Part shown: positions 1 to 64,000 of the stretch, one piece after another
Position numbering within the stretch: position 1 is the stretch's first letter
Layout of the letters: every line of letters begins with the position of its first letter
NCBI GenBank assembly: GCA_947382625.1
Contig: CANDAG010000001.1
Location: 1-64,000, forward strand
DNA: 64,000 bases
Origin: an uncultured Lachnospiraceae bacterium
GTDB lineage: Bacteria; Bacillota; Clostridia; Lachnospirales; Lachnospiraceae
Direction of reading: 5' to 3'
The notes under the pieces: model-generated
Told to the model about the DNA's origin: nothing
Seen by the model: only the letters and a program-made list of their open reading frames with translations
Database searches by the model: none
Program-made: the position numbers and the translations under genes

Positions 1-60
1 TTTCTATATCCAGATTATTTGTTCTGTTTTCAAAGTACTTAACTAACTGACATTGGATGT

Positions 61-192
61 GAGGAGTGCATGAAGATCTGCTTAAGGGAAATGCCGCCTG
101 TGACAGAATTTGGGGATATTCATTACACCCAGTGCTGGCTGAACCAGAAGGAAGAGATGGAGAAGCAAGCGGAAAGGAGAGGCCGCCAATGA
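61..192 (+). pseudogene. oppD: 3' end of oligopeptide ABC transporter ATPase OppD (partial)
   Basis: The frame read from 61 gives a C-terminus with MKICLREMPPVTEFGDIHY and CWL, which matches the Cys-containing oligopeptide/dipeptide (oligo_HPY) tail of OppD-type ATPases. It ends with TGA at 190-192, overlapping the ATG of oppF at 189 (ATGA), the usual coupling of oppD and oppF. In the same frame a TAA lies at 40-42, and none of the three frames of the first 60 AT-rich bases looks like OppD. So the gene is either broken just upstream of this tail or joined here to unrelated sequence. Only the last ~43 residues are visible, so the call rests on the tail motif and the neighbour. Confidence 0.6.
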
Positions 193-1178
193 GTGAAAAT
201 CTGGTTCAGATCGAACATTTACAGCAATATTTTCCGGCCGGCGGTTACGGCAAAAGAAAAAAATATATCCGTGCGGTGGACGATGTTTCCTTTACCATTT
301 CCAGAGGAGAGACTTTGGGGTTAGTAGGAGAGTCCGGCTGCGGAAAGACCACCACAGGAAGAACGCTGCTTCGTCTGTATGAGCCTACCGGCGGCAGGTT
401 TGTCTATGACGGGGATGTGATCTTCGATGTGGAAAAGAAGATCTATGCGGATATGCTTCCTTACCGTAAGAAGATGCAGATTGTTTTTCAGGATCCCTAC
501 GCCAGCTTAGATCCCCGTATGACAGTAGGTGATATCGTGGGAGAAGCCATCGATGTACATAAGATGGCAGCTAATAAACAGGAAAGATATGACATTATTA
601 TAGAGATGCTGCGGAGAGTCGGTCTTAACTCCGAGCACGCCAACCGGTATCCTCATGAGTTTTCCGGCGGGCAGAGACAGAGGGTGGGAATTGCCAGAGC
701 CCTTGCGGTGCGGCCGGAGTTTATTGTCTGCGATGAGCCCATATCCGCGCTTGACGTTTCCATTCAGGCCCAGGTCATTAATATGTTTGAGGATCTGCAG
801 GCCGAGATGGGGCTGACCTATCTGTTCATCGCCCATGACCTTTCGGCGGTAAAGCATATTTCCAACCGGATCGGCGTTATGTACCTTGGAAAGATGGTGG
901 AGCTGGCAGACAGCTATGAGCTGATCACCCGGCCTCTTCATCCGTACACCAAAAGCCTGATCAGCGCGATCCCCATTGCAGACCCCAAAACGGCAAGGGA
1001 AAGCAAACGTATCGTGCTGGAGGGTGATGTGCCCAGTCCTTTGAATCCCCCTTCGGGATGCCGTTTCAGGACCAGATGCCCTTATGCTACAGAGCAGTGT
1101 GCCGCAGAGGTTCCTGTCTGGCATGAGGTGGAAAAGGGACATTTTGCAGCCTGTCACCATATTGATCAGGTAAACTGA
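189..1178 (+). CDS. oppF: Oligopeptide ABC transporter ATP-binding protein OppF
   Basis: Cytoplasmic ATPase that powers oligopeptide/dipeptide import together with OppD, two permeases and a binding lipoprotein. The 329-residue product has Walker [10 protein letters not shown] (about residues 47-55), the Q-loop, signature SGGQRQR (~159), Walker B FIVCDEP (~178), the H-loop in [10 protein letters not shown], and a C-terminal oligo_HPY domain with [10 protein letters not shown] and further Cys residues. The ATG at 189 is chosen because it follows GGAAAGGAG and overlaps the oppD stop; an open frame from 66 is the oppD tail read out of phase. The binding-protein gene follows 111 bases later. Family assignment is firm; the exact peptide substrate is not. 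Confidence 0.93.
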
Positions 1179-1289
1179 AATTATGGTATACATATACGGT
1201 ATATTATGAAGAACAGGGAATAGACCGCTGTTTCCCATAATGACTGTATGTTTATATAAACCAAACCAATTTTATAAGGAGGAATCATT

Positions 1290-3026
1290 ATGAAAAAGAG
1301 AGTATTAGCACTCTTGCTGGCAGCAACCATGGTATTTGGACTGGCTGCCTGCGGCGGTAACGACAGCGGAAGCGCTTCTAACGATGCCGCAGCAACAGAA
1401 GAGGATGCTGCAACAGATGACGCAGCAGCTTCAGAGGATGCAGATGCTGCTGATGATGCAGCAGACACAGAAGCAGATACAAGCGCTTCTACAGGAGAGA
1501 AGATCTTATCCGTACAGGTAGGACCCAACCCTGAGACCATTGATCCTGCGCTGAACAGTGCAGTAGACGGCGGCAACATGCTGCTCCATTCTTTCGAGTG
1601 CCTTTTGGCTGTAGACGAGAATGGTCAGCTGATCCCCGGACAGGCTGAGACCTGGGAGACCTCTGAGGACGGCCTTACATGGACCTTCCATTTAAGAGAC
1701 GGATTAAAGTGGTCTGACGGAACCGACCTTACAGCCAATGATTTTGTATACAGCTGGAAGAGAGTATGCGATCCTATGGTAGCTGCTCCTTATGCAGAGA
1801 CCGTTCTGGGTATGGTAGAGGGCTATGAGGATGCCGTTGCAGGCGATCTGGACGCTCTTCAGGTTGTTGCAGAGGACGACAGCACTTTGGTTGTTACCTT
1901 AAACGCTCCCTGCTCTTATTTCGGAAGCCTTGCCGCATTCGCAACCTTAAGCCCTGTACAGCAGGCTACTGTTGAGGCTAACGGCGATGCATGGGCAACT
2001 GCTGCTGAGACTTATATCTCCAACGGACCTTTCTATGTTTCCGAGTGGGTACCCAGCTCCTATATCATGATGAGCAAGAACCCCAACTACTGGAATGCAG
2101 ACGCCATCAAGCTTGACGGCATCAAGTTCAACCTGATTGAGGATTCCAATGCTGCTTACAGCGCATACCAGACAGGCGAAGTATTATTTATCAAGGACGT
2201 TCCTACAGAGGAGATCCCTTCTTTAAGTGAGAATGCTGATTTTTATGTAGATCCTATCATCGGTACTTATTACCTCAGTGTAAACTGTGACAGAGAGCCC
2301 TTCAACGATCCTCAGGTACGTAAGGCATTAAGCCTTGCCATTGACCGGGAGTATGTAGCAGGCACCTTGATGCAGGGTACTTATTCCGCAGCCAGCAACT
2401 TCATGGGTCCCGGTTGGATCGATACCGACGGAAAGCAGTTCATGGATAATGCAAACGGCGGACAGCCCTACATTGACACCACAAACTACGAAGCAAACCT
2501 TGAGGAAGCAAAGCAGATCCTTGCAGATGCAGGCTATCCTGACGGCGAGGGCCTTCCTCCCATTACCTACTCCACCAACGACGCCGGATACCACAAGGTG
2601 GTAGCTGAGTACTTACAGCAGGCATGGGGAGAGCTTGGTATCGATGTTAACGTAGATATCGTAGAGTGGGCAAGCTTCACACCTATGCGTCGTAACGGCG
2701 ATTATGATGCTTCTCGTAACGGTTGGGTAGGTGACTACAGCGATCCTTCCAACATGCTGGATCTGCTTTACTCCACCAACGGAAACAACGATGGTAAGTT
2801 CAATAATGCAGATTACGATGCAGCAATGGAAGTATCCAGAACCACTCTTGATGCGGCAGAGCGTTCTGCAGCCCTTCATGAGGCAGAGGATATCCTGATG
2901 GAAGAAACCGCTTGTATCCCTGTAGCTTACTACAATGACTTCTGGTTACAGAGCGACAAGATCACCGGTTCCTGGCATTCACCTTACGGATACTGGTACT
3001 TCATGTATGCAGATATCGCTGAATAA
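1290..3026 (+). CDS. oppA: Oligopeptide-binding lipoprotein, OppA type (SBP_bac_5)
   Basis: Extracellular solute-binding protein that captures peptides for the transporter encoded by the preceding genes. The 578-residue product starts with a lipoprotein signal (MKKRVLALLL... with lipobox LAAC, Cys21). A low-complexity Ala/Asp/Glu spacer follows (about residues 25-72), then the SBP_bac_5 fold with the typical QVGPNPETIDPALN start and DGLKWSDGTDLTANDFVYSWKR block. A GGAGG site sits 7 bases before the ATG. The 111-base gap from oppF holds an imperfect hairpin (arms near ATTATG at 1204 and CATAAT at 1236), which could raise or lower expression of the binding protein relative to the ATPases; that is inference. 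A factor-independent terminator follows at 3039. Confidence 0.93.
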   Translation: MKKRVLALLLAATMVFGLAACGGNDSGSASNDAAATEEDAATDDAAASEDADAADDAADTEADTSASTGEKILSVQVGPNPETIDPALNSAVDGGNMLLHSFECLLAVDENGQLIPGQAETWETSEDGLTWTFHLRDGLKWSDGTDLTANDFVYSWKRVCDPMVAAPYAETVLGMVEGYEDAVAGDLDALQVVAEDDSTLVVTLNAPCSYFGSLAAFATLSPVQQATVEANGDAWATAAETYISNGPFYVSEWVPSSYIMMSKNPNYWNADAIKLDGIKFNLIEDSNAAYSAYQTGEVLFIKDVPTEEIPSLSENADFYVDPIIGTYYLSVNCDREPFNDPQVRKALSLAIDREYVAGTLMQGTYSAASNFMGPGWIDTDGKQFMDNANGGQPYIDTTNYEANLEEAKQILADAGYPDGEGLPPITYSTNDAGYHKVVAEYLQQAWGELGIDVNVDIVEWASFTPMRRNGDYDASRNGWVGDYSDPSNMLDLLYSTNGNNDGKFNNADYDAAMEVSRTTLDAAERSAALHEAEDILMEETACIPVAYYNDFWLQSDKITGSWHSPYGYWYFMYADIAE

Positions 3027-3038
3027 TTTATAAATGAG

Positions 3039-3076
3039 CAGCCCGACGGCCTTTGATGGCCGGAGGGCTGTTTTTT
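3039..3076 (+). terminator. Rho-independent terminator after oppA
   Basis: CAGCCC at 3039-3044 pairs with GGGCTG at 3065-3070, with an inner GGCC/GGCC step, followed directly by six T (3071-3076). It lies 13 bases after the oppA stop and closes the opp operon. Confidence 0.85.
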
Positions 3077-3188
3077 GATGCAATTTTGATGCAGAAATGA
3101 TACAAATCTGATGGGTGCAGAATGTAGAATAAAAGCAGCGGTTTCAATGATCTAAAATGATGCAAAGTACAACAAGAGGGGGAACAGG

Positions 3189-4148
3189 ATGGAGGCTACA
3201 AGAGATTTGGCAGAGCAGTCCCAAAGGGGACAATGGAAAAGGCCGGTTCTTATGGGGAGTCTGGCCGTGCTTGGAGCAGTCTGCCTGGCAGGCATCGGGT
3301 TTGTTGCTTACAGGGGATTTTCATCAGAAGGCTGTAAGGATTATACTGTGCAGACAGAGCAGTTTGTTGTGGAGTATTCGGAGGAGTATGACTACGGGGA
3401 GGTGCTTACGGTAGAGTACCCTGTTTTATCCGGGGCAGAGGATCAGGTGCAGGAGCGGATTAATGAGCAGATGTATGAGACCGCTATGGACAGGGTGAAT
3501 TACTGGCATTTTCAGCCCAGTGAGGAGGTCAGAGCCTTTCAGGAGGATCAGTTCACCATCTTTTGCAGTGATGTGACCTGCGACGTGACCTATCACAGCC
3601 AATATCTTCTGAGCATGGATTTTTATGAGCTGTATTCTGCCGGAAATCCGGTGTGGAATACCAATATCACGGAAAGAGGATTGACGGTAGATCTGCTCAC
3701 AGGAGAAGCTTACGGACTTACGGATATTCTGGAGGTTGATCGGGATTTCATGGAATTATGGGGAGAACGCTATTGTGAGGAGACAGGAGAAAAGCCATGG
3801 ACTGACGAAGAGCTTGATCTGCTTCTTTCCTGGTTTTTGCAGCAGGACGAGGAGTTGAAGGAGGATTACGAGAGCCGCCCCTTCTTTTATGTGACAGAGG
3901 ATAAGAATTTTGTGATAGGGCTATCCTTAGATCCGGTCCTTTATGGTGCGATCACCTATAAGCCTACATCCAGGATCATGAGCGCCACCATAGAGCCGGA
4001 GGAGCTTACAGCTTTTCAGACCCAAAGTGAATTCTGGAACAGACTTGAAAAGTCACAGGATGTGGGAGTGATCCTTCCCTGTGAGGATAAGCAGCAAAAT
4101 ATCTGGTTAGGAGAAGGAGCAGGGATATGGAATTATTGGGATTCATAA
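3189..4148 (+). CDS. Membrane-anchored protein with an RsiV/DUF3298-like extracellular domain
   Basis: A 319-residue protein with a charged N-terminus, one transmembrane segment (about residues 20-42, PVLMGSLAVLGAVCLAGIGF) and a large outside domain. The pattern YPVLSG..DQVQERINEQMYE, followed by a region with LLTGEAYGLTDIL, resembles DUF4163/DUF3298 proteins (anti-sigma factor RsiV, PdaC). The match is by eye and only moderate. The function is unknown; RsiV-type proteins can sense lysozyme or wall stress. The ATG at 3189 follows GAGGGGGAA. Its 3' end overlaps the next gene by 22 bases, so the two are probably co-translated as a small exported-protein operon. Confidence 0.6.
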   Translation: MEATRDLAEQSQRGQWKRPVLMGSLAVLGAVCLAGIGFVAYRGFSSEGCKDYTVQTEQFVVEYSEEYDYGEVLTVEYPVLSGAEDQVQERINEQMYETAMDRVNYWHFQPSEEVRAFQEDQFTIFCSDVTCDVTYHSQYLLSMDFYELYSAGNPVWNTNITERGLTVDLLTGEAYGLTDILEVDRDFMELWGERYCEETGEKPWTDEELDLLLSWFLQQDEELKEDYESRPFFYVTEDKNFVIGLSLDPVLYGAITYKPTSRIMSATIEPEELTAFQTQSEFWNRLEKSQDVGVILPCEDKQQNIWLGEGAGIWNYWDS

Positions 4149-5251
4149 AAAGAACGGCAGGGATTCTGTGTCTGGCAGGGCTTTTGATGCCGTCAGGGAC
4201 AGTGTGGGCAGAGGAAGGGAGCGGCCTTTCCAAAGAGGAGGAAGCACAGACGCCGGAGTATCAGGTATACCCTTTGGTCTATGGAGAATGGCAGGGAAGG
4301 CCGGAGGACGTGATCGAGCTCAGGGAAGAGGGACAGGAATATCAGGTGCTTCCCGGTGACAGTTTGTGGAGTATTTCTGAAAAGCTCTGGGGGGAGGGGA
4401 AATGGTACCATCGGCTCACCCTGAAAAGTGACGGGAATAACGGTGAAATCAGTAACGAATGGTACGGCAGTGTGGATGGCACAGAGCTCAAGGACCCGAA
4501 CCTGATCTACCCCGGTATGGTCCTGCAGGGCGCACAGAAGGGTTATATTTACAGGAGACAGATGCAAAATGCGGGAGTAGCGATGGGAGATTATTCTGTG
4601 GATACCCCCGGAAGCTGGACGGTAGGGACGATCTCATCGGGGGATGCTTTTGGAAATTTTGTATTTTCCGGTGACGGCATTAACAAGATCATCTGTCTGG
4701 TGCAGGACAAAAAAACGGAGACAACGGCAACCGTAAAGGATTGGGAAGCCTGCATAGAGAAAATCCGGGTTTACGCGGAGGAATATTATGGGGAAAATGT
4801 TTCGGAGCTTTGCTTTGAGCACTATCAGACAGGGCGGGAGGATGAGGTATATCTGTATTCCTTTCTCTGGCAGATGGAGCTTCCCGATCATCCGGAGGTC
4901 GGAAGAGTAAAGGTAAGGGTCTGTATGGGGCTTAAGCTGACAGAGCATATCCAGGCAGAATTTCTGGGGTTTGCCAACAGGTATGATATCCATGGAGGCG
5001 TCCGTTATACCACCGCCAGCTTTGAAGAGCATATAGAGGATTATGATCCGGAAACCTTTACGGTGAATGATTCCAATATGGCTGTCCTGCCGGAGGCAAA
5101 ATGGGAGTTAGAGGGACTCTACGATCCCTTTGCATGGCAGGAGGAATTCTGGGGTTCTCTGCTGGAGAGGGCGGCAGGTATGGAGGAGGAACCGGAGGAT
5201 AGCAGGAGTGCTGTGATAGACAGGATGGAGAAGACAGGTGGACGGAGGTGA
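4127..5251 (+). CDS. Secreted LysM-domain protein
   Basis: A 374-residue exported protein. It begins with a signal peptide (MELLGFIKRTAGILCLAGLL, cleavage likely after TVWA, about residue 28). A LysM-type peptidoglycan-binding motif follows (about residues 70-130: EYQVLPGDSLWSISEKLWG, later DPNLIYPGMVLQ). The remaining ~240 residues match no family I recognise. The start overlaps the preceding membrane-anchored gene by 22 bases, so the two products may act together at the cell wall. LysM placement is confident; any enzymatic role is unknown. Confidence 0.72.
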   Translation: MELLGFIKRTAGILCLAGLLMPSGTVWAEEGSGLSKEEEAQTPEYQVYPLVYGEWQGRPEDVIELREEGQEYQVLPGDSLWSISEKLWGEGKWYHRLTLKSDGNNGEISNEWYGSVDGTELKDPNLIYPGMVLQGAQKGYIYRRQMQNAGVAMGDYSVDTPGSWTVGTISSGDAFGNFVFSGDGINKIICLVQDKKTETTATVKDWEACIEKIRVYAEEYYGENVSELCFEHYQTGREDEVYLYSFLWQMELPDHPEVGRVKVRVCMGLKLTEHIQAEFLGFANRYDIHGGVRYTTASFEEHIEDYDPETFTVNDSNMAVLPEAKWELEGLYDPFAWQEEFWGSLLERAAGMEEEPEDSRSAVIDRMEKTGGRR

Positions 5252-5300
5252 GAAATAGCAGATAAGGATGTCTGGCAAAGCCGGATAAGTAAAATGTATC

Positions 5301-5328
5301 TAAAGTAAATACGATTTCCTGACGATAT
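5301..5328 (+). promoter_or_regulatory. Sigma-28 (SigD/FliA) promoter of the flagellin gene
   Basis: TAAA at 5301-5304, a 16-base spacer and GACGATAT at 5321-5328 match the sigma-28 consensus TAAA-N15/16-GCCGATAT with one mismatch. It lies ~130 bases upstream of the flagellinolysin start. No equally good sigma-A promoter was seen closer, so the gene is probably expressed with the late flagellar genes. Confidence 0.7.
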
Positions 5329-5455
5329 ACAATATGAGGTTTTGTCTTATATTTTATCCTTACTTGATAATAATCTGATTCTATAATGTTTTATGCCAGA
5401 CATTGACTGATATATCATCGGATGACTGCATGGAGGCAGGATACAGGAGGGCAGG

Positions 5456-7330
5456 ATGCTTTCAGTAAAAGCGAATATGTTGGCATTGAACGCTGATCGG
5501 CAATTGGGTGCCATAACCAGGAAAAATACCAAAAATGCAGAGCGTTTGTCTTCCGGCTATCGTATCAACAGGGCTGCTGACGATGCGGCCGGTCTTTCTA
5601 TTTCCGAAAAAATGCGCAGACAGATACGGGGCCTTACGCAGGCTTCCTTAAATGCACAGGATGGCATCTCCATGGTACAGATTGGAGAAGGTGCATTAAA
5701 CGAGGTGCATGATATGCTTCACCGCGCCAATGAACTGGCTGTAAAAGCCGCCACCGGTACTCTGCAGGATGCAGACCGTGCAATGATCGACATGGAAATT
5801 CAGCAGCTTAAGGCTGAAATCGACAGAACTGCTGCAAGCACCACGTTTAATGAAATCAGCCTTTTCCCTGAAGATGGACGTTCACCTTTTTCGGCAGGAC
5901 TCATGGAGACGAAGTCCTATGAGATCACCTATAATCTGAGGGACGGCTCTTTTCTGATCAATAGTGCCGAGGCTGATCCTGGTATCAATAAAACGGCACG
6001 CGCAGATGTCGATGTCGTTTCCAGCGGCAATGTTCTGGCGGATACCATCGCTAACAAGTTAGTGCCCAATGCTGTCCGGCAGATCTTAGATACCTTTGAG
6101 CCCTTAAGAGATAATATGGGCAGCGATAAGATTAAAATGTCATTGGATGTATCTTATATAGACGGCAAAAACCGTACACTGGCCTATGCTTCCTTCCGTT
6201 ACAGCTATGGAGGAGGCAGACCTTATAGCATGGGCATCCGGGTAGATGCTGCAGATTTTACCGAGGCAGATGCGGAAGGCACCGGTCCTAATGCAGAGGT
6301 TTTGAAATCTACAATCGCTCATGAGCTGATGCATTCCGTAATGCAGTATACCCTGACAGACGGCATGAGCGGCCGTAACGGTGCAGGATATCCCACCTGG
6401 TTCAAGGAGGGAACGGCGCAGCTGGCCGGCGGCGGTTTCGCTACCGGATGGAATGATACCCTTACCTATTACGCAAATTACCTGAATGATGCGGATGACA
6501 CCAGCCAGGATGCCAATATTGCCAGCTATCTGAGAAAATTTACCATGAGCAACAGACCCTATGGTCATGGCTATCTTGGTGCAGCGTATATCGGTTACCT
6601 TGCAAATGGCGGCGGTGCGGTGACAGATGCTAACATTGTTGCAGGCATGAATAAGATTTTTACAGAGCTTTTAAAGGGCACAGACCTGGAAAGCGCCATA
6701 AGAAATCTTACCGGCTATAGTATTGCACAACTGAATGATCAGTTCAAAAATGCCAATGCAGGCTCTCCCCTCACCGAATTTGTCAGAAGGCTGGCTTATG
6801 AATCAAAGGACGGAGCCGGAGCCGTCATTGCCGGAGGACTTCGCGTAGGCGCTTCCTCACTTCTTGGCAGCAGCGCTGTTTTTGATCAACCCTTCCAGAT
6901 CGATCCTTTCCAGGTCAGGGTCGATTTAAGCGGGGCCGCAAAAATTGGCCTGCAGGTAGGCGCCGAACCGGGGCAGCGTATAGAATTCGATCTGTATCAG
7001 ATGGATGCAAGTGCTCTTGGATTGGAGGATTTGAATGTAAAAACCACAGATGATGCAGAGTGGGCGATTGACCAGCTTAAATCTGCAATTGTTTGTGTCA
7101 GCAATGTCAGAAGCTATTATGGTGCTATCCAGAACCGTTTGGAACATACGGTCAATAATCTGAATAATATCACAGAGAATACCACTGCCGCAGAGTCGCT
7201 GATCCGGGATGCAGATATGGCAGCAGAAATGGTGGAATATTCCAATAACCGGATTCTGATGCAGGCAGGCGCTGCTATGCTGGCACAGGCGAATCAACAA
7301 TCGCAGCTGTTGTTAAGTCTTTTACAGTGA
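5456..7330 (+). CDS. Flagellinolysin: flagellin with an inserted HExxH metallopeptidase domain
   Basis: A 624-residue flagellin whose variable region is replaced by a zinc peptidase. Residues 1-140 are the D0/D1 region (NADRQLGAITRKNTKNAERL, SSGYRINRAADDAAGL, NAQDGISMVQ). Residues ~540-624 are the C-terminal D1/D0 helices (LIRDADMAAEMVEYSNNRIL). Between them is HELMH (His289-Glu290...His293) with a candidate third ligand Glu318 in WFKEGTAQL, 25 residues later; this is the gluzincin/collagenase-like arrangement reported for flagellinolysins. Such proteins build proteolytic filaments on the cell surface. The start MLSVKANML follows an AGGAGGG site and a sigma-28 promoter. The stop overlaps a TATAGTGAACGAC-type palindrome. 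Other flagellar structural genes are absent from the window. Confidence 0.9.
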   Translation: MLSVKANMLALNADRQLGAITRKNTKNAERLSSGYRINRAADDAAGLSISEKMRRQIRGLTQASLNAQDGISMVQIGEGALNEVHDMLHRANELAVKAATGTLQDADRAMIDMEIQQLKAEIDRTAASTTFNEISLFPEDGRSPFSAGLMETKSYEITYNLRDGSFLINSAEADPGINKTARADVDVVSSGNVLADTIANKLVPNAVRQILDTFEPLRDNMGSDKIKMSLDVSYIDGKNRTLAYASFRYSYGGGRPYSMGIRVDAADFTEADAEGTGPNAEVLKSTIAHELMHSVMQYTLTDGMSGRNGAGYPTWFKEGTAQLAGGGFATGWNDTLTYYANYLNDADDTSQDANIASYLRKFTMSNRPYGHGYLGAAYIGYLANGGGAVTDANIVAGMNKIFTELLKGTDLESAIRNLTGYSIAQLNDQFKNANAGSPLTEFVRRLAYESKDGAGAVIAGGLRVGASSLLGSSAVFDQPFQIDPFQVRVDLSGAAKIGLQVGAEPGQRIEFDLYQMDASALGLEDLNVKTTDDAEWAIDQLKSAIVCVSNVRSYYGAIQNRLEHTVNNLNNITENTTAAESLIRDADMAAEMVEYSNNRILMQAGAAMLAQANQQSQLLLSLLQ

Positions 7331-7360
7331 ACGACAAATTATTTTGTCGTTCACTATAGG
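7326..7360. repeat. TATAGTGAACGAC palindrome, copy 1
   Basis: AGTGAACGACAAA, a 3-base centre, then TTTTGTCGTTCACTATAGG. The left arm contains the flagellinolysin stop codon. It shares its arms with the repeats near 21894, 23407 and 59572. The T-rich centre could act as a bidirectional terminator, but the long strict conservation of the arms points to a dispersed repeat. Confidence 0.7.
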
Positions 7361-7390
7361 TTAATACCAGATTGAGAGGAGTAGTTCCAA

Positions 7391-7783
7391 GTGGGTGAAA
7401 TCTTGAAAATACATTGCCGTACCTGTAGTGCAGAATGGGAATGTGCCACAGGCTGCGGACTGCAGCATGGCAGAATTGAAAATGTCATTGCTGCGTTTGA
7501 GCCCGGGGAACAGGTGCAGATCATTGATTGGTGTCATGCAAGTCCGGTTCCGCTCTATGATTTCAGATATCAGATTGCCGTATGCGATTCCTGCAACAGT
7601 CTGGTGAGTGTTCCTGTTTTTAAAGGGATCAATGATGATAATAATGTTTTGGTGGGAGTTTGCACAACCTGCCACAACCAACTAAAGATACCCCCGATCG
7701 AAACAGAGGAAATCCCGGATGCTGCCTGTCCATCCTGCGGCAATAAATCACTGGAAACAACCGAAATCGGACATTGGGATTAG
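7391..7783 (+). CDS. Zinc-ribbon protein of unknown function
   Basis: A 130-residue protein starting at GTG (7391), 8 bases after GAGAGGAG; no ATG fits better. It carries several paired cysteines: CRTCSAEWECATGCG near the start, CDSCNSLV in the middle, CTTCHNQL, and a C-terminal CPSCGNKSLE. These look like two or more zinc ribbons. It lies just downstream of the flagellinolysin gene on the same strand and could be co-transcribed with it if the intervening palindrome does not terminate. No enzymatic motif is visible, and I do not recognise the family. Confidence 0.6.
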   Translation: MGEILKIHCRTCSAEWECATGCGLQHGRIENVIAAFEPGEQVQIIDWCHASPVPLYDFRYQIAVCDSCNSLVSVPVFKGINDDNNVLVGVCTTCHNQLKIPPIETEEIPDAACPSCGNKSLETTEIGHWD

Positions 7784-7948
7784 CAACTTCTTTGTTGTGC
7801 CTTTCAATTGGGCCGTGAATTGTAACAATTCGGAATCAAATATGCTGTCTTGCTGCCATGTTCTGCTTGTAAAGTAAAAACCATCGTGCTATAATTCAAT
7901 TATCAATTAAGCATTGAGTGAAAACGATCTGTAAGGCGTTCTTTATCA

Positions 7949-8014
7949 ACAATCCGATTCGCGGAGTGTATCGGCGTTTGGCAATAAGCCGATTCGCGGA
8001 GCGTATCGGCGTTT
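7949..8014 (+). repeat. Tandem pair of REP-like hairpins, left of the Rpn gene
   Basis: Two near-identical units, each built as stem CCGAT, loop TCGCGGAGCGT, stem ATCGG, then the tail CGTTTG. The second unit reads AAGCCGATTCGCGGAGCG then TATCGGCGTTTG. The same unit in opposite orientation occurs to the right of the Rpn gene. Apart from this pair and a candidate ribosome site at 8203, I see nothing convincing in the 439 bases between 7784 and 8222. Confidence 0.7.
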
Positions 8015-8222
8015 GCTATCTATCTAGGAAAATATTTCCAGTCTGATCAATTCCATGCTTAATTTCTGTTAAACTTATTGTTACCCAAACACATTTAAAA
8101 GAGCAGGAGATTTCAGACAGGATGGAAATGTTCCGCAGAATAAAAGCTTTATCGGGGTTTACTGTAAAATCAGTCTCCCTGCATCCCAATGCCTCCTGCC
8201 AAAGGAGGTTTATAAAAAGGAT

Positions 8223-9209
8223 ATGGACAGAAAGAAGAAATTAAAGAAGCTAAAGCCAGACACAGTAGTAAAAAACTACTGGCGGAACAATGAACAGTTT
8301 GCAGATCTTTTCAATGCAGTACTTTTTGAGGGAAAATCCATTATTAAGCCGGAAGAATTGGAGGATGTGGATACAGAGGGGTCTTTTGTGCAGGAACACA
8401 GAGAACATGTTGAAAGTATTCAGGCGTCCAGAGATAATATAAAGATAAGAAAAAGAGCCGTGGAACATGGAGTAGAGCTTGTAATGCTGGGCATAGAGGG
8501 ACAGGAACATATCCATTATGCCATGCCGATGAGGGTCATGGGATATGATTACGGCGTATACAAAAGGCAATATGACAGTAATGCTGGGAGGTATAAGAGG
8601 GCAGACGGACTGGATGCAGACGAATATTTGTCCAGGATGAAGAAAACAGATAAGCTTACCCCGGTTATTACAGTGGTGTTTTATTATGGAGAAAAGGCAT
8701 GGGATGGCGCCACAACTCTTCATGGAATGCTGAGTATTCCACAGGAAGTAGCTAATTATGTAAATGACTATAAAATGCTGCTTGTCGAGGCCAGAAAAAA
8801 TAATTTAATATTGCACAATGTAAATAATGTGGATTTGTTTAATTTGCTGGAAATTATTTTAGACCGGAGTATTTCAAAGGATGAGGCCAAGGAAAAAGCC
8901 ATACAATACAGCGAGGAACACAAAACAGACAGAGCTGTTATCATGACGATGGCAGGAGCTGCCAACAGTAAGATTAATTTAGGTGTTTACGAGAAAGGAG
9001 AGGGACAAATGTGTACTTTATTTGAGGAAATTGCCAGAGAGGGTGAGCTGAAAGGAATAGAAAAAGGAAGAGCTGAAGGGATTATTGAAATCGGTCTGGA
9101 GTTTGGGCTTTCTGAGAGAGATATTCTGGAGAGGCTGCAGAATAAACTGAAGATATCTTTGCAGATAGCTCAAAATTATATGGAGCAATTCGGAAAACAG
9201 ACTGTATAG
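8223..9209 (+). CDS. Rpn family recombination-promoting nuclease / putative transposase
   Basis: A 328-residue protein with the N-terminal block characteristic of Firmicutes Rpn/PD-(D/E)XK proteins (QFADLFNAVLFEGKSIIKPE, then EELEDVDTE) and a C-terminal helical tail with KGIEKGRAEGIIEIGLEFGL, also typical of this group. Family members are DNA endonucleases related to E. coli RpnA-E and YhgA-like putative transposases; they act in the cytoplasm and promote RecA-independent recombination. The catalytic Asp/Glu/Lys set cannot be placed with certainty by eye. The gene stands alone and is bracketed by inverted pairs of hairpin repeats at 7949-8014 and 9241-9321. The upstream AAAGGAGG is 15 bases from the ATG, longer than usual. 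Confidence 0.8.
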   Translation: MDRKKKLKKLKPDTVVKNYWRNNEQFADLFNAVLFEGKSIIKPEELEDVDTEGSFVQEHREHVESIQASRDNIKIRKRAVEHGVELVMLGIEGQEHIHYAMPMRVMGYDYGVYKRQYDSNAGRYKRADGLDADEYLSRMKKTDKLTPVITVVFYYGEKAWDGATTLHGMLSIPQEVANYVNDYKMLLVEARKNNLILHNVNNVDLFNLLEIILDRSISKDEAKEKAIQYSEEHKTDRAVIMTMAGAANSKINLGVYEKGEGQMCTLFEEIAREGELKGIEKGRAEGIIEIGLEFGLSERDILERLQNKLKISLQIAQNYMEQFGKQTV

Positions 9210-9240
9210 CATACATATCATATAATGACGAAAATGTGCT

Positions 9241-9330
9241 TGGAGCGGCTTACCTATCAAACGCCGTCACGCTCTGTGAGCCGGCTTACCTATCAAACGC
9301 TGTCACGCTTCGCGAGCCAGCTTACCCATG
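9241..9330 (-). repeat. Tandem pair of REP-like hairpins, right of the Rpn gene (inverted)
   Basis: On the minus strand two units read TAAGCYGGCTC, then AGCGTGACRGCGTTTG. One has stem GCTG/CAGC and the other GCCG/CGGC, so the stem differs by a compensatory pair. A partial third unit (GCTTACC near 9249) follows. The orientation is opposite to the pair at 7949-8014, so the Rpn gene sits between inverted repeats ~1.3 kb apart. Confidence 0.65.
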
Positions 9331-9365
9331 AAAAATGGCTCTCAACCATCAGAGGTTGGGAGCCA
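9331..9365 (-). terminator. Terminator of the sigma-28 orphan gene
   Basis: On the minus strand TGGCTCCCAACC pairs with GGTTGAGAGCCA and is followed by five T (AAAAA at 9331-9335 on the plus strand). It lies ~50 bases beyond the stop of the gene at 9412-10011. Confidence 0.8.
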
Positions 9366-9411
9366 TAGTTGTTGACGTAAGGATGACTGGCAAAGCCTGG
9401 TTATCCATGGT

Positions 9412-10011
9412 TTAGTCTTCAATCCCCGCATCCTGGGCCATCTTGTCGAAGCCCTGTAGTACGGCGTCATAGGTCTGCTTTGAGATATCGGGAAGATTGC
9501 CGCCCCATTTCTTCTCGGCAAGCTTATAGCCTTTTTCAAATGCCTCACGCATTTCATCGATCTTGCTGGGATCGCCGCCGGTTAAAGCGGTAGCGAAATC
9601 AAGGATCCTCTGAGAGGTCTGGGAAACGCCCCAGTAGCCGTCCTCTGCGATGTCGGCCTGTGCCTGAAGCTTGGTAGCAGGATCTACGGTGAAGTTTCCG
9701 CTGGATAAGATACTCCAGATATCATTGGCTTTTCCATAGGTCTCTCCCTGCTTGGTGAGCATGCGCTCTACCAGGCTCTGCAGCTGAGAGGTTCTGGCAT
9801 CAGCATCAGCCTTCAGCTTGGCGATCATCTGGGTGTCAGGCTTATACTGCTTGGCAACAGTTGTCTTATCGCCCTTTGAGGATTCATATACGGCTCCGGT
9901 AGATTCCGCAGCGGTGTTTTCCTTGGATTCTGTCTTGGCTTCCGTGCTCTTGGTTGAGGCAGCATATGTGCTGTAGGCAGCACCTGCCCCTGTAATTCCA
10001 TTTACGCTCAT
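9412..10011 (-). CDS. Orphan flagellar-regulon protein of unknown function
   Basis: A 199-residue, mostly soluble protein. The N-terminus (MSVNGITGAGAAYSTYAAST) is short and Ser/Thr/Ala rich with no hydrophobic signal; the following ~50 residues are low complexity (Glu/Lys/Thr/Ser). The C-terminal ~130 residues are helical, with the block SQTSQRILDFATALTGGDPS and GGNLPDISKQTYDAV. That block recalls DUF5610-like domains, a tentative match. The ATG follows AAGGAGG. A sigma-28 promoter (TAAT-N16-GCCGATAA) lies ~50 bases upstream, so it should be made together with flagellin although its role is unknown. It is monocistronic, with its own terminator. Confidence 0.7.
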   Translation of the reverse strand: MSVNGITGAGAAYSTYAASTKSTEAKTESKENTAAESTGAVYESSKGDKTTVAKQYKPDTQMIAKLKADADARTSQLQSLVERMLTKQGETYGKANDIWSILSSGNFTVDPATKLQAQADIAEDGYWGVSQTSQRILDFATALTGGDPSKIDEMREAFEKGYKLAEKKWGGNLPDISKQTYDAVLQGFDKMAQDAGIED

Positions 10012-10059
10012 AATTATACCCTCCTTGGTTAACTTGATATTTGCAGTTTGCTATTACTT

Positions 10060-10087
10060 TTATCGGCAGTTTTTTCCTAAAAGATTA
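10060..10087 (-). promoter_or_regulatory. Sigma-28 promoter of the orphan gene
   Basis: On the minus strand TAAT (10087-10084), a 16-base spacer and a perfect GCCGATAA (10067-10060). The spacer equals that of the flagellinolysin promoter at 5301, which supports a shared sigma factor. Confidence 0.72.
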
Positions 10088-10216
10088 TAAGGGAGAAAAA
10101 ATTGAGCGGAAATTGTATTGAAATGAATGAAATTGGTAATGGCTCAAATGGTTTATAGGATAAGCAGTAAAAAGCAGTTATTGGTGAACTCCTTGTTTCT
10201 CCGCCTGTGATAGTCC

Positions 10217-10245
10217 TTGACAAGCCGGGAGAGTGACCTTATCTT
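10217..10245 (+). promoter_or_regulatory. Sigma-A promoter of the transglutaminase-like gene
   Basis: TTGACA at 10217-10222, a 17-base spacer and TATCTT at 10240-10245. It lies ~50 bases upstream of the chosen start at 10298. Confidence 0.6.
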
Positions 10246-10297
10246 TAAATCAGAGCAGTATGAGACGAGATACGAAAAGGTACAAGGAGAGCAGACA

Positions 10298-12994
10298 ATG
10301 AAGGGATTTTTGTCAGATAAAGCCGCAGATCATGCGGCACAGAAGTATCAGCAGAGGCTGCCGTTTCTGAAAGAAAGGGCGGCGGAGGTATCCGGGATGG
10401 TGGAGAAGCTTACAGGGGACGAGAGGATCCTTATGGAATTTTTGTATGGGACCATGCCCTTAAGCGATGCTGTAAGGTACGAGCCGGAGCTGTTTTATTC
10501 CTATGTGAAGCATGGATGCTTCTTAAGAAAAAACTGCCCGTGGACAGGAGCGCTTTCAGAGGAAATGTTTCTGGATTATGTACTCTGTCACAGAGTAAAC
10601 AATGAGGCGATCACCGATTGCAGAGGATGGTTTTATGAGATGCTCAGGCCTGTTGTTGAAGGCCGCTCTCTGGAGGAAGCCATAAGGGAGGTCAACTATT
10701 GGTGCGCCTCTCAGGCATCCTATGCAGCGTCGGATCAGCGGACCTTAAGTCCGGCGGCAGTGTTCAGGAGCGGAAGCGGGCGGTGCGGGGAGGAGTCTAC
10801 CTTTCTGGTAACGGCTCTGCGCAGTGTGGGAATCGCGGCACGGCAGGTTTATGCTCCGAGATGGGCCCATTGTGATGACAATCATGCTTGGGTGGAGGCA
10901 TGGGTGGATGAGGGATGGCATTTTCTGGGAGCCTGCGAGCCGGAGGAGGTGCTGGATAAGGGGTGGTTTACCAATGCTTCCTCCAGAGCCATGCTGATCC
11001 ATACCCGGGTGTTCTCCGATCTTTTCCTTATGGAGAATCAGGAGGAGACGGAGATCACGGGAAGGGACGGCGCGGCATTTTTGATCAATAGAACCTCTTC
11101 CTATGCCAAAACCAGTCCTTTGACAGTGCTGGTAAAGGATCGGGCCGGGAATCCGGTTCCAGGGGCAAGGGTATCCTTTACACTTTTAAATATGGCGGAA
11201 TATGCGGTGATCGCCTGGCTTGATACAGATAAGGAAGGAAAGGCAGCTCTTACCCTGGGGTTGGGGAGCGTACGGATCTGTGTGACCAGGGGAGAGCAAT
11301 CTGCAGAGCTGTGGGTTGAAAACGGTAAGGAAAACACAGTAGAGGCGATCCTTTCAGAACAGAAGCGGGAAGGAGAAGGGCAAAATCTGAGAACAGAGCA
11401 GCAGGCACAGGAGGATGAAGGTCCGAAAGTGCAGCAGGAGACCGGGTGGCAGTACTTTGACCATAAGGCACCCCGGGACTTTCCCATGCATCCGGTAAGG
11501 CTGACAAAGGAGCAGAAGCTGAGAGGAAGAGCGCGCAAGCAGGAGGCGGATCAGCAGCGGAGAGAAAAGCTGGCTGAGTTTGACAGGCAGGCAGAGCGTC
11601 TGGCAGGGGAGCTTTTGAAGAGAGGGGCGGACTCTGGAAGTTTGTCTGCTCAGTCTGATGGGGCATTTGTCATAAGGATATTAAAGGCCGCAAGGGGAAA
11701 TGCACCCGAAATCTTTGGTTTTCTGAAAAAGCATCCGGAAAAGGAGGCTCTGGAGTTTTTGTCGGTGCTTGCACCCAAGGACTATCGTGATATCCGACAG
11801 GAGCTTTTGGAAGAGCATTTTACCTGCGGGCAGCAGATGAGGGCATTCTGCCTCCGGGAATATTTAAATGAGGAGGAGCATCCGGAGGAGCTTTATCTTA
11901 AATATGTGTGGAATCCGAGGATCGGGTATGAGGAGATCGCGCCTTATCGTTCTTTTCTGGGAGAGCTGCTTGCAGATGAGAATAAGAAAATCTTTCGCCG
12001 GGAACCGCAAAAAATATGGGAATGGATCCAGAGCGGTATTCCGAAGATAACATTGTGTGAAGAAAAAGAAAAGAGGATTTTATTTGTGGCAGTCTGCCGG
12101 ACCCTGGGCATTCCGGCCAGGCTTCATCCCACCACCGGGGAGGCAGAATATTTTAAAGAGCATCAATTCCATAATCCGGTCTGTCCGGAAAAGGAAGAAA
12201 ACCAGGTGCGGATGATCCTTACGAGTCAGGAAGAGCCGGAATATTTTGCCTCCTGGACCATAGGCAGGCGGATCGATGGAACGGAGGGGGAGAAGGGGCT
12301 CACAGGGGAGGAAGACGGTGATCAGTTTGAAACCCTGGAGCTTACCGGCAAAAAATTTGAGGGAGGCGCTTTGACACTGCTTTTGCCGGAAGGGATTTAT
12401 CGGCTGATCACCACTGTCAGACTTCCTGACGGAAACCAGCTGGAAGCCAGGCGTACCCTGGATACCAAAAATTTTTTGCCGGGAGAGGACGGACAAAAGC
12501 AGTGCATACTGCCCCTGCATTTTCGAAAACCGGAGATTTCTCAGATGCTGGAGGAACTGGCATTGGAAAGCTTTTCTTTGCAGAAGCCGGAAGGTGGAGT
12601 TGCGTCAGATCGGGAGGTGCTGGGGGAGGGCCATACCCTGCTGGCATTTCTGGAGGAAGGTGCGGAGCCTACGGAGCATCTTTTGAATGAGTTACTGGAG
12701 AAGCGGCAGGAGGTTACAGAGAGTGGCCTTAAGGTGGTTTTTGTAGTAACAGGGGAAGAGGCACTGAAACATCCAACACTGGATCGTGCTGTCAGGGTTC
12801 TGGGGGCGCAGATGTATTATGATGATTTCCGGGAGCTTCCGGAGCTTTTGGCAAGGAGGATGTATACCGATCCGGAAAAGCTGCCGCTGGTTCTGCTGAT
12901 CAGTCCGGGCAGGATGGGCAGGTATGCCAGCAGCGGATATAATGTGGGAAGCGTGGGATTGCTTCTGAGGATTGCAGGGATCGTGCAAAAATGA
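10298..12994 (+). CDS. Large transglutaminase-like domain protein
   Basis: An 898-residue, apparently cytoplasmic protein with no signal peptide. Residues ~150-235 are a transglutaminase/cysteine-protease core: GRCGEESTFLVTALRSVGI with candidate nucleophile Cys163, and NHAWVEAW with His196. Where the family usually has Asp, the sequence reads FLGACEPEE, so an acidic residue may serve. A carbohydrate-binding-like beta segment follows (~270-360), then a charged Glu/Gln/Lys linker (~370-450), and a second helical half with a degenerate copy (AVCRTLGIPARLHPTTGEAE, ~595). The ATG at 10298 follows AAGGAGA; the longer open frame from 10217 begins inside the -35 box. Substrate unknown. Confidence 0.8.
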   Translation: MKGFLSDKAADHAAQKYQQRLPFLKERAAEVSGMVEKLTGDERILMEFLYGTMPLSDAVRYEPELFYSYVKHGCFLRKNCPWTGALSEEMFLDYVLCHRVNNEAITDCRGWFYEMLRPVVEGRSLEEAIREVNYWCASQASYAASDQRTLSPAAVFRSGSGRCGEESTFLVTALRSVGIAARQVYAPRWAHCDDNHAWVEAWVDEGWHFLGACEPEEVLDKGWFTNASSRAMLIHTRVFSDLFLMENQEETEITGRDGAAFLINRTSSYAKTSPLTVLVKDRAGNPVPGARVSFTLLNMAEYAVIAWLDTDKEGKAALTLGLGSVRICVTRGEQSAELWVENGKENTVEAILSEQKREGEGQNLRTEQQAQEDEGPKVQQETGWQYFDHKAPRDFPMHPVRLTKEQKLRGRARKQEADQQRREKLAEFDRQAERLAGELLKRGADSGSLSAQSDGAFVIRILKAARGNAPEIFGFLKKHPEKEALEFLSVLAPKDYRDIRQELLEEHFTCGQQMRAFCLREYLNEEEHPEELYLKYVWNPRIGYEEIAPYRSFLGELLADENKKIFRREPQKIWEWIQSGIPKITLCEEKEKRILFVAVCRTLGIPARLHPTTGEAEYFKEHQFHNPVCPEKEENQVRMILTSQEEPEYFASWTIGRRIDGTEGEKGLTGEEDGDQFETLELTGKKFEGGALTLLLPEGIYRLITTVRLPDGNQLEARRTLDTKNFLPGEDGQKQCILPLHFRKPEISQMLEELALESFSLQKPEGGVASDREVLGEGHTLLAFLEEGAEPTEHLLNELLEKRQEVTESGLKVVFVVTGEEALKHPTLDRAVRVLGAQMYYDDFRELPELLARRMYTDPEKLPLVLLISPGRMGRYASSGYNVGSVGLLLRIAGIVQK

Positions 12995-13150
12995 CAGGGG
13001 AAAAGGAAAGGCGGACTTTCATTTCACAGCGACCATTACCAGAGATGATTTTATTACGGAAAGGCAATATGAAAGCTTTCGAAAGAGAGCGGAGGTTCTT
13101 GGATTGAAAATGGGGTGATGTGCAGAGGTTGATGTTCATATGTATGCCGG
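12995..13150. other. Intergenic stretch with a possible gene remnant
   Basis: Between the transglutaminase-like gene and the structured repeat, one plus-strand frame ending with TGA at 13116-13118 reads FTATITRDDFITERQYESFR and looks protein-like, but it lacks a good start and is only ~40 codons long. It may be the tail of a decayed gene. Nothing else is recognised here. Confidence 0.25.
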
Positions 13151-13245
13151 AGGCCGCCCAGGCAGAGGTAAAGCCCTACGTTGCCGCACTTTCGCTCTAC
13201 AAAAGCAAACGCAGTGCTTACAGGACTTTACCTCTGTTTGGGTTA
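13151..13245 (+). repeat. Structured repeat element, copy A (candidate non-coding RNA or MITE)
   Basis: A 17-pair closing stem joins CCCAGGCAGAGGTAAAG (13157-13173) to CTTTACCTCTGTTTGGG (13226-13242); two of the pairs are G-U in the plus-strand RNA. The enclosed core CCTACGTTGCC...CGCTCTACAAAA recurs in copy B at 16473-16623 on the opposite strand, whose stem differs by compensatory changes. A small inner hairpin AAGC/GCTT follows the core. Confidence 0.7.
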
Positions 13246-13280
13246 GTTTACTTATTTTAAGATTATTTGGTAATATTCGT

Positions 13281-13898
13281 TTAAAGTTTCCTTTTGGGAG
13301 ATGCTTTTTCAAGGGCAGATGCAATGTTTATCAGGTCAACAAACCATCCTATTCCAAACAGGCCAAACGTAAATAAATATATAATTCCCCAAAATGGCTT
13401 TTCCTGGTAAAATTTGTGAGCGCCAAAAAAACCGAGGAAAAGGCATAACCAAAATGAAATCAGAGTTTTTTGATATATATTGCCCGTGGATTGCATCTGG
13501 CGCGTATTGTCTATAATGCCTTCAGAATAAAAACTGGTGGGATAAACAGATTCGCCATAGGACTTTGATACCTGGTGCTCAGATGCTGATGCGGTTTTTA
13601 TAAATCTGCAATCATGTTTTATATATATGGTGGAATTACTCTGGTATTCTACATGAGACTCCTCATACGCACTTGCATAAAAAATATTGTCACTCCTTTG
13701 GGGAGTTCCGGTCTGTGTAACAGAAGGTGTAATTTCATCGTATACATAATTTTCCAGAGCAGTTTTACTGCCTGAAGTAATTATTTCCTGAATGGTAACG
13801 GGTAAATGACGAAGCAATTCATTTTCTTGGCTGATCTTTCCCTTTTTATAACCATCAGCACATTCTTTTACAAGAATTTCTACAGATTTTCCGGGCAC
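13281..13898 (-). CDS. TM2-domain membrane protein, probable 3' half of an Mrr-TM2 gene
   Basis: Up to 205 residues from a GTG at 13898. The last ~70 residues are a TM2 domain: two transmembrane helices around WLCLFLGFFGAHKFYQEKPF and FGLFGIGWFVDLINI. The first ~130 residues are a linker with no known motif. Reading upstream of the GTG in this frame gives KKLKVTLV, which continues the Mrr-like protein of the other frame in a natural way. The two halves meet at A AAA AAC (13929-13923), in the phase required for -1 frameshifting. It is therefore either a single gene expressed by a frameshift, or one broken by loss of one A. An independent ribosome site before the GTG is not convincing. Confidence 0.6.
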   Translation of the reverse strand: MPGKSVEILVKECADGYKKGKISQENELLRHLPVTIQEIITSGSKTALENYVYDEITPSVTQTGTPQRSDNIFYASAYEESHVEYQSNSTIYIKHDCRFIKTASASEHQVSKSYGESVYPTSFYSEGIIDNTRQMQSTGNIYQKTLISFWLCLFLGFFGAHKFYQEKPFWGIIYLFTFGLFGIGWFVDLINIASALEKASPKRKL

Positions 13899-14290
13899 GA
13901 GAGTAACCTTGAGTTTTTTGAATCTTCTATAGCCTGCTTTGTAAAAGTACTGTTTGTAACAACTGTGGCGCGGTCACAGTTGAGAACCTTTGCTCCGGTA
14001 TATACTTCCTGTATCGCCTTATAGCTTACTGTTTTTGAGTACAATTTACACTGGAAAGCATATTTTTTATATGCCTTATATGCAATAATATCAACTCCGT
14101 GGTCACCACTTCCTTTTGTCACCATGACCTGTGGATAGCCCATACATTTCAAATATAGCGCGTATAAATATTCATATTGAGGTCCTGTCATATCTGGTGT
14201 TTTCCTTTTGCTCTTAAAATTCTTTTCTATAGGAACACAATTTAATAGGAGATATTCTTCTATATAATTTAACCGAAGCAAAAGTGGCAT
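13880..14290 (-). CDS. Mrr-like restriction endonuclease domain protein
   Basis: 136 residues forming an Mrr_cat/PD-(D/E)XK nuclease core. TGPQYEYLYALYLKCMGY is the first helix, GSGDHGVDIIAYKAYKKYAF the catalytic Asp strand, QCKLYS the Q-x-K motif, and FTKQAIEDS the final helix. Such domains cleave foreign or modified DNA. The expected last strand is missing: after KNS the frame runs to a stop in 10 residues, while the -1 frame continues correctly into the TM2 protein. The ATG at 14290 overlaps the upstream gene by 22 bases, implying translational coupling. A membrane-tethered Mrr enzyme is the likely full product. Confidence 0.7.
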   Translation of the reverse strand: MPLLLRLNYIEEYLLLNCVPIEKNFKSKRKTPDMTGPQYEYLYALYLKCMGYPQVMVTKGSGDHGVDIIAYKAYKKYAFQCKLYSKTVSYKAIQEVYTGAKVLNCDRATVVTNSTFTKQAIEDSKNSRLLSCPENL

Positions 14291-15357
14291 GGCCGATATC
14301 CCTGGGATATTAATTCTTCACGGGTACTGTTTGTTGATATACAGTCTTCCGGTTTGGAATAATAGTTTATATATTTACAGCCATTGGGAATGTGAAAGTA
14401 TTGGTCACTTGTGTTAATAATATACGCAAAAGAACTTGCATCCTGTTGCAAAGAGCTGCTATCAGTATTATTAGCACCGTTATCAGTAAAGCTCCCGGAG
14501 GTCTCAGTATCCTGCTGTAATGCAGAGTTATCATAGGAATTAGAAGCATAAGTATTATCAGAGGAACCGCCAGAAGTAATACTAATATAGTTTTTCAGAC
14601 AATGTTTGCAATGTTGGTATCCCTGTGCTTCTAAGTCATAAAAAGAACTGTTGGAAGTCGCGTAATTCTCTTCGGACATCCTTCTTACATCATTACAACT
14701 GGGAAGGTGAAATTTTTTACTACTGGTATTCAGCACAAAAGCGTATGCAGTCTGCTGTAAATGAGGATTATCATGAGTATAGAAATTATCTGCATTTCCG
14801 GAAAAATTTGCAGAACTCATTTCACTACTGCTCGGGAAGGCTCCTTGCGGGGAGTTTTGCTCCGGTGAATAAGAATTCTCTATGCGATTCGAGGGCGCAT
14901 TGTACTCCTGCATAGTGGTATAAGATTCCTGCGTGGCCTGCGCTGGCTGAGAGATTGCGTCATTTGGGTCGTTTTCTTCCGGCAATAGAATCTGTTGCTC
15001 CTGTCCCCCGGATAATTCTTCCCGGTGAGCCAAATCTTCAAAAACAGTCTGTTTAACAGAGCTGTAGTCTGCGCTAAAATTCTCTGATGAGGTGTTATTA
15101 ACGATTTCCTCTGTATGTCCTTCAAATATAGGAATATTGTTCTGGTCATTTTCAGATGATATAAACGGGGCTTCTTCGTGGAAATTGTCTGCCTGAGCAG
15201 AGACAATGCCTGGGGAATCTCCGGGAATGTTTTTTCTGGAAAAGTCGCCATTAAATTGAGGATAAATCAGAATATATCCAACAAGAACAGCGGCATTCAG
15301 ACCTACTATTGCCATGAACAGGGTCATTAGCCGGATTAATAATGTGTTTTTCGTCAT
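14269..15357 (-). CDS. Membrane-anchored protein with two His/Cys repeat motifs
   Basis: A 362-residue protein starting at the ATG at 15357, which follows AAGGGGG (an upstream ATG lacks a ribosome site). One transmembrane helix (about residues 8-30) leads to a long Ser/Asn/Gln-rich linker. Two copies of a ~45-residue module sit at about residues 205-260 and 315-362: Y.LNTSSKKFHLPSC...L...GY..CKHC and YIINTSDQYFHIPNGC...LISQGYRPCHFC. These modules accompany surface nucleases and competence-type proteins in Firmicutes and probably bind metal (Ada-like fold); that is family knowledge recalled, not proven here. It is encoded directly upstream of the Mrr/TM2 genes and overlaps them, so the set is likely one operon. 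Confidence 0.6.
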   Translation of the reverse strand: MTKNTLLIRLMTLFMAIVGLNAAVLVGYILIYPQFNGDFSRKNIPGDSPGIVSAQADNFHEEAPFISSENDQNNIPIFEGHTEEIVNNTSSENFSADYSSVKQTVFEDLAHREELSGGQEQQILLPEENDPNDAISQPAQATQESYTTMQEYNAPSNRIENSYSPEQNSPQGAFPSSSEMSSANFSGNADNFYTHDNPHLQQTAYAFVLNTSSKKFHLPSCNDVRRMSEENYATSNSSFYDLEAQGYQHCKHCLKNYISITSGGSSDNTYASNSYDNSALQQDTETSGSFTDNGANNTDSSSLQQDASSFAYIINTSDQYFHIPNGCKYINYYSKPEDCISTNSTREELISQGYRPCHFCFG

Positions 15358-15411
15358 TGCGTAATCCCCCTTAAGAAGTTCCTGCTTTTTATGCAAGATG
15401 ATTTTATACAT

Positions 15412-15583
15412 ATTATAAGTGACTGTAATAAGAAAGTAAATATTGAATATATTATAAAAATGATATCACTAAATAAGTATATTTTGATAATATAAAGTTA
15501 ATATCATAAATATACTTCGCTATTTTGATATAGAAACGGGGAAATAATCAAATCTATAATGTAACAAAAAGGAGATCCCAGTT
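15412..15583. other. AT-rich divergent promoter region
   Basis: This 172-base region separates the minus-strand Mrr/TM2 operon from the plus-strand CopG-like gene. It is very AT-rich. A TATAAT at 15555-15560 could serve the plus-strand gene, but I see no well-spaced -35 box. Confidence 0.4.
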
Positions 15584-15763
15584 ATGAATAAATTTGTGAT
15601 TCCTCCCAAAGAAGACAAAATGGTAACCATGACCATACGCATTGATAGAGAGTTACAGCATAAGTATGATGAGCTTGCAAAAGAAACGAAGCGTTCCCGA
15701 AATGAACTGATTGGCATGGCGTTGCAATATGCGCTTGATAATATAGATAGAAGCGGACAGTAA
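15584..15763 (+). CDS. Small CopG-like ribbon-helix-helix protein
   Basis: A 59-residue gene starting at ATG 15584 after AAAAGGAGA, ending with TAA at 15761-15763. The product contains the ribbon strand KMVTMTIRIDRELQHKYDEL and the helices AKETKRSRNELIGMALQYAL, the classic ribbon-helix-helix layout of DNA-binding antitoxins and regulators. No toxin gene is adjacent on the same strand. It may regulate the divergent Mrr/TM2 operon (inference). Confidence 0.75.
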   Translation: MNKFVIPPKEDKMVTMTIRIDRELQHKYDELAKETKRSRNELIGMALQYALDNIDRSGQ

Positions 15764-15880
15764 CTATGAAGCCGCAGGCTGAATAGTTACGTTGGCATAA
15801 AATTTTACGGGAAGTCCTATTCACTTTCTTATTAACATAAGGATGGCTGATGGAGTCTGGCATCCGTTGGTTGTGCTTGC
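15761..15880. repeat. Hairpins after the CopG-like gene, including a REP-like element
   Basis: TAACTAT at 15761 (containing the stop codon) pairs with ATAGTTA ~20 bases on. Further along, ATAAGGATG and CATCCGTTGG enclose a loop, the same layout as the other small hairpins of the window (ATAAGG, stem, CCGGTGTTT). I see no gene in 15764-16017. Confidence 0.45.
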
Positions 15881-16017
15881 CAGAATCTAGGTACAAAGAA
15901 AGCTTACCACTGACCAATATGTGGTATATAAATGGTTGGGCCGAAAGTGCAGTCCTTTGCCGCAAGGCGGGGGATTTTTTACATCCTGTCAGGAAAGTGT
16001 CCCTGACGGATTAATTA

Positions 16018-16383
16018 TTAAATTATCTCCATGCCCAAAGAGTATCTGATTTCCTGTTCTAATTCCTCATCAGATAAATCGTATGGGAAGGGATCAGCAT
16101 CTTCATAGGGGCCTTCCTGATGCTCTGAAAACTCTAATACAAGAAAAGGCTTTTCTGGAAAATATACACTATCCACTCGTATATAGTTATCTTTTCTTTT
16201 CCAAATGTGCTTTTGGAGTTTGGCGTTATAGCTGGTGTCGCTACTGAGTATCCAGGTGTTTTTTTCACAGGAGTCCTTTACATATTCGGATCCATATTTT
16301 TGTAAAATCTTCTCCACAGCAACAATTTGTGCAAGGAACTCTGATTTGCTGATGTGGGAATAAGGCCATTGATATTCTTTCAA
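16018..16383 (-). CDS. Hypothetical protein, 121 residues
   Basis: An acidic, soluble protein (MKEYQWPYSHISKSEFLAQI... ending in LSDEELEQEIRYSLGMEII). Its size, acidity and high aromatic content recall immunity- or SMI1-like proteins, but I do not recognise a family. The upstream minus strand has AAGGAGAA before the ATG. It stands alone between a repeat-rich spacer and the large palindromic element B. Treat as a genuine gene of unknown role. Confidence 0.55.
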   Translation of the reverse strand: MKEYQWPYSHISKSEFLAQIVAVEKILQKYGSEYVKDSCEKNTWILSSDTSYNAKLQKHIWKRKDNYIRVDSVYFPEKPFLVLEFSEHQEGPYEDADPFPYDLSDEELEQEIRYSLGMEII

Positions 16384-16472
16384 TTTTTTCTCCTTGCTTT
16401 TTAAGATTTTATGTTGAAATTATAATACTTTTTTTATACGCAGGGGAAGAGATTTGTTGCTTTTTACAGGTT

Positions 16473-16623
16473 GGCCAGGAAATCAGCCCGGACAGGGGCA
16501 AAGCCCTTAAGGAGTCCTTTCAAAAACACTGGTACTTAACGAGGTTTTTTCGAGTTTAGTACCGCTGTGTTTTTGTAGAGCGGGAGCGTGGCGACGTAGG
16601 ACTTTGCCCCTGTCCGGGCGGCC
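16473..16623 (-). repeat. Structured repeat element, copy B (candidate non-coding RNA or MITE)
   Basis: A perfect 18-pair stem joins GCCCGGACAGGGGCAAAG (16486-16503) to its complement at 16602-16619, extended by GGCC/GGCC. A second inner hairpin pairs CAAAAACA and GGTACT with AGTACC and TGTTTTTG (16521-16575). Read on the minus strand the core GTCCTACGTCGCC...CGCTCTACAAAA matches copy A at 13151. Beyond this and the ispE promoter, the 423 bases between 16384 and 16806 hold nothing I recognise. Confidence 0.72.
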
Positions 16624-16686
16624 TGCTGACGTACGTGCGAAAAGTCACGAGACTTCATCCATCGTAGAGACAACGCCGGATAAATA

Positions 16687-16715
16687 TTGACGGAACACCT
16701 CCGATTGTTTATAAT
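16687..16715 (+). promoter_or_regulatory. Sigma-A promoter of ispE
   Basis: TTGACG at 16687-16692, a 17-base spacer and TATAAT at 16710-16715, ~90 bases upstream of the ispE start. A second TATAAT at 16732 lacks a partner box. Confidence 0.7.
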
Positions 16716-16806
16716 TAAGTACAATCTGGTGTATAATGTATACAGACATAACAGTAAAGCAGTCAGCAGAACTGTTACATACAGACCACCCTTAAGGAGG
16801 ACGAGA

Positions 16807-17748
16807 ATGGACAGCATCGAAAGAAAAGCCTATGCCAAGATCAATCTGGGACTGGACGTGATAAGACGGCGTCCGGACGGGTATCATGAGGTGAAAATGG
16901 TCATGCAGACGGTGGATATCTGGGATCTTCTGACCTTCCGGAAGACAGATAAACCCGGGATTTACCTGAAAACAGATCAAAAGGAGCTTCCGGAGGGAAA
17001 GGATAATCTGATCTATAAGGCGGCAGACGCCATTTTGAAGGAATATATGCCAAAGAAGCGGGGAGAGGCCGCAGACCGGAAGAGCCGGGGCGCAGAGAAC
17101 GCAGATATAGAGATTGCAGGGGAAGGGATCACAGGCGTGGAAATCACGCTGGAAAAAAGGATCCCCATTGCGGCAGGCATGGCCGGAGGCAGTACCGATG
17201 CGGCAGCAGTGTTTTATGGGCTGAACGAGCTGTTCGGGCTTGGGATGAGCCTTGGGGATATGCAGCGGATCGGGGTGAAGCTGGGGGCGGATATTCCCTA
17301 TTGCCTGATGGGAGGAACAGCGCTGGCAGAAGGAATCGGAGAAAAGCTTACTGCCCTTACAGCACCGCCGGAGGCTCATTTGGTGGTGGCGAAGCCTGAC
17401 ATCAATGTTTCCACAAAGTTTGTGTACGAAAATCTTCATGCGGACAGCTTAAAGGAGCACCCGGATATTGACGGGATGATAGGGGCCATCAGGGAGGGAA
17501 GCCTTGCAGGGATCACGGCCAGAATGGGAAATGTTCTGGAGACGGTTACGGTCAGGGAATATCCGGTGATCGATCAGATCAAGAAGGCCATGATGGCCGG
17601 GGGCGCAGAGAACGCGCTGATGAGCGGAAGCGGCCCTTCTGTATTCGGAATATTTAAGGAAAAGGAAAAGGCGGACGGGACTGCAGAAAGGATCAGGAAA
17701 GCGGGGCTTGCAGAGCAGGTCTTTGTGACAGGATTTTATAATAATTAG
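16807..17748 (+). CDS. ispE: 4-diphosphocytidyl-2-C-methyl-D-erythritol kinase IspE
   Basis: GHMP-family kinase of the non-mevalonate isoprenoid pathway; it phosphorylates the 2-hydroxyl of CDP-methylerythritol in the cytoplasm. The 313-residue product has the N-terminal AYAKINLGLDVIRRRPDGYH motif, the ATP-binding glycine-rich loop PIAAGMAGGSTDAAA (~120-134) and the C-terminal LMSGSGPSVFGIF motif. A charged insertion (KKRGEAADRKSRGAENADIE, ~79-98) is unusual for the family. The ATG at 16807 follows AAGGAGG at proper spacing; the longer open frame begins in the promoter. A GntR regulator follows in the same direction. Confidence 0.95.
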   Translation: MDSIERKAYAKINLGLDVIRRRPDGYHEVKMVMQTVDIWDLLTFRKTDKPGIYLKTDQKELPEGKDNLIYKAADAILKEYMPKKRGEAADRKSRGAENADIEIAGEGITGVEITLEKRIPIAAGMAGGSTDAAAVFYGLNELFGLGMSLGDMQRIGVKLGADIPYCLMGGTALAEGIGEKLTALTAPPEAHLVVAKPDINVSTKFVYENLHADSLKEHPDIDGMIGAIREGSLAGITARMGNVLETVTVREYPVIDQIKKAMMAGGAENALMSGSGPSVFGIFKEKEKADGTAERIRKAGLAEQVFVTGFYNN

Positions 17749-17805
17749 AAATAGACAGGTGCGGTTTGACAGGACCGTTGCAGAGGAAGGAGGAGACCGC
17801 GTAGG

Positions 17806-18504
17806 ATGGATGGACAGTTTCAGGTAGAGATGGATGAATTTTTACCGCTTCGGGATGTGGTATTCAACACATTGCGCAAGGCCATCCTCACCGGGGCGCT
17901 AAAGCCCGGAGAACGTTTGATGGAGGTGCATCTTGCCAACCGGCTGGGAGTCAGCAGGACCCCGATCCGGGAGGCGATCCGGAAGCTGGAGCTGGAGGGC
18001 CTTGTGATCATGATCCCCAGACGGGGGGCAGAGGTGGCAGGGATCACCGAAAAAAGCCTGAAGGATGTACTGGAGGTAAGGCGGGCGCTTGACGCCCTCA
18101 GTGTGGAGCTTGCCTGCGACAGGATCACTCAGAAGGATACCCAGAGGCTCTTAGAGGCCTGTGGGGAGTTTGAGCGTGCCGCCCGGGAGGGGGACGCGTC
18201 GGTGATCGCCAGTGCGGATGTAGCGCTTCACGATATCATAGTGGAGGCCACCGGTAATGCCCGGCTGCAGCAGCTGGTCAATAATCTTTCAGAGCAGATG
18301 TACCGGTACCGCTTTGTTTATATTAAGGAAGAGAGCCGGCATGATAATCTGATCGCTGAGCACAGAGAGATCTATGAGAGCATTGTCAGCCGGGATAAGG
18401 AGCGTGCGGCCGCTGCGGCAAGGCTCCATATTGATAATCAGGAAAGGTCTATTATCCGCCAGATCCGTCTGGAGAATGAAGAATTATTGAATAAGCGGCG
18501 CTGA
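17806..18504 (+). CDS. GntR family transcriptional regulator with FCD domain
   Basis: A 232-residue FadR-subfamily regulator. The winged helix (about residues 12-75) contains LRKAILTGALKPGERL and LANRLGVSRTPIREAIRKLE; the all-helical FCD effector domain (~85-215) has LEVRRALDALSVELA and the metal-ligand style pattern D..LH..I with HREIYESIVSRD. Such proteins bind small carboxylates or sugar acids. It lies 57 bases after ispE, an arrangement frequent in Lachnospiraceae, without an obvious metabolic partner. The ATG follows AAGGAGGAG at slightly long spacing. Confidence 0.88.
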   Translation: MDGQFQVEMDEFLPLRDVVFNTLRKAILTGALKPGERLMEVHLANRLGVSRTPIREAIRKLELEGLVIMIPRRGAEVAGITEKSLKDVLEVRRALDALSVELACDRITQKDTQRLLEACGEFERAAREGDASVIASADVALHDIIVEATGNARLQQLVNNLSEQMYRYRFVYIKEESRHDNLIAEHREIYESIVSRDKERAAAAARLHIDNQERSIIRQIRLENEELLNKRR

Positions 18505-18551
18505 AACGGAAATACTCTTACCAGAAATGATAATAAGAGGGTGAGAGTGTT

Positions 18552-18806
18552 ATGAGAAAAATATATGAAGCGGCTGTTTTATTTCTGGGAACCCTGGGCT
18601 GGTGGGGATTTGTTTACCCTGAGCTTTGCCTTGACGGGGAGGCTTATGAGGAAGAGGTTTCTGAAAGCGGTTTTTCCGGGGAAGAGGCCTTTGCAGAGCA
18701 GGGCTGGCTTTTAGGAGAGATCCGTATAAAAAGCCGGCTGGCGGAATATGTATGTCAAATAAAAGAAAATGAGATAGAAGAAAAGAGATTGGATCATGAA
18801 GGATAA
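18552..18806 (+). CDS. Small hypothetical protein upstream of murI
   Basis: 84 residues with an N-terminal hydrophobic segment (AAVLFLGTLGWWGFVYP) and an acidic remainder rich in Glu. It may be a small membrane or exported protein. Its last codons overlap the start of murI by 11 bases, indicating translational coupling. No family is recognised. Confidence 0.6.
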   Translation: MRKIYEAAVLFLGTLGWWGFVYPELCLDGEAYEEEVSESGFSGEEAFAEQGWLLGEIRIKSRLAEYVCQIKENEIEEKRLDHEG

Positions 18807-19617
18807 AAATGCGCCTGTGGGAGTTTTTGACTCCGGCATCGGGGGGCTTACGGTGGCAAGGGAGATCATGCGCCAGACGCCTAACGAGAAGATCATTTAT
18901 TTTGGAGATACGGCCAGAGTGCCTTATGGGAGCAAATCAAAGGAAACGGTTACCAGGTATTCCCGGCAGATCGTACGGTTTCTGCAGACCCAGCAGGTGA
19001 AGGCCATCGTTGTGGCCTGTAATACTGCCAGTGCCTATGCCCTTGACGAGATTGAAAAGGAAACGGATATTCCTATGATCGGCGTGGTGAAGCCGGGAGC
19101 CAAAACGGCGGTGGAGACAACAGCCAATGGGCAGATCGGCGTGATCGGCACAGAAGGGACTATAAGCAGCGGCATTTATTCACGATACATACAAGAAATC
19201 AATCCGGAGATAAAGGTCACCGGAAAAGCCTGTCCCCTTTTTACTCCTCTTGTGGAGGAAGGACTCTGGCAGGATCCTGTGACCGATGAGATCGCCAGGC
19301 GGTATTTGGAGGAGCTGATCGATATCGGCATTGATACCCTGATCCTGGGATGCACCCATTATCCCCTGATACGCTCTACGGTGGGACGGATCATGGGAGA
19401 TCAGGTCACTCTTGTGAATCCTGCCTACGAGACTGCAAGGGAGCTGAAGGAGCTGCTTGAGGCCAGGGATTTGCAGAATGATGAAGAGCCTCACCTTGGA
19501 GAGGACAGGTATCGGTTTTATGTCAGCGATGCGGCAAATAAATTTAAACGGTTTGCAAATTCTATTATTAAGTACGGGATCCTGTCCGCCAGGATCATAA
19601 ACATAGAGGAGTATTAG
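18796..19617 (+). CDS. murI: Glutamate racemase MurI
   Basis: Converts L-glutamate to D-glutamate for peptidoglycan. The 273-residue product has VGVFDSGIGGLTVAREI at the start, the first catalytic cysteine in VVACNTASA (~residue 75) and the second in LGCTHYPL (~185). No cofactor is needed. The start ATGAAGGATAAA overlaps the preceding small gene and is followed, 3 bases after its stop, by the DUF1934 gene; the three form one transcription unit. Confidence 0.96.
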   Translation: MKDKNAPVGVFDSGIGGLTVAREIMRQTPNEKIIYFGDTARVPYGSKSKETVTRYSRQIVRFLQTQQVKAIVVACNTASAYALDEIEKETDIPMIGVVKPGAKTAVETTANGQIGVIGTEGTISSGIYSRYIQEINPEIKVTGKACPLFTPLVEEGLWQDPVTDEIARRYLEELIDIGIDTLILGCTHYPLIRSTVGRIMGDQVTLVNPAYETARELKELLEARDLQNDEEPHLGEDRYRFYVSDAANKFKRFANSIIKYGILSARIINIEEY

Positions 19618-19620
19618 ATT

Positions 19621-20064
19621 ATGACAAAAGAGGTGCTTTTGTCCCTTAAGGGACTGCAGATGGAGCAAAGCCAGGATGTGGGAGAGATAGAGACCATAAC
19701 GCCGGCCAGCTACTATCAGAAGAACGGCAGTCATTACATCGTTTATGATGAGATGACGGAAGGGTATACGGACAAAACCAGAAATATCATCCGGTTTCAG
19801 GGTTCTTATGTGGAGGTTTTTAAGAAGGGTCTGATCAACGTCCGCCTGATCTTTGAAGAAAATAAAAAAAATATGACCAGCTATCTGACTCCCTATGGAA
19901 ATATCCTGATCGGAGTGGATACGGAATCCATCTCCGTGGAGGAGGAGGAGAACCGGATCCGCGTGCAGGTGGATTATACATTGGAGGCCAATTATCAATA
20001 TCTGGCGGACTGCAAAATTGAGATGGAGCTGCATCCAAGGGAAGAGGGGATACGGCTGGTATAA
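19621..20064 (+). CDS. DUF1934 (YwiB-like) beta-barrel protein
   Basis: A 147-residue protein of the DUF1934 family, a calycin-like beta barrel common in Firmicutes. Typical landmarks are YIVYDEMTEGYTDKTRNIIR, NVRLIFEENKKNMTSYLTPYG and IRVQVDYTLEANYQYLADCK. The function is unknown. It starts 3 bases after the murI stop and is the last gene of the unit; a triple hairpin follows. Confidence 0.88.
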   Translation: MTKEVLLSLKGLQMEQSQDVGEIETITPASYYQKNGSHYIVYDEMTEGYTDKTRNIIRFQGSYVEVFKKGLINVRLIFEENKKNMTSYLTPYGNILIGVDTESISVEEEENRIRVQVDYTLEANYQYLADCKIEMELHPREEGIRLV

Positions 20065-20066
20065 AA

Positions 20067-20153
20067 AGAGTTGGCCTTGCGGCCAACTCTGCAAAAATCT
20101 GCAGAAGCAGATTTTTGTTAGTATTTAAAAAAGAGTGCGAAGCACTCTTTTTT
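20067..20153. terminator. Three tandem hairpins, bidirectional terminator
   Basis: Hairpin 1 pairs AGAGTTGGCC with GGCCAACTCT (20067-20090). Hairpin 2 pairs AAAAATCTGC with GCAGATTTTT (20093-20116). Hairpin 3 pairs AAAAAAGAGTGC with GCACTCTTTTTT (20127-20153). The last two have A and T flanks that serve both strands, ending the murI unit from the left and the 20167 gene from the right. Confidence 0.88.
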
Positions 20154-20166
20154 GGTTGATCTGATA

Positions 20167-20643
20167 CTATTTTACAGGCTTGGCGCCTGCCTTTTCCTGT
20201 GCCTTCTCAAGGGCACGCTTGAAGAAGCCCTTTTTCTTGGCGGGGACGGGAACCGATTTCCCGTGAAGCCCTCTTACCTCAGTGATGTAAATACCGCTTA
20301 CTACTGCTTTTACTTCTTTTTTGACGGGAACGGAATCAAAGATCCGTTCTTCACATACTAAGGACATGATCTGCGGTCCAACCTTTGCCTTGACGATGGG
20401 CATTTTGGAGGAACGCAAAAGCCTGGGAGTCTGGTCGATGACCATCTGGGGGAGACCGGAATCCTTGAGCTTCATCCGTTTTTTATCTATGATCAGCATG
20501 GAAACAGTCTGCTTCATGGCGTTGATCTGTTCCTGCTGCTGGGCCTGGCGCTTCTGCGCTTTTCTTCCGACGAAATACAGTGCGACCAGAGCGATTATCA
20601 AAACGGCAAGGATAACCAGCATAACAATAGATACCGTCTTCAT
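20167..20643 (-). CDS. Hypothetical membrane-anchored protein, 158 residues
   Basis: The ATG at 20643 is preceded by AAGGAGGG; longer frames upstream lack a ribosome site and overlap the divergent gene. The product has an N-terminal transmembrane helix (VSIVMLVILAVLIIALVALYF), a Gln-rich helical stretch (QKRQAQQQEQINAMKQ), a soluble middle, and a basic Lys/Ala-rich tail (KKKGFFKRALEKAQEKAG). I do not recognise a family. It is divergent to the trigger-factor-like lipoprotein gene. Confidence 0.65.
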   Translation of the reverse strand: MKTVSIVMLVILAVLIIALVALYFVGRKAQKRQAQQQEQINAMKQTVSMLIIDKKRMKLKDSGLPQMVIDQTPRLLRSSKMPIVKAKVGPQIMSLVCEERIFDSVPVKKEVKAVVSGIYITEVRGLHGKSVPVPAKKKGFFKRALEKAQEKAGAKPVK

Positions 20644-20833
20644 AGGAGCCCTCCTTGGTACCGGTATGGAATTTGTGAATAATCCGGCAACGATAAAACA
20701 TATTTTAGCATTTCCGGTTAAAATAGGCAAGGAAATCATGAATATTTTATAAAAAGTAGGACAGGGACTTTCGTTTGAGGCGTTTTTGTGATATAAAAAG
20801 AGAGGTGTTAAAATAAAGAGAGGAAAATATAAT

Positions 20834-21889
20834 ATGAAATTTACATTCAAAAAGAAGCTTCCGGCAGCAGTAGCGGCCGTGACAATAGCAGGACTTCTGG
20901 CAGCATGCGGGAAGTCGCCGGAGGAGATGAAGTATCTCTCCGATCTTAAGGCCAAGGATTATGTGATCCTGGGCAATTATAGCGAGCTTGAGATAGAGGT
21001 TGCAGAGCCCGAGGTGACGGATGAGTATCTGGACGGCTATCTTTCCTATATCATGATGAACAGCGCTACCTATGAGCCGGTGACCGGGCGCAGCGTCCAG
21101 ACCGGAGATGTGGTGAACATTGATTTCGAGGGAAAGCAGGATGGTGTGGCATTTGCCGGCGGCACCGCCCAGGATTATGAGCTTACCATCGGGTCCGGGC
21201 AGTTTATTGCAGGCTTTGAGGACGGGGTGATCGGCATGGAGATCGGGGAGACCAGGGATCTTGATCTGAATTTTCCGGATCCTTATAAACCGAATCCGGA
21301 TCTGTCTGGAGCGCCTGTGGTGTTTACTGTCACAGTGAACAGCATCAGCGAGGTCAAGCCGGCGGAGCTTACGGATGAGTACGTGGCAGGGCTTGGCATC
21401 GAGGGCTGCGAGACCGTGGAGGATTACAGAAATTATCTTTATGAGGGACTCATGGAGCAGGCCATGACTGTCTATGAAGAGGATAAGATGGATGCCGCAC
21501 TGACTGCTATGGAGGAGAGCAGCGTTTTTGAGGAGCCTCCGGCGGGGATCGTAACCCGTTTGAAGGATATGCTGATGAGTAATGCCCAGGCCTATGCAGG
21601 AATGAGTAATCTGGAGATCGGCGATTATGTATCCCGTGCCTACGGCGGCAGCGCGGAGGATTACGAGGAGACTCTGACGGAGCAGGCGAAGGCTATGGCC
21701 CAAAGCTATATCATGGCAGCGGCCATTGCGGATAAAGAAAAGATCAAGGTGACAGATGAGGAGCTTGCAGAGAGCCTTAACGGAAGAAGCGGCGTGGACG
21801 AGGAAGCCTACAGGGAGTATCTCCTGCTTCGGAAGGTGGGAGAATTCCTGGTGGAAAACGCTGCGGTGAAGAGTCCGGAGGGAGAGTAG
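20834..21889 (+). CDS. Surface trigger-factor-like FKBP peptidyl-prolyl isomerase lipoprotein
   Basis: A 351-residue lipoprotein (lipobox LLAAC, Cys25). Residues ~95-180 are an FKBP domain (GDVVNIDFEGKQDGVAFAGG, LTIGSGQFIAGFEDGVIGME, FPDPYK) and the rest resembles the helical C-terminal domain of trigger factor (VEDYRNYLYEGLMEQA...). The ribosome-binding N-terminal domain is absent, so the protein is an exported folding factor rather than a ribosome chaperone. It is encoded just upstream of a secreted wall hydrolase, which could be among its clients (inference). Confidence 0.85.
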   Translation: MKFTFKKKLPAAVAAVTIAGLLAACGKSPEEMKYLSDLKAKDYVILGNYSELEIEVAEPEVTDEYLDGYLSYIMMNSATYEPVTGRSVQTGDVVNIDFEGKQDGVAFAGGTAQDYELTIGSGQFIAGFEDGVIGMEIGETRDLDLNFPDPYKPNPDLSGAPVVFTVTVNSISEVKPAELTDEYVAGLGIEGCETVEDYRNYLYEGLMEQAMTVYEEDKMDAALTAMEESSVFEEPPAGIVTRLKDMLMSNAQAYAGMSNLEIGDYVSRAYGGSAEDYEETLTEQAKAMAQSYIMAAAIADKEKIKVTDEELAESLNGRSGVDEEAYREYLLLRKVGEFLVENAAVKSPEGE

Positions 21890-21893
21890 GAAC

Positions 21894-22016
21894 TTATAGT
21901 GTAACTATTCCTCCGGGGGATGCGCAGGATTTTGCAAAGGTAAATGCTGCGCTTTGCGCAACGCAAGATCGGCGCAGCGAACGCCAAAAACAAAAATTTT
22001 TGTCGTTCACTATAGG
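21894..22016. repeat. TATAGTGAACGAC palindrome, copy 2, interrupted
   Basis: The left arm begins CTTATAGTG at 21893-21901; the right arm is CGAACGCCAAAAACAAAAAT then TTTTGTCGTTCACTATAGG, ending at 22016. About 77 bases lie between them, including GCGCTTTGCGCAACGC-type pairs. The flanks match copies at 7326, 23407 and 59572, so this looks like the same repeat carrying an insertion. It supplies the AGGAAGG ribosome site of the next gene. Confidence 0.6.
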
Positions 22017-22031
22017 AAGGTGTGTGTAGCA

Positions 22032-23411
22032 GTGCATAAGAAGAATAAATGGGTCAGATATCTGGCAGCTTTTTTGTCCCTTGTGCTTATGGTCTGGGCC
22101 GCAGAGCCGGTAATGGCGTCCTCTGTTTCCGATCTGGAAAGGGAAAAACGGGAAATAGAGCAGCGAAAAAAAGACGCCGATGCCCAAAGGCAGCAGGAAC
22201 AGCAGCGTTACAATAATGCTGCCGGAAAGGCAAGCGCCATCGAGTCCGACGCCAACGAGGTGGCGGAAGAGATCGAAGAGATCGATGCTGCGCTGGTAGA
22301 GACCATTGCCAGTGTGGAGATGATAGAGGAAGAGATCGGAGAGAAAGAGGAACAGATAGAGGAAACCACAGCTGAGTGCGAGGAGGCAATGGCCGTAGAG
22401 CAGCAGCAGTATGAGGCCATGAAGCTCCGGATCAAATATATGTACGAAAAAGGAGACTCCACCTATCTGGAGATCATTTTAAGCGGTAAGAGCTTCAGCG
22501 ACATCATCAATAAGGTGGAATATGTGGAGAAGCTTTATGAATACGACCGGAATATGCTGGCCAGATATCAGGAGGCCAGAGAGGCTGTGGAGGCGCTGAA
22601 GGCCAGGCTGGAGGAAGAAAGGTCTGAGCTGGAAGCCCAGCAGCATGAGCTGGAGGAAGAAAAAGAAAGCCTGGAGATCATTTTGGATGAAAAGCAGGCT
22701 CAGTATGATAACTACGAGGTGCTGCTTGCCCAGGCAAGGCAGGAGGCAGCGGTATATAAAGCGAATATCAAGAAGCAGAACGAGGCCATCCGGAAATTGG
22801 AGTCGGAGGCTGCCGACAAGCAGTCCCAGATCGAGGAGGCAAAGAGGCTGGAGGAGGAAGCCAGAAGAGCTCAGGAGCTGGCGCTCCAAAGGCAGGCGGA
22901 AATGGAAGCGGCAGAAAAAAATGCCGGTGGAAACAGCTCAGGGAATTCCGGTGAAAGCAATTCCGGCAATTCGGGCGATTCGGGAAACAGCTCCTCTCAG
23001 GAAAGTTCCTCCGGTTCAGCGAGCAGCTCTTCCGGGTATGCTTCGGCTTCCAGCTATTCCGGTTCCGGAGGGAAGGGACAGCAGATTGCCAACTATGCCT
23101 GTCAGTTTATCGGGAACCCTTATGTGCCCGGGGGGACCAGCCTGACAGAAGGAGCAGACTGCTCCGGTTTTGTATGGAGGGTGTATAAGGATTTTGGATA
23201 CAGTGTGCCGAGAACCTCCTATTCGCTCAGGAGTACAGGGACAGGAGTTTCCTATTCGGAGGCACAGCCCGGGGATGTGATCTGCTATGCGGGACATGTA
23301 GGCATTTACATCGGAAACGGGCAGATCGTCCATGCCAGCACCCAGCGTTCAGGGATCAAGATCACTACCGCCACTTACAAGGAGATCCTTTCGGTGAGAA
23401 GGATCGTATAG
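22032..23411 (+). CDS. Secreted coiled-coil NlpC/P60 peptidoglycan endopeptidase
   Basis: A 459-residue exported hydrolase. GTG at 22032 is preferred: it follows AGGAAGG by 11 bases and begins directly before the signal peptide (KKNKWVRYLAAFLSLVLMVW, cleavage near VMASS). An ATG frame from 21954 would place the start inside a repeat. Residues ~35-290 form a long coiled coil rich in Glu/Gln/Lys; ~300-350 is a Ser/Gly/Asn linker; ~355-459 is the NlpC/P60 domain with Cys377 in GADCSGF, His422 in GHVGIY and His434 in VHAS. It resembles the CwlO/PcsB-type D,L-endopeptidases that act in wall growth under FtsEX control. Confidence 0.88.
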   Translation: MHKKNKWVRYLAAFLSLVLMVWAAEPVMASSVSDLEREKREIEQRKKDADAQRQQEQQRYNNAAGKASAIESDANEVAEEIEEIDAALVETIASVEMIEEEIGEKEEQIEETTAECEEAMAVEQQQYEAMKLRIKYMYEKGDSTYLEIILSGKSFSDIINKVEYVEKLYEYDRNMLARYQEAREAVEALKARLEEERSELEAQQHELEEEKESLEIILDEKQAQYDNYEVLLAQARQEAAVYKANIKKQNEAIRKLESEAADKQSQIEEAKRLEEEARRAQELALQRQAEMEAAEKNAGGNSSGNSGESNSGNSGDSGNSSSQESSSGSASSSSGYASASSYSGSGGKGQQIANYACQFIGNPYVPGGTSLTEGADCSGFVWRVYKDFGYSVPRTSYSLRSTGTGVSYSEAQPGDVICYAGHVGIYIGNGQIVHASTQRSGIKITTATYKEILSVRRIV

Positions 23412-23448
23412 TGAACGCCAAAAACAAAAATTTTTGTCGTTCACTATA
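23407..23448. repeat. TATAGTGAACGAC palindrome, copy 3
   Basis: TATAGTGAACGCCAAAAAC pairs with TTTTTGTCGTTCACTATA around an AAAAATTTTT centre. The left arm includes the stop codon of the NlpC/P60 gene (TAG at 23409-23411), as at copy 1. Confidence 0.75.
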
Positions 23449-23488
23449 TAAGGATTTGGGCTATACTTTGAAAGGAGCATGGTTTAAT

Positions 23489-25069
23489 ATGTCAGATTAT
23501 GATGAGAAGGAGAAAGACGACCGGGAAAAAACAGACGAGCTTGTAACAGACAGGTCGGAAGCCGGCGGATCCGGGGAGGATTCCGGGGCAAATCCCAAGG
23601 GGAAGGGAGAACAAAAGGGGAATCTGAAGGAAAGTGGGGATGACAAAAAGGAAAGCGACTATGAGGATGTCTGCTTCATGTGCCGCCGCCCGGAGAGCAA
23701 GGCGGGGAAAATGTTCCGTCTGCCCAATAACATTACGGTGTGCAATGACTGTATGCATAAGACCATGGATACGGTGAGCCAGTTTGATTATCAGGGGATG
23801 CTGAACAATCCTGCCCTGATGGAGGACATCAGTAAGAATCTAAACGGAAAGGGATTTCCCAATATCCGGTTTGTGAATATTACAGATCTGCAGGGGGAAG
23901 GGGGCATTCCCTATAAGCAGCGCATGAAAAAGAAAAAGCCCAAAAAAGAAGAGGAGCCGGTTCTTGATATTAAGAACATCCCGCCACCTCATAAGATCAA
24001 GGCCCAGCTGGACGATTATGTGATCGGCCAGGAGCACGCCAAAAAGGTGATCTCCGTGGCAGTGTACAATCATTATAAGCGGGTGGCCACAGGGACCATG
24101 GACGATATTGAGATCGAGAAGTCCAATATGCTCATGATCGGGCCTACCGGTTGCGGCAAAACCTATCTGGTAAAAACTCTGGCAAGGCTTCTGGATGTGC
24201 CTCTGGCTATCGCAGATGCCACTTCTCTGACAGAGGCCGGATACATTGGAGACGATATTGAGAGCGTGATCTCCAAGCTCCTTGCGGCTGCGGATAATGA
24301 CACAGAGAGGGCTGAGCGGGGGATCGTGTTTATCGATGAGATCGATAAGATCGCCAAAAAGAAGAACACCACCAGCCGGGACGTCAGCGGAGAAAGCGTA
24401 CAGCAGGGGATGCTGCGGCTCCTGGAAGGGGCTGATGTGGAGGTGCCGGTAGGCGCCAACAGCAAAAACGCCATGGTTCCGCTTGCTACCATCAACACCA
24501 GAAATATTCTTTTTATCTGCGGAGGCGCTTTCCCTGATCTGGAGGAGATCATCAAGCAGCGGTTGAAAAAGCAGACCTCCATCGGCTTCAACGCGGAGCT
24601 TAAGGATAAGTTTGACAAGGAAAAGAACATTTTGAGCCAGGTGACCGTGGAGGACTTAAGGAAGTTCGGTATGATACCGGAATTTATCGGACGTCTTCCC
24701 ATTATCTATACGCTGGCGGCTTTAGATAAGTCCATGATGGTGAAGATCTTAAAGGAGCCCAAGAATGCGATCCTGAAGCAGTATCAGAAGCTTTTGGAGC
24801 TGGACGAGGTCAGGCTGGAATTTGATGACGCCGCACTGGAGGCCATTGCAGAAAAGGCCATGGAGAAGGATACCGGCGCCAGAGCCCTTCGGGCCATCAT
24901 CGAGGAGTTCATGCTGGATATCATGTATGAGATTCCCAAGGATGACAATATCGGGCGGGTAACCATTACCAGAGAGTATATTGAAGGGACAGGGGGGCCC
25001 GTGATCGATATACGCAGTATGAGCGGAGAAAACCCGGATCATTTAAGGGCGATTGAAATGAAAGAATAA
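23489..25069 (+). CDS. ClpX paralogue with zinc-binding domain (AAA+ unfoldase)
   Basis: A 526-residue AAA+ protein. After ~55 charged residues comes a ClpX-type zinc finger, CFMCRRPESKAG...CNDCM (~61-90). The ATPase has Walker A GPTGCGKT (~217), the pore loop in EAGYIGDDIESVISKLL, Walker B FIDEID (~281), sensor ICGGAF, and the IGF tripeptide (~365) that docks onto ClpP. Compared with ordinary ClpX (~420 residues), it is longer and has divergent linker sequence, so it is a paralogue. It likely unfolds proteins for ClpP. The ATG at 23489 follows AAAGGAG; upstream in-frame codons lie in the palindrome. The S8 protease gene follows. Confidence 0.85.
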   Translation: MSDYDEKEKDDREKTDELVTDRSEAGGSGEDSGANPKGKGEQKGNLKESGDDKKESDYEDVCFMCRRPESKAGKMFRLPNNITVCNDCMHKTMDTVSQFDYQGMLNNPALMEDISKNLNGKGFPNIRFVNITDLQGEGGIPYKQRMKKKKPKKEEEPVLDIKNIPPPHKIKAQLDDYVIGQEHAKKVISVAVYNHYKRVATGTMDDIEIEKSNMLMIGPTGCGKTYLVKTLARLLDVPLAIADATSLTEAGYIGDDIESVISKLLAAADNDTERAERGIVFIDEIDKIAKKKNTTSRDVSGESVQQGMLRLLEGADVEVPVGANSKNAMVPLATINTRNILFICGGAFPDLEEIIKQRLKKQTSIGFNAELKDKFDKEKNILSQVTVEDLRKFGMIPEFIGRLPIIYTLAALDKSMMVKILKEPKNAILKQYQKLLELDEVRLEFDDAALEAIAEKAMEKDTGARALRAIIEEFMLDIMYEIPKDDNIGRVTITREYIEGTGGPVIDIRSMSGENPDHLRAIEMKE

Positions 25070-25250
25070 AGGTAACTGTCTGACGGCTGTAGATTCCCTG
25101 AGGGAGCTGCAGCCGTTGCCTGCTTTAAAAAGGGACTGCGCAGTCCTGATAGAAGGTTGGTACTTTTACAGTAAATCTGTCATATAGATAAAGTAATGGG
25201 AAAACAAGGTTTACCGGTCACGCGGTGGGCAGCAAAGCAGGTGGCAGTGG

Positions 25251-26948
25251 ATGACAGATAAAGAAAGAATTCTTTCCAACGACTTTTATGATATAATTGC
25301 GGATTATATATTGCCTGGAGGGGTGGAGGTTAATCCTGCTAATGCAGCGATTCAGCCTGTAGGCGGAGATATCCGGATCGTATATATCAACCGGGCGGAA
25401 GTGGAAGACATGAGTATCAGCGGGTTTACTTATCCGGCGATACCTAAATTGTACGGGTTGATGCAGGGGGATTTTAATCCTTCGGCCCTGATAAACAGCG
25501 GGATCAGCCGAGTGCAGGGTGGTTCCCTGAACCTTACAGGCAGGGGGGTGGTCATAGGTTTTTTGGATACCGGGATACGATATGATGAGGAAGTGTTCCG
25601 GAAAGCAGACGGAAGTACACGTATCCTGGGGATTTGGGATCAGACCATACAGACCGGTGAACCGCCGGCGGGGATCCTTTATGGGTCTGAGTACAGGAGG
25701 GAGTTGATCAATCTGGCACTTACCAGCCCAAACCCAAGGGAGATTGTTCCCAGCTATGATGAAGACGGGCATGGAACTACCCTTGCCAGTGTGGCGGCGG
25801 GAAGCTCCTTAGGAGGCGGACTGCGTTTTAAGGGGGCGGCACCGGAGGCTGATATAGTTATGGTAAAGCTCAGGGAGGCAAAGCCTTACCTGAAGGATTT
25901 CTACCTGGTATCGCAGGAGGCTCAGGCTTATGCGGAGAGTGATATCCTTGTAGCACTCCGCTATCTGGAGAGCTATGCTATTACTCTGATGAGGCCGCTT
26001 GTGATCTGCTTTGGCCTTGGTACTAATATGGGGGATCATGAGGGACACTCTGTGCTGGCAGCTTATTTAAACCAGATTGCAACCAGACGGAGCCGGGTGG
26101 TGACCGTGTGCGGCGGAAACGAGGGAAATGCAGGCCATCACTATCGGGGAGTTTCCATGGAGGGTCTGGCGGAAACCATTGACAATGTGGAGATCCGGGT
26201 AGATGGGAACCAGCAGGGGTTTGTAGCGGAGCTTTGGGGCAGTATTCCTGCCAAGCATGCTATTTCCATCCGCACACCGGGTGGAGAGGTGACGCCAAGA
26301 GTGGATTTCAGGGAACAGGGGAGAAGGGAATTCCGATTCATATATGAGCAGAGCCGGATCCAGGTGGATCATGTGCTGGTGGAGCAGAGCTCAGGGGAAG
26401 AGCTGATCTTTTTCCGTTTTATTACACCTGCCGCGGGGGTTTGGACGATCCAGGTGACGATCAGTGGGGGGAGCGGAGAGAGCTGTTTCCACATCTGGCT
26501 CCCCTTGACGGAGTTCTTGCAGGGCAATACTTATTTCCTGCGTCCCTCACCTTACACCACTCTCACAGAGCCTGCCAATACGAGAGAGGTGATTACCACC
26601 ACGACCTATAATGATGAGAACGGCAGCTTTTGGGCGGATTCCGGAAGAGGCTATACTCGCAGCGGGCGTATCAAGCCGGATATCTGTGCACCGGGGGTCA
26701 ACATCAGCACGATCCTTGGACCAAGAACCGGATCCAGCATGGCGGTCGCTCTGACGGCAGGGGCTTCGGCGATGTTTCTGGAGTGGGCAGTGGTGAGAAG
26801 GAATCAGACCCAGGTGGAGAGCAGGGAGCTGAAGAACTATCTGATCCGGGGTGCAAACCGTGTGACGGGGAGTATCTACCCAAGCCGGGAGTGGGGGTAT
26901 GGGACTTTGGATATCTCAGGGATATTTGATGAGCTGGCGGGGGTGTGA
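25251..26948 (+). CDS. S8 family subtilisin-like protease (CspBA-like)
   Basis: A 565-residue serine protease without signal peptide. The catalytic triad is Asp106 (GFLDTGIRYDEEVF), His174 (DEDGHGTTLASVAAG) and Ser496 (GSSMAVALTAGASA). A ~150-residue beta jelly-roll-like insertion lies between His and Ser. The layout resembles Clostridia Csp germination proteases and related Lachnospiraceae S8 peptidases with a short prodomain (residues 1-90, DIIADYILPGG). Role unknown; a spore or intracellular protease role is plausible. The 181-base upstream gap contains hairpins ACGGCTG/CAGCCGT and AGGACTGCGCAGTCC that may end the ClpX-like transcript, though without a strong T tract. Confidence 0.85.
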   Translation: MTDKERILSNDFYDIIADYILPGGVEVNPANAAIQPVGGDIRIVYINRAEVEDMSISGFTYPAIPKLYGLMQGDFNPSALINSGISRVQGGSLNLTGRGVVIGFLDTGIRYDEEVFRKADGSTRILGIWDQTIQTGEPPAGILYGSEYRRELINLALTSPNPREIVPSYDEDGHGTTLASVAAGSSLGGGLRFKGAAPEADIVMVKLREAKPYLKDFYLVSQEAQAYAESDILVALRYLESYAITLMRPLVICFGLGTNMGDHEGHSVLAAYLNQIATRRSRVVTVCGGNEGNAGHHYRGVSMEGLAETIDNVEIRVDGNQQGFVAELWGSIPAKHAISIRTPGGEVTPRVDFREQGRREFRFIYEQSRIQVDHVLVEQSSGEELIFFRFITPAAGVWTIQVTISGGSGESCFHIWLPLTEFLQGNTYFLRPSPYTTLTEPANTREVITTTTYNDENGSFWADSGRGYTRSGRIKPDICAPGVNISTILGPRTGSSMAVALTAGASAMFLEWAVVRRNQTQVESRELKNYLIRGANRVTGSIYPSREWGYGTLDISGIFDELAGV

Positions 26949-26965
26949 GGGAAGATGGTCATTTT

Positions 26966-27571
26966 TTAGTGTTCCATTTTTTCGATATTTGTTTTGGGGG
27001 TGAGTCTGTCATACTGAATAATGGTTTCGCTGTTGGTGAGACAGATTTTTTCCTTTTTGAGCAATGTATAACGCGGTTGCCCCTGGGCATAATCTTTTTC
27101 TGATTTCGGGAAGAAAGTTCGGCAGCCTAAAGTATTTTCTCCGGAACGTTGTGTAAGAAATAGGTAAATAGGCATATTGTTAAGATCATTTTGTAGAAGA
27201 TAGTCTGCCTTGATGGCTGAAAAAATATTTGCTTTGGAATTATAGCGGAAAATGATTTCGTTGTTGTCCAAAAAGCGCTCTAGTTCTACCAGTGGTGAAA
27301 GGCGCGGCTCCATCTCATGGAAAAAAGCACTTTGCATGGCGGTTGAGAGCGTCAGACGTCCCTCAAGAATTTCCTGCATAATGTCAGACCGTTTCCCTGT
27401 CTGGAAACGGACGTTATCCCGCAGTTTATGTAATCCTGCAAGATGGTGAAAATCCGCCTTGTCAAAAGAAACAGTAAAGTCAAGTGTTTTTCCTTTGCGT
27501 CCGATTATCATATGATATTGGTATGGAATCAGACGTTCAAAGTTTAATGCGCATTGTAACAGTAAATCCAT
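26966..27571 (-). CDS. PBECR4 domain protein
   Basis: A 201-residue protein starting MDLLLQCALNFERLIPYQYH, matching proteins annotated PBECR4 (phage barnase-EndoU-colicin E5/D-RelE-like nuclease family 4). Other matching blocks are GRKGKTLDFTVSFDKADFHH LAGL and SGENTLGCRTFFPKSEKDYA. Members are found alone or in prophage and mobile contexts and are predicted RNases, mostly untested. It has no partner gene here, so a toxin-antitoxin role is not supported by context. The upstream end faces the small RNA terminator. Confidence 0.75.
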   Translation of the reverse strand: MDLLLQCALNFERLIPYQYHMIIGRKGKTLDFTVSFDKADFHHLAGLHKLRDNVRFQTGKRSDIMQEILEGRLTLSTAMQSAFFHEMEPRLSPLVELERFLDNNEIIFRYNSKANIFSAIKADYLLQNDLNNMPIYLFLTQRSGENTLGCRTFFPKSEKDYAQGQPRYTLLKKEKICLTNSETIIQYDRLTPKTNIEKMEH

Positions 27572-27590
27572 CTTATCCTCTTTTCATATC

Positions 27591-27622
27591 AAACGCCGAT
27601 ACGCTCCGCGAATCAGCTTATT
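27591..27622 (-). repeat. REP-like hairpin (CGCGGAGCG family)
   Basis: On the minus strand AAGCTGATTCGCGGAGCG then TATCGGCGTTTG. The stem GCTGAT/ATCGGC includes one G-U pair. It is the same unit as at 7949, located just beyond the terminator of the small RNA. Confidence 0.65.
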
Positions 27623-27625
27623 AAT

Positions 27626-27657
27626 AAAAAAATCCCCGCCATATGGCAGGGATTTTT
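27626..27657. terminator. Bidirectional terminator of the small RNA
   Basis: AAAAATCCC plus GCC pairs with GGC plus GGGATTTTT around ATAT, with seven A on the left that become a U tract on the minus strand. Confidence 0.85.
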
Positions 27658-27800
27658 GAGCATTTTTTTTCAGCATTGGCTGCCTACGCCGGTTTGAGGT
27701 TTCACTGCACAACCCCTCCTGAAAGCTCTGCAAGGCAATGCATACCGGCACACTCCCTTACTTCATCACTTGAACAGACACACGGCGTTGCCTGTCTTAT
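27626..27800 (-). ncRNA. Candidate abundant small RNA (possibly 6S RNA)
   Basis: A perfect sigma-A promoter points into a ~175-base region with no credible reading frame, which ends at a strong terminator. On the minus strand the RNA can form a rod: TGTGCCGGT pairs with ACCGGCGTA, then CATTGC with GCAGTG, leaving an apical loop rich in G. Size, promoter strength and rod shape fit 6S RNA, but I do not recognise diagnostic sequence, and SRP RNA signature motifs are absent. The neighbours (PBECR4 gene, glycoside hydrolase gene) give no clue. Identity is inference; the transcription unit itself is well supported. Confidence 0.6.
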
Positions 27801-27806
27801 AATATT

Positions 27807-27835
27807 ATTATACGCAGATATGGAAAATATGTCAA
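27807..27835 (-). promoter_or_regulatory. Perfect consensus sigma-A promoter of the small RNA
   Basis: On the minus strand TTGACA (27835-27830), 17 bases, TATAAT (27812-27807). Transcription should start near 27800. It is the only fully consensus promoter found in the window. Confidence 0.88.
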
Positions 27836-27942
27836 TTTTTTTCGGAAACTTTTGATATGGTTTTTGGAAGACTTTTGCTTGAAATATAGAAAACAGGACT
27901 TATGGTGAGGTTTCAACTGAAGAAAGAAATCTTTATAAGTGC

Positions 27943-28070
27943 TTGAACCAGATATCTGTTTGTGGTATATATGTAAACATAAAAGGGAGTAGCTGGCCAA
28001 AAAGCAGTTAGTCTCCATTAGTTCTATATAAGCCTACTCCGGACAAGTGTAAAGTAGGCTTATTTATTTT
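27943..28070 (+). promoter_or_regulatory. Promoter and leader with competing hairpins upstream of the glycoside hydrolase gene
   Basis: TTGAAC (27943-27948), a 17-base spacer and TATATA (27966-27971) would start a ~90-base leader. In it GGGAGTAG (27985-27992) can pair with CTACTCC (28034-28040). The bases AAGCCTAC (28030-28037) can instead pair with GTAGGCTT (28054-28061), followed by ATTTATTTT, as a terminator. The two structures exclude each other, as in attenuators and riboswitches. I recognise no known aptamer. Confidence 0.5.
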
Positions 28071-28131
28071 CACTTAATTCGATTTGAAGTGGAACAGCTT
28101 GAGATAATTTACGAAAAGGACTTAAAGGAGC

Positions 28132-29988
28132 TTGAAAGAGGCTATTGTGAAGGGGATAGAAGATTTAAAGCAGCAGTTTTCAGCACCAAAAAAAGAGTTC
28201 ACCCCGTTTCCTTTCTGGTTTTGGAACGATACTCTGAGTGAGGCGGAGATCAAACGGCAGATGTGTGAATTTGCAGACAAGGGCGTGGATGGTTTTGTGA
28301 TCCATCCAAGGCTTGGGTTGCCGGAGGAAATCGGGTATCTGACAGAGGAATATTTTCGTTTTGTCAGATATACGGTAGAATTAGCAGAGAGTATGGGGAT
28401 GAAGGTGATCCTTTACGATGAGGCAATGTATCCTTCCGGCTCCTGCCACGGGGAAGTAGTGAGGGAAAATCTCGCTTTTGCATCCAGAGGACTTCGGATG
28501 AGCCATATGCTGACGCTGGAGGAAGGGGAAGAGCTGGTTGCTTCTTTGTCTCTGGAGGGAAAGGACTGGTATTTTATAGAATCTTTTTCCGGAGGAACGA
28601 TCCGGGGGATTTTTGAGGGAGAGGATGACGGGGAGATAAATTCGCCAAAGAGCGCCGATCTGCTGAATCCGGATGCTGTCGCAAGCTTTATCCGTCATAC
28701 CCACCAGCGTTATTACCATGAACTGAAGGAACATTTCGGGAAGACGGTTATTGCCATATTTACAGACGAACCCAATATTTTAGGCCGGTGCGCCAGGGAA
28801 AACAGGATTCCATGGAGCAGCGGAGTGTTGGAGGCGTTTTTGGCAGAGGGCGGAAGGATAGAGGATCTGTACGAACTCTTTGCGGGGGAGGGCAGTGAAA
28901 AGGAGCAAAGGGCAAGAGAGCTTTATCAAAGGACAATTTATAAACGGATGTCTGATGTTTATTATGGTCAGATCGCCAAGTGGTGCCGCGAGCACGCGAT
29001 AGCATTGACGGGGCACCCGGAAAAGAGTACGGATATCGGCTATTTACAGTACTTTGACATTCCCTGTCAGGATGTGGTATGGAGATTTGTGGCGCCGGAG
29101 GAGGAAAAGGGGACGGTGGGAGAGCATAGCACCATGGCAAAATGCAGCGCTGACTCGGCCAGGCACAGGGGGAAGAGGAGGAACGGGAATGAATGCTTCG
29201 GGTGCTGTTCTACGCCGGATGATCCCTATCAGCTTTCTAAGGCGGATATGAAATGGTATCTGGACTGGCTGTTTGTCCGCGGGGTGAATTTGATCATTCC
29301 TCATGCATTCTATTATTCTCTTAGAGGAAAACGAAAGGAAGAGAGACCGCCGGAGGTGGGGATGCATTCCGGGTACTGGGAAGAATATAAGCAGATCACG
29401 GATTATATCAAAAGGATGAGCTGGCTGATGACGGATAGCATCAATCAGGCAGACGTAGCAGTCCTGTGCGGCAGTCAGGAGTTATCCTGGGAGATGGCAA
29501 AACCTTTGTTTGAAAATCAGATAGAATTTAATTATCTGGAGGAAGAACTGTTGACTGGAGTGGTCAGAAAAGCGGGAGCGATTCAGGTTGCAAAGCAGGT
29601 ATATTCGATTCTGCTTACGGATGATAAGGTAAGCCTGAGTACCCAAAAGCTTTTGGAGGAGCTGGAAAAAGAAGGCGTGAAGGTGATCCATTATTGTAAG
29701 GAGATGGATCTGGCCGGGCTGGTGCGGGAGCATAGGGCGTCTGATCTGTTGCTTCAGCCTGCCTGCAGTATGCTGCGAAAGACGCATGTGAAAAAGGAGG
29801 GGTTTTCCTTCTATCTGTTGACCAATGAAGGAGATGGGGAAATAGATACTACCGTTTCCATTAAAGAGGGAAAGATCCGGGAAATCTGGGACGCATGGGC
29901 CGGAACCGCAGAAAGGGTGATCGAGCCTTCAGATCATATGGCGGTCACTCTTAAGGATAGGGAGAGCCGGATCCTGGTGGTGTACTGA
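28132..29988 (+). CDS. Glycoside-hydrolase-like protein (GH2/GH106-type barrel)
   Basis: A protein of up to 618 residues. No ATG is available; TTG at 28132 sits too close to AAAGGAG, and GTG at 28147, 5 bases after GAAAGAGG, is an equally good start giving 613 residues. The N-terminal TIM-barrel block PFPFWFWNDTLSEAEIKRQM, GFVIHPRLGLP and KVILYDEAMYPSGS is typical of large proteins annotated as glycosyl hydrolase near GH106/GH2. FTDEPNI supplies a likely acidic residue, and HPEKSTDIGYLQ and HAFYYSLRGKRK follow. No signal peptide, so it would act on imported sugars. It precedes an altronate dehydratase gene, suggesting uronate or rhamnose-containing glycans. Specific activity unknown. Confidence 0.65.
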   Translation: MKEAIVKGIEDLKQQFSAPKKEFTPFPFWFWNDTLSEAEIKRQMCEFADKGVDGFVIHPRLGLPEEIGYLTEEYFRFVRYTVELAESMGMKVILYDEAMYPSGSCHGEVVRENLAFASRGLRMSHMLTLEEGEELVASLSLEGKDWYFIESFSGGTIRGIFEGEDDGEINSPKSADLLNPDAVASFIRHTHQRYYHELKEHFGKTVIAIFTDEPNILGRCARENRIPWSSGVLEAFLAEGGRIEDLYELFAGEGSEKEQRARELYQRTIYKRMSDVYYGQIAKWCREHAIALTGHPEKSTDIGYLQYFDIPCQDVVWRFVAPEEEKGTVGEHSTMAKCSADSARHRGKRRNGNECFGCCSTPDDPYQLSKADMKWYLDWLFVRGVNLIIPHAFYYSLRGKRKEERPPEVGMHSGYWEEYKQITDYIKRMSWLMTDSINQADVAVLCGSQELSWEMAKPLFENQIEFNYLEEELLTGVVRKAGAIQVAKQVYSILLTDDKVSLSTQKLLEELEKEGVKVIHYCKEMDLAGLVREHRASDLLLQPACSMLRKTHVKKEGFSFYLLTNEGDGEIDTTVSIKEGKIREIWDAWAGTAERVIEPSDHMAVTLKDRESRILVVY

Positions 29989-30107
29989 AGGTATGAAAAA
30001 GTGTCTGTGCAGTAGCTCTGCGCACTTGCTGCGCGGAGCATATCAGAAAATGATATGCGGAGTGCAACAGAGAAAAACTTAAAGTAGGGGGAAAAAGAGG
30101 GAAGCAA

Positions 30108-31598
30108 ATGAAAACAATGGCGAGATTAGTTAAAATCCACACAGAGGATAATGTGGCGGTTGCAGTTTCAGAGATCAAAAAAGGCGAAGTACTCTATGTG
30201 GAGGGGCAAGAGATCATTGCCGCTACAGAGATACCTGCCGGTCATAAAATCGCTTTAAGGAAACTGGAAGAGGGCAGCCCTGTAATTAAATACGGTAGTA
30301 CCATCGGATTTACCACCCGGGAGGTTGATGAAGGTGAATGGATCCATACTCATAACATCAGGACCGGGCTGGGGGAGCTGTTGGAGTATACCTATGAGCC
30401 GGTGACTCCTCAGGAAAAAGAGAAACGGGAAGCCGGTTTTATGGGATTTATGCGTGAGGATGGAAAAGTCGGCGTAAGAAATGAGGTCTGGATCATTCCC
30501 ACGGTAGGCTGTGTCAATAATATCGCCACAGCATTGGCCAGGGAAGCAGAGGCTTTCTTAAAAGGAAGTGTGGAGGCGGTAGCTGCGTTTCCTCATCCCT
30601 ACGGCTGTTCCCAGATGGGGGAAGACCAGGAATATACAAGAACAATATTGGCCGACCTGGTGAACCATCCTAACGCCGGGGGCGTTTTAGTCCTTGGGCT
30701 TGGCTGTGAGAACAGTAATATCGATGTCCTGAAGGGTTATATCGGGGACTATGACGAGAACCGGGTAAAGTTTTTGGTCTGCCAGGAAAGCGATGACGAG
30801 ATGGCGGACGGATTAATGCTGATCAGGGAACTGATAGACCGTGCAGCGTCTATGGAACGTACAAGGATCAATGCGGACAAGCTGATCATTGGAATGAAGT
30901 GCGGCGGCAGCGATGGATTTTCCGGGATAACGGCGAACCCTCTTGTAGGCCGGTTTTCGGATACTTTGATCGCCAGTGGAGGAACCACTATCCTGACTGA
31001 GGTCCCGGAAATGTTTGGCGCCGAAACGTTGCTGATGAACCGCTGTGAAAATGAAGAGCTGTTTGAGAAAACGGTGGATTTGATCAATGGGTTTAAAAAC
31101 TATTTTATCAGTCATAACCAGACGGTATATGAAAATCCCTCTCCCGGAAATAAGAAGGGCGGAATCTCTACCTTAGAGGATAAATCCCTTGGATGTACCC
31201 AAAAGAGCGGCTCCGCACCGGTAAAGGGCGTGCTGGCTTACGGAGAGAAAGTAAAGGAAACAGGGCTTAACCTGCTGAGCGCACCGGGAAATGATCTGGT
31301 AGCATCCACCGCTCTTGCGGCGGCAGGGGCTCAGATCGTATTATTTACAACCGGGAGGGGAACTCCCTTTGCATCCCCTGTACCTACGGTAAAGATCTCC
31401 AGCAATTCCAGGCTGGCCCAAAAGAAAAATGGCTGGATCGATTTTGATGCAGGAGAGCTGGCAGAGGGTGCGGATATGGAAGAGATTTCAGAAGAATTTT
31501 TCCAATATATTTTAGAGGTTGCATCCGGCAGAAAAGTAAAAAGTGAAGAGGCAGGGTTCCACGATATGGCGATTTTTAAGCAGGGGGTTACCTTGTAG
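30108..31598 (+). CDS. uxaA: UxaA family altronate dehydratase
   Basis: Dehydrates D-altronate to 2-keto-3-deoxy-D-gluconate in galacturonate breakdown; needs Fe or Mn. The 496-residue product has the N-terminal SAF domain (residues 1-85, VKIHTEDNVAVAVSEIKKGE) joined to the catalytic UxaA domain (GFMREDGKVGVRNEVWIIPT, FPHPYGCSQMGED, GLGCENSN, KCGGSDGFSGITANP). Full-length fusion is the usual form. Other members of the galacturonate pathway are not in the window, so a related sugar acid is possible. The ATG follows AGAGGGA. The 120-base upstream gap contains GCATATCA/TGATATGC hairpin sequence near 30037. Confidence 0.88.
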   Translation: MKTMARLVKIHTEDNVAVAVSEIKKGEVLYVEGQEIIAATEIPAGHKIALRKLEEGSPVIKYGSTIGFTTREVDEGEWIHTHNIRTGLGELLEYTYEPVTPQEKEKREAGFMGFMREDGKVGVRNEVWIIPTVGCVNNIATALAREAEAFLKGSVEAVAAFPHPYGCSQMGEDQEYTRTILADLVNHPNAGGVLVLGLGCENSNIDVLKGYIGDYDENRVKFLVCQESDDEMADGLMLIRELIDRAASMERTRINADKLIIGMKCGGSDGFSGITANPLVGRFSDTLIASGGTTILTEVPEMFGAETLLMNRCENEELFEKTVDLINGFKNYFISHNQTVYENPSPGNKKGGISTLEDKSLGCTQKSGSAPVKGVLAYGEKVKETGLNLLSAPGNDLVASTALAAAGAQIVLFTTGRGTPFASPVPTVKISSNSRLAQKKNGWIDFDAGELAEGADMEEISEEFFQYILEVASGRKVKSEEAGFHDMAIFKQGVTL

Positions 31599-31613
31599 GA
31601 GACGAGGCAGAGC

Positions 31614-32210
31614 ATGTGCGGACGGTTTTATATAGATGATGAAACAGTAAAAGAGGTTGAAAAAATAGCCGGGAGGATAGACCGGAAAAGGTTGAAGCTG
31701 GGGGATGTCCATCCTTCAGAACCGGCGTTGGTTTTGAAGGCGTCAGATGGCGGGATCGTATCCGGGGTTTTGAAGTGGGGATATGAGGCGCCCGGAAAAA
31801 ACGGAGTTATTTTTAACGCCCGTTCGGAATCGGTGCAGGAAAAGCCCATGTTCTGTTATGACTATGAATCCCGCCGCTGTATCATACCGGCCCGCGGGTT
31901 TTATGAATGGAAAAAGGCAGGGCCGAAGCAGAAAGAGAAATATGAGTTCTTTTCACAGGGGGAGGTTCTGTTTTTGGCGGGGATTTACCGCAAAGACCCG
32001 GAGGGGGACCGGTTTACGATCCTGACCCGGGAAGCGGAAGGATGTATGGCAGGAATCCATAACAGGATGCCTGTGCTTTTGGATATGGATGATATTACAA
32101 AATGGCTTTTTTCAAAAACGGGGGCGGCAAGCTTGCTGAGCAGTCACTTTAACCGGCTGGAAAGAAAAAAGAGCGTGCAGGAGGAATACCAGCAAATGAG
32201 CCTGTTTTAG
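31614..32210 (+). CDS. yedK: SOS response-associated peptidase family protein (YedK/HMCES)
   Basis: Crosslinks to abasic sites in single-stranded DNA and so shields them during replication. The 198-residue product begins MCGRF, so removal of Met exposes the nucleophile Cys2. It also has NARSES (~residue 69), the glutamate in ARGFYEWKK (~97) and the catalytic His in GIHNRMPVLL (~145). It begins 16 bases after the altronate dehydratase stop, probably by read-through rather than function. Family call is firm. Confidence 0.93.
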   Translation: MCGRFYIDDETVKEVEKIAGRIDRKRLKLGDVHPSEPALVLKASDGGIVSGVLKWGYEAPGKNGVIFNARSESVQEKPMFCYDYESRRCIIPARGFYEWKKAGPKQKEKYEFFSQGEVLFLAGIYRKDPEGDRFTILTREAEGCMAGIHNRMPVLLDMDDITKWLFSKTGAASLLSSHFNRLERKKSVQEEYQQMSLF

Positions 32211-32219
32211 CTTATAAGG

Positions 32220-33680
32220 CTATGTCATATGCAAGGTATTGCTGATCAGCACTTTTTTTCCGCAGAAGGCAAATCCGTATTTTTGTATGCGTTCCTCCGA
32301 AATACCTTTGGCCAGAAGATTTGCCTGATAATTCATATCTCTTATCTGCTGTAAAGCGTTCTGTGCCGTATCAGATAAATCTTTTTCATACTCATCCTGG
32401 ACCTTGAATTCCATAATAATGGCCTCCACTTCCGAATCCTGTAATTCCAGATGATAAGAAGTGCGCTGATGCGCACGCAGGTCGCAAGGAATCCTCCCGG
32501 CTTTGCCGGGTCCCTCCTTACGACATATAACATCATACCGTCCCAGGCCGCTTTCTCTGTTGGAGGTGATGATGTATCTGTCTGCCAGTTCTACCATCAT
32601 GCCCAGTATAAAACCATGATAGAATCTTTCCGGTTCTTCTCCGGAAGGCCTGGTGCCAGTGTCAAAATAGCTGAAGGTCTGCAAGGCAACTTTATTCATG
32701 TAGGTATTCATAGCCCTTATATCGCCGGAGAGCATTGCCTGCAGGAAGGCTCCACACCGCATCATCCCCCTGTGCCAACTGATCAAACACCAGCTGTTCA
32801 TCAAAGGAAGTGAAAAAGGAATCTCCCCGAAGCAGGCTTTCCATCGTCATTTTTATCTCCGGGCTGCCCTCACGGATCAACCTTCCGACCAGACTGTTAC
32901 TGCTGGAATTTACCCAGTAAGTGCCAACCTCCCTTTTGTCAAGAAAATTGATAATAGACCATGGATTGTAAATATCTTTCCTCTCTCCAAAAGAAAAACC
33001 GTCATACCAGTCCCTGACCTGCTGTCGGCAATCGGACAAGTCATATTCTTCCAGGGCTGTAAATACCTCTTTTTCTGTAAAGCCGAAGCAATCATCATAT
33101 TTTTTTGAGGTCGTTGTCACTACCTCGAGATTATTTAAATCCGAAAAAATGGATTCCTTACTGATCCTCGTGATGCCTGTCATGATGGCGCGTTCCAGGG
33201 AAGGATTTGTCTTAAAAGTAGAATTGAAAAGACTTCTGGTGAATGCCGATAGTTCTTCCCAATATCCATTCAGCCATGCTTCCTGCATAGGAGTATCATA
33301 TTCGTCTAAAAGAATGATGACTCTTTTTTGGTAGTATCGATGAAGATAACCGGAAAGTGTTTTCAGGGAACCGGATATGTCCCCTGCAGTTTCCTGTAGG
33401 TTTCATATTTCCAGATGGCAAGTCCTTCAAATAGTTCCTTCATACCGGCATAGTCCATTGAAAAGAATTTCTCGGTCATACTCATATTCAGGGTTTTACC
33501 GAAGCGTCTGGGACGGGTGATCAGAGTCACTTCATCTCCGGATTCCCACCATTTCCGAATGAAATCGGTTTTGTCTATATAGAAATTATTGTTTTTCCTG
33601 ACTTTTTCGAAATCCTGATTTCCGATGCCGATTGCTCTCGCCATAGTCTTTCTGTCCTTCCTGTTCTTCCATGCTTCCAC
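32220..33680 (-). pseudogene. AAA-ATPase-like / PD-(D/E)XK nuclease gene, broken by internal deletions
   Basis: Three reading-frame pieces of one gene. The first (33680-33363) has the AAA-ATPase_like N-terminus with RPRRFGKTLNMSMTEKFF and ends after LQGTYPV. The second (from ~33380 through 32692) resumes at LKTLSGYLHRYYQKRVIILL and DEYDTPMQEAW and runs through GFTEKEVFTAL to DDAVWSL. The third (32804-32220) starts at FLQAMLSGDIRAMNTYMN and includes the PDDEXK_9 core EVEAIIMEFKV. Relative to the usual family order, about 60-70 codons are missing at the first junction and ~50-60 at the second, each with loss of frame. The function is unproven in this family; this copy is surely inactive. Confidence 0.8.
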
Positions 33681-34043
33681 AGTACTTATTTATAGTATAT
33701 CTGTTTCCTGCTATAAAATCAACGGATCCTATCTGGATTAAACGTAGATGGTAGTCTTATTCCGGCAGAAAGAGCGTGCAGTTATCAGAACGATAGGTGT
33801 ATGCTTTTTCCTACCGGGCACAGGGGAGAGGGCGTGACGTGAATCCCGATCAGCTTGGCGAGAAAATCAGGTTCTAAGGCAATGGATGGCAATAGAACAT
33901 TTAGTACTGATATGCATGATAAGTATTCTCCTTTGATCATGCAGGTATTTTATCATAAAGGACCAATGCTGTAAATGTTGACACTACACCTGCTAGCTGT
34001 TATAGTGAAATGGGTGTAAAAATTAAAATTACAGGAGGTACAT
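33681..34043. other. Intergenic region with the EFR1 gene promoter
   Basis: This 363-base stretch has no credible gene. It contains a hairpin GTTCTA/TAGAAC near 33871 and, at its right end, a sigma-A promoter TTGACA (33978-33983), 17 bases, TATAGT (34001-34006), followed by AGGAGGT before the next start. Confidence 0.6.
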
Positions 34044-34811
34044 ATGAAGATTTATAAAATATATTTCAGCCCGACAGGAGGAACTAAAAGGGTAGTTGAT
34101 ATATTGGGTGGCGCATGGCAGGATGAAAAAGAAGTGATTGATCTGTTTAGCTGGAACGGGATACCCGAATATTCTTTTGATGGAGATGATATTTGCCTGG
34201 TCGCAGCCCCGGCCTTTGGCGGCCGTGTTCCGGCGTTGGCGATAGAGAGACTTAAGAAGCTGAGAGGGAACAGCGCAATGGCAATCCCTGTTGCTGTATA
34301 TGGAAACAGGGATTATGAGGATACGCTGTTGGAACTGAAAGATACTCTTGAGAGTATTGGTTTTCATTGTATCGCAGGTATCGCTGCGATAGCAGAGCAT
34401 TCCATATTTCATCAGTTTGCAGCAAACCGTCCTGATGAAGAGGATGCCGAGGAATTAAGGGGCTTTGCTATGAAGATTCAGGAAGCTGTCCGGGCAGCCA
34501 TTCACGGGCCGCTTACAGTTAAAGGAAATCATCCCTACAAGGAGGCTGGCTCTCACTTAACGCCTTTTGCAGACGATACCTGTACGGGGTGTGGCTTGTG
34601 CGCCGCACAATGTCCGGTAAAGGCAATTTCGGAGGGGGATTTCCGAACCGCAGATGCGGATAAATGTATTTCCTGTATGCGCTGCATTGCTGTGTGCCCT
34701 ACCCATTCCCGAACCAACGATGAGGCGGTTGTCTCACGTGTTGTAGAGGGGCTGGAGCCCATATGCAGCGTTCGTAAAGCGAATGAATTATTTCTGGAAG
34801 GCATGAGATAA
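34044..34811 (+). CDS. EFR1 family ferrodoxin (flavodoxin-ferredoxin fusion)
   Basis: A 255-residue electron carrier. The N-terminal flavodoxin-like domain begins IYKIYFSPTGGTKRVVDIL (FMN phosphate loop SPTGGT). The C-terminal bacterial ferredoxin domain has two 4Fe-4S motifs, CTGCGLCAAQCPV and CISCMRCIAVCPT. EFR1 proteins are common in Clostridia and Methanogens; their partners are unknown. It is monocistronic with a consensus-like promoter. The ATG follows AGGAGGTAC. Confidence 0.9.
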   Translation: MKIYKIYFSPTGGTKRVVDILGGAWQDEKEVIDLFSWNGIPEYSFDGDDICLVAAPAFGGRVPALAIERLKKLRGNSAMAIPVAVYGNRDYEDTLLELKDTLESIGFHCIAGIAAIAEHSIFHQFAANRPDEEDAEELRGFAMKIQEAVRAAIHGPLTVKGNHPYKEAGSHLTPFADDTCTGCGLCAAQCPVKAISEGDFRTADADKCISCMRCIAVCPTHSRTNDEAVVSRVVEGLEPICSVRKANELFLEGMR

Positions 34812-34905
34812 AAATACTTGTGATTTTCTTTTTGATCATCCAGTGACGGTTGAAATATTTTGGATCATCCTCGGATATGATGCAGGAGAAAGGAAAGGTG
34901 AAGCT

Positions 34906-36333
34906 ATGGATTTATTTTACACACCGCAGTATGCGAAAACAGGAGATGTGATTCCTTATTATGATAAGGATTCAGGCAAATTTGAGAATTTTTATCTGAA
35001 AAACTGGAACCCTGATGCGCCGAAAGACAGGGTGGTTTATGGATGGCACAGGATCACGACTACAGACAACAGGCAGTATGAAGAGGTTCCCACTCACATT
35101 CACGGAGGTACCGGCTCCATCGTCAAGGTTGATGGGATTTATCACATGTTCTATTGTACCTTTCAGGATAATCCTCAGTTACAGTGGGCAAGGCATGCCA
35201 CAAGCACGGATCTGACCCATTGGGAGGATATCCCGGAGGATAAATTCGGGGCCGATGGTGAGATATACAAGATGTCCGATTGGAGAGACCCCTTTGTGTT
35301 CTGGAATGAGGAAGAAGAAAAATGGTGGATGATTCTGGCGGCCAGAGAAAACGCCCAAACTGAAAGAAACGGCTGTGTGGCTCTGTGCGTGTCTGATGAT
35401 CTGTCGAAGTGGGAATACAGGCCGCCTCTTTATGCACCCAGACTGAATCAGGCCGCCAACGAGTGTCCGGATCTATTTAAGATGGGGGACTGGTATTATC
35501 TGGTTTATTCCAATTACACAGACGGCTTCTGTACCTATTACAGGATGAGCCGTTCTTTGAATGGCCCATGGCTGCGGCCGGAGGTGGATACCTTTGACGG
35601 AAGGGCTTTTTATGCGGCCAAGACAGGCTCCGATGGAGAGAATCATTATGTTTATGGCTGGAATCCTACCAGGGGAGAAAACGGCTGGAAATTTGACCCC
35701 CAGGAGGATTACGGGAAGGATTATTGCACCTGGAACTGGGGCGGCTCCATTGTGGTACACAAGATCATCCAGCATGAGGACGGAACTCTTGGTGTCTGCC
35801 CGGTGGACAGCGTGGCGAATGCCCTGCAGAAAAAGGAAGCTGTGAGCATCAGGGGATTGACCGGTAAATGGGAGGAGAAGGACGGCGTAACCTTCTGCTG
35901 CTCCGAAGACGGATATTCTGCCGCCATAAGTGCAGAAATCCCCACCCAGTGCTGTGTTCGTGCGAACATAAAGTATGACGGAAATCCTACAAGATTCGGG
36001 ATTGCGCTGCAGGTAGATGAAGCTTTCGACAAGGGGTATTATCTGATGTTTGAGCCTGGGTATAACCGGATCCAGTTCCGCTCCGGCTTAAGGATGTATG
36101 AGCGGGGCGGGCAGATGTTCCCTTATACCGTAGAGTTAGAGCGTCCTTTGCGCATGGAAAAGGGGAAAGAGTATGATCTGGCCATTTATATCCAGGGAAC
36201 CCTGGCGGTGCTTTATGTGAATAATGACCTTGCCTTTGGCTTCCGAATGTATAATGAAAAAGACCGTAAACTGGGATTTTTTGTTTCCGAAGGGGATATG
36301 GAAGTGAAGGATGTGTGTATTTGTACGGAATAG
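34906..36333 (+). CDS. GH32 family beta-fructosidase (cytoplasmic, atypical N-terminus)
   Basis: A 475-residue member of glycoside hydrolase family 32, which cleaves fructosyl bonds in sucrose, inulin or levan. It shows the RDP transition-state motif in DWRDPFVFW (~127) and ECPD in ANECPDLFKM (~186, acid/base Glu). The usual WMNDPNG nucleophile motif is replaced by TGDVIPYYDKDSG, in which Asp should serve; the block HHxFYCT is present as IYHMFYCTFQDN. A C-terminal beta-sandwich with IQGTLAVLYVNNDLAFGFR follows. No signal peptide. The ATG at 34906 follows AGGAAAGG. It is transcribed toward the GH172 gene (convergent) and opens the fructan-type locus. Confidence 0.8.
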   Translation: MDLFYTPQYAKTGDVIPYYDKDSGKFENFYLKNWNPDAPKDRVVYGWHRITTTDNRQYEEVPTHIHGGTGSIVKVDGIYHMFYCTFQDNPQLQWARHATSTDLTHWEDIPEDKFGADGEIYKMSDWRDPFVFWNEEEEKWWMILAARENAQTERNGCVALCVSDDLSKWEYRPPLYAPRLNQAANECPDLFKMGDWYYLVYSNYTDGFCTYYRMSRSLNGPWLRPEVDTFDGRAFYAAKTGSDGENHYVYGWNPTRGENGWKFDPQEDYGKDYCTWNWGGSIVVHKIIQHEDGTLGVCPVDSVANALQKKEAVSIRGLTGKWEEKDGVTFCCSEDGYSAAISAEIPTQCCVRANIKYDGNPTRFGIALQVDEAFDKGYYLMFEPGYNRIQFRSGLRMYERGGQMFPYTVELERPLRMEKGKEYDLAIYIQGTLAVLYVNNDLAFGFRMYNEKDRKLGFFVSEGDMEVKDVCICTE

Positions 36334-36426
36334 AGTAAATATTTCGATTTGACGGATGTCCGGATATAAAATACTTGCTTGAGCGGCGGAAGGATTGTTG
36401 TTTTCCTTCCGCCGTTTGATAAATCC

Positions 36427-37455
36427 TTATTTCATAACCATCTCAGAATCCTCCGGCAATGGCTTCAGTGGTTCGTGGGGCAATGTCTGATACCAGAACG
36501 CCACGGAAGTATAATCGTCATATCTGGGACCTGTCCAGCCCAGGTTGTCTAATGTCATCCGAAAGCCTGTCTCAAAGTGGATAGGATCCGGCACGTGGAA
36601 GCGGTACAGCAAAAATCTCTGCTGGCCGTTATAAAAAGCGGAATTATCCCCCAAAATAGCAAACATCCCGGCGTAAAGGCCGCTGTAGGTGTGGTATTTC
36701 TTCAGATAAATATCATTGCCGAAGCCGTAGGAGCCGCCGAAGTAATCCTCTGTTCCGGTGTAGTGGATGGAAGGGTACTGATCGTCATCAATATACATCC
36801 GTGCCTCACCCTCTACCCAGCAGGTGTTGTTGCCGTTCATACCGGTCGCAAGCGTCAGGCCCACAAACTGACCCTTTCCTTTGATGCCGTCGATGACGGT
36901 GTAGGAACGACCCTTCTGTACCGGATGCTCCTGGCGGTAGGATGCATGGAAATAGGCGATATTTTGAGGCAGAGCCTGATAACAGCCTGTGATCATGTAA
37001 TAGAGGGTTTTATCCTCGGCGCTCCGATTTTCCATGGTGATCCGGCAATGCTTTAAAAAGGGCATTTCCCAGTAGCAGTTAAAGCCTCTTCCGGGAGCTG
37101 CCAGGATTTTGGCGGAATTTAAGATGGGATATTTTCCTTCCCGGTCTTCAAAGTTTTCGTCATAGGCGCAGCCGAAGAAGGCGGAGATGGGGGCTTCCAC
37201 GGAAGGAATGTCGCTGCCTTCCCAGTAAATTCTAAGGATAAAGCTGTGACCCACATATCCGGTAAACCATATATTCTGTATGATCCCCGGTCCATCAGTG
37301 TCTAAAAGGGTGAGGGTCTCTCCGGGGTGAATATCCACACAGGGGCGAAGCTTGGTACAATCCCCTCCCCGGGAACCGCCGCCTCTTGTTCCTGTGGGGT
37401 TTTCTGCGGAAAAGGCAAAGGTTTTGATGTCCTGGATTAAATAGTGTTCGTTCAT
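36427..37455 (-). CDS. GH172 (DUF2961) family glycosidase
   Basis: A 342-residue DUF2961 protein. Recognisable blocks are TRGGGSRGGDCTKLRPCVDI, GPGIIQNIWFT, CYWEMPF, and TGTEDYFGGSYGF (~222-234), whose Glu is a likely catalytic residue. Characterised GH172 enzymes include difructose dianhydride I synthase/hydrolase and alpha-D-arabino- or fructofuranosidases, so the pairing with GH32 genes suggests use of difructose anhydrides or branched fructans. The ATG at 37455 follows AGGAGG with 6-base spacing. No signal peptide: it acts on imported sugar. It is the last gene of a minus-strand operon headed by the LacI regulator. Confidence 0.85.
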   Translation of the reverse strand: MNEHYLIQDIKTFAFSAENPTGTRGGGSRGGDCTKLRPCVDIHPGETLTLLDTDGPGIIQNIWFTGYVGHSFILRIYWEGSDIPSVEAPISAFFGCAYDENFEDREGKYPILNSAKILAAPGRGFNCYWEMPFLKHCRITMENRSAEDKTLYYMITGCYQALPQNIAYFHASYRQEHPVQKGRSYTVIDGIKGKGQFVGLTLATGMNGNNTCWVEGEARMYIDDDQYPSIHYTGTEDYFGGSYGFGNDIYLKKYHTYSGLYAGMFAILGDNSAFYNGQQRFLLYRFHVPDPIHFETGFRMTLDNLGWTGPRYDDYTSVAFWYQTLPHEPLKPLPEDSEMVMK

Positions 37456-37501
37456 TTTGATCCTCCTGATCAGCATTGGCTGTCTTCGTTATTTATAAGA
37501 G

Positions 37502-38248
37502 TTATCTCCCGCAGAAAAGATACTGCAGATAGTCCAAAGCGGTATCTATGCGCGGGGAGTTGGCAACAATCCCGAAGTAAACGGTATCCTCAAAGCCTGC
37601 CTGCCTGATCAGCTCCGCCTGTGAAAGCTCCAGCCCCATAGGGTATTCTTCTGTGACGGCGCTGTATGTGACGGAATCGTCAAATTGCATTTCGAAGGAA
37701 TTGTCCTCTGCAATGAAGGTATTTTCCACGATGAATGGCTGCAGCTCTTCATAAAGATCAGGGGCTTCCTCCTGTAGCAGCTCGTCGATCCGGTACAGGT
37801 ACCCGTTCTGAGAAAAGGCATCGAAGGCTTCCTTGTCCATCAGGACCACGTCCAGCTGCTCCCCGTCGATGGCGGCAAGGATCTTCATCCGCGATGCGTA
37901 GGTATACTCGTGATAGGAGCTGCTTTCGTCATCTGTCAGGAAGAGACCGGAATATAAGTACAGTCTGTTTTGAGAGGCATTGATACCGGCGGCGTCCAGA
38001 AAGCCCTGATCAAGCTGAGCAGTCAGGGTTTCCCCGGCGTTTACATTGACCAGGGCGGTATACAGGACGGGCTCCTTGTAGGTGAAATGCCTGTAGGAGA
38101 TATAAATGATCACATACAGAAGAATGCATATAAGGGCCAGAGGCAATTTGTAATAATCCCAGATATATTGCAGCTTTTTCTTCCCGTGGAGGCTTTTGAG
38201 GGTTTGCAGATCTGCCCGGTCCTTTTGGCTTTTTGTTCGAAATTGCAT
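37502..38248 (-). CDS. Hypothetical single-pass membrane protein paired with YesL
   Basis: A 248-residue protein with a basic N-terminus, one transmembrane helix (LALICILLYVIIYISY, ~35-52) and an extracellular domain (~60-248) containing LDVVLMDKEAFDAFSQNGYL. That segment resembles the substrate-binding-protein-like tails found in YesL-adjacent proteins of Firmicutes sugar loci. The ATG at 38248 follows GGAAAGG; a longer frame upstream overlaps the yesL-like gene entirely and is a shadow. Function unknown, probably accessory to the ABC importer. Confidence 0.65.
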   Translation of the reverse strand: MQFRTKSQKDRADLQTLKSLHGKKKLQYIWDYYKLPLALICILLYVIIYISYRHFTYKEPVLYTALVNVNAGETLTAQLDQGFLDAAGINASQNRLYLYSGLFLTDDESSSYHEYTYASRMKILAAIDGEQLDVVLMDKEAFDAFSQNGYLYRIDELLQEEAPDLYEELQPFIVENTFIAEDNSFEMQFDDSVTYSAVTEEYPMGLELSQAELIRQAGFEDTVYFGIVANSPRIDTALDYLQYLFCGR

Positions 38249-38252
38249 TGTT

Positions 38253-38966
38253 TTACCTTTCCACATGGCTGTCTGCGGCGTTTGGACCGGCATTTCCCGA
38301 TGCAAATTCCCTCTCATCCCTGCTGTCTTCATTGCCGTTCTCATCACCGGCGCCTGCCTGCTCCTGGCAGAGCAGCAGGATATTGGAAAGCAGATAAGAA
38401 CACAACAGCGCACAGAGCCCCTCCCCGAAAATGATCATCGGCGTAAAGAACCTGACTACCACAAGTATCATGGCAAAATAGATGACTGCCATCAATGCAG
38501 TGCAGAGCAGAAAACGCATACCGATCATAATGGCATTTTTGAACATGGCGATAGTGGTATTTTGAAACCTAGAGAGCAACGGAAAAATATACATCAAAAT
38601 GATAACGTAAGCAGCAACGGCAACGAGGAATATGGCGGTGATGATGGTCCAGAATGCGTTGGAAAAACGCATATGGTAAAGAACATACCCGTCAACCCCC
38701 AACACGATCCCCATAGCCAGCAAAATCAGCCAGATAACGGTTCCCTGCTTAAAGTTTTCTTTGAAGGAACGGAAGAATGCTCTTGTGATATTTCCCTCTT
38801 CATTCTTTGCGATTTTCAATGAAACATAGAACAAAGCGGTGGTAGATGCGCCGGCTGTAAAGATGGGCAGACAGCAGATAAACCACAGGATGTTCAGGTA
38901 AGCGCTGTAGGCTATTTTGGTGATGAATTGCATCAACGGCCCTTCGGGGCCAAACAGTTGGCTCAT
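38253..38966 (-). CDS. YesL family (DUF624) membrane protein
   Basis: A 237-residue integral membrane protein with about five helices. The DUF624 N-terminal block FITKIAYSAYLNILWFICCL PIFTAGASTTAL is diagnostic. YesL proteins accompany LplB/YtcP-type oligosaccharide ABC transporters; the mechanism is unknown. The C-terminal ~30 residues are hydrophilic and Asp/Glu/Asn rich. It lies between the LacI regulator (upstream) and the single-pass protein whose start is 5 bases away. Confidence 0.85.
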   Translation of the reverse strand: MSQLFGPEGPLMQFITKIAYSAYLNILWFICCLPIFTAGASTTALFYVSLKIAKNEEGNITRAFFRSFKENFKQGTVIWLILLAMGIVLGVDGYVLYHMRFSNAFWTIITAIFLVAVAAYVIILMYIFPLLSRFQNTTIAMFKNAIMIGMRFLLCTALMAVIYFAMILVVVRFFTPMIIFGEGLCALLCSYLLSNILLLCQEQAGAGDENGNEDSRDEREFASGNAGPNAADSHVER

Positions 38967-39002
38967 AGTGAGAATGCTCCTTTCGTCTTGTATCCCTGGT
39001 GT

Positions 39003-40076
39003 TTAATCTTCGGTTGACTCCCTGTAGATCAGGCGGGTTTCCGTGTGAATGGTACGGAAGTTCAAGGAAGGCTCCTTGATACGGGACATTAACAGCTGCA
39101 CCGCGCAAAATCCCATGATCTGGCTGTGGATATGGATGGTGGTCAGGGAAGGAGTCGTGATCTTGGATTCAGGGGAGTCATCAAAGCCGCACAGATAAAC
39201 ATCTCGCGGGACCGAAATCCCCAGCTTTTTAAAAACCTGCATGGTGTCTAAGGCCACGAAGTCGTTGGCACAGATGAAAACATCGGGCAGGCTGTCCATC
39301 TTTTCGAAGCGCATCTTTAATTCTTCCATGTAAAAGTTAAAATCAAGCCTGACGCCTCTCTCCTTGCAGATGGTAATGCAGTAATCCTCCTCACAGGGCA
39401 GGCCCAGCAGATGCATGGCGCTGCGGTAGCCTGTATAGCGTTCGAGGAAAGACTGGCAAAGCATATATTCGCCGATAAATCCGATCCTTGTCTTGCCTCT
39501 TTGTGCCATTTCGGAAATAAAGCTGTGAATACCCGACTGGTTATCCATAAGGAGTACATCGGCCTTCAGAGGCTTGTCCGGAAACGCCGGAGAATCTACA
39601 AAAAGGATAGGGATATCCATGTCGCAGAGCATTTGGTCGTACTCATAATCAAACATCTCGATTCCAATGATGGCGGCTGTCCTTTCCTTATTAAAAGTGA
39701 TTGGAAGCTTCATTTGCGATATTTCCTCTGAACCGATCCGGTGCATGGTGAAGCTGTAGCCTAATTGTGCAATTTCCTTCTGAAATTTATCCAGCATGGT
39801 AGATGCAAAGTGAGAGCCCCCCGGGAAGCTGGTGGCGAAGAGGGCAATTTCTCCGACAGTCTTCGTCTCTGCCGGGGCAGGCGTGGGTCTGCTGATATTC
39901 AGATCGGCGGCGTTGATGTAGGAAAACTGCTTATATCCCATTTCAACAGCCTTCTGCAACACCCTTTCCTTGGTGGCGTCTGCCAGGATGCCTGTGTTAT
40001 TGATCGCTTTGGATACGGTATTCCGGGAAACCCCGAGGGCATCGGCTATATCCTGAATAGTAACTCTGTCAGCCAT
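39003..40076 (-). CDS. LacI family transcriptional regulator of the fructan-type locus
   Basis: A 357-residue repressor. The N-terminal helix-turn-helix is RVTIQDIADALGVSRNTVSK followed by AINNTGILADATKERVLQKA; the periplasmic-binding-like sensor fills the rest (GFIGEYML, DVFICANDFVALDTMQVF). It is divergent from the ABC transporter operon and shares a 418-base intergenic region holding an array of AAATGTAAA motifs, so it probably controls both directions in response to a fructo-oligosaccharide (inference). The ATG follows AAGGAGG. Confidence 0.92.
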   Translation of the reverse strand: MADRVTIQDIADALGVSRNTVSKAINNTGILADATKERVLQKAVEMGYKQFSYINAADLNISRPTPAPAETKTVGEIALFATSFPGGSHFASTMLDKFQKEIAQLGYSFTMHRIGSEEISQMKLPITFNKERTAAIIGIEMFDYEYDQMLCDMDIPILFVDSPAFPDKPLKADVLLMDNQSGIHSFISEMAQRGKTRIGFIGEYMLCQSFLERYTGYRSAMHLLGLPCEEDYCITICKERGVRLDFNFYMEELKMRFEKMDSLPDVFICANDFVALDTMQVFKKLGISVPRDVYLCGFDDSPESKITTPSLTTIHIHSQIMGFCAVQLLMSRIKEPSLNFRTIHTETRLIYRESTED

Positions 40077-40214
40077 ATCTATGTCCTCCTTGTGACAGTG
40101 GTTCCGGCTTGGTGCATGACTGAGAATCAGATGACCACAAGCGGATTTGGATTTTAGTGAAATTCGTGTGTTACAAATGCTGATTCTATTATAGAGTACG
40201 AATGAGAATTAGTC

Positions 40215-40399
40215 AAATGTAAAAATGTAAAAATCACGGACAAATTGTTATGCCAGATGAAGTAGCGTGTAAAATAATTATCCAAATGAAACAAATATAA
40301 ATGAAATTTTCGAATCAAATGTAAAAATTAGATTAAGAAAATGTAAAAAAATCTCTAAAACTATATTGACATACAACACAACGGCTGTTAAAATGTAAA
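40215..40399. promoter_or_regulatory. Array of five AAATGTAAA motifs in the divergent control region
   Basis: AAATGTAAA occurs at 40215, 40223, 40318, 40339 and 40391, all on the plus strand. The last overlaps the -10 box of the ABC operon promoter. Such density within 185 bases is notable even in AT-rich DNA. The array could be a regulator binding site, though the motif is not itself palindromic. Confidence 0.4.
40366..40394 (+). promoter_or_regulatory. Sigma-A promoter of the ABC transporter operon
   Basis: TTGACA at 40366-40371, 17 bases, TAAAAT at 40389-40394. Confidence 0.78.
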
Positions 40400-40442
40400 C
40401 ACAAACAACAAAACAAATTTTGCTTATGCACAATTATCGGAA

Positions 40443-40459
40443 TGCTAAAACGCTTTGCA
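40443..40459 (+). promoter_or_regulatory. Candidate LacI/CcpA-type operator
   Basis: TGCTAAAACGCTTTGCA has a central CG with AAA/TTT arms like LacI-family sites. It lies ~45 bases downstream of the expected transcription start, where a bound repressor could block elongation. The symmetry is imperfect. Confidence 0.35.
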
Positions 40460-40494
40460 AAAGGTGCATATGTAAAAAGGAAAGGAGAAAAAGA

Positions 40495-41421
40495 ATGAAA
40501 GCAAGTACCAAAACGAAAGGTACGGGCCTGCACAACACACTTGTCTATGTAACGCAGCATTGGCAGCTGTATGTATTCTTTTTGTTGCCGGCTCTGGCCC
40601 TGACATTGATCTTCAGGTACATTCCCATGGGTGGTATTCTGATCGCCTTTGAGAGGTACAATCCAATCAGAGGTATTTTAGGAAGCGAGTGGGTGGGCTT
40701 CAAGCATTTTCAGCGTTTTCTGTCTTCCCCGGATTTTTTAAGTTATCTGGCCAATACGCTGAAGCTCAGTGTTTTCGGCATGCTGTGGGGCTTCCCGGTT
40801 CCCATTATCCTGGCGTTTTTGCTGAACCGGATTGAACGTACAGGGGTGAAAAAGAAGATACAGCTGGTGCTTTATATGCCGAATTTTATTTCAGTCATCG
40901 TACTTTGCGGTATCGTCAGGATTTTCTTATCGGTAACGGGACCGGTAAACCTGCTGTTCGGCAGTCAGATCAATTTTATGACCATGCCCGAGGCTTTCAG
41001 AACGATCTACATTGCCAGCGGCATCTGGCAGGGAGCAGGATGGGGATCCATCATTTATACGGCGGCTTTGTCAAACGCCAGCCAGGAGCTGAAGGAAGCC
41101 GCAGTGATCGACGGCGCCAATGTGTTCCAGCAGATCAAGGCGGTTGAGTGGCCGGCCATTAAGAGTACGGTTATTATCCAGTTTATCATGCAGGCCGGTA
41201 ACATTATGAGCATCGGGTTTGAAAAGGCCTACGCTCTGCAGACAGACTTAAACCTGGCATCATCGGAAATCATTGCAACCTATGTTTATAAGAAGGGTCT
41301 TTTGGATGGAGATTACAGCTTTTCAACTGCTGTAGGCCTGTTCAACACGGTGATCAACATTATTCTGCTGGTTTCGGTAAATAAGATCGTTGCAAAGATG
41401 AATGACGGACAGGGACTGTAA
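40495..41421 (+). CDS. Sugar ABC transporter permease, LplB type
   Basis: A 308-residue inner-membrane permease with six predicted helices. It belongs to the LplB/YtcP-type oligosaccharide importers: the start WQLYVFFLLPALALTLIFRY IPMGG, AFERYNPIRG and the EAA-loop region ELKEAAVIDGANVFQQI, which contacts a shared ATPase, are typical. No ATPase gene is in the locus; such importers use a common MsmX-like ATPase elsewhere. The ATG at 40495 follows AAAGGAG; upstream in-frame ATG codons lack a ribosome site. Confidence 0.9.
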   Translation: MKASTKTKGTGLHNTLVYVTQHWQLYVFFLLPALALTLIFRYIPMGGILIAFERYNPIRGILGSEWVGFKHFQRFLSSPDFLSYLANTLKLSVFGMLWGFPVPIILAFLLNRIERTGVKKKIQLVLYMPNFISVIVLCGIVRIFLSVTGPVNLLFGSQINFMTMPEAFRTIYIASGIWQGAGWGSIIYTAALSNASQELKEAAVIDGANVFQQIKAVEWPAIKSTVIIQFIMQAGNIMSIGFEKAYALQTDLNLASSEIIATYVYKKGLLDGDYSFSTAVGLFNTVINIILLVSVNKIVAKMNDGQGL

Positions 41422-41433
41422 AGGAGGAGCCAA

Positions 41434-42333
41434 ATGAAAAAGAAAAGCAGATTTGCCAGATATTCCTTTCAGGATAAGACGTTATTATCAACCGGTTACA
41501 TATTGCTTGGACTGTTTGTGGTTGCCATCATAGTCCCTATGATCTATATCATTGTAGCTTCCTTTATCGATCCTATCACTCTGCAGAACAAGGGAATTAC
41601 CTTTGACTTCAGTAAGTGGACGCTGACGGCATATGAGCGTGTGCTTTCCAATAAGCAGATATGGGTAGGCTTCAAAAATGCGGTGGTGTATTCCATTGTG
41701 TTTACGGTGGTTTCGGTGCTGATCACCATGTTGGCGGCGTACCCTATGTCCAGAGCGGATTTTAAAGGAAAAGGGTTTTTCAATGTGATCTTTGTGATCA
41801 CCATGTTCTTTGGCGGAGGACTGATACCTACTTACCTGCTGATCAGCCAGTTGGGAATGCTGGACAGCATGTGGGCTATCATCATCCCGGGAGCCTTCAG
41901 TGTATGGAACATGATCATTGCAAGAACTTATTATCAGGGGATCCCCGGAGAGCTTCGGGAGGCCGCTGATGTGGACGGAGCAAATGAAATGGTATTTTTC
42001 TTCAAAATTTTGTTGCCGGTATGTACCCCTATCATTGCGACATTATCCTTATGGCAGTTTGTAGGAATGTGGAACAGCTACTTCGATGCCATGATTTATC
42101 TGAACGATTCGGCAAAACAACCTTTACAGCTTGTGCTGCGTTCTATCCTGATCCAGAACCAGCCGGAGTCCGGTATGATCTCGGATATGCAGAGCACGGC
42201 GGAACGCGCACAGCTTGCCGAATTGTTAAAATATGCTACCATCATCATTTCCAGTCTCCCTCTTCTGGTGATGTATCCTTTCTTCCAGAAGTATTTTGAT
42301 AACGGGATCATGGTAGGTTCTGTAAAGGGTTGA
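41434..42333 (+). CDS. Sugar ABC transporter permease, YtcP/LplC type
   Basis: The 299-residue partner permease. It has six predicted helices, the N-terminal GYILLGLFVVAIIVPMIYII VASF block, the EAA loop ELREAADVDGANEMVFFFKI and the C-terminal PFFQKYFDNGIMVGSVKG, the signature ending of this subfamily. It starts 13 bases after the first permease, behind AAGGAGGAG, and pairs with it in the membrane. Confidence 0.92.
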   Translation: MKKKSRFARYSFQDKTLLSTGYILLGLFVVAIIVPMIYIIVASFIDPITLQNKGITFDFSKWTLTAYERVLSNKQIWVGFKNAVVYSIVFTVVSVLITMLAAYPMSRADFKGKGFFNVIFVITMFFGGGLIPTYLLISQLGMLDSMWAIIIPGAFSVWNMIIARTYYQGIPGELREAADVDGANEMVFFFKILLPVCTPIIATLSLWQFVGMWNSYFDAMIYLNDSAKQPLQLVLRSILIQNQPESGMISDMQSTAERAQLAELLKYATIIISSLPLLVMYPFFQKYFDNGIMVGSVKG

Positions 42334-42373
42334 TCAATATTATTACTATATGAATAAAAGAAGGAGAGGTATT

Positions 42374-44047
42374 ATGAAAAGCAAACTTATGAAGCGGATC
42401 ATCGCAGCGGGCCTGGCGGCAGGTATGATATTTTCCCTTGCAGCATGTGGGAACAGTGGATCTAAACCTGAATTAAATACGGGAGAATTGCAGGAGGTGG
42501 ATCTGGAGGAACTGAAATTCCCTTTAGCCGAGAAGGCTACCCTGACCGGTATGACAAGCTATCCGGCAAACACAGAGTCCAATCCCAACAACCGTACGAT
42601 TTTTAAACGTCTGCAGGAAGAGACCAATGTGGAGATCGAATGGACGGCCATCCAGGGCGATCAGTGGGGTGATAAGATCACCTTGTCCATGGCAAACCTT
42701 GACACCTTAACAGACTTTATCTTTTCTGCAGGGTTTGGCGACAGCGACCTGCTGCGGTATGCGGAGCAGGGAGTTATCATTCCCTTAGAGGAGTATATAG
42801 ATGCCTATATGCCCAACTTAAAAGCCGTATTTGATAAATTCCCTGAATACAGAACTATGTCAACAGCTACTGACGGACATATCTGGGCGCTGCCCTGGAT
42901 CGAGCAGCTGGGTTCCGAAAAGACTGCTATCCAGACCATCGGAAACATGAGCTTTATTAATAAGAAGTGGCTGGATTTCCTTGGTCTTGAAATCCCGGGA
43001 ACGGTAGAGGAGTTCGAGAAGGTTCTTGTAGCATTCCGCGACCATGCATCTGAACTGCAGGCCGAGTTTGGGATTGAGGGAAGTATTATTCCCATGTCCT
43101 GCATCGTGAACGATGGCGACCAGGATCCCAGTATTATCATCAATGGATTTGGCGAAGGCTACGGTGATGCCGACAAGGGAAGACATATTGCAGTGACAGA
43201 TGACAAGAAGGTGATCTGTGCGGCGACACAGCAGGGATATAAAGACGGTATCACATGGCTGCATTCCTTATATGATCAGGGACTGATTGATCCGGAGGCC
43301 TTTACACAGGATTGGTCCACTTATGTGGCAAAGGGTAAATCAGGACGTTACGGCGTATGCTTCAGCTGGGACGTTGCCAATATTGACAACCTTCAGGATT
43401 GGGTTCCCCTTCCTGCACTGACCGCGGATACCAGAAATATCACGCCTCAGAACGGTTCCTTTACAAGCGGTTATGACAGAGGACGTTGTGTAGTGACGGC
43501 AGTTGCCAAGAATCCCGCACTTGTGTGTGCATGGCTTGACCAGATGTATGATCCCTTCCAGTCTCCGCAGAATAACTGGGGTACTTACGGAGAAGACGAT
43601 GAATTCGATATTTTTGAGCTGGGAGAAAATGCAGACGGCGGGGAAATGTTAAAGCATGCACCTTTGGGAGATGCCTCTCCTGTTGAGGTAAGGGAGGCGG
43701 AAGCTGTAGGAGGACCGCTGGCCGTTCTGGATGAGTATTATGGTGTCTATGTTACCTGCCCGGATGACGCACAGTATCGTCTGGAATGGATCAAGGATTA
43801 TTACACACCGGATATGAACACCAAGTATGTATTCCCTAACGTATTTATGGCGCAGGAAGATACGGAAGAGCTTTCAAACCTCCAGGCGGATATCCAAAAG
43901 ACCATCAATGCGAAAAAGTCCGATTGGATCATGAACGGTTTTTCCGACGCCGACTGGGATGAATATATTGAAAGCCTGGAAGCATACGGGTTAGAGGATT
44001 ATCTGGCAATCTTCCAGAAGTACCTTGATGCTTTCTATGCAGAATAA
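42374..44047 (+). CDS. Extracellular sugar-binding lipoprotein, LplA-like
   Basis: A 557-residue solute-binding protein with lipobox SLAAC (Cys25). The large-type binding fold (NPNNRTIFKRLQEETNVEIE, TDFIFSAGFGDSDLLRYAEQ) is that of LplA/YtcQ proteins which bind oligosaccharides. ATG 42374 follows AAGGAGAGG. It is the third gene of the importer operon. The hairpin 38 bases after its stop could trim expression of the downstream GH32 genes relative to the transporter. Given the neighbours, fructo-oligosaccharides are the likely ligand (inference). Confidence 0.9.
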   Translation: MKSKLMKRIIAAGLAAGMIFSLAACGNSGSKPELNTGELQEVDLEELKFPLAEKATLTGMTSYPANTESNPNNRTIFKRLQEETNVEIEWTAIQGDQWGDKITLSMANLDTLTDFIFSAGFGDSDLLRYAEQGVIIPLEEYIDAYMPNLKAVFDKFPEYRTMSTATDGHIWALPWIEQLGSEKTAIQTIGNMSFINKKWLDFLGLEIPGTVEEFEKVLVAFRDHASELQAEFGIEGSIIPMSCIVNDGDQDPSIIINGFGEGYGDADKGRHIAVTDDKKVICAATQQGYKDGITWLHSLYDQGLIDPEAFTQDWSTYVAKGKSGRYGVCFSWDVANIDNLQDWVPLPALTADTRNITPQNGSFTSGYDRGRCVVTAVAKNPALVCAWLDQMYDPFQSPQNNWGTYGEDDEFDIFELGENADGGEMLKHAPLGDASPVEVREAEAVGGPLAVLDEYYGVYVTCPDDAQYRLEWIKDYYTPDMNTKYVFPNVFMAQEDTEELSNLQADIQKTINAKKSDWIMNGFSDADWDEYIESLEAYGLEDYLAIFQKYLDAFYAE

Positions 44048-44084
44048 ACAGTTTTTATAAAATGATGTGTCTATGCTGAAAGTC

Positions 44085-44114
44085 AAATACCCCGCAGTAA
44101 AATGTGGGGTATTT
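44085..44114 (+). terminator. Hairpin between the binding protein and GH32 genes
   Basis: AAATACCCC (44085-44093) pairs with GGGGTATTT (44106-44114). The T tract is short, so partial termination or 3' end protection of the abundant binding-protein message is likely. Confidence 0.6.
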
Positions 44115-44175
44115 GCATGGTTGAACCGTTATAGTATTGTCGAATCAATATTTTAAGAAAGTGGAGAAGAGTAAT

Positions 44176-45669
44176 ATGATCAGTCAAACATTACGGGAAG
44201 CGCGCAAATATGAAGAGGCCTACGGAAAAATGATTGCAAAGGAAGACAGGCCGGCTTTCCATTTATCAGCCCGCACAGGATGGATGAACGACCCCAACGG
44301 GTTTTCGTATTACGGAGGGAAATATCATATGTTTTACCAGTATCATCCGTACGATGTTCATTGGGGACCGATGCACTGGGGGCATGCGGTGAGCGAGGAT
44401 CTGTTGCACTGGGAATATCTTCCGATTGCCTTGGCTCCGGATGAGATTTATGACATGGACGGATGCTTTTCGGGCAGTGCGCTGACCTTGGATGACGGCA
44501 GGCACTTGCTGATGTATACCGGTGTGCTGAAGGAACGCCAGAGTAACGGAGGGATCCATGCCATACAGACACAGTGCCTGGCTGTGGGGGACGGTATGGA
44601 TTATGAAAAGTATGAGGCGAACCCGGTATTGGATGAAAGGGATCTGCCGGAAGGCTGCAGCAGATTTGATTTCCGCGATCCGAAGATGTGGCGGAAGGAA
44701 GACGGTACCTATGCATGTGTGATCGGAAACCGCCCGGCAGACGGAAGCGGTCAGATACTGCTTTTTACCAGTCCTGACGGATTTAAGTGGAAATTTGAAA
44801 AAGTGCTCATAGCCAATCAGAATCGTTTCGGGAAAATGTGGGAGTGCCCGGATTTCTTCCAATTAGACGGGAAATGGGTGCTGCTCACCAGCCCCCAGGA
44901 TATGCTGCCTTATGAATTCGAGTATCATAACGGGAACGGAACCCTTTGCCTGATCGGTGACTTTGAGGAAGGGACAGATACCTTTAAGGAGCAGTATGAC
45001 CAGTCTATTGATTACGGGATTGATTTTTATGCGCCTCAGACGATACTGACGCCGGACGGACGTCGGGTGATGATCGGCTGGATGCAGAACTGGGATACCT
45101 GTAATTTCAGAAGCCAGGATATACCATGGTTTGGGCAGATGAGCCTGCCAAGGGAATTGTCTCTAAAGGACGGAAGGCTGTTCCAGAAGCCCGTCAGAGA
45201 GCTGGATGCGTTACGCAGTAATGAAGTGGTGCATAGGGATGTCTCTTTTTCCGGTACGATCAGCTTAGAAGGGGTGAAGGGACGCAGGGTTGACATGGAG
45301 CTTTCGCTCCGTCCGGGAGAGGAACAGAATATTTATCAGAAGTTTGCCATCCGTTTTGCACAGAATGATGAATTTTACACTTCCTTAAGCTTTCATCCCA
45401 GGGATTCTATCCTGAAGATCGACAGGAAGTTTTCGGGGTCCCGGAGAGCGATCATCCACCAGAGGAGAAGCCTTGTAGGCAGTGAGAGGGGAAAACTGAA
45501 ACTGCGTATTATACTGGACCGGTTCAGCGCGGAGATTTTTGTAAACGACGGGGAACAGGTCTTGAGTGCGATTCTTTATACCGCACAGGAGGCGGACGGT
45601 ATTTCCTTCTTTGCGGACGGACAGGTGAATATGGATGTGGTGAAGTATGATCTGGATATGGATAACTGA
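44176..45669 (+). CDS. GH32 family beta-fructofuranosidase / sucrose-6-phosphate hydrolase type
   Basis: A 497-residue cytoplasmic GH32 enzyme. The canonical motifs are all present: GWMNDPNGFSYYGGKYHMFY (nucleophile Asp, ~40), FRDPKMW (~166) and ECPDFFQ (acid/base Glu, ~223), followed by the C-terminal beta-sandwich (LKLRIILDRFSAEIFVNDGE). ATG 44176 lies 9 bases after GGAGAAGAG; the open frame from TTG at 44137 lacks a site. It should release fructose from short imported fructans or sucrose. Confidence 0.92.
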   Translation: MISQTLREARKYEEAYGKMIAKEDRPAFHLSARTGWMNDPNGFSYYGGKYHMFYQYHPYDVHWGPMHWGHAVSEDLLHWEYLPIALAPDEIYDMDGCFSGSALTLDDGRHLLMYTGVLKERQSNGGIHAIQTQCLAVGDGMDYEKYEANPVLDERDLPEGCSRFDFRDPKMWRKEDGTYACVIGNRPADGSGQILLFTSPDGFKWKFEKVLIANQNRFGKMWECPDFFQLDGKWVLLTSPQDMLPYEFEYHNGNGTLCLIGDFEEGTDTFKEQYDQSIDYGIDFYAPQTILTPDGRRVMIGWMQNWDTCNFRSQDIPWFGQMSLPRELSLKDGRLFQKPVRELDALRSNEVVHRDVSFSGTISLEGVKGRRVDMELSLRPGEEQNIYQKFAIRFAQNDEFYTSLSFHPRDSILKIDRKFSGSRRAIIHQRRSLVGSERGKLKLRIILDRFSAEIFVNDGEQVLSAILYTAQEADGISFFADGQVNMDVVKYDLDMDN

Positions 45670-45727
45670 TATGAAAACAGATTGATATTGTAAGCAATAG
45701 TATTTTTGTATAAAGGGAGAAAAGCTA

Positions 45728-48700
45728 ATGTGTAAAGACCGTAAATTAAGAGGAAGGATTCTAATGCCATTCTCTATGGCTGCAGTCATATTGTCCGGCA
45801 GCCTGTGGCTTGGCGGTTGTTCCCAAAAAGGGGCTACGGTGCAGGAAGAGACTGGAGAGGAAAGCAATAAAGCAGATGTGGAGATGGTTGAAGAGGAAAG
45901 GGAAGCTTCCGCCGCGGGTGACGGACTGATCGATTTTGTATCAGGATCGCCGGATCTGTTTGAGGCCGACAAGGAAGCCTGTACCGTTACCCTGGGCAGT
46001 ACCGGGGGCGACCATCTGGCTGTCTATGACGGGCAGGAGGTGAAATCCAATGACTTCGTATTGGAGGCGGATGTAAGGCTGCTTGAGAGTGATGAGGAAG
46101 GGGCTCTTTCTGCAGCTTTGCTGTTTGGGGTGGAGAGTAAAAAGGTACCCACCTGGAAATGGTATGGCGCAAATATTGACACCGCAAGAAGGGGAGCGGA
46201 TGATATGTTCCGCCTGTTCGGGCCTGGAATTGAAACAAATAAGGACGGGGAGATCGGAGAGATTGACATTGATGGTCTTCTGCATCTGAAACTGGATGTA
46301 AAGGCAGATGGTGAATTTGTATACAGCTTCGGCAATACGGACAGCCCGGAATTGCGGTCGATCACCGGCACCATCCCTGACTGGCACGGCGGGTATGTGG
46401 GAATCCTTACATTCCGGTCGAAAGCAGAGTTTTCCAATATTTCCTTTACAGACCGCGGGGAAGCAGGCAATACAGGAGGCGGTCTTGAAAAGGGAGATAC
46501 CTATCAGACCGATTTGGGGGATATGGCTGCTTACGGCGGCACATGGGAAATAAGAGAGGAAGGCCTTTACAGCAATGTCACAGGACAGGGAGACGGGTAT
46601 CTGTTCTCGCAGACAAAAGGGGAGGATTTTGTTTACGAAACAGATGTGGATTTTCTGGGAAATACCGGTACGGCTTCACTGATCTTCCGCAATGGCAGCG
46701 ACAGGGGCGGACAGGAAGGATATGCTTTAAGTCTGGACGGAAATTACGGAAACTGTAAATTCATCAGATGGCAGGATGGATGCACCTACGAGATGGTGGA
46801 TGAAAAGCAGGTAGATGTAACGGAGGATAAGCACTACAGACTGAAGGTCGTGGCGGTTGGAACGTGGATCTCCTGTTATATCAATGAGGAACTGGTGGCG
46901 AGTACAGGAGATTATTATCTGCAGCCGGGGAACAGAGGACAGAATACCTGCCTGATGGACGGATATTTTGGACTGGCGAATTCAAATGGGGAAATGGTAT
47001 TCCAGAACACCTGCTATAAAGAGATCGGTGATGGATTCAACCCGCTGCTGAGCGATATCACAGTGACGTCTGCATCCGGCGCAGTGGAGGAAAAGACGCA
47101 GTTTACCGCCACAGAGCCGGGGACGATCCAGTATGTGGGGAATGACGCCGGGACGGTTGATCTGGCGGTAACGCCTCAGGATGCAGGCACCGTAGTGACA
47201 GTAAGGGATGAAGAGGGCAACGTTTACCCTGACATGAAAAATATCCCTGTCGGGGAGGGCAGAAATATCCTGACAGTTACTGGCACGGCAACTGCCGATG
47301 ACGGCAGAGAGGCGTCGGTAAACTACCGCGTGGATGTACACCGCAGACAAAAAGTGGATGTCTATTATCAGGAAGCACACCGTGACCAGTATCACTATTC
47401 CGTGAAGGATGGATGGGCTAATGATCCCAATGGCCTTGTTTATTACAATGGGACATACCATATGTTTTACCAGTTTTATGATGATATCAAATGGGGGCCT
47501 ATGCACTGGATGCATGCCACCAGTAAGGATCTGCTTACCTGGAAGGAAGAACCTGTCGCCTTCTATCCTGATGCAAACGGAGCCATGTTTTCCGGCTGTA
47601 TCGTGGCAGATGAGGAAAATACTTCGGGACTGTTTTCAGACAGTGAAGGCGGGCTGGTTGCACTGATCACTGCAGATGGCAACGGACAGCGTATCAAGCT
47701 TGCCTACAGTGAGGATGAAGGAAAAACATGGAATAAGGTAGATAAGATCGCAGCTGACTGGACGGACGATCCTCTGGGGAACAGGGACTTCAGGGATCCC
47801 AAGGTGTTTCGGTTTGAAGGAAAATGGTTTATGGTGATAGCGGGCGGACCGCTGCGGATTTATTCCTCCGACAATCTGACGGACTGGAAATGCGAATCTG
47901 CCTACGCTGACTTACATACGGAATGTCCGGATCTTTATCCTCTGCAGGCAGAGGACTCCACACTGAAATGGGTGCTTTCCCGGGGTGGAAGGTTTTATAA
48001 GATCGGAGACTTTAAAGAGGTTGACGGGCACTGGACATTCCTTCCGGATGAAGAATATGCGTCAGAGGACGGCATAATGAATTTCGGCAGGGATTCCTAT
48101 GCTGCAATGACCTATTATGTGCAGGACTTCGGAACCAAAGAAAATCCTACACTGCCGGAGATCATTGAGCTTAACTGGATGAATACATGGGATGACTATT
48201 GTAATCTGGTGGCAGATATGACAGGGCAGAAGTTTAACGGAACCTTCAACCTGAATCTGGCCCTTGGGCTCACGAAGGAGGATGGAAAATATATACTTAC
48301 CCAGACTCCGGTCAAAGCCTATGAAGTACTGCGGGATCGGCAAAATGCAGTCATACTGGAAGATGTCGAGGTCAGTGAAGAGAATGCCCTGCTTAAGGAT
48401 TTTGAGGGTGACTGTTATGAGATCATAGCAACTTTTTCACCTGCTGATGATACAAAAAAGGTTGGCTTTGAGCTCCGCGTAAGTGACAAACAGACCACTT
48501 CGGTAGTCTATGATCTGGAAGAGGAAACGCTGTCCATTGACCGTAGCAAGTCAGGAACGATCATCAGCGAAAAATTTGCTGAGGTGGACAGTCAGAAGGT
48601 TACAAGGAACGGGGATGGAACCATCGATCTTCATATTTATGTTGACCGGGCAAGTGTGGAGGTGTTTGCAAAAAATAATACAGTTGCCGGTGCCAATCAG

Positions 48701-48805
48701 ATTTTCCCGGCCACTTCCAGCCTTGGCGCAAATGTATTTGCCGAAGGCGGACCGGCGAAGGCAGATATTGTGATCTACCCGATGGATAGTATCTGGGCAG
48801 ATTAG
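45728..48805 (+). CDS. Surface lipoprotein GH32 with duplicated carbohydrate-binding domains (exo-inulinase/levanase type)
   Basis: A 1025-residue extracellular fructanase. Order: lipoprotein signal (LGGC, Cys31), Glu-rich spacer, two related CBM66-like beta-sandwich domains (~65-240 with FVLEADVRL, ~250-435 with FVYETDVDFLGN), a cadherin-like/Ig-like domain (~440-535), then GH32. The catalytic part has GWANDPNGLVYYNGTYHMFY (~562-581), RDPKVF (~689) and ECPDLYP (~735), and ends with the GH32 C-terminal sandwich (IYVDRASVEVFAKN). CBM66 binds the fructose ends of levan in B. subtilis SacC, which supports polymer use at the surface. The start follows AAAGGGAGAAAA. Confidence 0.9.
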   Translation: MCKDRKLRGRILMPFSMAAVILSGSLWLGGCSQKGATVQEETGEESNKADVEMVEEEREASAAGDGLIDFVSGSPDLFEADKEACTVTLGSTGGDHLAVYDGQEVKSNDFVLEADVRLLESDEEGALSAALLFGVESKKVPTWKWYGANIDTARRGADDMFRLFGPGIETNKDGEIGEIDIDGLLHLKLDVKADGEFVYSFGNTDSPELRSITGTIPDWHGGYVGILTFRSKAEFSNISFTDRGEAGNTGGGLEKGDTYQTDLGDMAAYGGTWEIREEGLYSNVTGQGDGYLFSQTKGEDFVYETDVDFLGNTGTASLIFRNGSDRGGQEGYALSLDGNYGNCKFIRWQDGCTYEMVDEKQVDVTEDKHYRLKVVAVGTWISCYINEELVASTGDYYLQPGNRGQNTCLMDGYFGLANSNGEMVFQNTCYKEIGDGFNPLLSDITVTSASGAVEEKTQFTATEPGTIQYVGNDAGTVDLAVTPQDAGTVVTVRDEEGNVYPDMKNIPVGEGRNILTVTGTATADDGREASVNYRVDVHRRQKVDVYYQEAHRDQYHYSVKDGWANDPNGLVYYNGTYHMFYQFYDDIKWGPMHWMHATSKDLLTWKEEPVAFYPDANGAMFSGCIVADEENTSGLFSDSEGGLVALITADGNGQRIKLAYSEDEGKTWNKVDKIAADWTDDPLGNRDFRDPKVFRFEGKWFMVIAGGPLRIYSSDNLTDWKCESAYADLHTECPDLYPLQAEDSTLKWVLSRGGRFYKIGDFKEVDGHWTFLPDEEYASEDGIMNFGRDSYAAMTYYVQDFGTKENPTLPEIIELNWMNTWDDYCNLVADMTGQKFNGTFNLNLALGLTKEDGKYILTQTPVKAYEVLRDRQNAVILEDVEVSEENALLKDFEGDCYEIIATFSPADDTKKVGFELRVSDKQTTSVVYDLEEETLSIDRSKSGTIISEKFAEVDSQKVTRNGDGTIDLHIYVDRASVEVFAKNNTVAGANQIFPATSSLGANVFAEGGPAKADIVIYPMDSIWAD

Positions 48806-48829
48806 CTGCTGAGAGTAAAAATAATATAG

Positions 48830-48945
48830 TTTTTCTTTTCAGGCCATTGGAGTAATCTTTTGTGAACGCTTCGATGGCCTGAAAATGTGTAGAATACTAT
48901 TGTTAACATAAGGACAGTTCGCGGAGCATGCTGTCCGGTGTTTTT
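48830..48945. repeat. Long hairpin and REP-like hairpin after the fructanase gene
   Basis: TTTTCAGGCCAT (from 48837) pairs with ATGGCCTGAAAA (to 48886) across a 27-base loop, a likely terminator or message-end structure. Next, ATAAGGACAG, loop TTCGCGGAGCATG, CTGTCC and GGTGTTT (48908-48941) form a unit of the same family as the hairpins around the Rpn gene, with a wholly different stem. I see no gene in 48806-49095. Confidence 0.6.
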
Positions 48946-49095
48946 GTTGCTAATAGTGTTAATATGACAGATAGGTGTCATATTAAGAGAGGTATAATGG
49001 GGGTATCAGTTTAAAGGATATTGTATTAAAATAGAGTTGGTTACGTGCTTAGGGATTGACATGCAGCAGCGATCAGAGAAAGTATGGGGTGAAAC

Positions 49096-49965
49096 ATGCA
49101 TTTTGTGGATGCAAAGGGGATTTTGTCAGCAGGTAATGGGATGAATCTGTATCGGGGGTGTACCCATGGCTGTATTTATTGCGACAGCCGGAGCAGGTGT
49201 TATCAGATGAACCATGCCTTTGAGGATATTGAGGTAAAGCAGAATGCGCCGGAGCTTCTGGAGAGGGCTTTGCGCTCCAAGCGAAAAAAGTGTATGATCG
49301 GAACCGGGGCCATGTGCGATCCTTATATGCACTGTGAGGAGGAGCTGGGACTCACAAGGCGGTGTCTGGAGATCATTGACCGTTATGGCTTTGGCCTTGC
49401 GATACAGACAAAGTCAAACAGGATCCTGCGGGATCTGGAGCTGTTAAAACGTATTAATATACAGGCAAAATGTGTGGTGCAGATGACACTGACCACTTAT
49501 GACGAAGGGCTGTGCAGGATTTTGGAACCTTGTGTCAGCACAACCAGGGAGCGCTTTGAAGCCCTGGAGATTTTCAGGGACAATGGAATCCCGACAGTGG
49601 TGTGGCTGTCGCCTTTTCTTCCTTTTATCAATGATACGGAAGAAAACCTGAGAGGGATCCTGGATTATTGTGTGCGGGCAGGAGTCTATGGAATTATCAG
49701 CTTTGGGATCGGCATGACCCTGCGGGAAGGAAGCCGGGAGTATTTTTATCAGGCCCTCGACCGGCATTTTCCGGGATTGCGGGAGAGGTATCACCAAAAA
49801 TATGGCTATGCCTATGAGATCCCCAGCGATAACAACAGACGGCTGATGCGGATATTCCATGAGCAGTGCAGAAAGCATGGGATCGTCAGCGATGCGGAGC
49901 AGGTGTTTGCCTATTTGAGGGAGTTCCCGGAAAATAAGGGGTATGAGCAGCTGTCGCTGTTCTGA
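49096..49965 (+). CDS. Radical SAM protein (SPL/Rv2578c-like)
   Basis: A 289-residue radical SAM enzyme. The 4Fe-4S cluster motif is CTHGCIYC (~21-28). The block YRGCTHGCIYCDSRSRCYQ and GTGAMCDPYMHCEEELGLTR, with later IQTKSNRILRDLELL, matches the SplB-related Rv2578c group of unknown substrate. No accessory partner is adjacent except a YcaQ/AlkZ-like gene 16 bases after its stop, and both families touch DNA repair by name, a weak link. The ATG lacks a strong ribosome site. Confidence 0.85.
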   Translation: MHFVDAKGILSAGNGMNLYRGCTHGCIYCDSRSRCYQMNHAFEDIEVKQNAPELLERALRSKRKKCMIGTGAMCDPYMHCEEELGLTRRCLEIIDRYGFGLAIQTKSNRILRDLELLKRINIQAKCVVQMTLTTYDEGLCRILEPCVSTTRERFEALEIFRDNGIPTVVWLSPFLPFINDTEENLRGILDYCVRAGVYGIISFGIGMTLREGSREYFYQALDRHFPGLRERYHQKYGYAYEIPSDNNRRLMRIFHEQCRKHGIVSDAEQVFAYLREFPENKGYEQLSLF

Positions 49966-49981
49966 TACGAGGAGGCGGGCT

Positions 49982-51208
49982 ATGATTTGTTTGACTAACC
50001 GACAGGCGCGGCAGTTTATGCTTTTAAAACAGGGATTAACAGGAGAATACAAATTTATCGGGAAGCAGGGAGCGGCAGACTTTGTGCGCCAGGCAGGCTG
50101 TATTCAATTTGACCCGGTGGATGTGTGCGGCAAAAATGCAGAGCTCACTTTGCAGTCCAGGGTCAAAGGGTTTACCAAACGGACTTTGTATGAGTTGCTT
50201 TATGAGGATCGTATGCTGGTTGATTATCCCGATAAGAATCTTTCTGTTTTTCCGGTGGAGGACTGGCCTTATTTTGAGCGTTACCGGAAGGCGGCGAAAG
50301 AAAGCGGGATGAGGTTTCCCGAACTGGCGGCGCTGGAAGATAGGGCAAAGGAATATATTGCCCGAAAGGGGGCGGTCAGTTCTGATGAGCTACCCGTAGA
50401 AGGCGATATTTACTGGCATTCTGCGATTCACTGGAGCGGAATGTGGGGACAGAAGTCCAACGCGGCAAGGGCTGTATTGGAGCAATTGTATTCCGATGGG
50501 GAGCTGGTGATCCATCATAAGCAGGGGGCACGGAAATTTTATGCTCTTGCGAGGGATTATATTCCGGCAGAGCTTTTGGATGCACCGGATCCGCTGCCGG
50601 ATGATTTTGAACATTTAAAGTGGCGGGTGCTTCGACGAATCTCTGCAATAGGGCTTTTGTGGAACCGGCCATCGGATGCGTGGCTGAATATCTGGGGGCT
50701 GAAAAGCCCGGAGAGGAACAGAGCTTTCCGGGAATTGCTTGAGGAAGGAAAAATTCTGGAAGTTCAGGTAGAAGGAATAAAGAACCGGCTTTATTGTAAT
50801 GCAGAGGATCTGCCGATTGTTAAAAGAGTCCTGGACGGTGAAATCTGTAAATCCCGCTGTGAATTTCTGGCTCCGCTGGATTGTTTTTTGTGGGACAGGA
50901 ACCTGATCAGAGAATTGTTTGGCTTTGATTACCGATGGGAGATTTATACGCCTGTGGCTAAGCGTAAATATGGATTTTATGTGCTGCCCGTTTTGTGTGG
51001 AGAGCGATTTATCGGACGGATTGAGGCGGTGGCAGATAAAAAGTCCGGCGTGCTGATGGTGAAAAATTTCTGGTACGAGGACGGGGTAAGGCAGACGAAA
51101 AAGCTGTTCGGGGAAGTCGGAAAGTGCGTGAAGCGGTTTGCGAGGTTTAATGAGTGCGGGGAAATACGGGGGTTAGAGGAGGTCGGAGGCTATGCAGGAG
51201 ATCTGTAA
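49982..51208 (+). CDS. Winged-helix DNA glycosylase family protein (YcaQ/AlkZ-like, HTH_42)
   Basis: A 408-residue HTH_42 protein. YcaQ and AlkZ/AlkX are DNA glycosylases that unhook interstrand crosslinks; the catalytic motif is Q-x-Q or Q-x-D. Here GCIQFDPVDVCGKNAELTLQ provides Gln-Phe-Asp (~residue 37), the AlkZ form. Further landmarks are LTNRQARQFMLLKQGL, the wing region SAIGLLWNRPSDAW and the C-terminal CEFLAPLDCFLWDRNLIREL and DYRWEIYTPVAKRKYGFYVLP. ATG 49982 follows GAGGAGG. It is probably co-transcribed with the radical SAM gene and overlaps the next gene by 17 bases. Exact substrate unknown. Confidence 0.85.
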   Translation: MICLTNRQARQFMLLKQGLTGEYKFIGKQGAADFVRQAGCIQFDPVDVCGKNAELTLQSRVKGFTKRTLYELLYEDRMLVDYPDKNLSVFPVEDWPYFERYRKAAKESGMRFPELAALEDRAKEYIARKGAVSSDELPVEGDIYWHSAIHWSGMWGQKSNAARAVLEQLYSDGELVIHHKQGARKFYALARDYIPAELLDAPDPLPDDFEHLKWRVLRRISAIGLLWNRPSDAWLNIWGLKSPERNRAFRELLEEGKILEVQVEGIKNRLYCNAEDLPIVKRVLDGEICKSRCEFLAPLDCFLWDRNLIRELFGFDYRWEIYTPVAKRKYGFYVLPVLCGERFIGRIEAVADKKSGVLMVKNFWYEDGVRQTKKLFGEVGKCVKRFARFNECGEIRGLEEVGGYAGDL

Positions 51209-51881
51209 TTTGGAGTTTCTTTGGTCTTTACTTGTAGCTGTTATAAAAATGTTTACGATCATTACAGTAATAAATTGCATGCTGATGGGGATTTTGCACC
51301 CATATTTTGTAAAAAGAAGTCAACCGTCCCGCTCAATGATCTTGCGCCCAAACCGGATCGATCTGCAGACAGGCATGGAATGCTCTGCCTATGCCTCAGC
51401 CTTCGTGCTGCGGCATTTTGGAAGAGAGGCATCCGGTATAGACCTGTATCAGGAAATTCCCGGCAGGCGTAAAGATGGCTCTGTTTACCCGAGGGGTGTG
51501 AAAAAGCTTTTAGCCCGGAAGGGACTGAAAGCCGTCTACTGCACTGGAAACCTGAACGCCCTGAAAAAGGAGATCAGCAGCGGAAACCCACCGATTGTCT
51601 TTATCAGGACCTATCGCGGTAAAAGGTGGCTTCACTTCGTCCCTGTAGTGGGGTATGATGAGTCACATTTTTTTCTGGCGGACTCTCTGGCCGAGTTGGC
51701 AAACTGCAGTGGAAATGGTTACAACAGAAAGATCAGCTATGCCGATTTTCAAAAACTCTGGAACACCTCCATGTGGAAAATGCCCTTGTACAGGCATACT
51801 TTTTTCAGGATATATGGAACAGATGATTTTAAAGCAATAACAGAGCCGGAAAACATAGTCAGTAACGTTGATCCGTTGTAA
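51192..51881 (+). CDS. C39-like papain-fold peptidase, membrane-anchored
   Basis: A 229-residue protein. An N-terminal hydrophobic helix (LLVAVIKMFTIITVINCMLM) may anchor it. The peptidase domain has the nucleophile in LQTGMECSAYASAFVLRHFG (Cys ~65), His in WLHFVPVVGYDE (~147) and Asp in FFLADS (~163), the C39/BtrH-like order. Such domains trim leader peptides or act as surface cysteine peptidases; no substrate gene is adjacent. It overlaps the YcaQ-like gene by 17 bases, so it is co-translated with it. Confidence 0.75.
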   Translation: MQEICNLEFLWSLLVAVIKMFTIITVINCMLMGILHPYFVKRSQPSRSMILRPNRIDLQTGMECSAYASAFVLRHFGREASGIDLYQEIPGRRKDGSVYPRGVKKLLARKGLKAVYCTGNLNALKKEISSGNPPIVFIRTYRGKRWLHFVPVVGYDESHFFLADSLAELANCSGNGYNRKISYADFQKLWNTSMWKMPLYRHTFFRIYGTDDFKAITEPENIVSNVDPL

Positions 51882-51983
51882 TACGCAAGCCTTGCATGCG
51901 CCGTTGAAACCACCGGGATTTTATGGTAAGGTAGATACATAGTGGACGACATAACAAATTTCTGTTTCCGGGGAGGTGGGTAC

Positions 51984-53245
51984 ATGGCATTACACCTGAA
52001 CACAAATGCGGCATACAAAGATTTCCAGATGCTCAGCAGAGATAAATATTTTGTGGACAAATCAGCGATCATCGAAAATGTAAATGAACGGGTGAAGACC
52101 AAGAACCGTTTCCTGTGTGTTACCAGACCCCGCCGCTTTGGGAAGACGTCGGTGCTGAATATGTTGGGGGCGTATTATGGAAAGGCATATCCTTCCCGAA
52201 CGATATTTGACGGTTTGAAGGTCTGCAAAAGTCAGAGCTATGAGACTCATCTGAACCAATATAATATCATAAAGCTTTCGCTGAATGAACTGTCAGGCAG
52301 AGGGAATACCTATCAGGACTATATTGGGCGTTTTGAGACGAATATCAGAAACGATATCAGGGAAGCCTATCCCGAACTTACAGGGAAGGAATTTGACAGT
52401 CTGGCGGATCTGTTGACTGCTACAGAGGATGAATTCATTTTTATCATCGATGAATGGGATTATATTTTCAGTCATGACATATATCAGGAAAATCAGAAGG
52501 ATTTTCTTGAATTTCTGAGAGATCTGCTGAAAGACAAATCCTGTGTGGCGCTTGCGTACATGACGGGAGTGCTTCCAATCAAGAAATACAGCACCGGTTC
52601 CGCTCTGAATATGTTTGACGAATATACCATGCTCAATGACTCCTTTTTTGATGAGTATTTCGGTTTTACAGAAAAAGAAGTTCAGTCACTTTGCGGCAGG
52701 CAGTCCAGACTGGTATTGGAGGAGATTGCAGAATGGTACAATGGGTATACAACAGAAGATGGCGGAAGAATTTATAATCCCCGTTCAGTAGTATTGGCAC
52801 TGATCAATGGGAAGTGGCAAAGCTACTGGACCAGAAGCGGCAAGATGGATGAAGTGCTGTTTTTTCTGAAATATAATATTGCCGAGGTCAGGGATGAAGT
52901 TATAAAAATGGTCAATCATATGCCGGTCAGGATAGAGATAAAAAAAGAGTATGCGGCAGGTCAGGGAAACCCTGCCGACAAGAAAGAAATTTTTTCTGCA
53001 ATGATCATTTACGGGTTTCTGTCCTACCGCGACGGAGAGTTGCGCATTCCCAATAAGGAACTGATGATGGAATTTGAAAATGCATTGGAGGATGATGATT
53101 TCGGATATGTGGCGTGACACTGGCATATCTCTCAGCAAGGAATAAGTATAAGGTGGAGTGGGAAGAGAAAAGTGGGAAAGGCTTCGCCGATTTTATTTTT
53201 TATCCGAGGAGAAAGAACCTGCCGGGAATCGTTCAGGAGGAATAG
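51984..53245 (+). pseudogene. AAA-ATPase-like gene with a broken nuclease domain
   Basis: The intact frame 51984-53117 (377 residues, ATG after GGGGAGGTGGG) encodes an AAA-ATPase_like domain: RDKYFVDKSAIIENV, Walker-like TRPRRFGKTSVLNML, FIIDEWDYIF and GFTEKEVQSLC. It stops early after DDFGYVA. In another frame, from 53114 to 53245, LAYLSARNKYKVEWEEKSGK and GFADFIFYPRRKNLPGIV form the C-terminal PD-(D/E)XK nuclease segment of the same family. That segment ends prematurely at TAG before the catalytic Glu-x-Lys strand. So the nuclease half is lost to frameshift and deletion. It is related to, but not a close duplicate of, the broken gene at 32220-33680. Confidence 0.75.
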
Positions 53246-53347
53246 AAGAGGCTTCAGAAATGGAGCTTCTTTTTTGTGGGTTTTTCATAAAAAAGAATGC
53301 TCCCGTTTGGGGGAGGTGACGGAAATATGTGTTTTATATAAAAGAGA

Positions 53348-53376
53348 TTGACAGAAAAGGATACTGGAGATAAGAT
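53348..53376 (+). promoter_or_regulatory. Sigma-A promoter of the sorbitol-type dehydrogenase gene
   Basis: TTGACA at 53348-53353, 17 bases, TAAGAT at 53371-53376, 67 bases upstream of the start. A hairpin AGAAG..CTTC/GGAG..CTTCT with six T at 53246-53276 may end upstream transcription. Confidence 0.6.
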
Positions 53377-53443
53377 TAAAAACATAATAAAACTATTTAA
53401 TAAAGTAACGAATAAAGTATAGCTTAAAACGGAGGGATTTATC

Positions 53444-54493
53444 ATGGAAGGAAAGATGAAAGTAGCGGTAATGCTGGGAATCGGCAAAATGGGATTTGAG
53501 GAGAGAGACATCCCGAAAGCAAAAGACAATGAAGTGCTTGTTAAGTTAGAGTATGTGGGAATCTGTGGCAGTGATCTGCATTATTACGAGACTGGCGCTA
53601 TCGGTGATTATGTGGTGGAGCCGCCCTTTGTGCTGGGACATGAGCCGGGGGGGACGGTAGTTGAGGTCGGCAAGAATGTAACCCATCTGAAGGTGGGAGA
53701 CAGGGTGGCTCTTGAGCCGGGAAAGACCTGTGGCCATTGCGAGTTCTGCAAGACAGGACGTTACAACCTCTGCCCGGATGTGGTCTTTTTTGCAACGCCG
53801 CCTGTGGACGGGGTATTTCAGGAATATGTGGCTCATGAGGCAGACCTGTGCTTTAAGCTTCCGGATAATGTGAGCACTATGGAAGGGGCTTTGATCGAGC
53901 CTCTGGCGGTGGGATTCCACGCGGCCATGCAGGGAGGAGCACATGCAGGACAGACGGCAGTAGTTATGGGGGCAGGCTGTATCGGACTTGTAACCATGAT
54001 GGCTTTAAAGGCAATGGGAGTATCGAAGGTATATGTGGTGGATATCATGGAGAAACGCCTTCAGAAGGCTCTGGAGCTGGGAGCAGACGGCGTGATAGAC
54101 GGAAGTAAGAGCGATGCGGTGGAGGAAGTCAGGAAGCTGACGGATGGGAAGGGCTGTGACCTTGCCATAGAGACTGCAGGCACCCAGATCACAACGGTGC
54201 AGACCATCCACATGACAAAGAAGGGGGCAACCATCGTACTGGTGGGTTATAGTAAGAGCGGGGAGATGACCCTTCCCATGAGCCTTGCGCTGGATAAGGA
54301 GCTGACCTTCAAGACGGTGTTCCGTTACCGTCATATCTATCCTATGGCCATCGAGGCTGTTGCAGCGGGCAAGGTGAACCTGAAGGGAATCGTGACGGAT
54401 ATATTTGAGCTTGATGAGGCACAGAAGGCCATGGATCACAGTGTAAACAATAAGGCGGATATTGTGAAAGCTGTTATCCGCATTGCAGAGTAA
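53444..54493 (+). CDS. Zinc-dependent sorbitol/xylitol dehydrogenase family protein
   Basis: A 349-residue medium-chain dehydrogenase. The catalytic zinc ligands are Cys in GICGSD and His-Glu in LGHEPGG; structural zinc ligands are CGHCEFCKTGRYNLC; the NAD-binding Rossmann loop is VMGAGCIGLV. The HYYETGAIGDYVVEPPFVLG HEP block and FFATPPVDGVFQEY are characteristic of sorbitol/xylitol dehydrogenases. It oxidises polyols to ketoses in the cytoplasm, so product fructose would join the fructose metabolism implied by the fructan locus. The ATG follows GGAGGGA. A ROK regulator follows 47 bases later. Confidence 0.92.
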   Translation: MEGKMKVAVMLGIGKMGFEERDIPKAKDNEVLVKLEYVGICGSDLHYYETGAIGDYVVEPPFVLGHEPGGTVVEVGKNVTHLKVGDRVALEPGKTCGHCEFCKTGRYNLCPDVVFFATPPVDGVFQEYVAHEADLCFKLPDNVSTMEGALIEPLAVGFHAAMQGGAHAGQTAVVMGAGCIGLVTMMALKAMGVSKVYVVDIMEKRLQKALELGADGVIDGSKSDAVEEVRKLTDGKGCDLAIETAGTQITTVQTIHMTKKGATIVLVGYSKSGEMTLPMSLALDKELTFKTVFRYRHIYPMAIEAVAAGKVNLKGIVTDIFELDEAQKAMDHSVNNKADIVKAVIRIAE

Positions 54494-54540
54494 GTCGTTG
54501 ATACAGATGTTTTTGGAATAGGGATGAGTGTGGTGGCAAA

Positions 54541-55668
54541 ATGGACAAGAAAAAGAACACAAATATGGAAGTGAAGCGGAAAAACCGGAATGCGGTTTTC
54601 CGCTATATCTGCAAGCGCGGTACAGTATCGAATCCGGATATCTCATATGATCTGAAAATAAGTCTGCCAACGGCCACACAGATCACGAAGGAATTGCTGG
54701 AGCAGGGTCTGATCGAAGAAAAAGGGGAATTACAGTCAACCGGAGGCAGAAGGGCGAAGGCCTTATCAGCGGCTGTGAATGCAAAGCTGGCAACAGGGCT
54801 GGATATTACCAGGAATCATATTGCGTTGGTGCTTACCAATATCGCAGGGGAAATCCTGCAGTATGAGCGTATTCTTCAGCCTTTCCTTCCGGGAGAAGAA
54901 TATTACCGGGGGGTAAGTCAAAGGCTGGAAGAATTTCTGGACAAAAGCAAGGCGGACAGAGAAAGGATCTTAGGGGTCGGCGTTTCCTTTCCGGGAATCA
55001 TAGATCTGGACAGGGAGCTGGTCACATCTTCCCATGTACTGGGGGTGGAAAACCTGCCGTTTGCATCCATAAGCCGCTTTTTTGCTTATCCATGCACTTT
55101 TTTGAATGACGCCAATGCAGGGGCTTATGCCGAAGGATTTGGGGAAGAGAGAGAAGACCCTTTTTTTTATCTGTCCCTCAGTAATACAGTGGGAGGCGCT
55201 GTGTTCAGTAAGAAGGAGCTGATGCAGGGTAAGAATTTCCGGTGTGGGGAGGTCGGGCATATGACCATGGCGGCAGAGGGAGAACGCTGCTATTGCGGAA
55301 AAAAGGGATGTCTGGACGTATACTGTGCTGCCGGCCGGCTGTCAGGGATGACAGGAGGAAAGCTGGAACGGTTCTTTGCGCTGTTGGATCAGGGAGAAGA
55401 AGAGGCCGCAAGGGTCTGGGATTCTTATACAGATTATCTGGCGATGGCAGTAAACAATATACATATGGTTCTGGATTGCGATATTGTTCTTGGAGGATAT
55501 GTGGGAAGCTGTATGGGCACACACCTTCAGGATCTGTGGATTAAGGTGGCGGAGCGGAATACCTTCGGGGAAAAGGAGCCTTATGTGAGAGTCTGCAATT
55601 ATCAGGTGGGGGCTGCTGCGCTGGGAGCGGCTCTGAAGCTTGTAGAATCCTTTGTCAGTCAGGTGTAG
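54541..55668 (+). CDS. ROK family transcriptional regulator (XylR/NagC type)
   Basis: A 375-residue regulator. The N-terminal winged helix includes RNAVFRYICKRGTVSNPDIS and LPTATQITKELLEQGLI. The ROK sugar-kinase-like domain has GVSFPGIIDLD, FLNDANAGAYAEGF and the zinc motif CYCGKKGCLDVYC (the usual Glu is Asp). It probably controls the adjacent polyol dehydrogenase in response to a sugar or polyol. A damaged partial copy lies at 56380-56765. Confidence 0.9.
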   Translation: MDKKKNTNMEVKRKNRNAVFRYICKRGTVSNPDISYDLKISLPTATQITKELLEQGLIEEKGELQSTGGRRAKALSAAVNAKLATGLDITRNHIALVLTNIAGEILQYERILQPFLPGEEYYRGVSQRLEEFLDKSKADRERILGVGVSFPGIIDLDRELVTSSHVLGVENLPFASISRFFAYPCTFLNDANAGAYAEGFGEEREDPFFYLSLSNTVGGAVFSKKELMQGKNFRCGEVGHMTMAAEGERCYCGKKGCLDVYCAAGRLSGMTGGKLERFFALLDQGEEEAARVWDSYTDYLAMAVNNIHMVLDCDIVLGGYVGSCMGTHLQDLWIKVAERNTFGEKEPYVRVCNYQVGAAALGAALKLVESFVSQV

Positions 55669-55740
55669 GATAACTAAGATACAGGATGGGGGGCTTATCA
55701 TCGCGCTTTTGGCAGAAAGAAATTTATCCAATGATGCAAG

Positions 55741-55908
55741 CTACGTCGAAAATTTCTTGTTGAATATGCGTTTCATTTCATCCACGTTCTGCTCACAGAT
55801 CAGTCCATGATTGGGATAAGATGCTGCTTTCACATAGGCTCGAAAAGGAACGCCATTTGCACTTAAAGCAGCAGAAATCAGAACGTTTGTATCTATCAAA
55901 ACCCTCAC
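55741..55908 (-). pseudogene. Truncated PIN-domain (VapC) toxin
   Basis: From GTG 55908 the frame gives 55 residues: RVLIDTNVLISAALSANGVP is the first PIN strand with catalytic Asp, and CEQNVDEMKRIFNKKFS the next helix. A TAG at 55743-55741 stops it; reading on in frame gives LASLDKFLSA, still PIN-like, before similarity is lost. A complete PIN toxin is ~130 residues with three more acidic residues. The GTG overlaps the antitoxin stop (GTGA), the usual antitoxin-toxin coupling. The toxin is inactive as read. Confidence 0.75.
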
Positions 55909-56180
55909 GAGTTTTCATCCTCATTTCTCGATTCTTTTACAAGTGCCATAACATCATCGTCGGAACTTAAACCGATGCGCCCGGCTTCACCCGCCATTTC
56001 TCTTTGGAGCACCTGCATCGCATAGACCGCAGAATTGACAATGCGGACAGTATTTCCCTCAACGATGAACGTAATACGATCACCGCTTGCCACTCCAAGG
56101 ACCTCGCGAATATCTTTCGGAATTGTGACCTGACCTTTTGCCATGACTTTCGCATTATCTAAAAACGTATTCACTGACAT
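55905..56180 (-). CDS. AbrB/MazE-type antitoxin (SpoVT-AbrB domain)
   Basis: A 91-residue protein with a swapped-hairpin DNA-binding domain: KVMAKGQVTIPKDIREVLGV followed by ASGDRITFIVEGNTVRIVN. The C-terminal tail (MAGEAGRIGLSSDDDVMALV) would wrap a PIN toxin. ATG follows AAAGGTGG. The cognate toxin gene is truncated, so the antitoxin is an orphan, possibly kept for autoregulation or cross-neutralisation. Confidence 0.85.
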   Translation of the reverse strand: MSVNTFLDNAKVMAKGQVTIPKDIREVLGVASGDRITFIVEGNTVRIVNSAVYAMQVLQREMAGEAGRIGLSSDDDVMALVKESRNEDENS

Positions 56181-56317
56181 AATTTTGCACCACCTTTCAA
56201 AAATATAGAAAGTAGGGATTTCCCTACTTTTACTATATGCAGAAGGAGAAGGAAAATCAAGAGTAAATATTGGAAGCTGATGTTCTAAATGTTGCCTTAT
56301 TTGGCTTTACTGTAAAG

Positions 56318-56369
56318 GTGTGGTAAAATAGAAGGAAAGGTGCATGGAGAGTTTCTTTCAAGAAAATCT
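56318..56369 (+). repeat. 52-base direct repeat, left copy
   Basis: GTGTGGTAAAATAGAAGG and the following bases up to AAGAAAATCT match 57789-57840 with only two or three differences. It precedes the ROK fragment here and the ptsI leader at the other copy. Confidence 0.8.
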
Positions 56370-56379
56370 GTAGTAATTT

Positions 56380-56765
56380 GAATGACGCCAATGCAGGGGC
56401 TTACGCCGAAGGATTTAGGGAAGAGAGAGAAAATCTTTTTTTATTTGTCCCTCAGTAATACGGTGGGAGGCGCTGCGTTCAGTAAGAAGGAGTTGATGCG
56501 GGGTAAGAATTTCCGTTGCAGAGAGGTCGGGCATCTGGCGATGGCAGTAAACAATATACATATGGTACTGGATTGTGATATTGTTCTTGGGGGATATGTG
56601 GGAAGCTGTATGGACCCACACCTTCAGGATCTGTGGGTTAAGGCGGCGGAGCGGAATACCTTCGGTGAAAAGGGGCCTTATGTGAGAGTCTGCAATTATC
56701 AGGTGGGGCACCAGGCTTCCACGCCGCGGCATTTTGGGGTTACTTATGCGGTTTTCAGGTCGTAA
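56380..56765 (+). pseudogene. Partial duplicate of the ROK regulator gene
   Basis: DNA from ~56380 to 56716 closely copies the 3' half of the ROK gene (55098-55610). It starts at TTGAATGACGCCAATGCAGG. It carries a 2-base loss around the T run near 56440, which breaks frame, and lacks exactly the 177 bases equivalent to 55261-55437 (59 codons, including the zinc motif). After AATTATCAGGTGGGG it diverges and ends in unrelated codons. No start or ribosome site. A decayed tandem copy. Confidence 0.85.
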
Positions 56766-56783
56766 GCTGAATTGACAGCGTTG

Positions 56784-56981
56784 TTAAATCAGCTCTAAAG
56801 CTCTTTTATAAAGCGGGTCTAAATCACAACCACAGCTTCCACATTCTTTGTCGGCCTGTTTGATTGCTGATACTAAGGTATCTTTATCAGCTTTTCCATC
56901 TAACCATTGTTGTGCGGGGACAGATATTAAATCCCAGCCTGACGTAACAAATTTCTCCATAATAGTTTTTAATTCTTCCAT
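56784..56981 (-). CDS. Small hypothetical protein with CGSCGC motif
   Basis: A 65-residue protein (MEELKTIMEKFVTSGWDLIS...), starting at ATG 56981, 7 bases after AAAGGAG. It has one likely helix-turn-helix-sized fold and a CGSCGCD cysteine cluster near the C-terminus, which may bind metal. No family recognised. It lies in an accessory patch with two other small minus-strand genes. Confidence 0.5.
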   Translation of the reverse strand: MEELKTIMEKFVTSGWDLISVPAQQWLDGKADKDTLVSAIKQADKECGSCGCDLDPLYKRALELI

Positions 56982-57037
56982 GATGCTGCTCCTTTCCAAT
57001 TAACAAATGTCTGTATTCCAGTTCCACAAACGGGAAG

Positions 57038-57241
57038 CTATCGCTCAATCAGTCCATAGATCTCATACATGGAAATTATTTTTTGCAGAGAGAGTTTTTC
57101 TGCCGTCAACTGATTATAGGTGACACTTTTTATCTTTCCCTCCGCCTTCAATTTTTCCATTCTGGAAATGACATCAGAGTACCTGGCATTTACATTTTGA
57201 AGCATTTTCTCAAACGCTTCCAATCTTTCTTCTTTACTCAT
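57038..57241 (-). CDS. Small helical hypothetical protein
   Basis: 67 residues, predicted all-helical (MSKEERLEAFEKMLQNVNAR), charged, with no signal. The ATG follows GAGGTGAG closely. It is 23 bases downstream of the 31-residue membrane peptide gene and probably in the same transcript. Proteins of this look recur in Lachnospiraceae accessory regions. Function unknown. Confidence 0.55.
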   Translation of the reverse strand: MSKEERLEAFEKMLQNVNARYSDVISRMEKLKAEGKIKSVTYNQLTAEKLSLQKIISMYEIYGLIER

Positions 57242-57264
57242 AGCTCACCTCAATAAGCTGGAAT

Positions 57265-57360
57265 TTATTTCTCCGTTTTACTCATAAATGAACAACTGAT
57301 TGCTACAAACAGTCCCAATAAAATCCACGGTAATGCCGCTCCCATAAAATCAACGACCAT
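57265..57360 (-). CDS. 31-residue single-helix membrane peptide
   Basis: A very short gene from ATG 57360 to TAA 57265, preceded by AAAGGAGAA. The product MVVDFMGAALPWILLGLFVA ISCSFMSKTEK is one hydrophobic helix with a charged tail, like small type-I-toxin or membrane-modulator peptides. Good ribosome site and tight linkage to the next gene support that it is real; role unknown. Confidence 0.5.
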   Translation of the reverse strand: MVVDFMGAALPWILLGLFVAISCSFMSKTEK

Positions 57361-57472
57361 ATTTTTTCTCCTTTCAAACATCGATTTTTCGCTGGCTCTA
57401 TTATATTACAATGGCATTCCAGATGGAATAGGCTTTCACGAAAATACACCACAAAATATCCATATCTGTTGA

Positions 57473-57583
57473 TTATCCAGTCCCGGTATCTTCCTCCGGC
57501 AGCTTTGAGTCCGGGATATAGTAATCGCCTACCAGAATATAATCAATGCTGTTCTCTGTGACTCTTTCTTTCAGTTTTTTCAT
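57473..57583 (-). pseudogene. TnpV transposon protein remnant
   Basis: 36 residues MKKLKERVTENSIDYILVGD YYIPDSKLPEE match the N-terminus of TnpV, a small protein of Firmicutes mobile elements. A TAA at 57475-57473 cuts it after ~36 of ~120 residues. It marks a former integrative or transposable element between the ROK fragment and ptsI. Confidence 0.65.
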
Positions 57584-57767
57584 TAGTGTTCCCGCCTGTG
57601 GTGGAAGGCTCGTCGCTAGACAACTCAATCACGTCCGTAATACCACAATCCAGAATGATCATATCCCTATTGGGATTTACTACAAAGGCATGGCGGAATG
57701 AAAATCCTGAATTGGCCAAAATGAACAATGTAAGAGACCTGGCCTCGATTTTTAAAAGAACTTCCAT
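57543..57767 (-). pseudogene. Possible gene fragment
   Basis: A 74-codon minus-strand frame reading SFRHAFVVNPNRDMIILDCG ITDVIELS looks protein-like in its middle, but it overlaps the TnpV remnant in another frame and has no ribosome site. It is most likely the eroded end of another gene; family unknown. Confidence 0.25.
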
Positions 57768-57788
57768 GATGCAGATAAATCCTTTTAA

Positions 57789-57885
57789 GTGTGGTAAAAT
57801 AGAAGGAAAGGTGCATGGAGAATTTCTTTAAAGAAAATCTAGGTAGAGGTGCATTGAAGAACATCTGCAGAACTGGAATAGGAGG
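57789..57885 (+). repeat. 52-base direct repeat, right copy, and leader shared with the RibD-C gene
   Basis: 57789-57840 repeats 56318-56369. Directly after it, AGAGGTGCATTGAAGAACAT CTGCAGAACTGGAATAGGAGG (57845-57885) recurs upstream of the RibD-C gene at 62426-62467 with two changes. It supplies the ribosome site of ptsI. Confidence 0.75.
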
Positions 57886-57893
57886 GCGTATTT

Positions 57894-59522
57894 ATGCAGG
57901 TACTTACCGGAAAATCTATTCTGAACGGGATTGCCATCGGTCCTGTACGGATTTACCGCAGGGCCAGACAGGAGATATCTGCGGTTTCCGCATTGACCAA
58001 AGAACAGGAGTGGAACCGGTTTGATACAGCGCAGTCTAAGGCACAGGAACAGCTGGCCGCGCTCTACGAAAAAGCGTTGGCCGAGGTGGGAGAGGATAAC
58101 GCCGCCATTTTTGAGGTGCATCAGATGATGCTGGAGGATGAGGAATATACGGATGCAATCCATGACATTATCGAGCGTCAGGGCGCCACTGCCGAGTATG
58201 CTGTTTCCATGACCGGTGAAAATTTTGCCGCTATGTTTGCCGCTATGGAGGATGCCTATATGCAGGCCCGTGCTGCCGATGTGAAGGATATTTCGCAGAG
58301 GATCGTGGATATCCTGTCCGGTCAGGGGGATAGGGGGACTCTTGGTGAGGAACCTGTGATCCTTGCAGCGGATGACCTTACTCCCAGCGAAACAGTGCAA
58401 TTGGATAAAAGCAAGCTTTTAGGGTTTATCACCCGCCACGGCTCTTCCAACAGTCATACAGCCATACTGGCAAGGACGATGAACATTCCTGCCCTGATCG
58501 GCGTGGACTTTGACGAGAGCTGGGACGGCAAAACGGCAGTGCTGGATGGATATAACCACTGTGTTTATCTCGAACCGAATTCAGAGTTTTTGGCAACCAT
58601 GGAAGAGAAGCGGAATAACGACAGGAAGCAGGCGGCTCTTCTGCAGGGGCTGAAGAAAAAGCCTAACGTGACTTTGGACGGACGGGAGATCAATGTTTTT
58701 GCCAACATCGGGAATGCAGGAGATGTGGGACTGGTGCTGCAGAATGATGCGGGAGGGATCGGGCTGTTTCGCAGTGAGTTCATCTATCTGGATGCAAAGG
58801 ACTATCCTACTGAGGAGGAACAGTTTTCCATTTATAAGCAGGTAGCAGAGACCATGGCCGGAAAAAAGGTGATCATCCGTACCCTGGATATCGGCGCTGA
58901 TAAGCAGGCCGGATATTTTGGATTGGATCAGGAGGAAAATCCGGCGCTGGGCTATCGGGCCATCCGTATCTGCCTGACCCGAAGGGAAATTTTCAAACAG
59001 CAGCTTCGGGCAATCCTGCGGGCCAGCGCCTATGGAACCGTGTCCGTTATGTTCCCCATGATCATTTCTGTCCGGGAGGTCCGGGATGCAAAGGAAGTGT
59101 TGGAGGAATGCAGGTCTGAGCTTATTGCAGAAGGTGCAGCAGTGGGGGAAGTAGAAGTAGGGATCATGGTGGAAACTCCGGCTGCAGTCATGATGGCTGA
59201 TGAGCTGGCAGAGGAAGTGGAGTTTTTCTCTATTGGAACCAACGACCTGACACAGTATACTCTGGCTATTGACCGGCAGAATCCGAAGCTGGACGCATTC
59301 TATGATCCCCACCATCCGGCAGTGCTGAAAATGATCCGCCAGACCATTGAGGCAGGACACCGGCATGGCTGCTGGGTGGGCATCTGCGGAGAGCTTGGGG
59401 CTGACCTTACACTGACGGAAACCTTCCTTCGTATGGGAGTAGATGAATTGTCTGTGTCTCCGCTGACCGTGTTGCCCCTTCGCAAACGGATCCGAAGCCT
59501 GGATCTGAGTAAGGAGCTTTAA
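57894..59522 (+). CDS. ptsI: PTS phosphoenolpyruvate-protein phosphotransferase (enzyme I)
   Basis: General enzyme I of the sugar phosphotransferase system; it takes phosphate from PEP and passes it to HPr. The 542-residue product has the phosphohistidine in RHGSSNSHTAILARTMNIPA (His188), GGIGLFRSEFIYLDAKDYPT in the PEP-binding barrel, VGIMVETPAAV and EFFSIGTNDLTQYTLAIDRQ, and the active-site region WVGICGELGAD. The start follows AGGAGGG. HPr and sugar-specific EII genes are not nearby. Slight divergence at the His motif (SNSH rather than TSH) is within Clostridia variation. Confidence 0.93.
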   Translation: MQVLTGKSILNGIAIGPVRIYRRARQEISAVSALTKEQEWNRFDTAQSKAQEQLAALYEKALAEVGEDNAAIFEVHQMMLEDEEYTDAIHDIIERQGATAEYAVSMTGENFAAMFAAMEDAYMQARAADVKDISQRIVDILSGQGDRGTLGEEPVILAADDLTPSETVQLDKSKLLGFITRHGSSNSHTAILARTMNIPALIGVDFDESWDGKTAVLDGYNHCVYLEPNSEFLATMEEKRNNDRKQAALLQGLKKKPNVTLDGREINVFANIGNAGDVGLVLQNDAGGIGLFRSEFIYLDAKDYPTEEEQFSIYKQVAETMAGKKVIIRTLDIGADKQAGYFGLDQEENPALGYRAIRICLTRREIFKQQLRAILRASAYGTVSVMFPMIISVREVRDAKEVLEECRSELIAEGAAVGEVEVGIMVETPAAVMMADELAEEVEFFSIGTNDLTQYTLAIDRQNPKLDAFYDPHHPAVLKMIRQTIEAGHRHGCWVGICGELGADLTLTETFLRMGVDELSVSPLTVLPLRKRIRSLDLSKEL

Positions 59523-59536
59523 AATTTAAAGAAAAC

Positions 59537-59566
59537 TTGACACCGTTCCTTTTGTCTGCCTAAAAT
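59537..59566 (+). promoter_or_regulatory. Sigma-A promoter of the LysR gene
   Basis: TTGACA at 59537-59542, 18 bases, TAAAAT at 59561-59566. The following palindrome would lie in the 5' leader of the message. Confidence 0.6.
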
Positions 59567-59571
59567 AGAGA

Positions 59572-59613
59572 TATAGTGAACGACAAAAACAAAAAATTTT
59601 GTCGTTCACTATA
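59572..59613. repeat. TATAGTGAACGAC palindrome, copy 4
   Basis: TATAGTGAACGACAAAAAC pairs with AAATTTTGTCGTTCACTATA around an A/T centre; arms match copies at 7326, 21894 and 23407. Here it lies between ptsI and the LysR gene. Confidence 0.75.
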
Positions 59614-59658
59614 CATGCAAATCAGCCAGAGGTAAAATGCAAAAAGGAGACAGGGCAG

Positions 59659-60558
59659 ATGTATAATCGTCAGCTCGAAACATTTATCCGGGTAGCAGAT
59701 GCAGGCAGTTTTAACAAGGCGGCGCAAGAGTCTTATATTACGCCGACTGCGGTGATCAAACAGATCAACCTTCTGGAAACCTCCCTGGGCGTAAAGCTTT
59801 TTGAAAGGACGCATCGCGGGCTGATCTTAACGGAGGCCGGCAAATCTCTGTATCAGGATGCGAAATATATTATCCAGTATTGCAGGGATGCTGTGATACG
59901 GGCGAAGAACGCAATGCAGGAGGATAAGGATATTATCCGGATAGGCACTTCGCCAATGACCCCTGCGCAGCTTTTGATGCAGTTATGGTCGAAAATCCAG
60001 AAGAGTTGCCCTGATATGAAATTTCAGATCATCCCCTTTGAGAACACGCCGGATAACGCCAGGGAAATCCTGGGGAATCTGGGAAAAAATATTGATGTGA
60101 TCGGCGGGATTTTTGATGAGACCATGCTAAGCCTGCGGAATTGTGCAGGACTCCAGCTTTCCCGAGAGCCGTTATGCTGCGCGGTTTCTGTGCATCACAG
60201 GCTTGCCGTGAAGGACAAACTGCAAATAGAGGATTTATACGGGGAAAATCTATTGCTCATGAGACGGGAGTGGAGCCATTATGTAGATCTGCTGCGGGAT
60301 GATCTCTGGCAGAACCATAGTCAGATACATATTGTGGACTTTAATTTTTACGATATGAGCATTTTCAACCGTTGTGAAAACGGCAGCGATGTGCTGCTGG
60401 CGATTCCGGGGTGGGCCAATGTGCATCCTCTTCTAAAAGTGATCCCTGTGGAATGGGAGCATAGCATCCCTTACGGACTTCTTCATTCGCCCCGTCCGTC
60501 AAAGACGGTACAGCGTTTCCTTAAGGCGGCACAGGCAGCCGTGCAGGAAAATATATAA
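59659..60558 (+). CDS. LysR family transcriptional regulator
   Basis: A 299-residue regulator. The winged helix-turn-helix is QLETFIRVADAGSFNKAAQE, with SYITPTAVIKQINLLETSLG and FERTHRGLILTEAG. The substrate-binding domain follows. The ATG at 59659 follows AAGGAGAC; the longer frame starts in the palindrome. The decayed alcohol dehydrogenase gene downstream may once have been its target. Effector unknown. A terminator follows at 60627. Confidence 0.9.
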   Translation: MYNRQLETFIRVADAGSFNKAAQESYITPTAVIKQINLLETSLGVKLFERTHRGLILTEAGKSLYQDAKYIIQYCRDAVIRAKNAMQEDKDIIRIGTSPMTPAQLLMQLWSKIQKSCPDMKFQIIPFENTPDNAREILGNLGKNIDVIGGIFDETMLSLRNCAGLQLSREPLCCAVSVHHRLAVKDKLQIEDLYGENLLLMRREWSHYVDLLRDDLWQNHSQIHIVDFNFYDMSIFNRCENGSDVLLAIPGWANVHPLLKVIPVEWEHSIPYGLLHSPRPSKTVQRFLKAAQAAVQENI

Positions 60559-60626
60559 ATCTGAAAGAACGCCCGGAGGGCAGCCTGGACACAAGTTATA
60601 ACCCTCGGGTGTAAACTGATGAACGA

Positions 60627-60658
60627 AACGAGACTTCTATTGGAGTCTCGTTTTTTTT
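60627..60658 (+). terminator. Terminator after the LysR gene
   Basis: AACGAGACT (60627-60635) pairs with AGTCTCGTT (60644-60652), followed by a run of eight T. Confidence 0.88.
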
Positions 60659-60668
60659 ATACTTAACA

Positions 60669-61704
60669 TAAACGACGTCTATGATGAAATGATAGAAATT
60701 CTCAAAGAGAAGGAAAAAATATAATAGAGTTCGATGGTATCATGGCGAATCCCACTTACGATAAGGTGTCGGAGGGCGTAAGGCTGGCAAGGGAAAACCA
60801 TGTGGATGTGATCCTGGCAGTAGGAGGCGGCAGCGTAATAGACTGCTGTAAGGCTGTTTCCCTGGCGGCACGGTACGATGGAGATGTCTGGGAAAATTTC
60901 TAGGAAAAGCCGGGGATCATTGATTTTGAACCAGTGCCCATTTGTGTTGTTGTGACTGTGACAGGAACGGGAAGTGAAATGAATGGCGGCGCTGTTATCA
61001 CCAATGACAAATTAAAGATCAAAACCGGTCGCGATTATCCGAAATGCAATCCGAAGCTGGCATTGCTTGATCCCACATATACCTACAGTGTACCGGTAAG
61101 ACAGATGGTTTCCGGCGGCTTTGATACCCTTTCCCATATTATGGAAGCTTATTTCTGTAAACCGGATCAGCCTAATGTGTCCGATGATATAGCCGAAGCG
61201 CTGATGCGGGGAGTGATACGTGACCTTCGGGCGGCAATTAAGGACCCGCAGGATTATATTGCGCGGAGCAACCTGATGTGGGAGGCTGCTATGGCGGAAA
61301 ACCGTATCATCAAGCTTGGAAAAAAGACAGATTTTCAGTGCCATATGATGGAACACCAATTAGGAGCCTATACCAACTGTAATCATGGCGAAGGACTTGC
61401 AGTGCTGCATCCTGTTTATTATCGTCATATCTGCGAGAGTGGTGCGGCCAGGTTTGCACGGTTTGCATCGGAGGTCTGGAAAATCCCGCAGGACGGAAGA
61501 TCAGAGACGGAGCTGGCCCGTGCAGGCGTGGAGGCACTGGCAGATTTTATCAGGGAAATCGGGCTTCCAACCTCTCTGCGGGAGCTTGGCGTAACAGAAG
61601 AAACCAACCTGAAAAAGATCGCGGAATCCTGTGTCTGTGTGCAGGGGGCGTATAAGATAATGAAAAAGGAAGAGATCCTGGAAATCTTTCGGGAATGTTA
61701 TTAG
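60669..61704 (+). pseudogene. Iron-containing alcohol dehydrogenase (YugJ/BdhA type), decayed
   Basis: NAD(P)-dependent butanol-type dehydrogenase. The first ~35 codons are missing. A piece reading VYDEMIEILKEKEK (from ~60674) is followed by a frameshift near 60720. The main frame then gives IIEFDGIMANPTYDKVSEGV and ILAVGGGSVIDCCKAV. An in-frame TAG at 60901-60903 replaces the expected Tyr after DVWENF. Beyond it the frame is intact to the end: VTVTGTGSEMNGGAVITN, metal-binding HIMEAYF and GLAVLHPVYYRHI. Three lesions show inactivity, although a 256-residue C-terminal frame from 60934 remains open. Confidence 0.85.
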
Positions 61705-61715
61705 GGGGACTAAGG

Positions 61716-62243
61716 ATGAAGCGGATAACAGCGGCATGGTTATGTGTAATGCTCGTTTGCACTGCTGTCGGGTGCGGCAGTGCGGATGGGTCAATGAGCC
61801 GGTCCGGGGAGCAGGGCGGCGTCTGGCAGGAAGAGATGGAAGAACTGGAGGAGACAGATATGGATTCACTGAAAGAGCTGTATAATATCAGGATCACGGC
61901 AGGCGACATGGTTTTGTCCGGAGTGCTGTATGATACTCCCACAGCTAGGGATTTTGCGGATATGCTTCCGCTTACGGAGGATTTGTGGCATCCGGCGCCG
62001 GATTTTGCAAGGGCGTTTAATCTGCCCGAAACCATTCCCAGATATGCAAAGGCAGGATATGAATACGAGCTCGGTTCATTGGCCTACTGGTATGAGGGAC
62101 CGTCCATTGCATTGATCTATAAGGCAAGCCGGGACCAGACAGTAGTTCCGGTGGTGCCCATAGGAAAGGTCACATCGGATGTTTCTTTTTTTGAGGATTA
62201 TGGAGGAACCATAACCATAGAGCTTATGGAGCCAGACAGGTAA
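61716..62243 (+). CDS. Cyclophilin-like fold lipoprotein
   Basis: A 175-residue lipoprotein (signal MKRITAAWLCVMLVCTAVGC, Cys20), an acidic spacer and a ~115-residue domain (IRITAGDMVLSGVLYDTPTA, ADMLPLTEDLWH, YELGSLAYWYEGPSIALIY) matching cyclophilin-like proteins of PF18050 type. Enzymatic activity is doubtful. ATG 61716 follows AGGGGGACTAAGG. It sits 11 bases after the dehydrogenase pseudogene. Its stop codon is inside a 91-base palindrome. Confidence 0.8.
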   Translation: MKRITAAWLCVMLVCTAVGCGSADGSMSRSGEQGGVWQEEMEELEETDMDSLKELYNIRITAGDMVLSGVLYDTPTARDFADMLPLTEDLWHPAPDFARAFNLPETIPRYAKAGYEYELGSLAYWYEGPSIALIYKASRDQTVVPVVPIGKVTSDVSFFEDYGGTITIELMEPDR

Positions 62244-62330
62244 AGTTGCGAAGGCGCACGAGAGGAACTTTCATGAGTGCACTTTCGAATGAAAGTTCCT
62301 CTCATAAGGTGTGTGCCGAAGTAACTTTAC
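62240..62330. repeat. Long imperfect palindrome at a gene end
   Basis: GTAAAGTT (62240-62247) pairs with AACTTTAC (62323-62330), GGCGCAC with GTGTGCC, and GAGAGGAACTTTCAT (62260-62274) with its perfect complement at 62289-62303. Total ~30 pairs around a 14-base loop. The stop codon TAA of the lipoprotein gene lies in the left arm. There is no T tract. Confidence 0.75.
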
Positions 62331-62362
62331 CCTTTAGTGCTGTCGCGCAGCGACTTTAAATA

Positions 62363-62467
62363 GCAGATGTTCGAAAATGCACAGAACGATTTACGGACAC
62401 AAAGTGGCCGGAAATTGTTCTGGATAGAGGTGCATTGAAGAACATCTGCGGAACTGGAACTAGGAGG
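62363..62467 (+). repeat. Inverted repeat in the leader of the RibD-C gene
   Basis: GCAGATGTTC and TGCAC (62363-62382) pair with GTGCA and GAACATCTGC (62430-62449), leaving symmetric 5-base internal loops; an inner AGAAC/GTTCT adds to the structure. The right arm and ribosome site are the sequence shared with the ptsI leader. Confidence 0.65.
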
Positions 62468-62477
62468 AATGAAACTT

Positions 62478-63200
62478 ATGGAACGAAAAAGACCTTATGT
62501 AATCTGTCATATTTTAAGCTCTCTGGACGGAAAAATAAACGGCCCGTTTATGGGAACGGAGTCAGTCAGTGCCCTTGGAGCAGAGTACGGGAAGTGCCGA
62601 CTGCAGATGAAAGCCGATGCATGGATGTACGGAACCACCACCAAAGAGTTTTTAAATTTCCGGAAGCCGACCCTTAAGGATGTCTGTGAAGTGCCGGAAG
62701 GTGATTTTATTGCCGATGACCGGGCTGACTTATATTATATTTCAGTGGACGCAGACGGCGAGATCGGGTGGGAATCCGGTACCTTCAGCAACAAGGGAAG
62801 AAGCTCGGCTCATGTGATCGAGATTCTCACAGAGTCAGCTCCGGCAGCCTATAAAGGCTACTTGAGAGAAAGAGGAGTATCCTACATTATTGCAGGCAGG
62901 AAAAATCTGGACTGCAAACTGGCAATGGAAAAGCTGTATGAACTTTTCCATATAGAAAAGGTGCTGATCTGCGGAGGCGGTATTGTTAATTGGAGTTTCC
63001 TTCATGCAGGCATGGTGGATGAGCTCAGTCTTTTTCTTGCGCCGGTAACGGATGGGAGCAGCGGCGCGGCTTCTGTCTTCACCCAGGTTTCATCCCTGAC
63101 AGAGGGAAAGCCGATAGAGTTTGGGCTAAAGGATATAGAAAAGATTGGGGATGGAGGTCTGCATCTGACCTATCTGCCGGGGAATGCAGAGAGGTTATAA
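62478..63200 (+). CDS. RibD C-terminal / dihydrofolate reductase-like protein
   Basis: A 240-residue stand-alone RibD_C domain, a NADPH-dependent reductase fold related to dihydrofolate reductase. VICHILSSLDGKINGPFMGT is the nucleotide-binding start, KADAWMYGTTTKEF the middle, and VLICGGGIVNWSFLHAGMVDEL the diagnostic end. It lacks the deaminase half of RibD, so it is not a full riboflavin enzyme; the true substrate is unknown. ATG 62478 is chosen because it is 10 bases from AGGAGG, while ATG 62469 is only one base from it. Confidence 0.88.
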   Translation: MERKRPYVICHILSSLDGKINGPFMGTESVSALGAEYGKCRLQMKADAWMYGTTTKEFLNFRKPTLKDVCEVPEGDFIADDRADLYYISVDADGEIGWESGTFSNKGRSSAHVIEILTESAPAAYKGYLRERGVSYIIAGRKNLDCKLAMEKLYELFHIEKVLICGGGIVNWSFLHAGMVDELSLFLAPVTDGSSGAASVFTQVSSLTEGKPIEFGLKDIEKIGDGGLHLTYLPGNAERL

Positions 63201-63307
63201 AAAGTTTATAGAAGTTTTATTGCATTAACCGCGATAAGATAATAAAATATAAATAAGGAAGTATGAATTGCCCACAAAAAGCCAGACTAACAAGGGAGGT
63301 GTTTTTT

Positions 63308-63502
63308 ATGGCAACTTCAAGTATCACGAAAAATTTTGTCATTTCCGGCAAGGAACAGGTGGAGATGTTTGTTAATGCGATTGAAGAATCTGCCAAAAAC
63401 CGTCCTGTCCGTACTCCCGTAGCGGCAAGGTTTGTCAGGGATGAAGCGGAATTGATAGAATTTTTAGAACAAAGGGAGAAGGTGAATGGGGGCAGAAGAT
63501 AA
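63308..63502 (+). CDS. Small protein, possible antitoxin of a GNAT partner
   Basis: A 64-residue protein (MATSSITKNFVISGKEQVEM FVNAIEES...) starting at ATG 63308 after AGGGAGGTG. An N-terminal strand followed by helices resembles short antitoxin-like or ribbon-type regulators found just upstream of small acetyltransferase-like genes in Lachnospiraceae. It overlaps the next gene by 17 bases. Role as antitoxin is inference from size and coupling. Confidence 0.6.
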   Translation: MATSSITKNFVISGKEQVEMFVNAIEESAKNRPVRTPVAARFVRDEAELIEFLEQREKVNGGRR

Positions 63503-64000
63503 ATTTTTAGTTACCAACATTCGCCGTTATCTGGGGAGTGATAATCCAAAACTCGGAGAGGACAGGCTTATTCAGGAAATCTCCGAGTTTTCCTGTCCGA
63601 GGAATCCGGATGTAGAACTTTTTTTGAAGAAAAATGCAATAGAATTTACAAAAAAGAACCAGTCAGTTACATACCTTGTATTTTCACTGAGCAGTATGAA
63701 TTTAGTTGGTATTTTACCATTGCTTTAAAGCCTTTGACCGTCAGGGGTGAAACGGTAAGCAATACCACAAAAAGAAAGTTGCTACGTGTCAGTGAACTGG
63801 ATAAGAAATCGGATACATATACCATGTCAGCATTTTTGATTGCACAGCTTGGGAAAAATTATACGGATGGCAGGAATAGAGAAATTACAGGAAAAGAGCT
63901 TGTAGAGCTGGCATGGACAGTAGTAGAGGAAGGACAGTATATGTATGGCGGTATGGTAACATTTTTGGAAGCAGAGAATGAGGAAAAACTGCTGGTTTTC
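63486..64000 (+). pseudogene. Frameshifted toxin-like/acetyltransferase-like gene, cut by the window end
   Basis: From ATG 63486 the frame gives RYLGSDNPKLGEDRLIQEIS and KKNQSVTYLVF, then shifts at a run of T near 63680. The next frame continues sensibly as TEQYEFSWYFTIALKPLTVR and SNTTKRKLLRVSELDKKSDT, staying open to 64000. One missing T (four instead of five) explains it. The continuation FLIAQLGKNYTDGRNREITG is typical of small GNAT-like proteins co-encoded with a short upstream partner. It may be a true mutation or a read error. Confidence 0.6.

Follow-up and report, generated by a model that had tools for sequence, protein, structure and literature searches.

Two copies of a dispersed small mobile DNA element with a conserved core and matching, copy-specific arms in a Lachnospiraceae genome

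The window, a stretch of 64,000 nucleotides from an uncultured Lachnospiraceae bacterium (contig CANDAG010000001.1, positions 1 to 64,000), contained two related elements, A and B. Element A (13133..13245, plus strand; identified by sequence and BLAST) was a decayed copy from which an internal segment had been deleted. A remnant of its left terminal repeat was located at 13133-13150 (plus); its right terminal repeat was unrecognisable. The 5' arm of its closing stem, P1, spanned 13157..13176 (sequence and fold), what remained of the conserved core (CCTACGTTGCC ... CGCTCTACAAAA) occupied 13175..13204, and the 3' arm of P1, which included two G.U pairs, spanned 13226..13242 (sequence), all on the plus strand. 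Element B (16456..16648, minus strand) was a nearly full-length copy without an exact target duplication. From its 5' end it comprised a mutated terminal repeat (GTGACTTTTCGCACGTACGTCAG; 16626..16648), the 5' arm of P1 (16598..16620), the conserved core with a P2/P3 hairpin and a GNRA-like hairpin (16508..16597), the 3' arm of P1 (16486..16507) and a mutated 3'-end terminal repeat (CTGGCCAACCTGTAAAAAGCAAC; 16456..16478), all on the minus strand and with both arms identified from sequence and fold. For the B core, folding would take place on the plus strand of the window.

Several features reported in a sequence-only reading of the window were confirmed. The segments AGGCCGCCC, AAAG, CCTACGTYGCC and CGCTCTACAAAA followed one another in identical order in A, on the plus strand, and in B, on the minus strand. 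The closing stem of A, CAGAGGTAAAG/CTTTACCTCTG, was formed by pairing of 13163-13173 with 13226-13236, that of B, CAGGGGCAAAG/CTTTGCCCCTG, was likewise present, and the two paired changes between these stems were real. Other features required revision. The span of element B became 16456-16648 once the terminal repeats were counted, and the inner hairpin was mostly missing from A. The two outer G.U pairs of A on the plus strand were real but atypical of the family, and the strand deduced from them (hereafter the core strand, on which both cores had been aligned) was not supported, the conserved noncanonical features sitting on its complement. Nor were A and B a special pair, being only two among 18 BLAST matches to B in their own genome. 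Folded as RNA and compared with 200 shuffles, A gave z = -4.4 (plus) and -5.0 (minus) and B gave z = -7.0 (minus) and -7.4 (plus). Folded as DNA, the values were -2.5 (plus) and -3.7 (minus) for A and -6.9 (minus) and -8.3 (plus) for B; one of 200 shuffles equalled the plus strand of A as DNA, and none of 200 equalled any of the other folds.

Both A and B represent copies of a single small, non-autonomous mobile DNA element, dispersed and short, which contained no transposase gene and was repeated within the genome. The genome of origin had about 15 copies, and three other genomes contained 58, 76 and 134 copies, the last figure being the number of cores in genome G427. In total, 60 of 392 genomes of the order matched the element, all 60 of them in its own family (Lachnospiraceae by record names; at least 119 stretches among the matches listed). 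Records QXXC, of strain 1XD21-72, were among these matches. Full-length elements measured about 190-230 bp (about 196 bp in G427). The pattern used for the listing scan fixed CGCTYYCGCTC, CTARRCTCG and CCTCGYYAA, and the invariance of those letters is partly a result of that selection; copies used for covariation and noncanonical positions were gathered by BLAST or by model and are biased toward similar sequence. The plasmid sequences searched yielded no match and the phage sequences searched a single 25-base match only. The element is undescribed in the searchable literature, no description having been found in a search outside which preprints and most subscription papers lay.

The terminal inverted repeats of full copies fell into two main types and began GTTAC/GTAAC. 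With two fixed motifs, both ends were found in 30 of 172 copies (14 and 16), and one end in further copies. An exact 8-bp duplication with matching ends was found at 11 of 203 copies (distinct copies out of 230 hits) versus 0-1 per control run, and three of those 11 lacked the usual ends and could have arisen by chance. Within 400 kb of G427, an exact 8-bp duplication was present at 4 of the 11 copies measuring 196 bp. Most copies, B included, showed none.

Similar ends were found around IS66-type transposases. In the genome of origin, GTTACTTTTCACACC..ACGCCAG ends flanked a PF03050 transposase, and in genome G023 a complete element of 1,824 bp had GTAACTATTCAGCCTT ends, an exact 8-bp duplication and a 485-aa PF03050 frame. 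The element ends were similar to these IS66-type ends and not identical. Full identity to known insertion-sequence ends, which the sequence-only reading had named as counter-evidence, was thus found only as a resemblance of the terminal repeats; no core was seen in the two IS66-type elements examined, L081/L082 and L206. PF03050 was present in two of eight element-bearing genomes, several of which are draft assemblies, and was not found in G427 despite its 134 cores. Close relatives of the transposase from the genome of origin occurred in 6 of 60 genomes, versus 21 of 60 for the element. Between end pairs 0.6-5 kb apart in the 400 kb of G427, no obvious transposase frame was seen (by eye, sequence starts). 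Derivatives of 58 and 74 bp in the same 400 kb lacked the core and retained exact duplications; the core may therefore be dispensable for movement. Entry of the core into ready-made palindromes was put aside as improbable: short same-ended sites in this region resembled deletion derivatives and not empty palindromes. Growth of the palindrome into host flanks was seen in too few cases to be retained (4 of 55 two-ended copies, two apparently nested in other palindromes).

Altogether, the family comprised dispersed copies with two main end types, 8-bp duplications at some copies, a long palindrome, specific to each copy, that encloses the conserved core, and Watson-Crick pair changes. A and B probably belong to a superfamily of MITE-like, non-autonomous elements in Lachnospiraceae, with IS66-type DDE transposases moving them in trans. 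The sequence-only reading was partly supported: its folding-dependent mobile element agrees with the dispersal, the terminal inverted repeats, the duplications at part of the copies, the IS66-type ends and the strong paired changes.

The arms and the core differed in how they varied. In G427, arms differed by 26.9% between copies and 4.6% within a copy, and the core by 2.0%; an ungapped arm divergence of 47.5%, from 21 of 23 type I copies (20 for means), was too high, and the value of 26.9% stands. Arms thus differed from copy to copy yet matched each other inside each copy. At orthologous sites, inner-stem changes were one-sided in four of five, so arm matching is not kept everywhere, and one site (L104/L164) showed a paired block change.

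In the core, the complement of the core strand showed conservation of a T.T pair, of a GNRA-like loop and, often, of tandem G.A. The T.T mismatch was kept in 89 of the 91 model hits with letters at that position, and the third base of the GNRA-like loop was a purine without exception among the 91 hits that had a letter at that site. Among 36 model hits from other genera, 24 contained the tandem G.A of P3 and 11 an internal-loop G.A. Core bulges were conserved among model hits, and the consensus folding energy was -32.3 on the complement versus -25.3 on the core strand. For the P2/P3 and GNRA-like hairpins, 27 of 36 distinct copies were used. This conserved noncanonical set on one strand suggests a folded single strand, and the core probably has a function. 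A kink-turn in the purine-rich internal loop by P1 was considered and rejected: the outer helix was out of register for such a motif, and in many copies the helix runs on there without a break.

It is possible, if rather doubtful, that the element is a plain MITE with a functionless fold, its arms matched only by template-switch correction during replication and its cores alike through recent common sources. Template switching is reported as a way for inverted repeats to become more perfect in E. coli (PMC7202029), and concerted arm change is described in nematomorph mitochondria (PMC6649704). The paired block change at L104/L164, the strict Watson-Crick pairing of P1 without strand preference and the mere 2.0% core divergence in G427 agree with this explanation. 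However, correction alone should remove the T.T mismatch and the conserved bulges, and the core was recognisable across 27 genera whereas the arms were not.

Covariation was strong and almost purely Watson-Crick. Both sides changed in 23 of 31 pairs, compared with a mean of 13.1 in shuffles and 4-7 in slid structures; the excess over shuffles was less clear for further pair types (33 of 500 shuffles reached the count). G.U made up 1.3% and A.C 1.8% of element pairs, versus 14.8% and 0.2% in SRP RNA (29 of 30 loci, one with N omitted) and 18.1% and 1.9% in drum RNA (seven of eight loci, one under the family cut-off omitted) from related genomes. This difference speaks for DNA that is constrained or corrected and against a functional RNA. 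The structure obtained by RNAalifold itself gave the same message in weaker form (G.U 2.2%, A.C 1.3%, two-sided versus one-sided changes 113 to 18). The outer P2 aligned poorly in the core alignment, with 222 of 1,384 cells otherwise unpaired. Among the 172 closing stems, 156 were kept by stem score, 154 of them without N; the 140 distinct stems used for counts contained 157 G.T and 126 A.C among 5,768 pairs, with no clear strand preference. Outside the inner 25 pairs of P1, G.T exceeded A.C (100 to 64), favouring the core strand.

These counts bear on a transposon-borne family of structured non-coding RNA, transcribed from the complement strand, which is unlikely. Such a family would suit the strong covariation, the stable folds, the purine-only third base of the GNRA-like loop and the tandem G.A of many hits, and prokaryotic MITE transcripts with stable stem-loops have been described (PMC10969869). 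Against it stand the scarcity of G.U relative to both RNA controls and the sole P1 excess, which lies on the strand opposite the conserved loop. Element orientation relative to nearby genes was mixed, and comparison with Rfam returned no family at gathering score, the best sub-threshold match being a microRNA family at 20.1 bits (cut-off 62). The undescribed non-coding RNA of the sequence-only reading was not supported on the same points, including the lack of a clear closing-stem strand preference.

Neighbouring copies were mostly single or inverted, with no direct-repeat arrays, and inverted neighbours less than 700 bp apart were always arranged '+ then -' (24 to 0). No replication-strand bias was seen: among 115 copies 54 had the core strand on the G-rich strand, as had 17 of the 35 in G427. 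When 537 neighbouring frames were grouped into families, the 25 largest showed no transposase by eye. Movement as single-stranded DNA by a Y1 (RAYT-type) transposase, in the manner of REP/REPIN elements, is very improbable: the hairpin has conserved mismatches, and the 24-to-0 arrangement recalls the preferred REP dimer type (PMC3733652, PMC3116915), but the 8-bp duplications and IS66-type ends speak against it and no such gene stood out, by eye, in those 25 families.

For the preferred reading, MITE-like elements moved in trans, the transposase would act on double-stranded terminal repeats and insert with an 8-bp stagger. In a single-stranded state, the complement of the core strand would form one branched hairpin. 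Selection may maintain this DNA fold, with its bulges, T.T, G.A and GNRA-like loop, since something would read the fold, and template switching could copy one arm onto the other, such that P1 stays matched while its sequence drifts. A bolder form, as doubtful as the functionless fold, is structure-recognised mobile DNA of a new kind. Here the folded strand (T.T, sheared G.A, GNRA-like loop) would be what counts and would ride with different terminal repeats, and the arms would be rewritten by self-templated synthesis within the life cycle, in effect only one arm being inherited.

Covariation is usually taken as proof of RNA structure, and this family shows strong covariation almost without G.U. 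For RNA discovery it offers both a warning case and a control, and it is a natural experiment in how DNA palindromes keep their arms matched. It is also a common component of the genomes of an abundant gut-bacterial family, as the count for G427, a 3.3-Mb genome, illustrates.

The element shares its terminal repeat types and 8-bp duplication with the IS66 family (PF03050); unlike that family it contains no transposase, and its core was unseen in the two IS66-type elements examined. The IS66 family includes a single-frame, ISBst12-like subgroup. Integron attC sites have variable stems and conserved unpaired features on one strand. The element likewise combines the two, but it forms no direct-repeat arrays, the neighbours looked at gave no sign of an integrase, and its GTTAC/GTAAC ends come with duplications. 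REP sequences are not known to have target duplications. REPs and REPINs share with the element dispersed hairpins and one preferred inverted dimer type (PMC3116915, PMC3733652). REPs are RAYT-linked and 20-40 bp in size (size from PMC3733652), whereas the element, about 200 bp long, has terminal repeats and duplications. In nematomorph mitochondria, coding palindromes also have arms that change jointly and stay matched, but these sit within genes, unlike dispersed mobile elements that share a core (PMC6649704). Bacterial MITEs are similarly short, gene-less and dispersed, with terminal inverted repeats, target duplications and stem-loop potential (PMC10969869). The element described here differs from them in having one core under different terminal repeats, copy-specific matching arms, and a covarying hairpin with conserved noncanonical positions.

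A check of the sequence bore out the positions of elements A (plus strand) and B (minus strand) and the paired changes in their stems, as described in the sequence-only reading; with terminal-repeat sequence included, A extends over 13133 to 13245 and B over 16456 to 16648. Both elements folded better than shuffled sequences on both strands because both are palindromes, and palindromes necessarily fold well on either strand. The source genome contained 18 matches to a 148-base query from element B and 15 with a covariance model built later. Terminal inverted repeats (GTTACTTTTCACANGNAYGCCAG) lay in the flanks of copies, and five copies had exact 8-bp duplications: TACAGGCT, GTTTAGCC, TAAATCCC, GCCTTTTG, and AATTCACC. 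Element B had mutated ends and no exact duplication; element A is a deletion derivative. Other features of the window were: an Mrr-like restriction endonuclease domain (PF04471; 13883 to 14290, minus strand) between A and B, adjoining a TM2-domain protein; a YhgA-like (Rpn-type) protein (PF04754; 8223 to 9206, plus strand) about 4 kb from element A, for which no connection with the element was seen; and a drum RNA (RF02958, 89.6 bits; 27655 to 27771, minus strand), also found in six of 35 further genomes searched (E up to 0.001).

By BLAST, the element was matched in 21 of 60 genomes (the source genome and 20 of 35 from its genus) and in none of the 24 from other families. Of 392 genomes from the order, 60, in 27 of 174 genera, matched the covariance model, which was built from 27 copies; among the matches listed, all genomes belonged to the source genome's own family. 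Among the matches listed for a core-pattern search, labels were Lachnospiraceae, Acetatifactor, Butyrivibrio, Roseburia, Eisenbergiella, Robinsoniella, Lachnospira, and [Clostridium] symbiosum, with a few labelled Clostridiaceae or Clostridiales bacterium. With up to 150 candidates scored per genome, model matches in the 12 genomes counted numbered 134, 76, 58, 30, 22, 19, 18, 18, 15, 15, 11, and 10. A 25-base core identity in a small phage record (PQ006109.1:1912-1936, bajarodino virus 59) was probably due to chance.

On the core strand (plus in A, minus in B), the element begins with a terminal repeat and the closing stem (P1), followed by a CGTCRXC stretch, CGCTYYCGCTC, a bulged P2/P3 hairpin, and the return strand. 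Three bases of the CGTCRXC stretch pair with GX'Y, and the X-X' pair (n = 154) was CG in 86, AT in 37, GC in 15, and TA in 7. In most copies P1 measured from about 20 to more than 80 bp; its sequence varied among copies and species, and the arms of one copy matched each other. Among 21 copies in the element-rich genome G427, arm mismatch was 4.6% within copies and arm difference 26.9% between copies, with a core difference of 2.0%. The palindrome extended past the terminal repeats at L173:3790-4040, L100, and L178, and two copies with an extended palindrome apparently sat mid-way inside another palindrome.

Exact 8-bp duplications with matching ends accompanied 11 of 203 copies, versus 0–1 per control run; three of the 11 (L163, L168, and L254) lacked the usual ends, and their duplications may be chance. 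The end GTAACAGTTCAGCCCA (up to two mismatches) occurred at 436 sites in G427, versus 0 for a control pattern. Within 400 kb of that genome, all whole-core copies examined with both near-consensus ends were 196 bp; 4 of 11 copies of this length had exact duplications and one more was off by one base. Two palindromes that share these ends and lack the core (G427:C60:123901-123975, 74 bp; 226630-226688, 58 bp) also had exact 8-bp duplications; they either arose by deletion or moved without a core. The same core may also carry a third type of end, CACGGAAATCAATTTTCAGTC (L073, L129, L182, L195, and G427:C60), and the GTAACAGTTCAGCC end also occurred on other, larger repeats of G427.

A link to IS66-type transposases (PF03050) came from two sites. 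In the source genome, L081/L082 (G000:C5:10206-21107) had two ends like those of the element, separated by 10.9 kb, a 9-bp duplication, a PF03050 transposase at one side, and other genes in between; judged by eye, the intervening frames include mobilisation- and primase-like genes. In genome G023, GTAACTATTCAGCCTT ends bound a 1,824-bp element that encloses a frame of 485 aa and is flanked by an exact 8-bp duplication. Counting against the link, PF03050 was found in two of eight element-bearing genomes, and relatives of the source genome's own transposase occurred in six of 60 genomes, five with the element and one (G025) without.

Copy orientation relative to adjacent frames was mixed (40, 38, 30, and 19); 26 copies overlapped a frame and 13 lay at a frame edge. 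Inverted neighbours less than 700 bp apart were '+ then -' in 24 cases (e.g., L109:1857-2645 and L117:6580-7811) and '- then +' in 0, with one same-direction pair. The model-hit lists added close same-direction pairs in G335:C17 and G427:C118 and a '- then +' pair 1,443 bp apart in G427:C115. Some neighbour pairs were repeated composites; others surrounded other genes.

Across the 27 copies, 23 of 31 pairs varied on both sides, versus 4–7 for slid structures, the structure scored having been set on the same 27 sequences. The element had 126 two-sided and 11 one-sided changes, with G.U at 1.3% and A.C at 1.8% of pairs. The RNA controls from related genomes gave 135 and 48 for SRP RNA (G.U 14.8%, A.C 0.2%) and 20 and 13 for drum RNA (G.U 18.1%, A.C 1.9%). 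Among 5,768 P1 pairs there were 157 G.T and 126 A.C (inner 25 pairs: 57 and 62; further out: 100 and 64), and 36 model hits from other genera had 726 Watson-Crick pairs, 9 G.T, 4 A.C, and 11 other. A helix selected as RNA from one strand is expected to show G.U above A.C on that strand; pairing therefore looks to be kept at the DNA level, via a selected DNA fold, arm-to-arm copying, or both. Of the two earlier proposals, a folding-dependent mobile element fits these data and a non-coding RNA is not supported by them; comparison with Rfam gave no match to the element.

Arm matching is not maintained everywhere after insertion, since at four of five orthologous sites compared (L091/L115, L108/L128, L123/L197, and L160/L184; a sixth candidate pair failed to align) inner-stem changes were all on the 5' arm. 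At the fifth, L104/L164, a block was altered in both arms. Matched arms may be a sign of young or active copies.

On the complement of the core strand, the 36 model hits from other genera had a T.T pair in 34, a loop with G first and A last in 35, a purine at the loop's third base in 36, tandem G.A in 24, and internal-loop G.A in only 11. The T.T pair was also kept in 33 of 33 copies in G427 and in 22 of 23 in the genus. The loop purine would fit a structured RNA acting as a transcript as well, and is the strongest point for that rival. Correction alone would erase conserved mismatches such as T.T, and we therefore favour, by inference, a folded DNA strand that would be recognised while the closing arms drift.

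No description of the element was found in the literature that could be searched. A MITE with a hairpin is of a known kind; what sets this element apart as a new form of that kind is one core under different terminal repeats, copy-specific matched arms, and covariation confined to Watson-Crick pairs.
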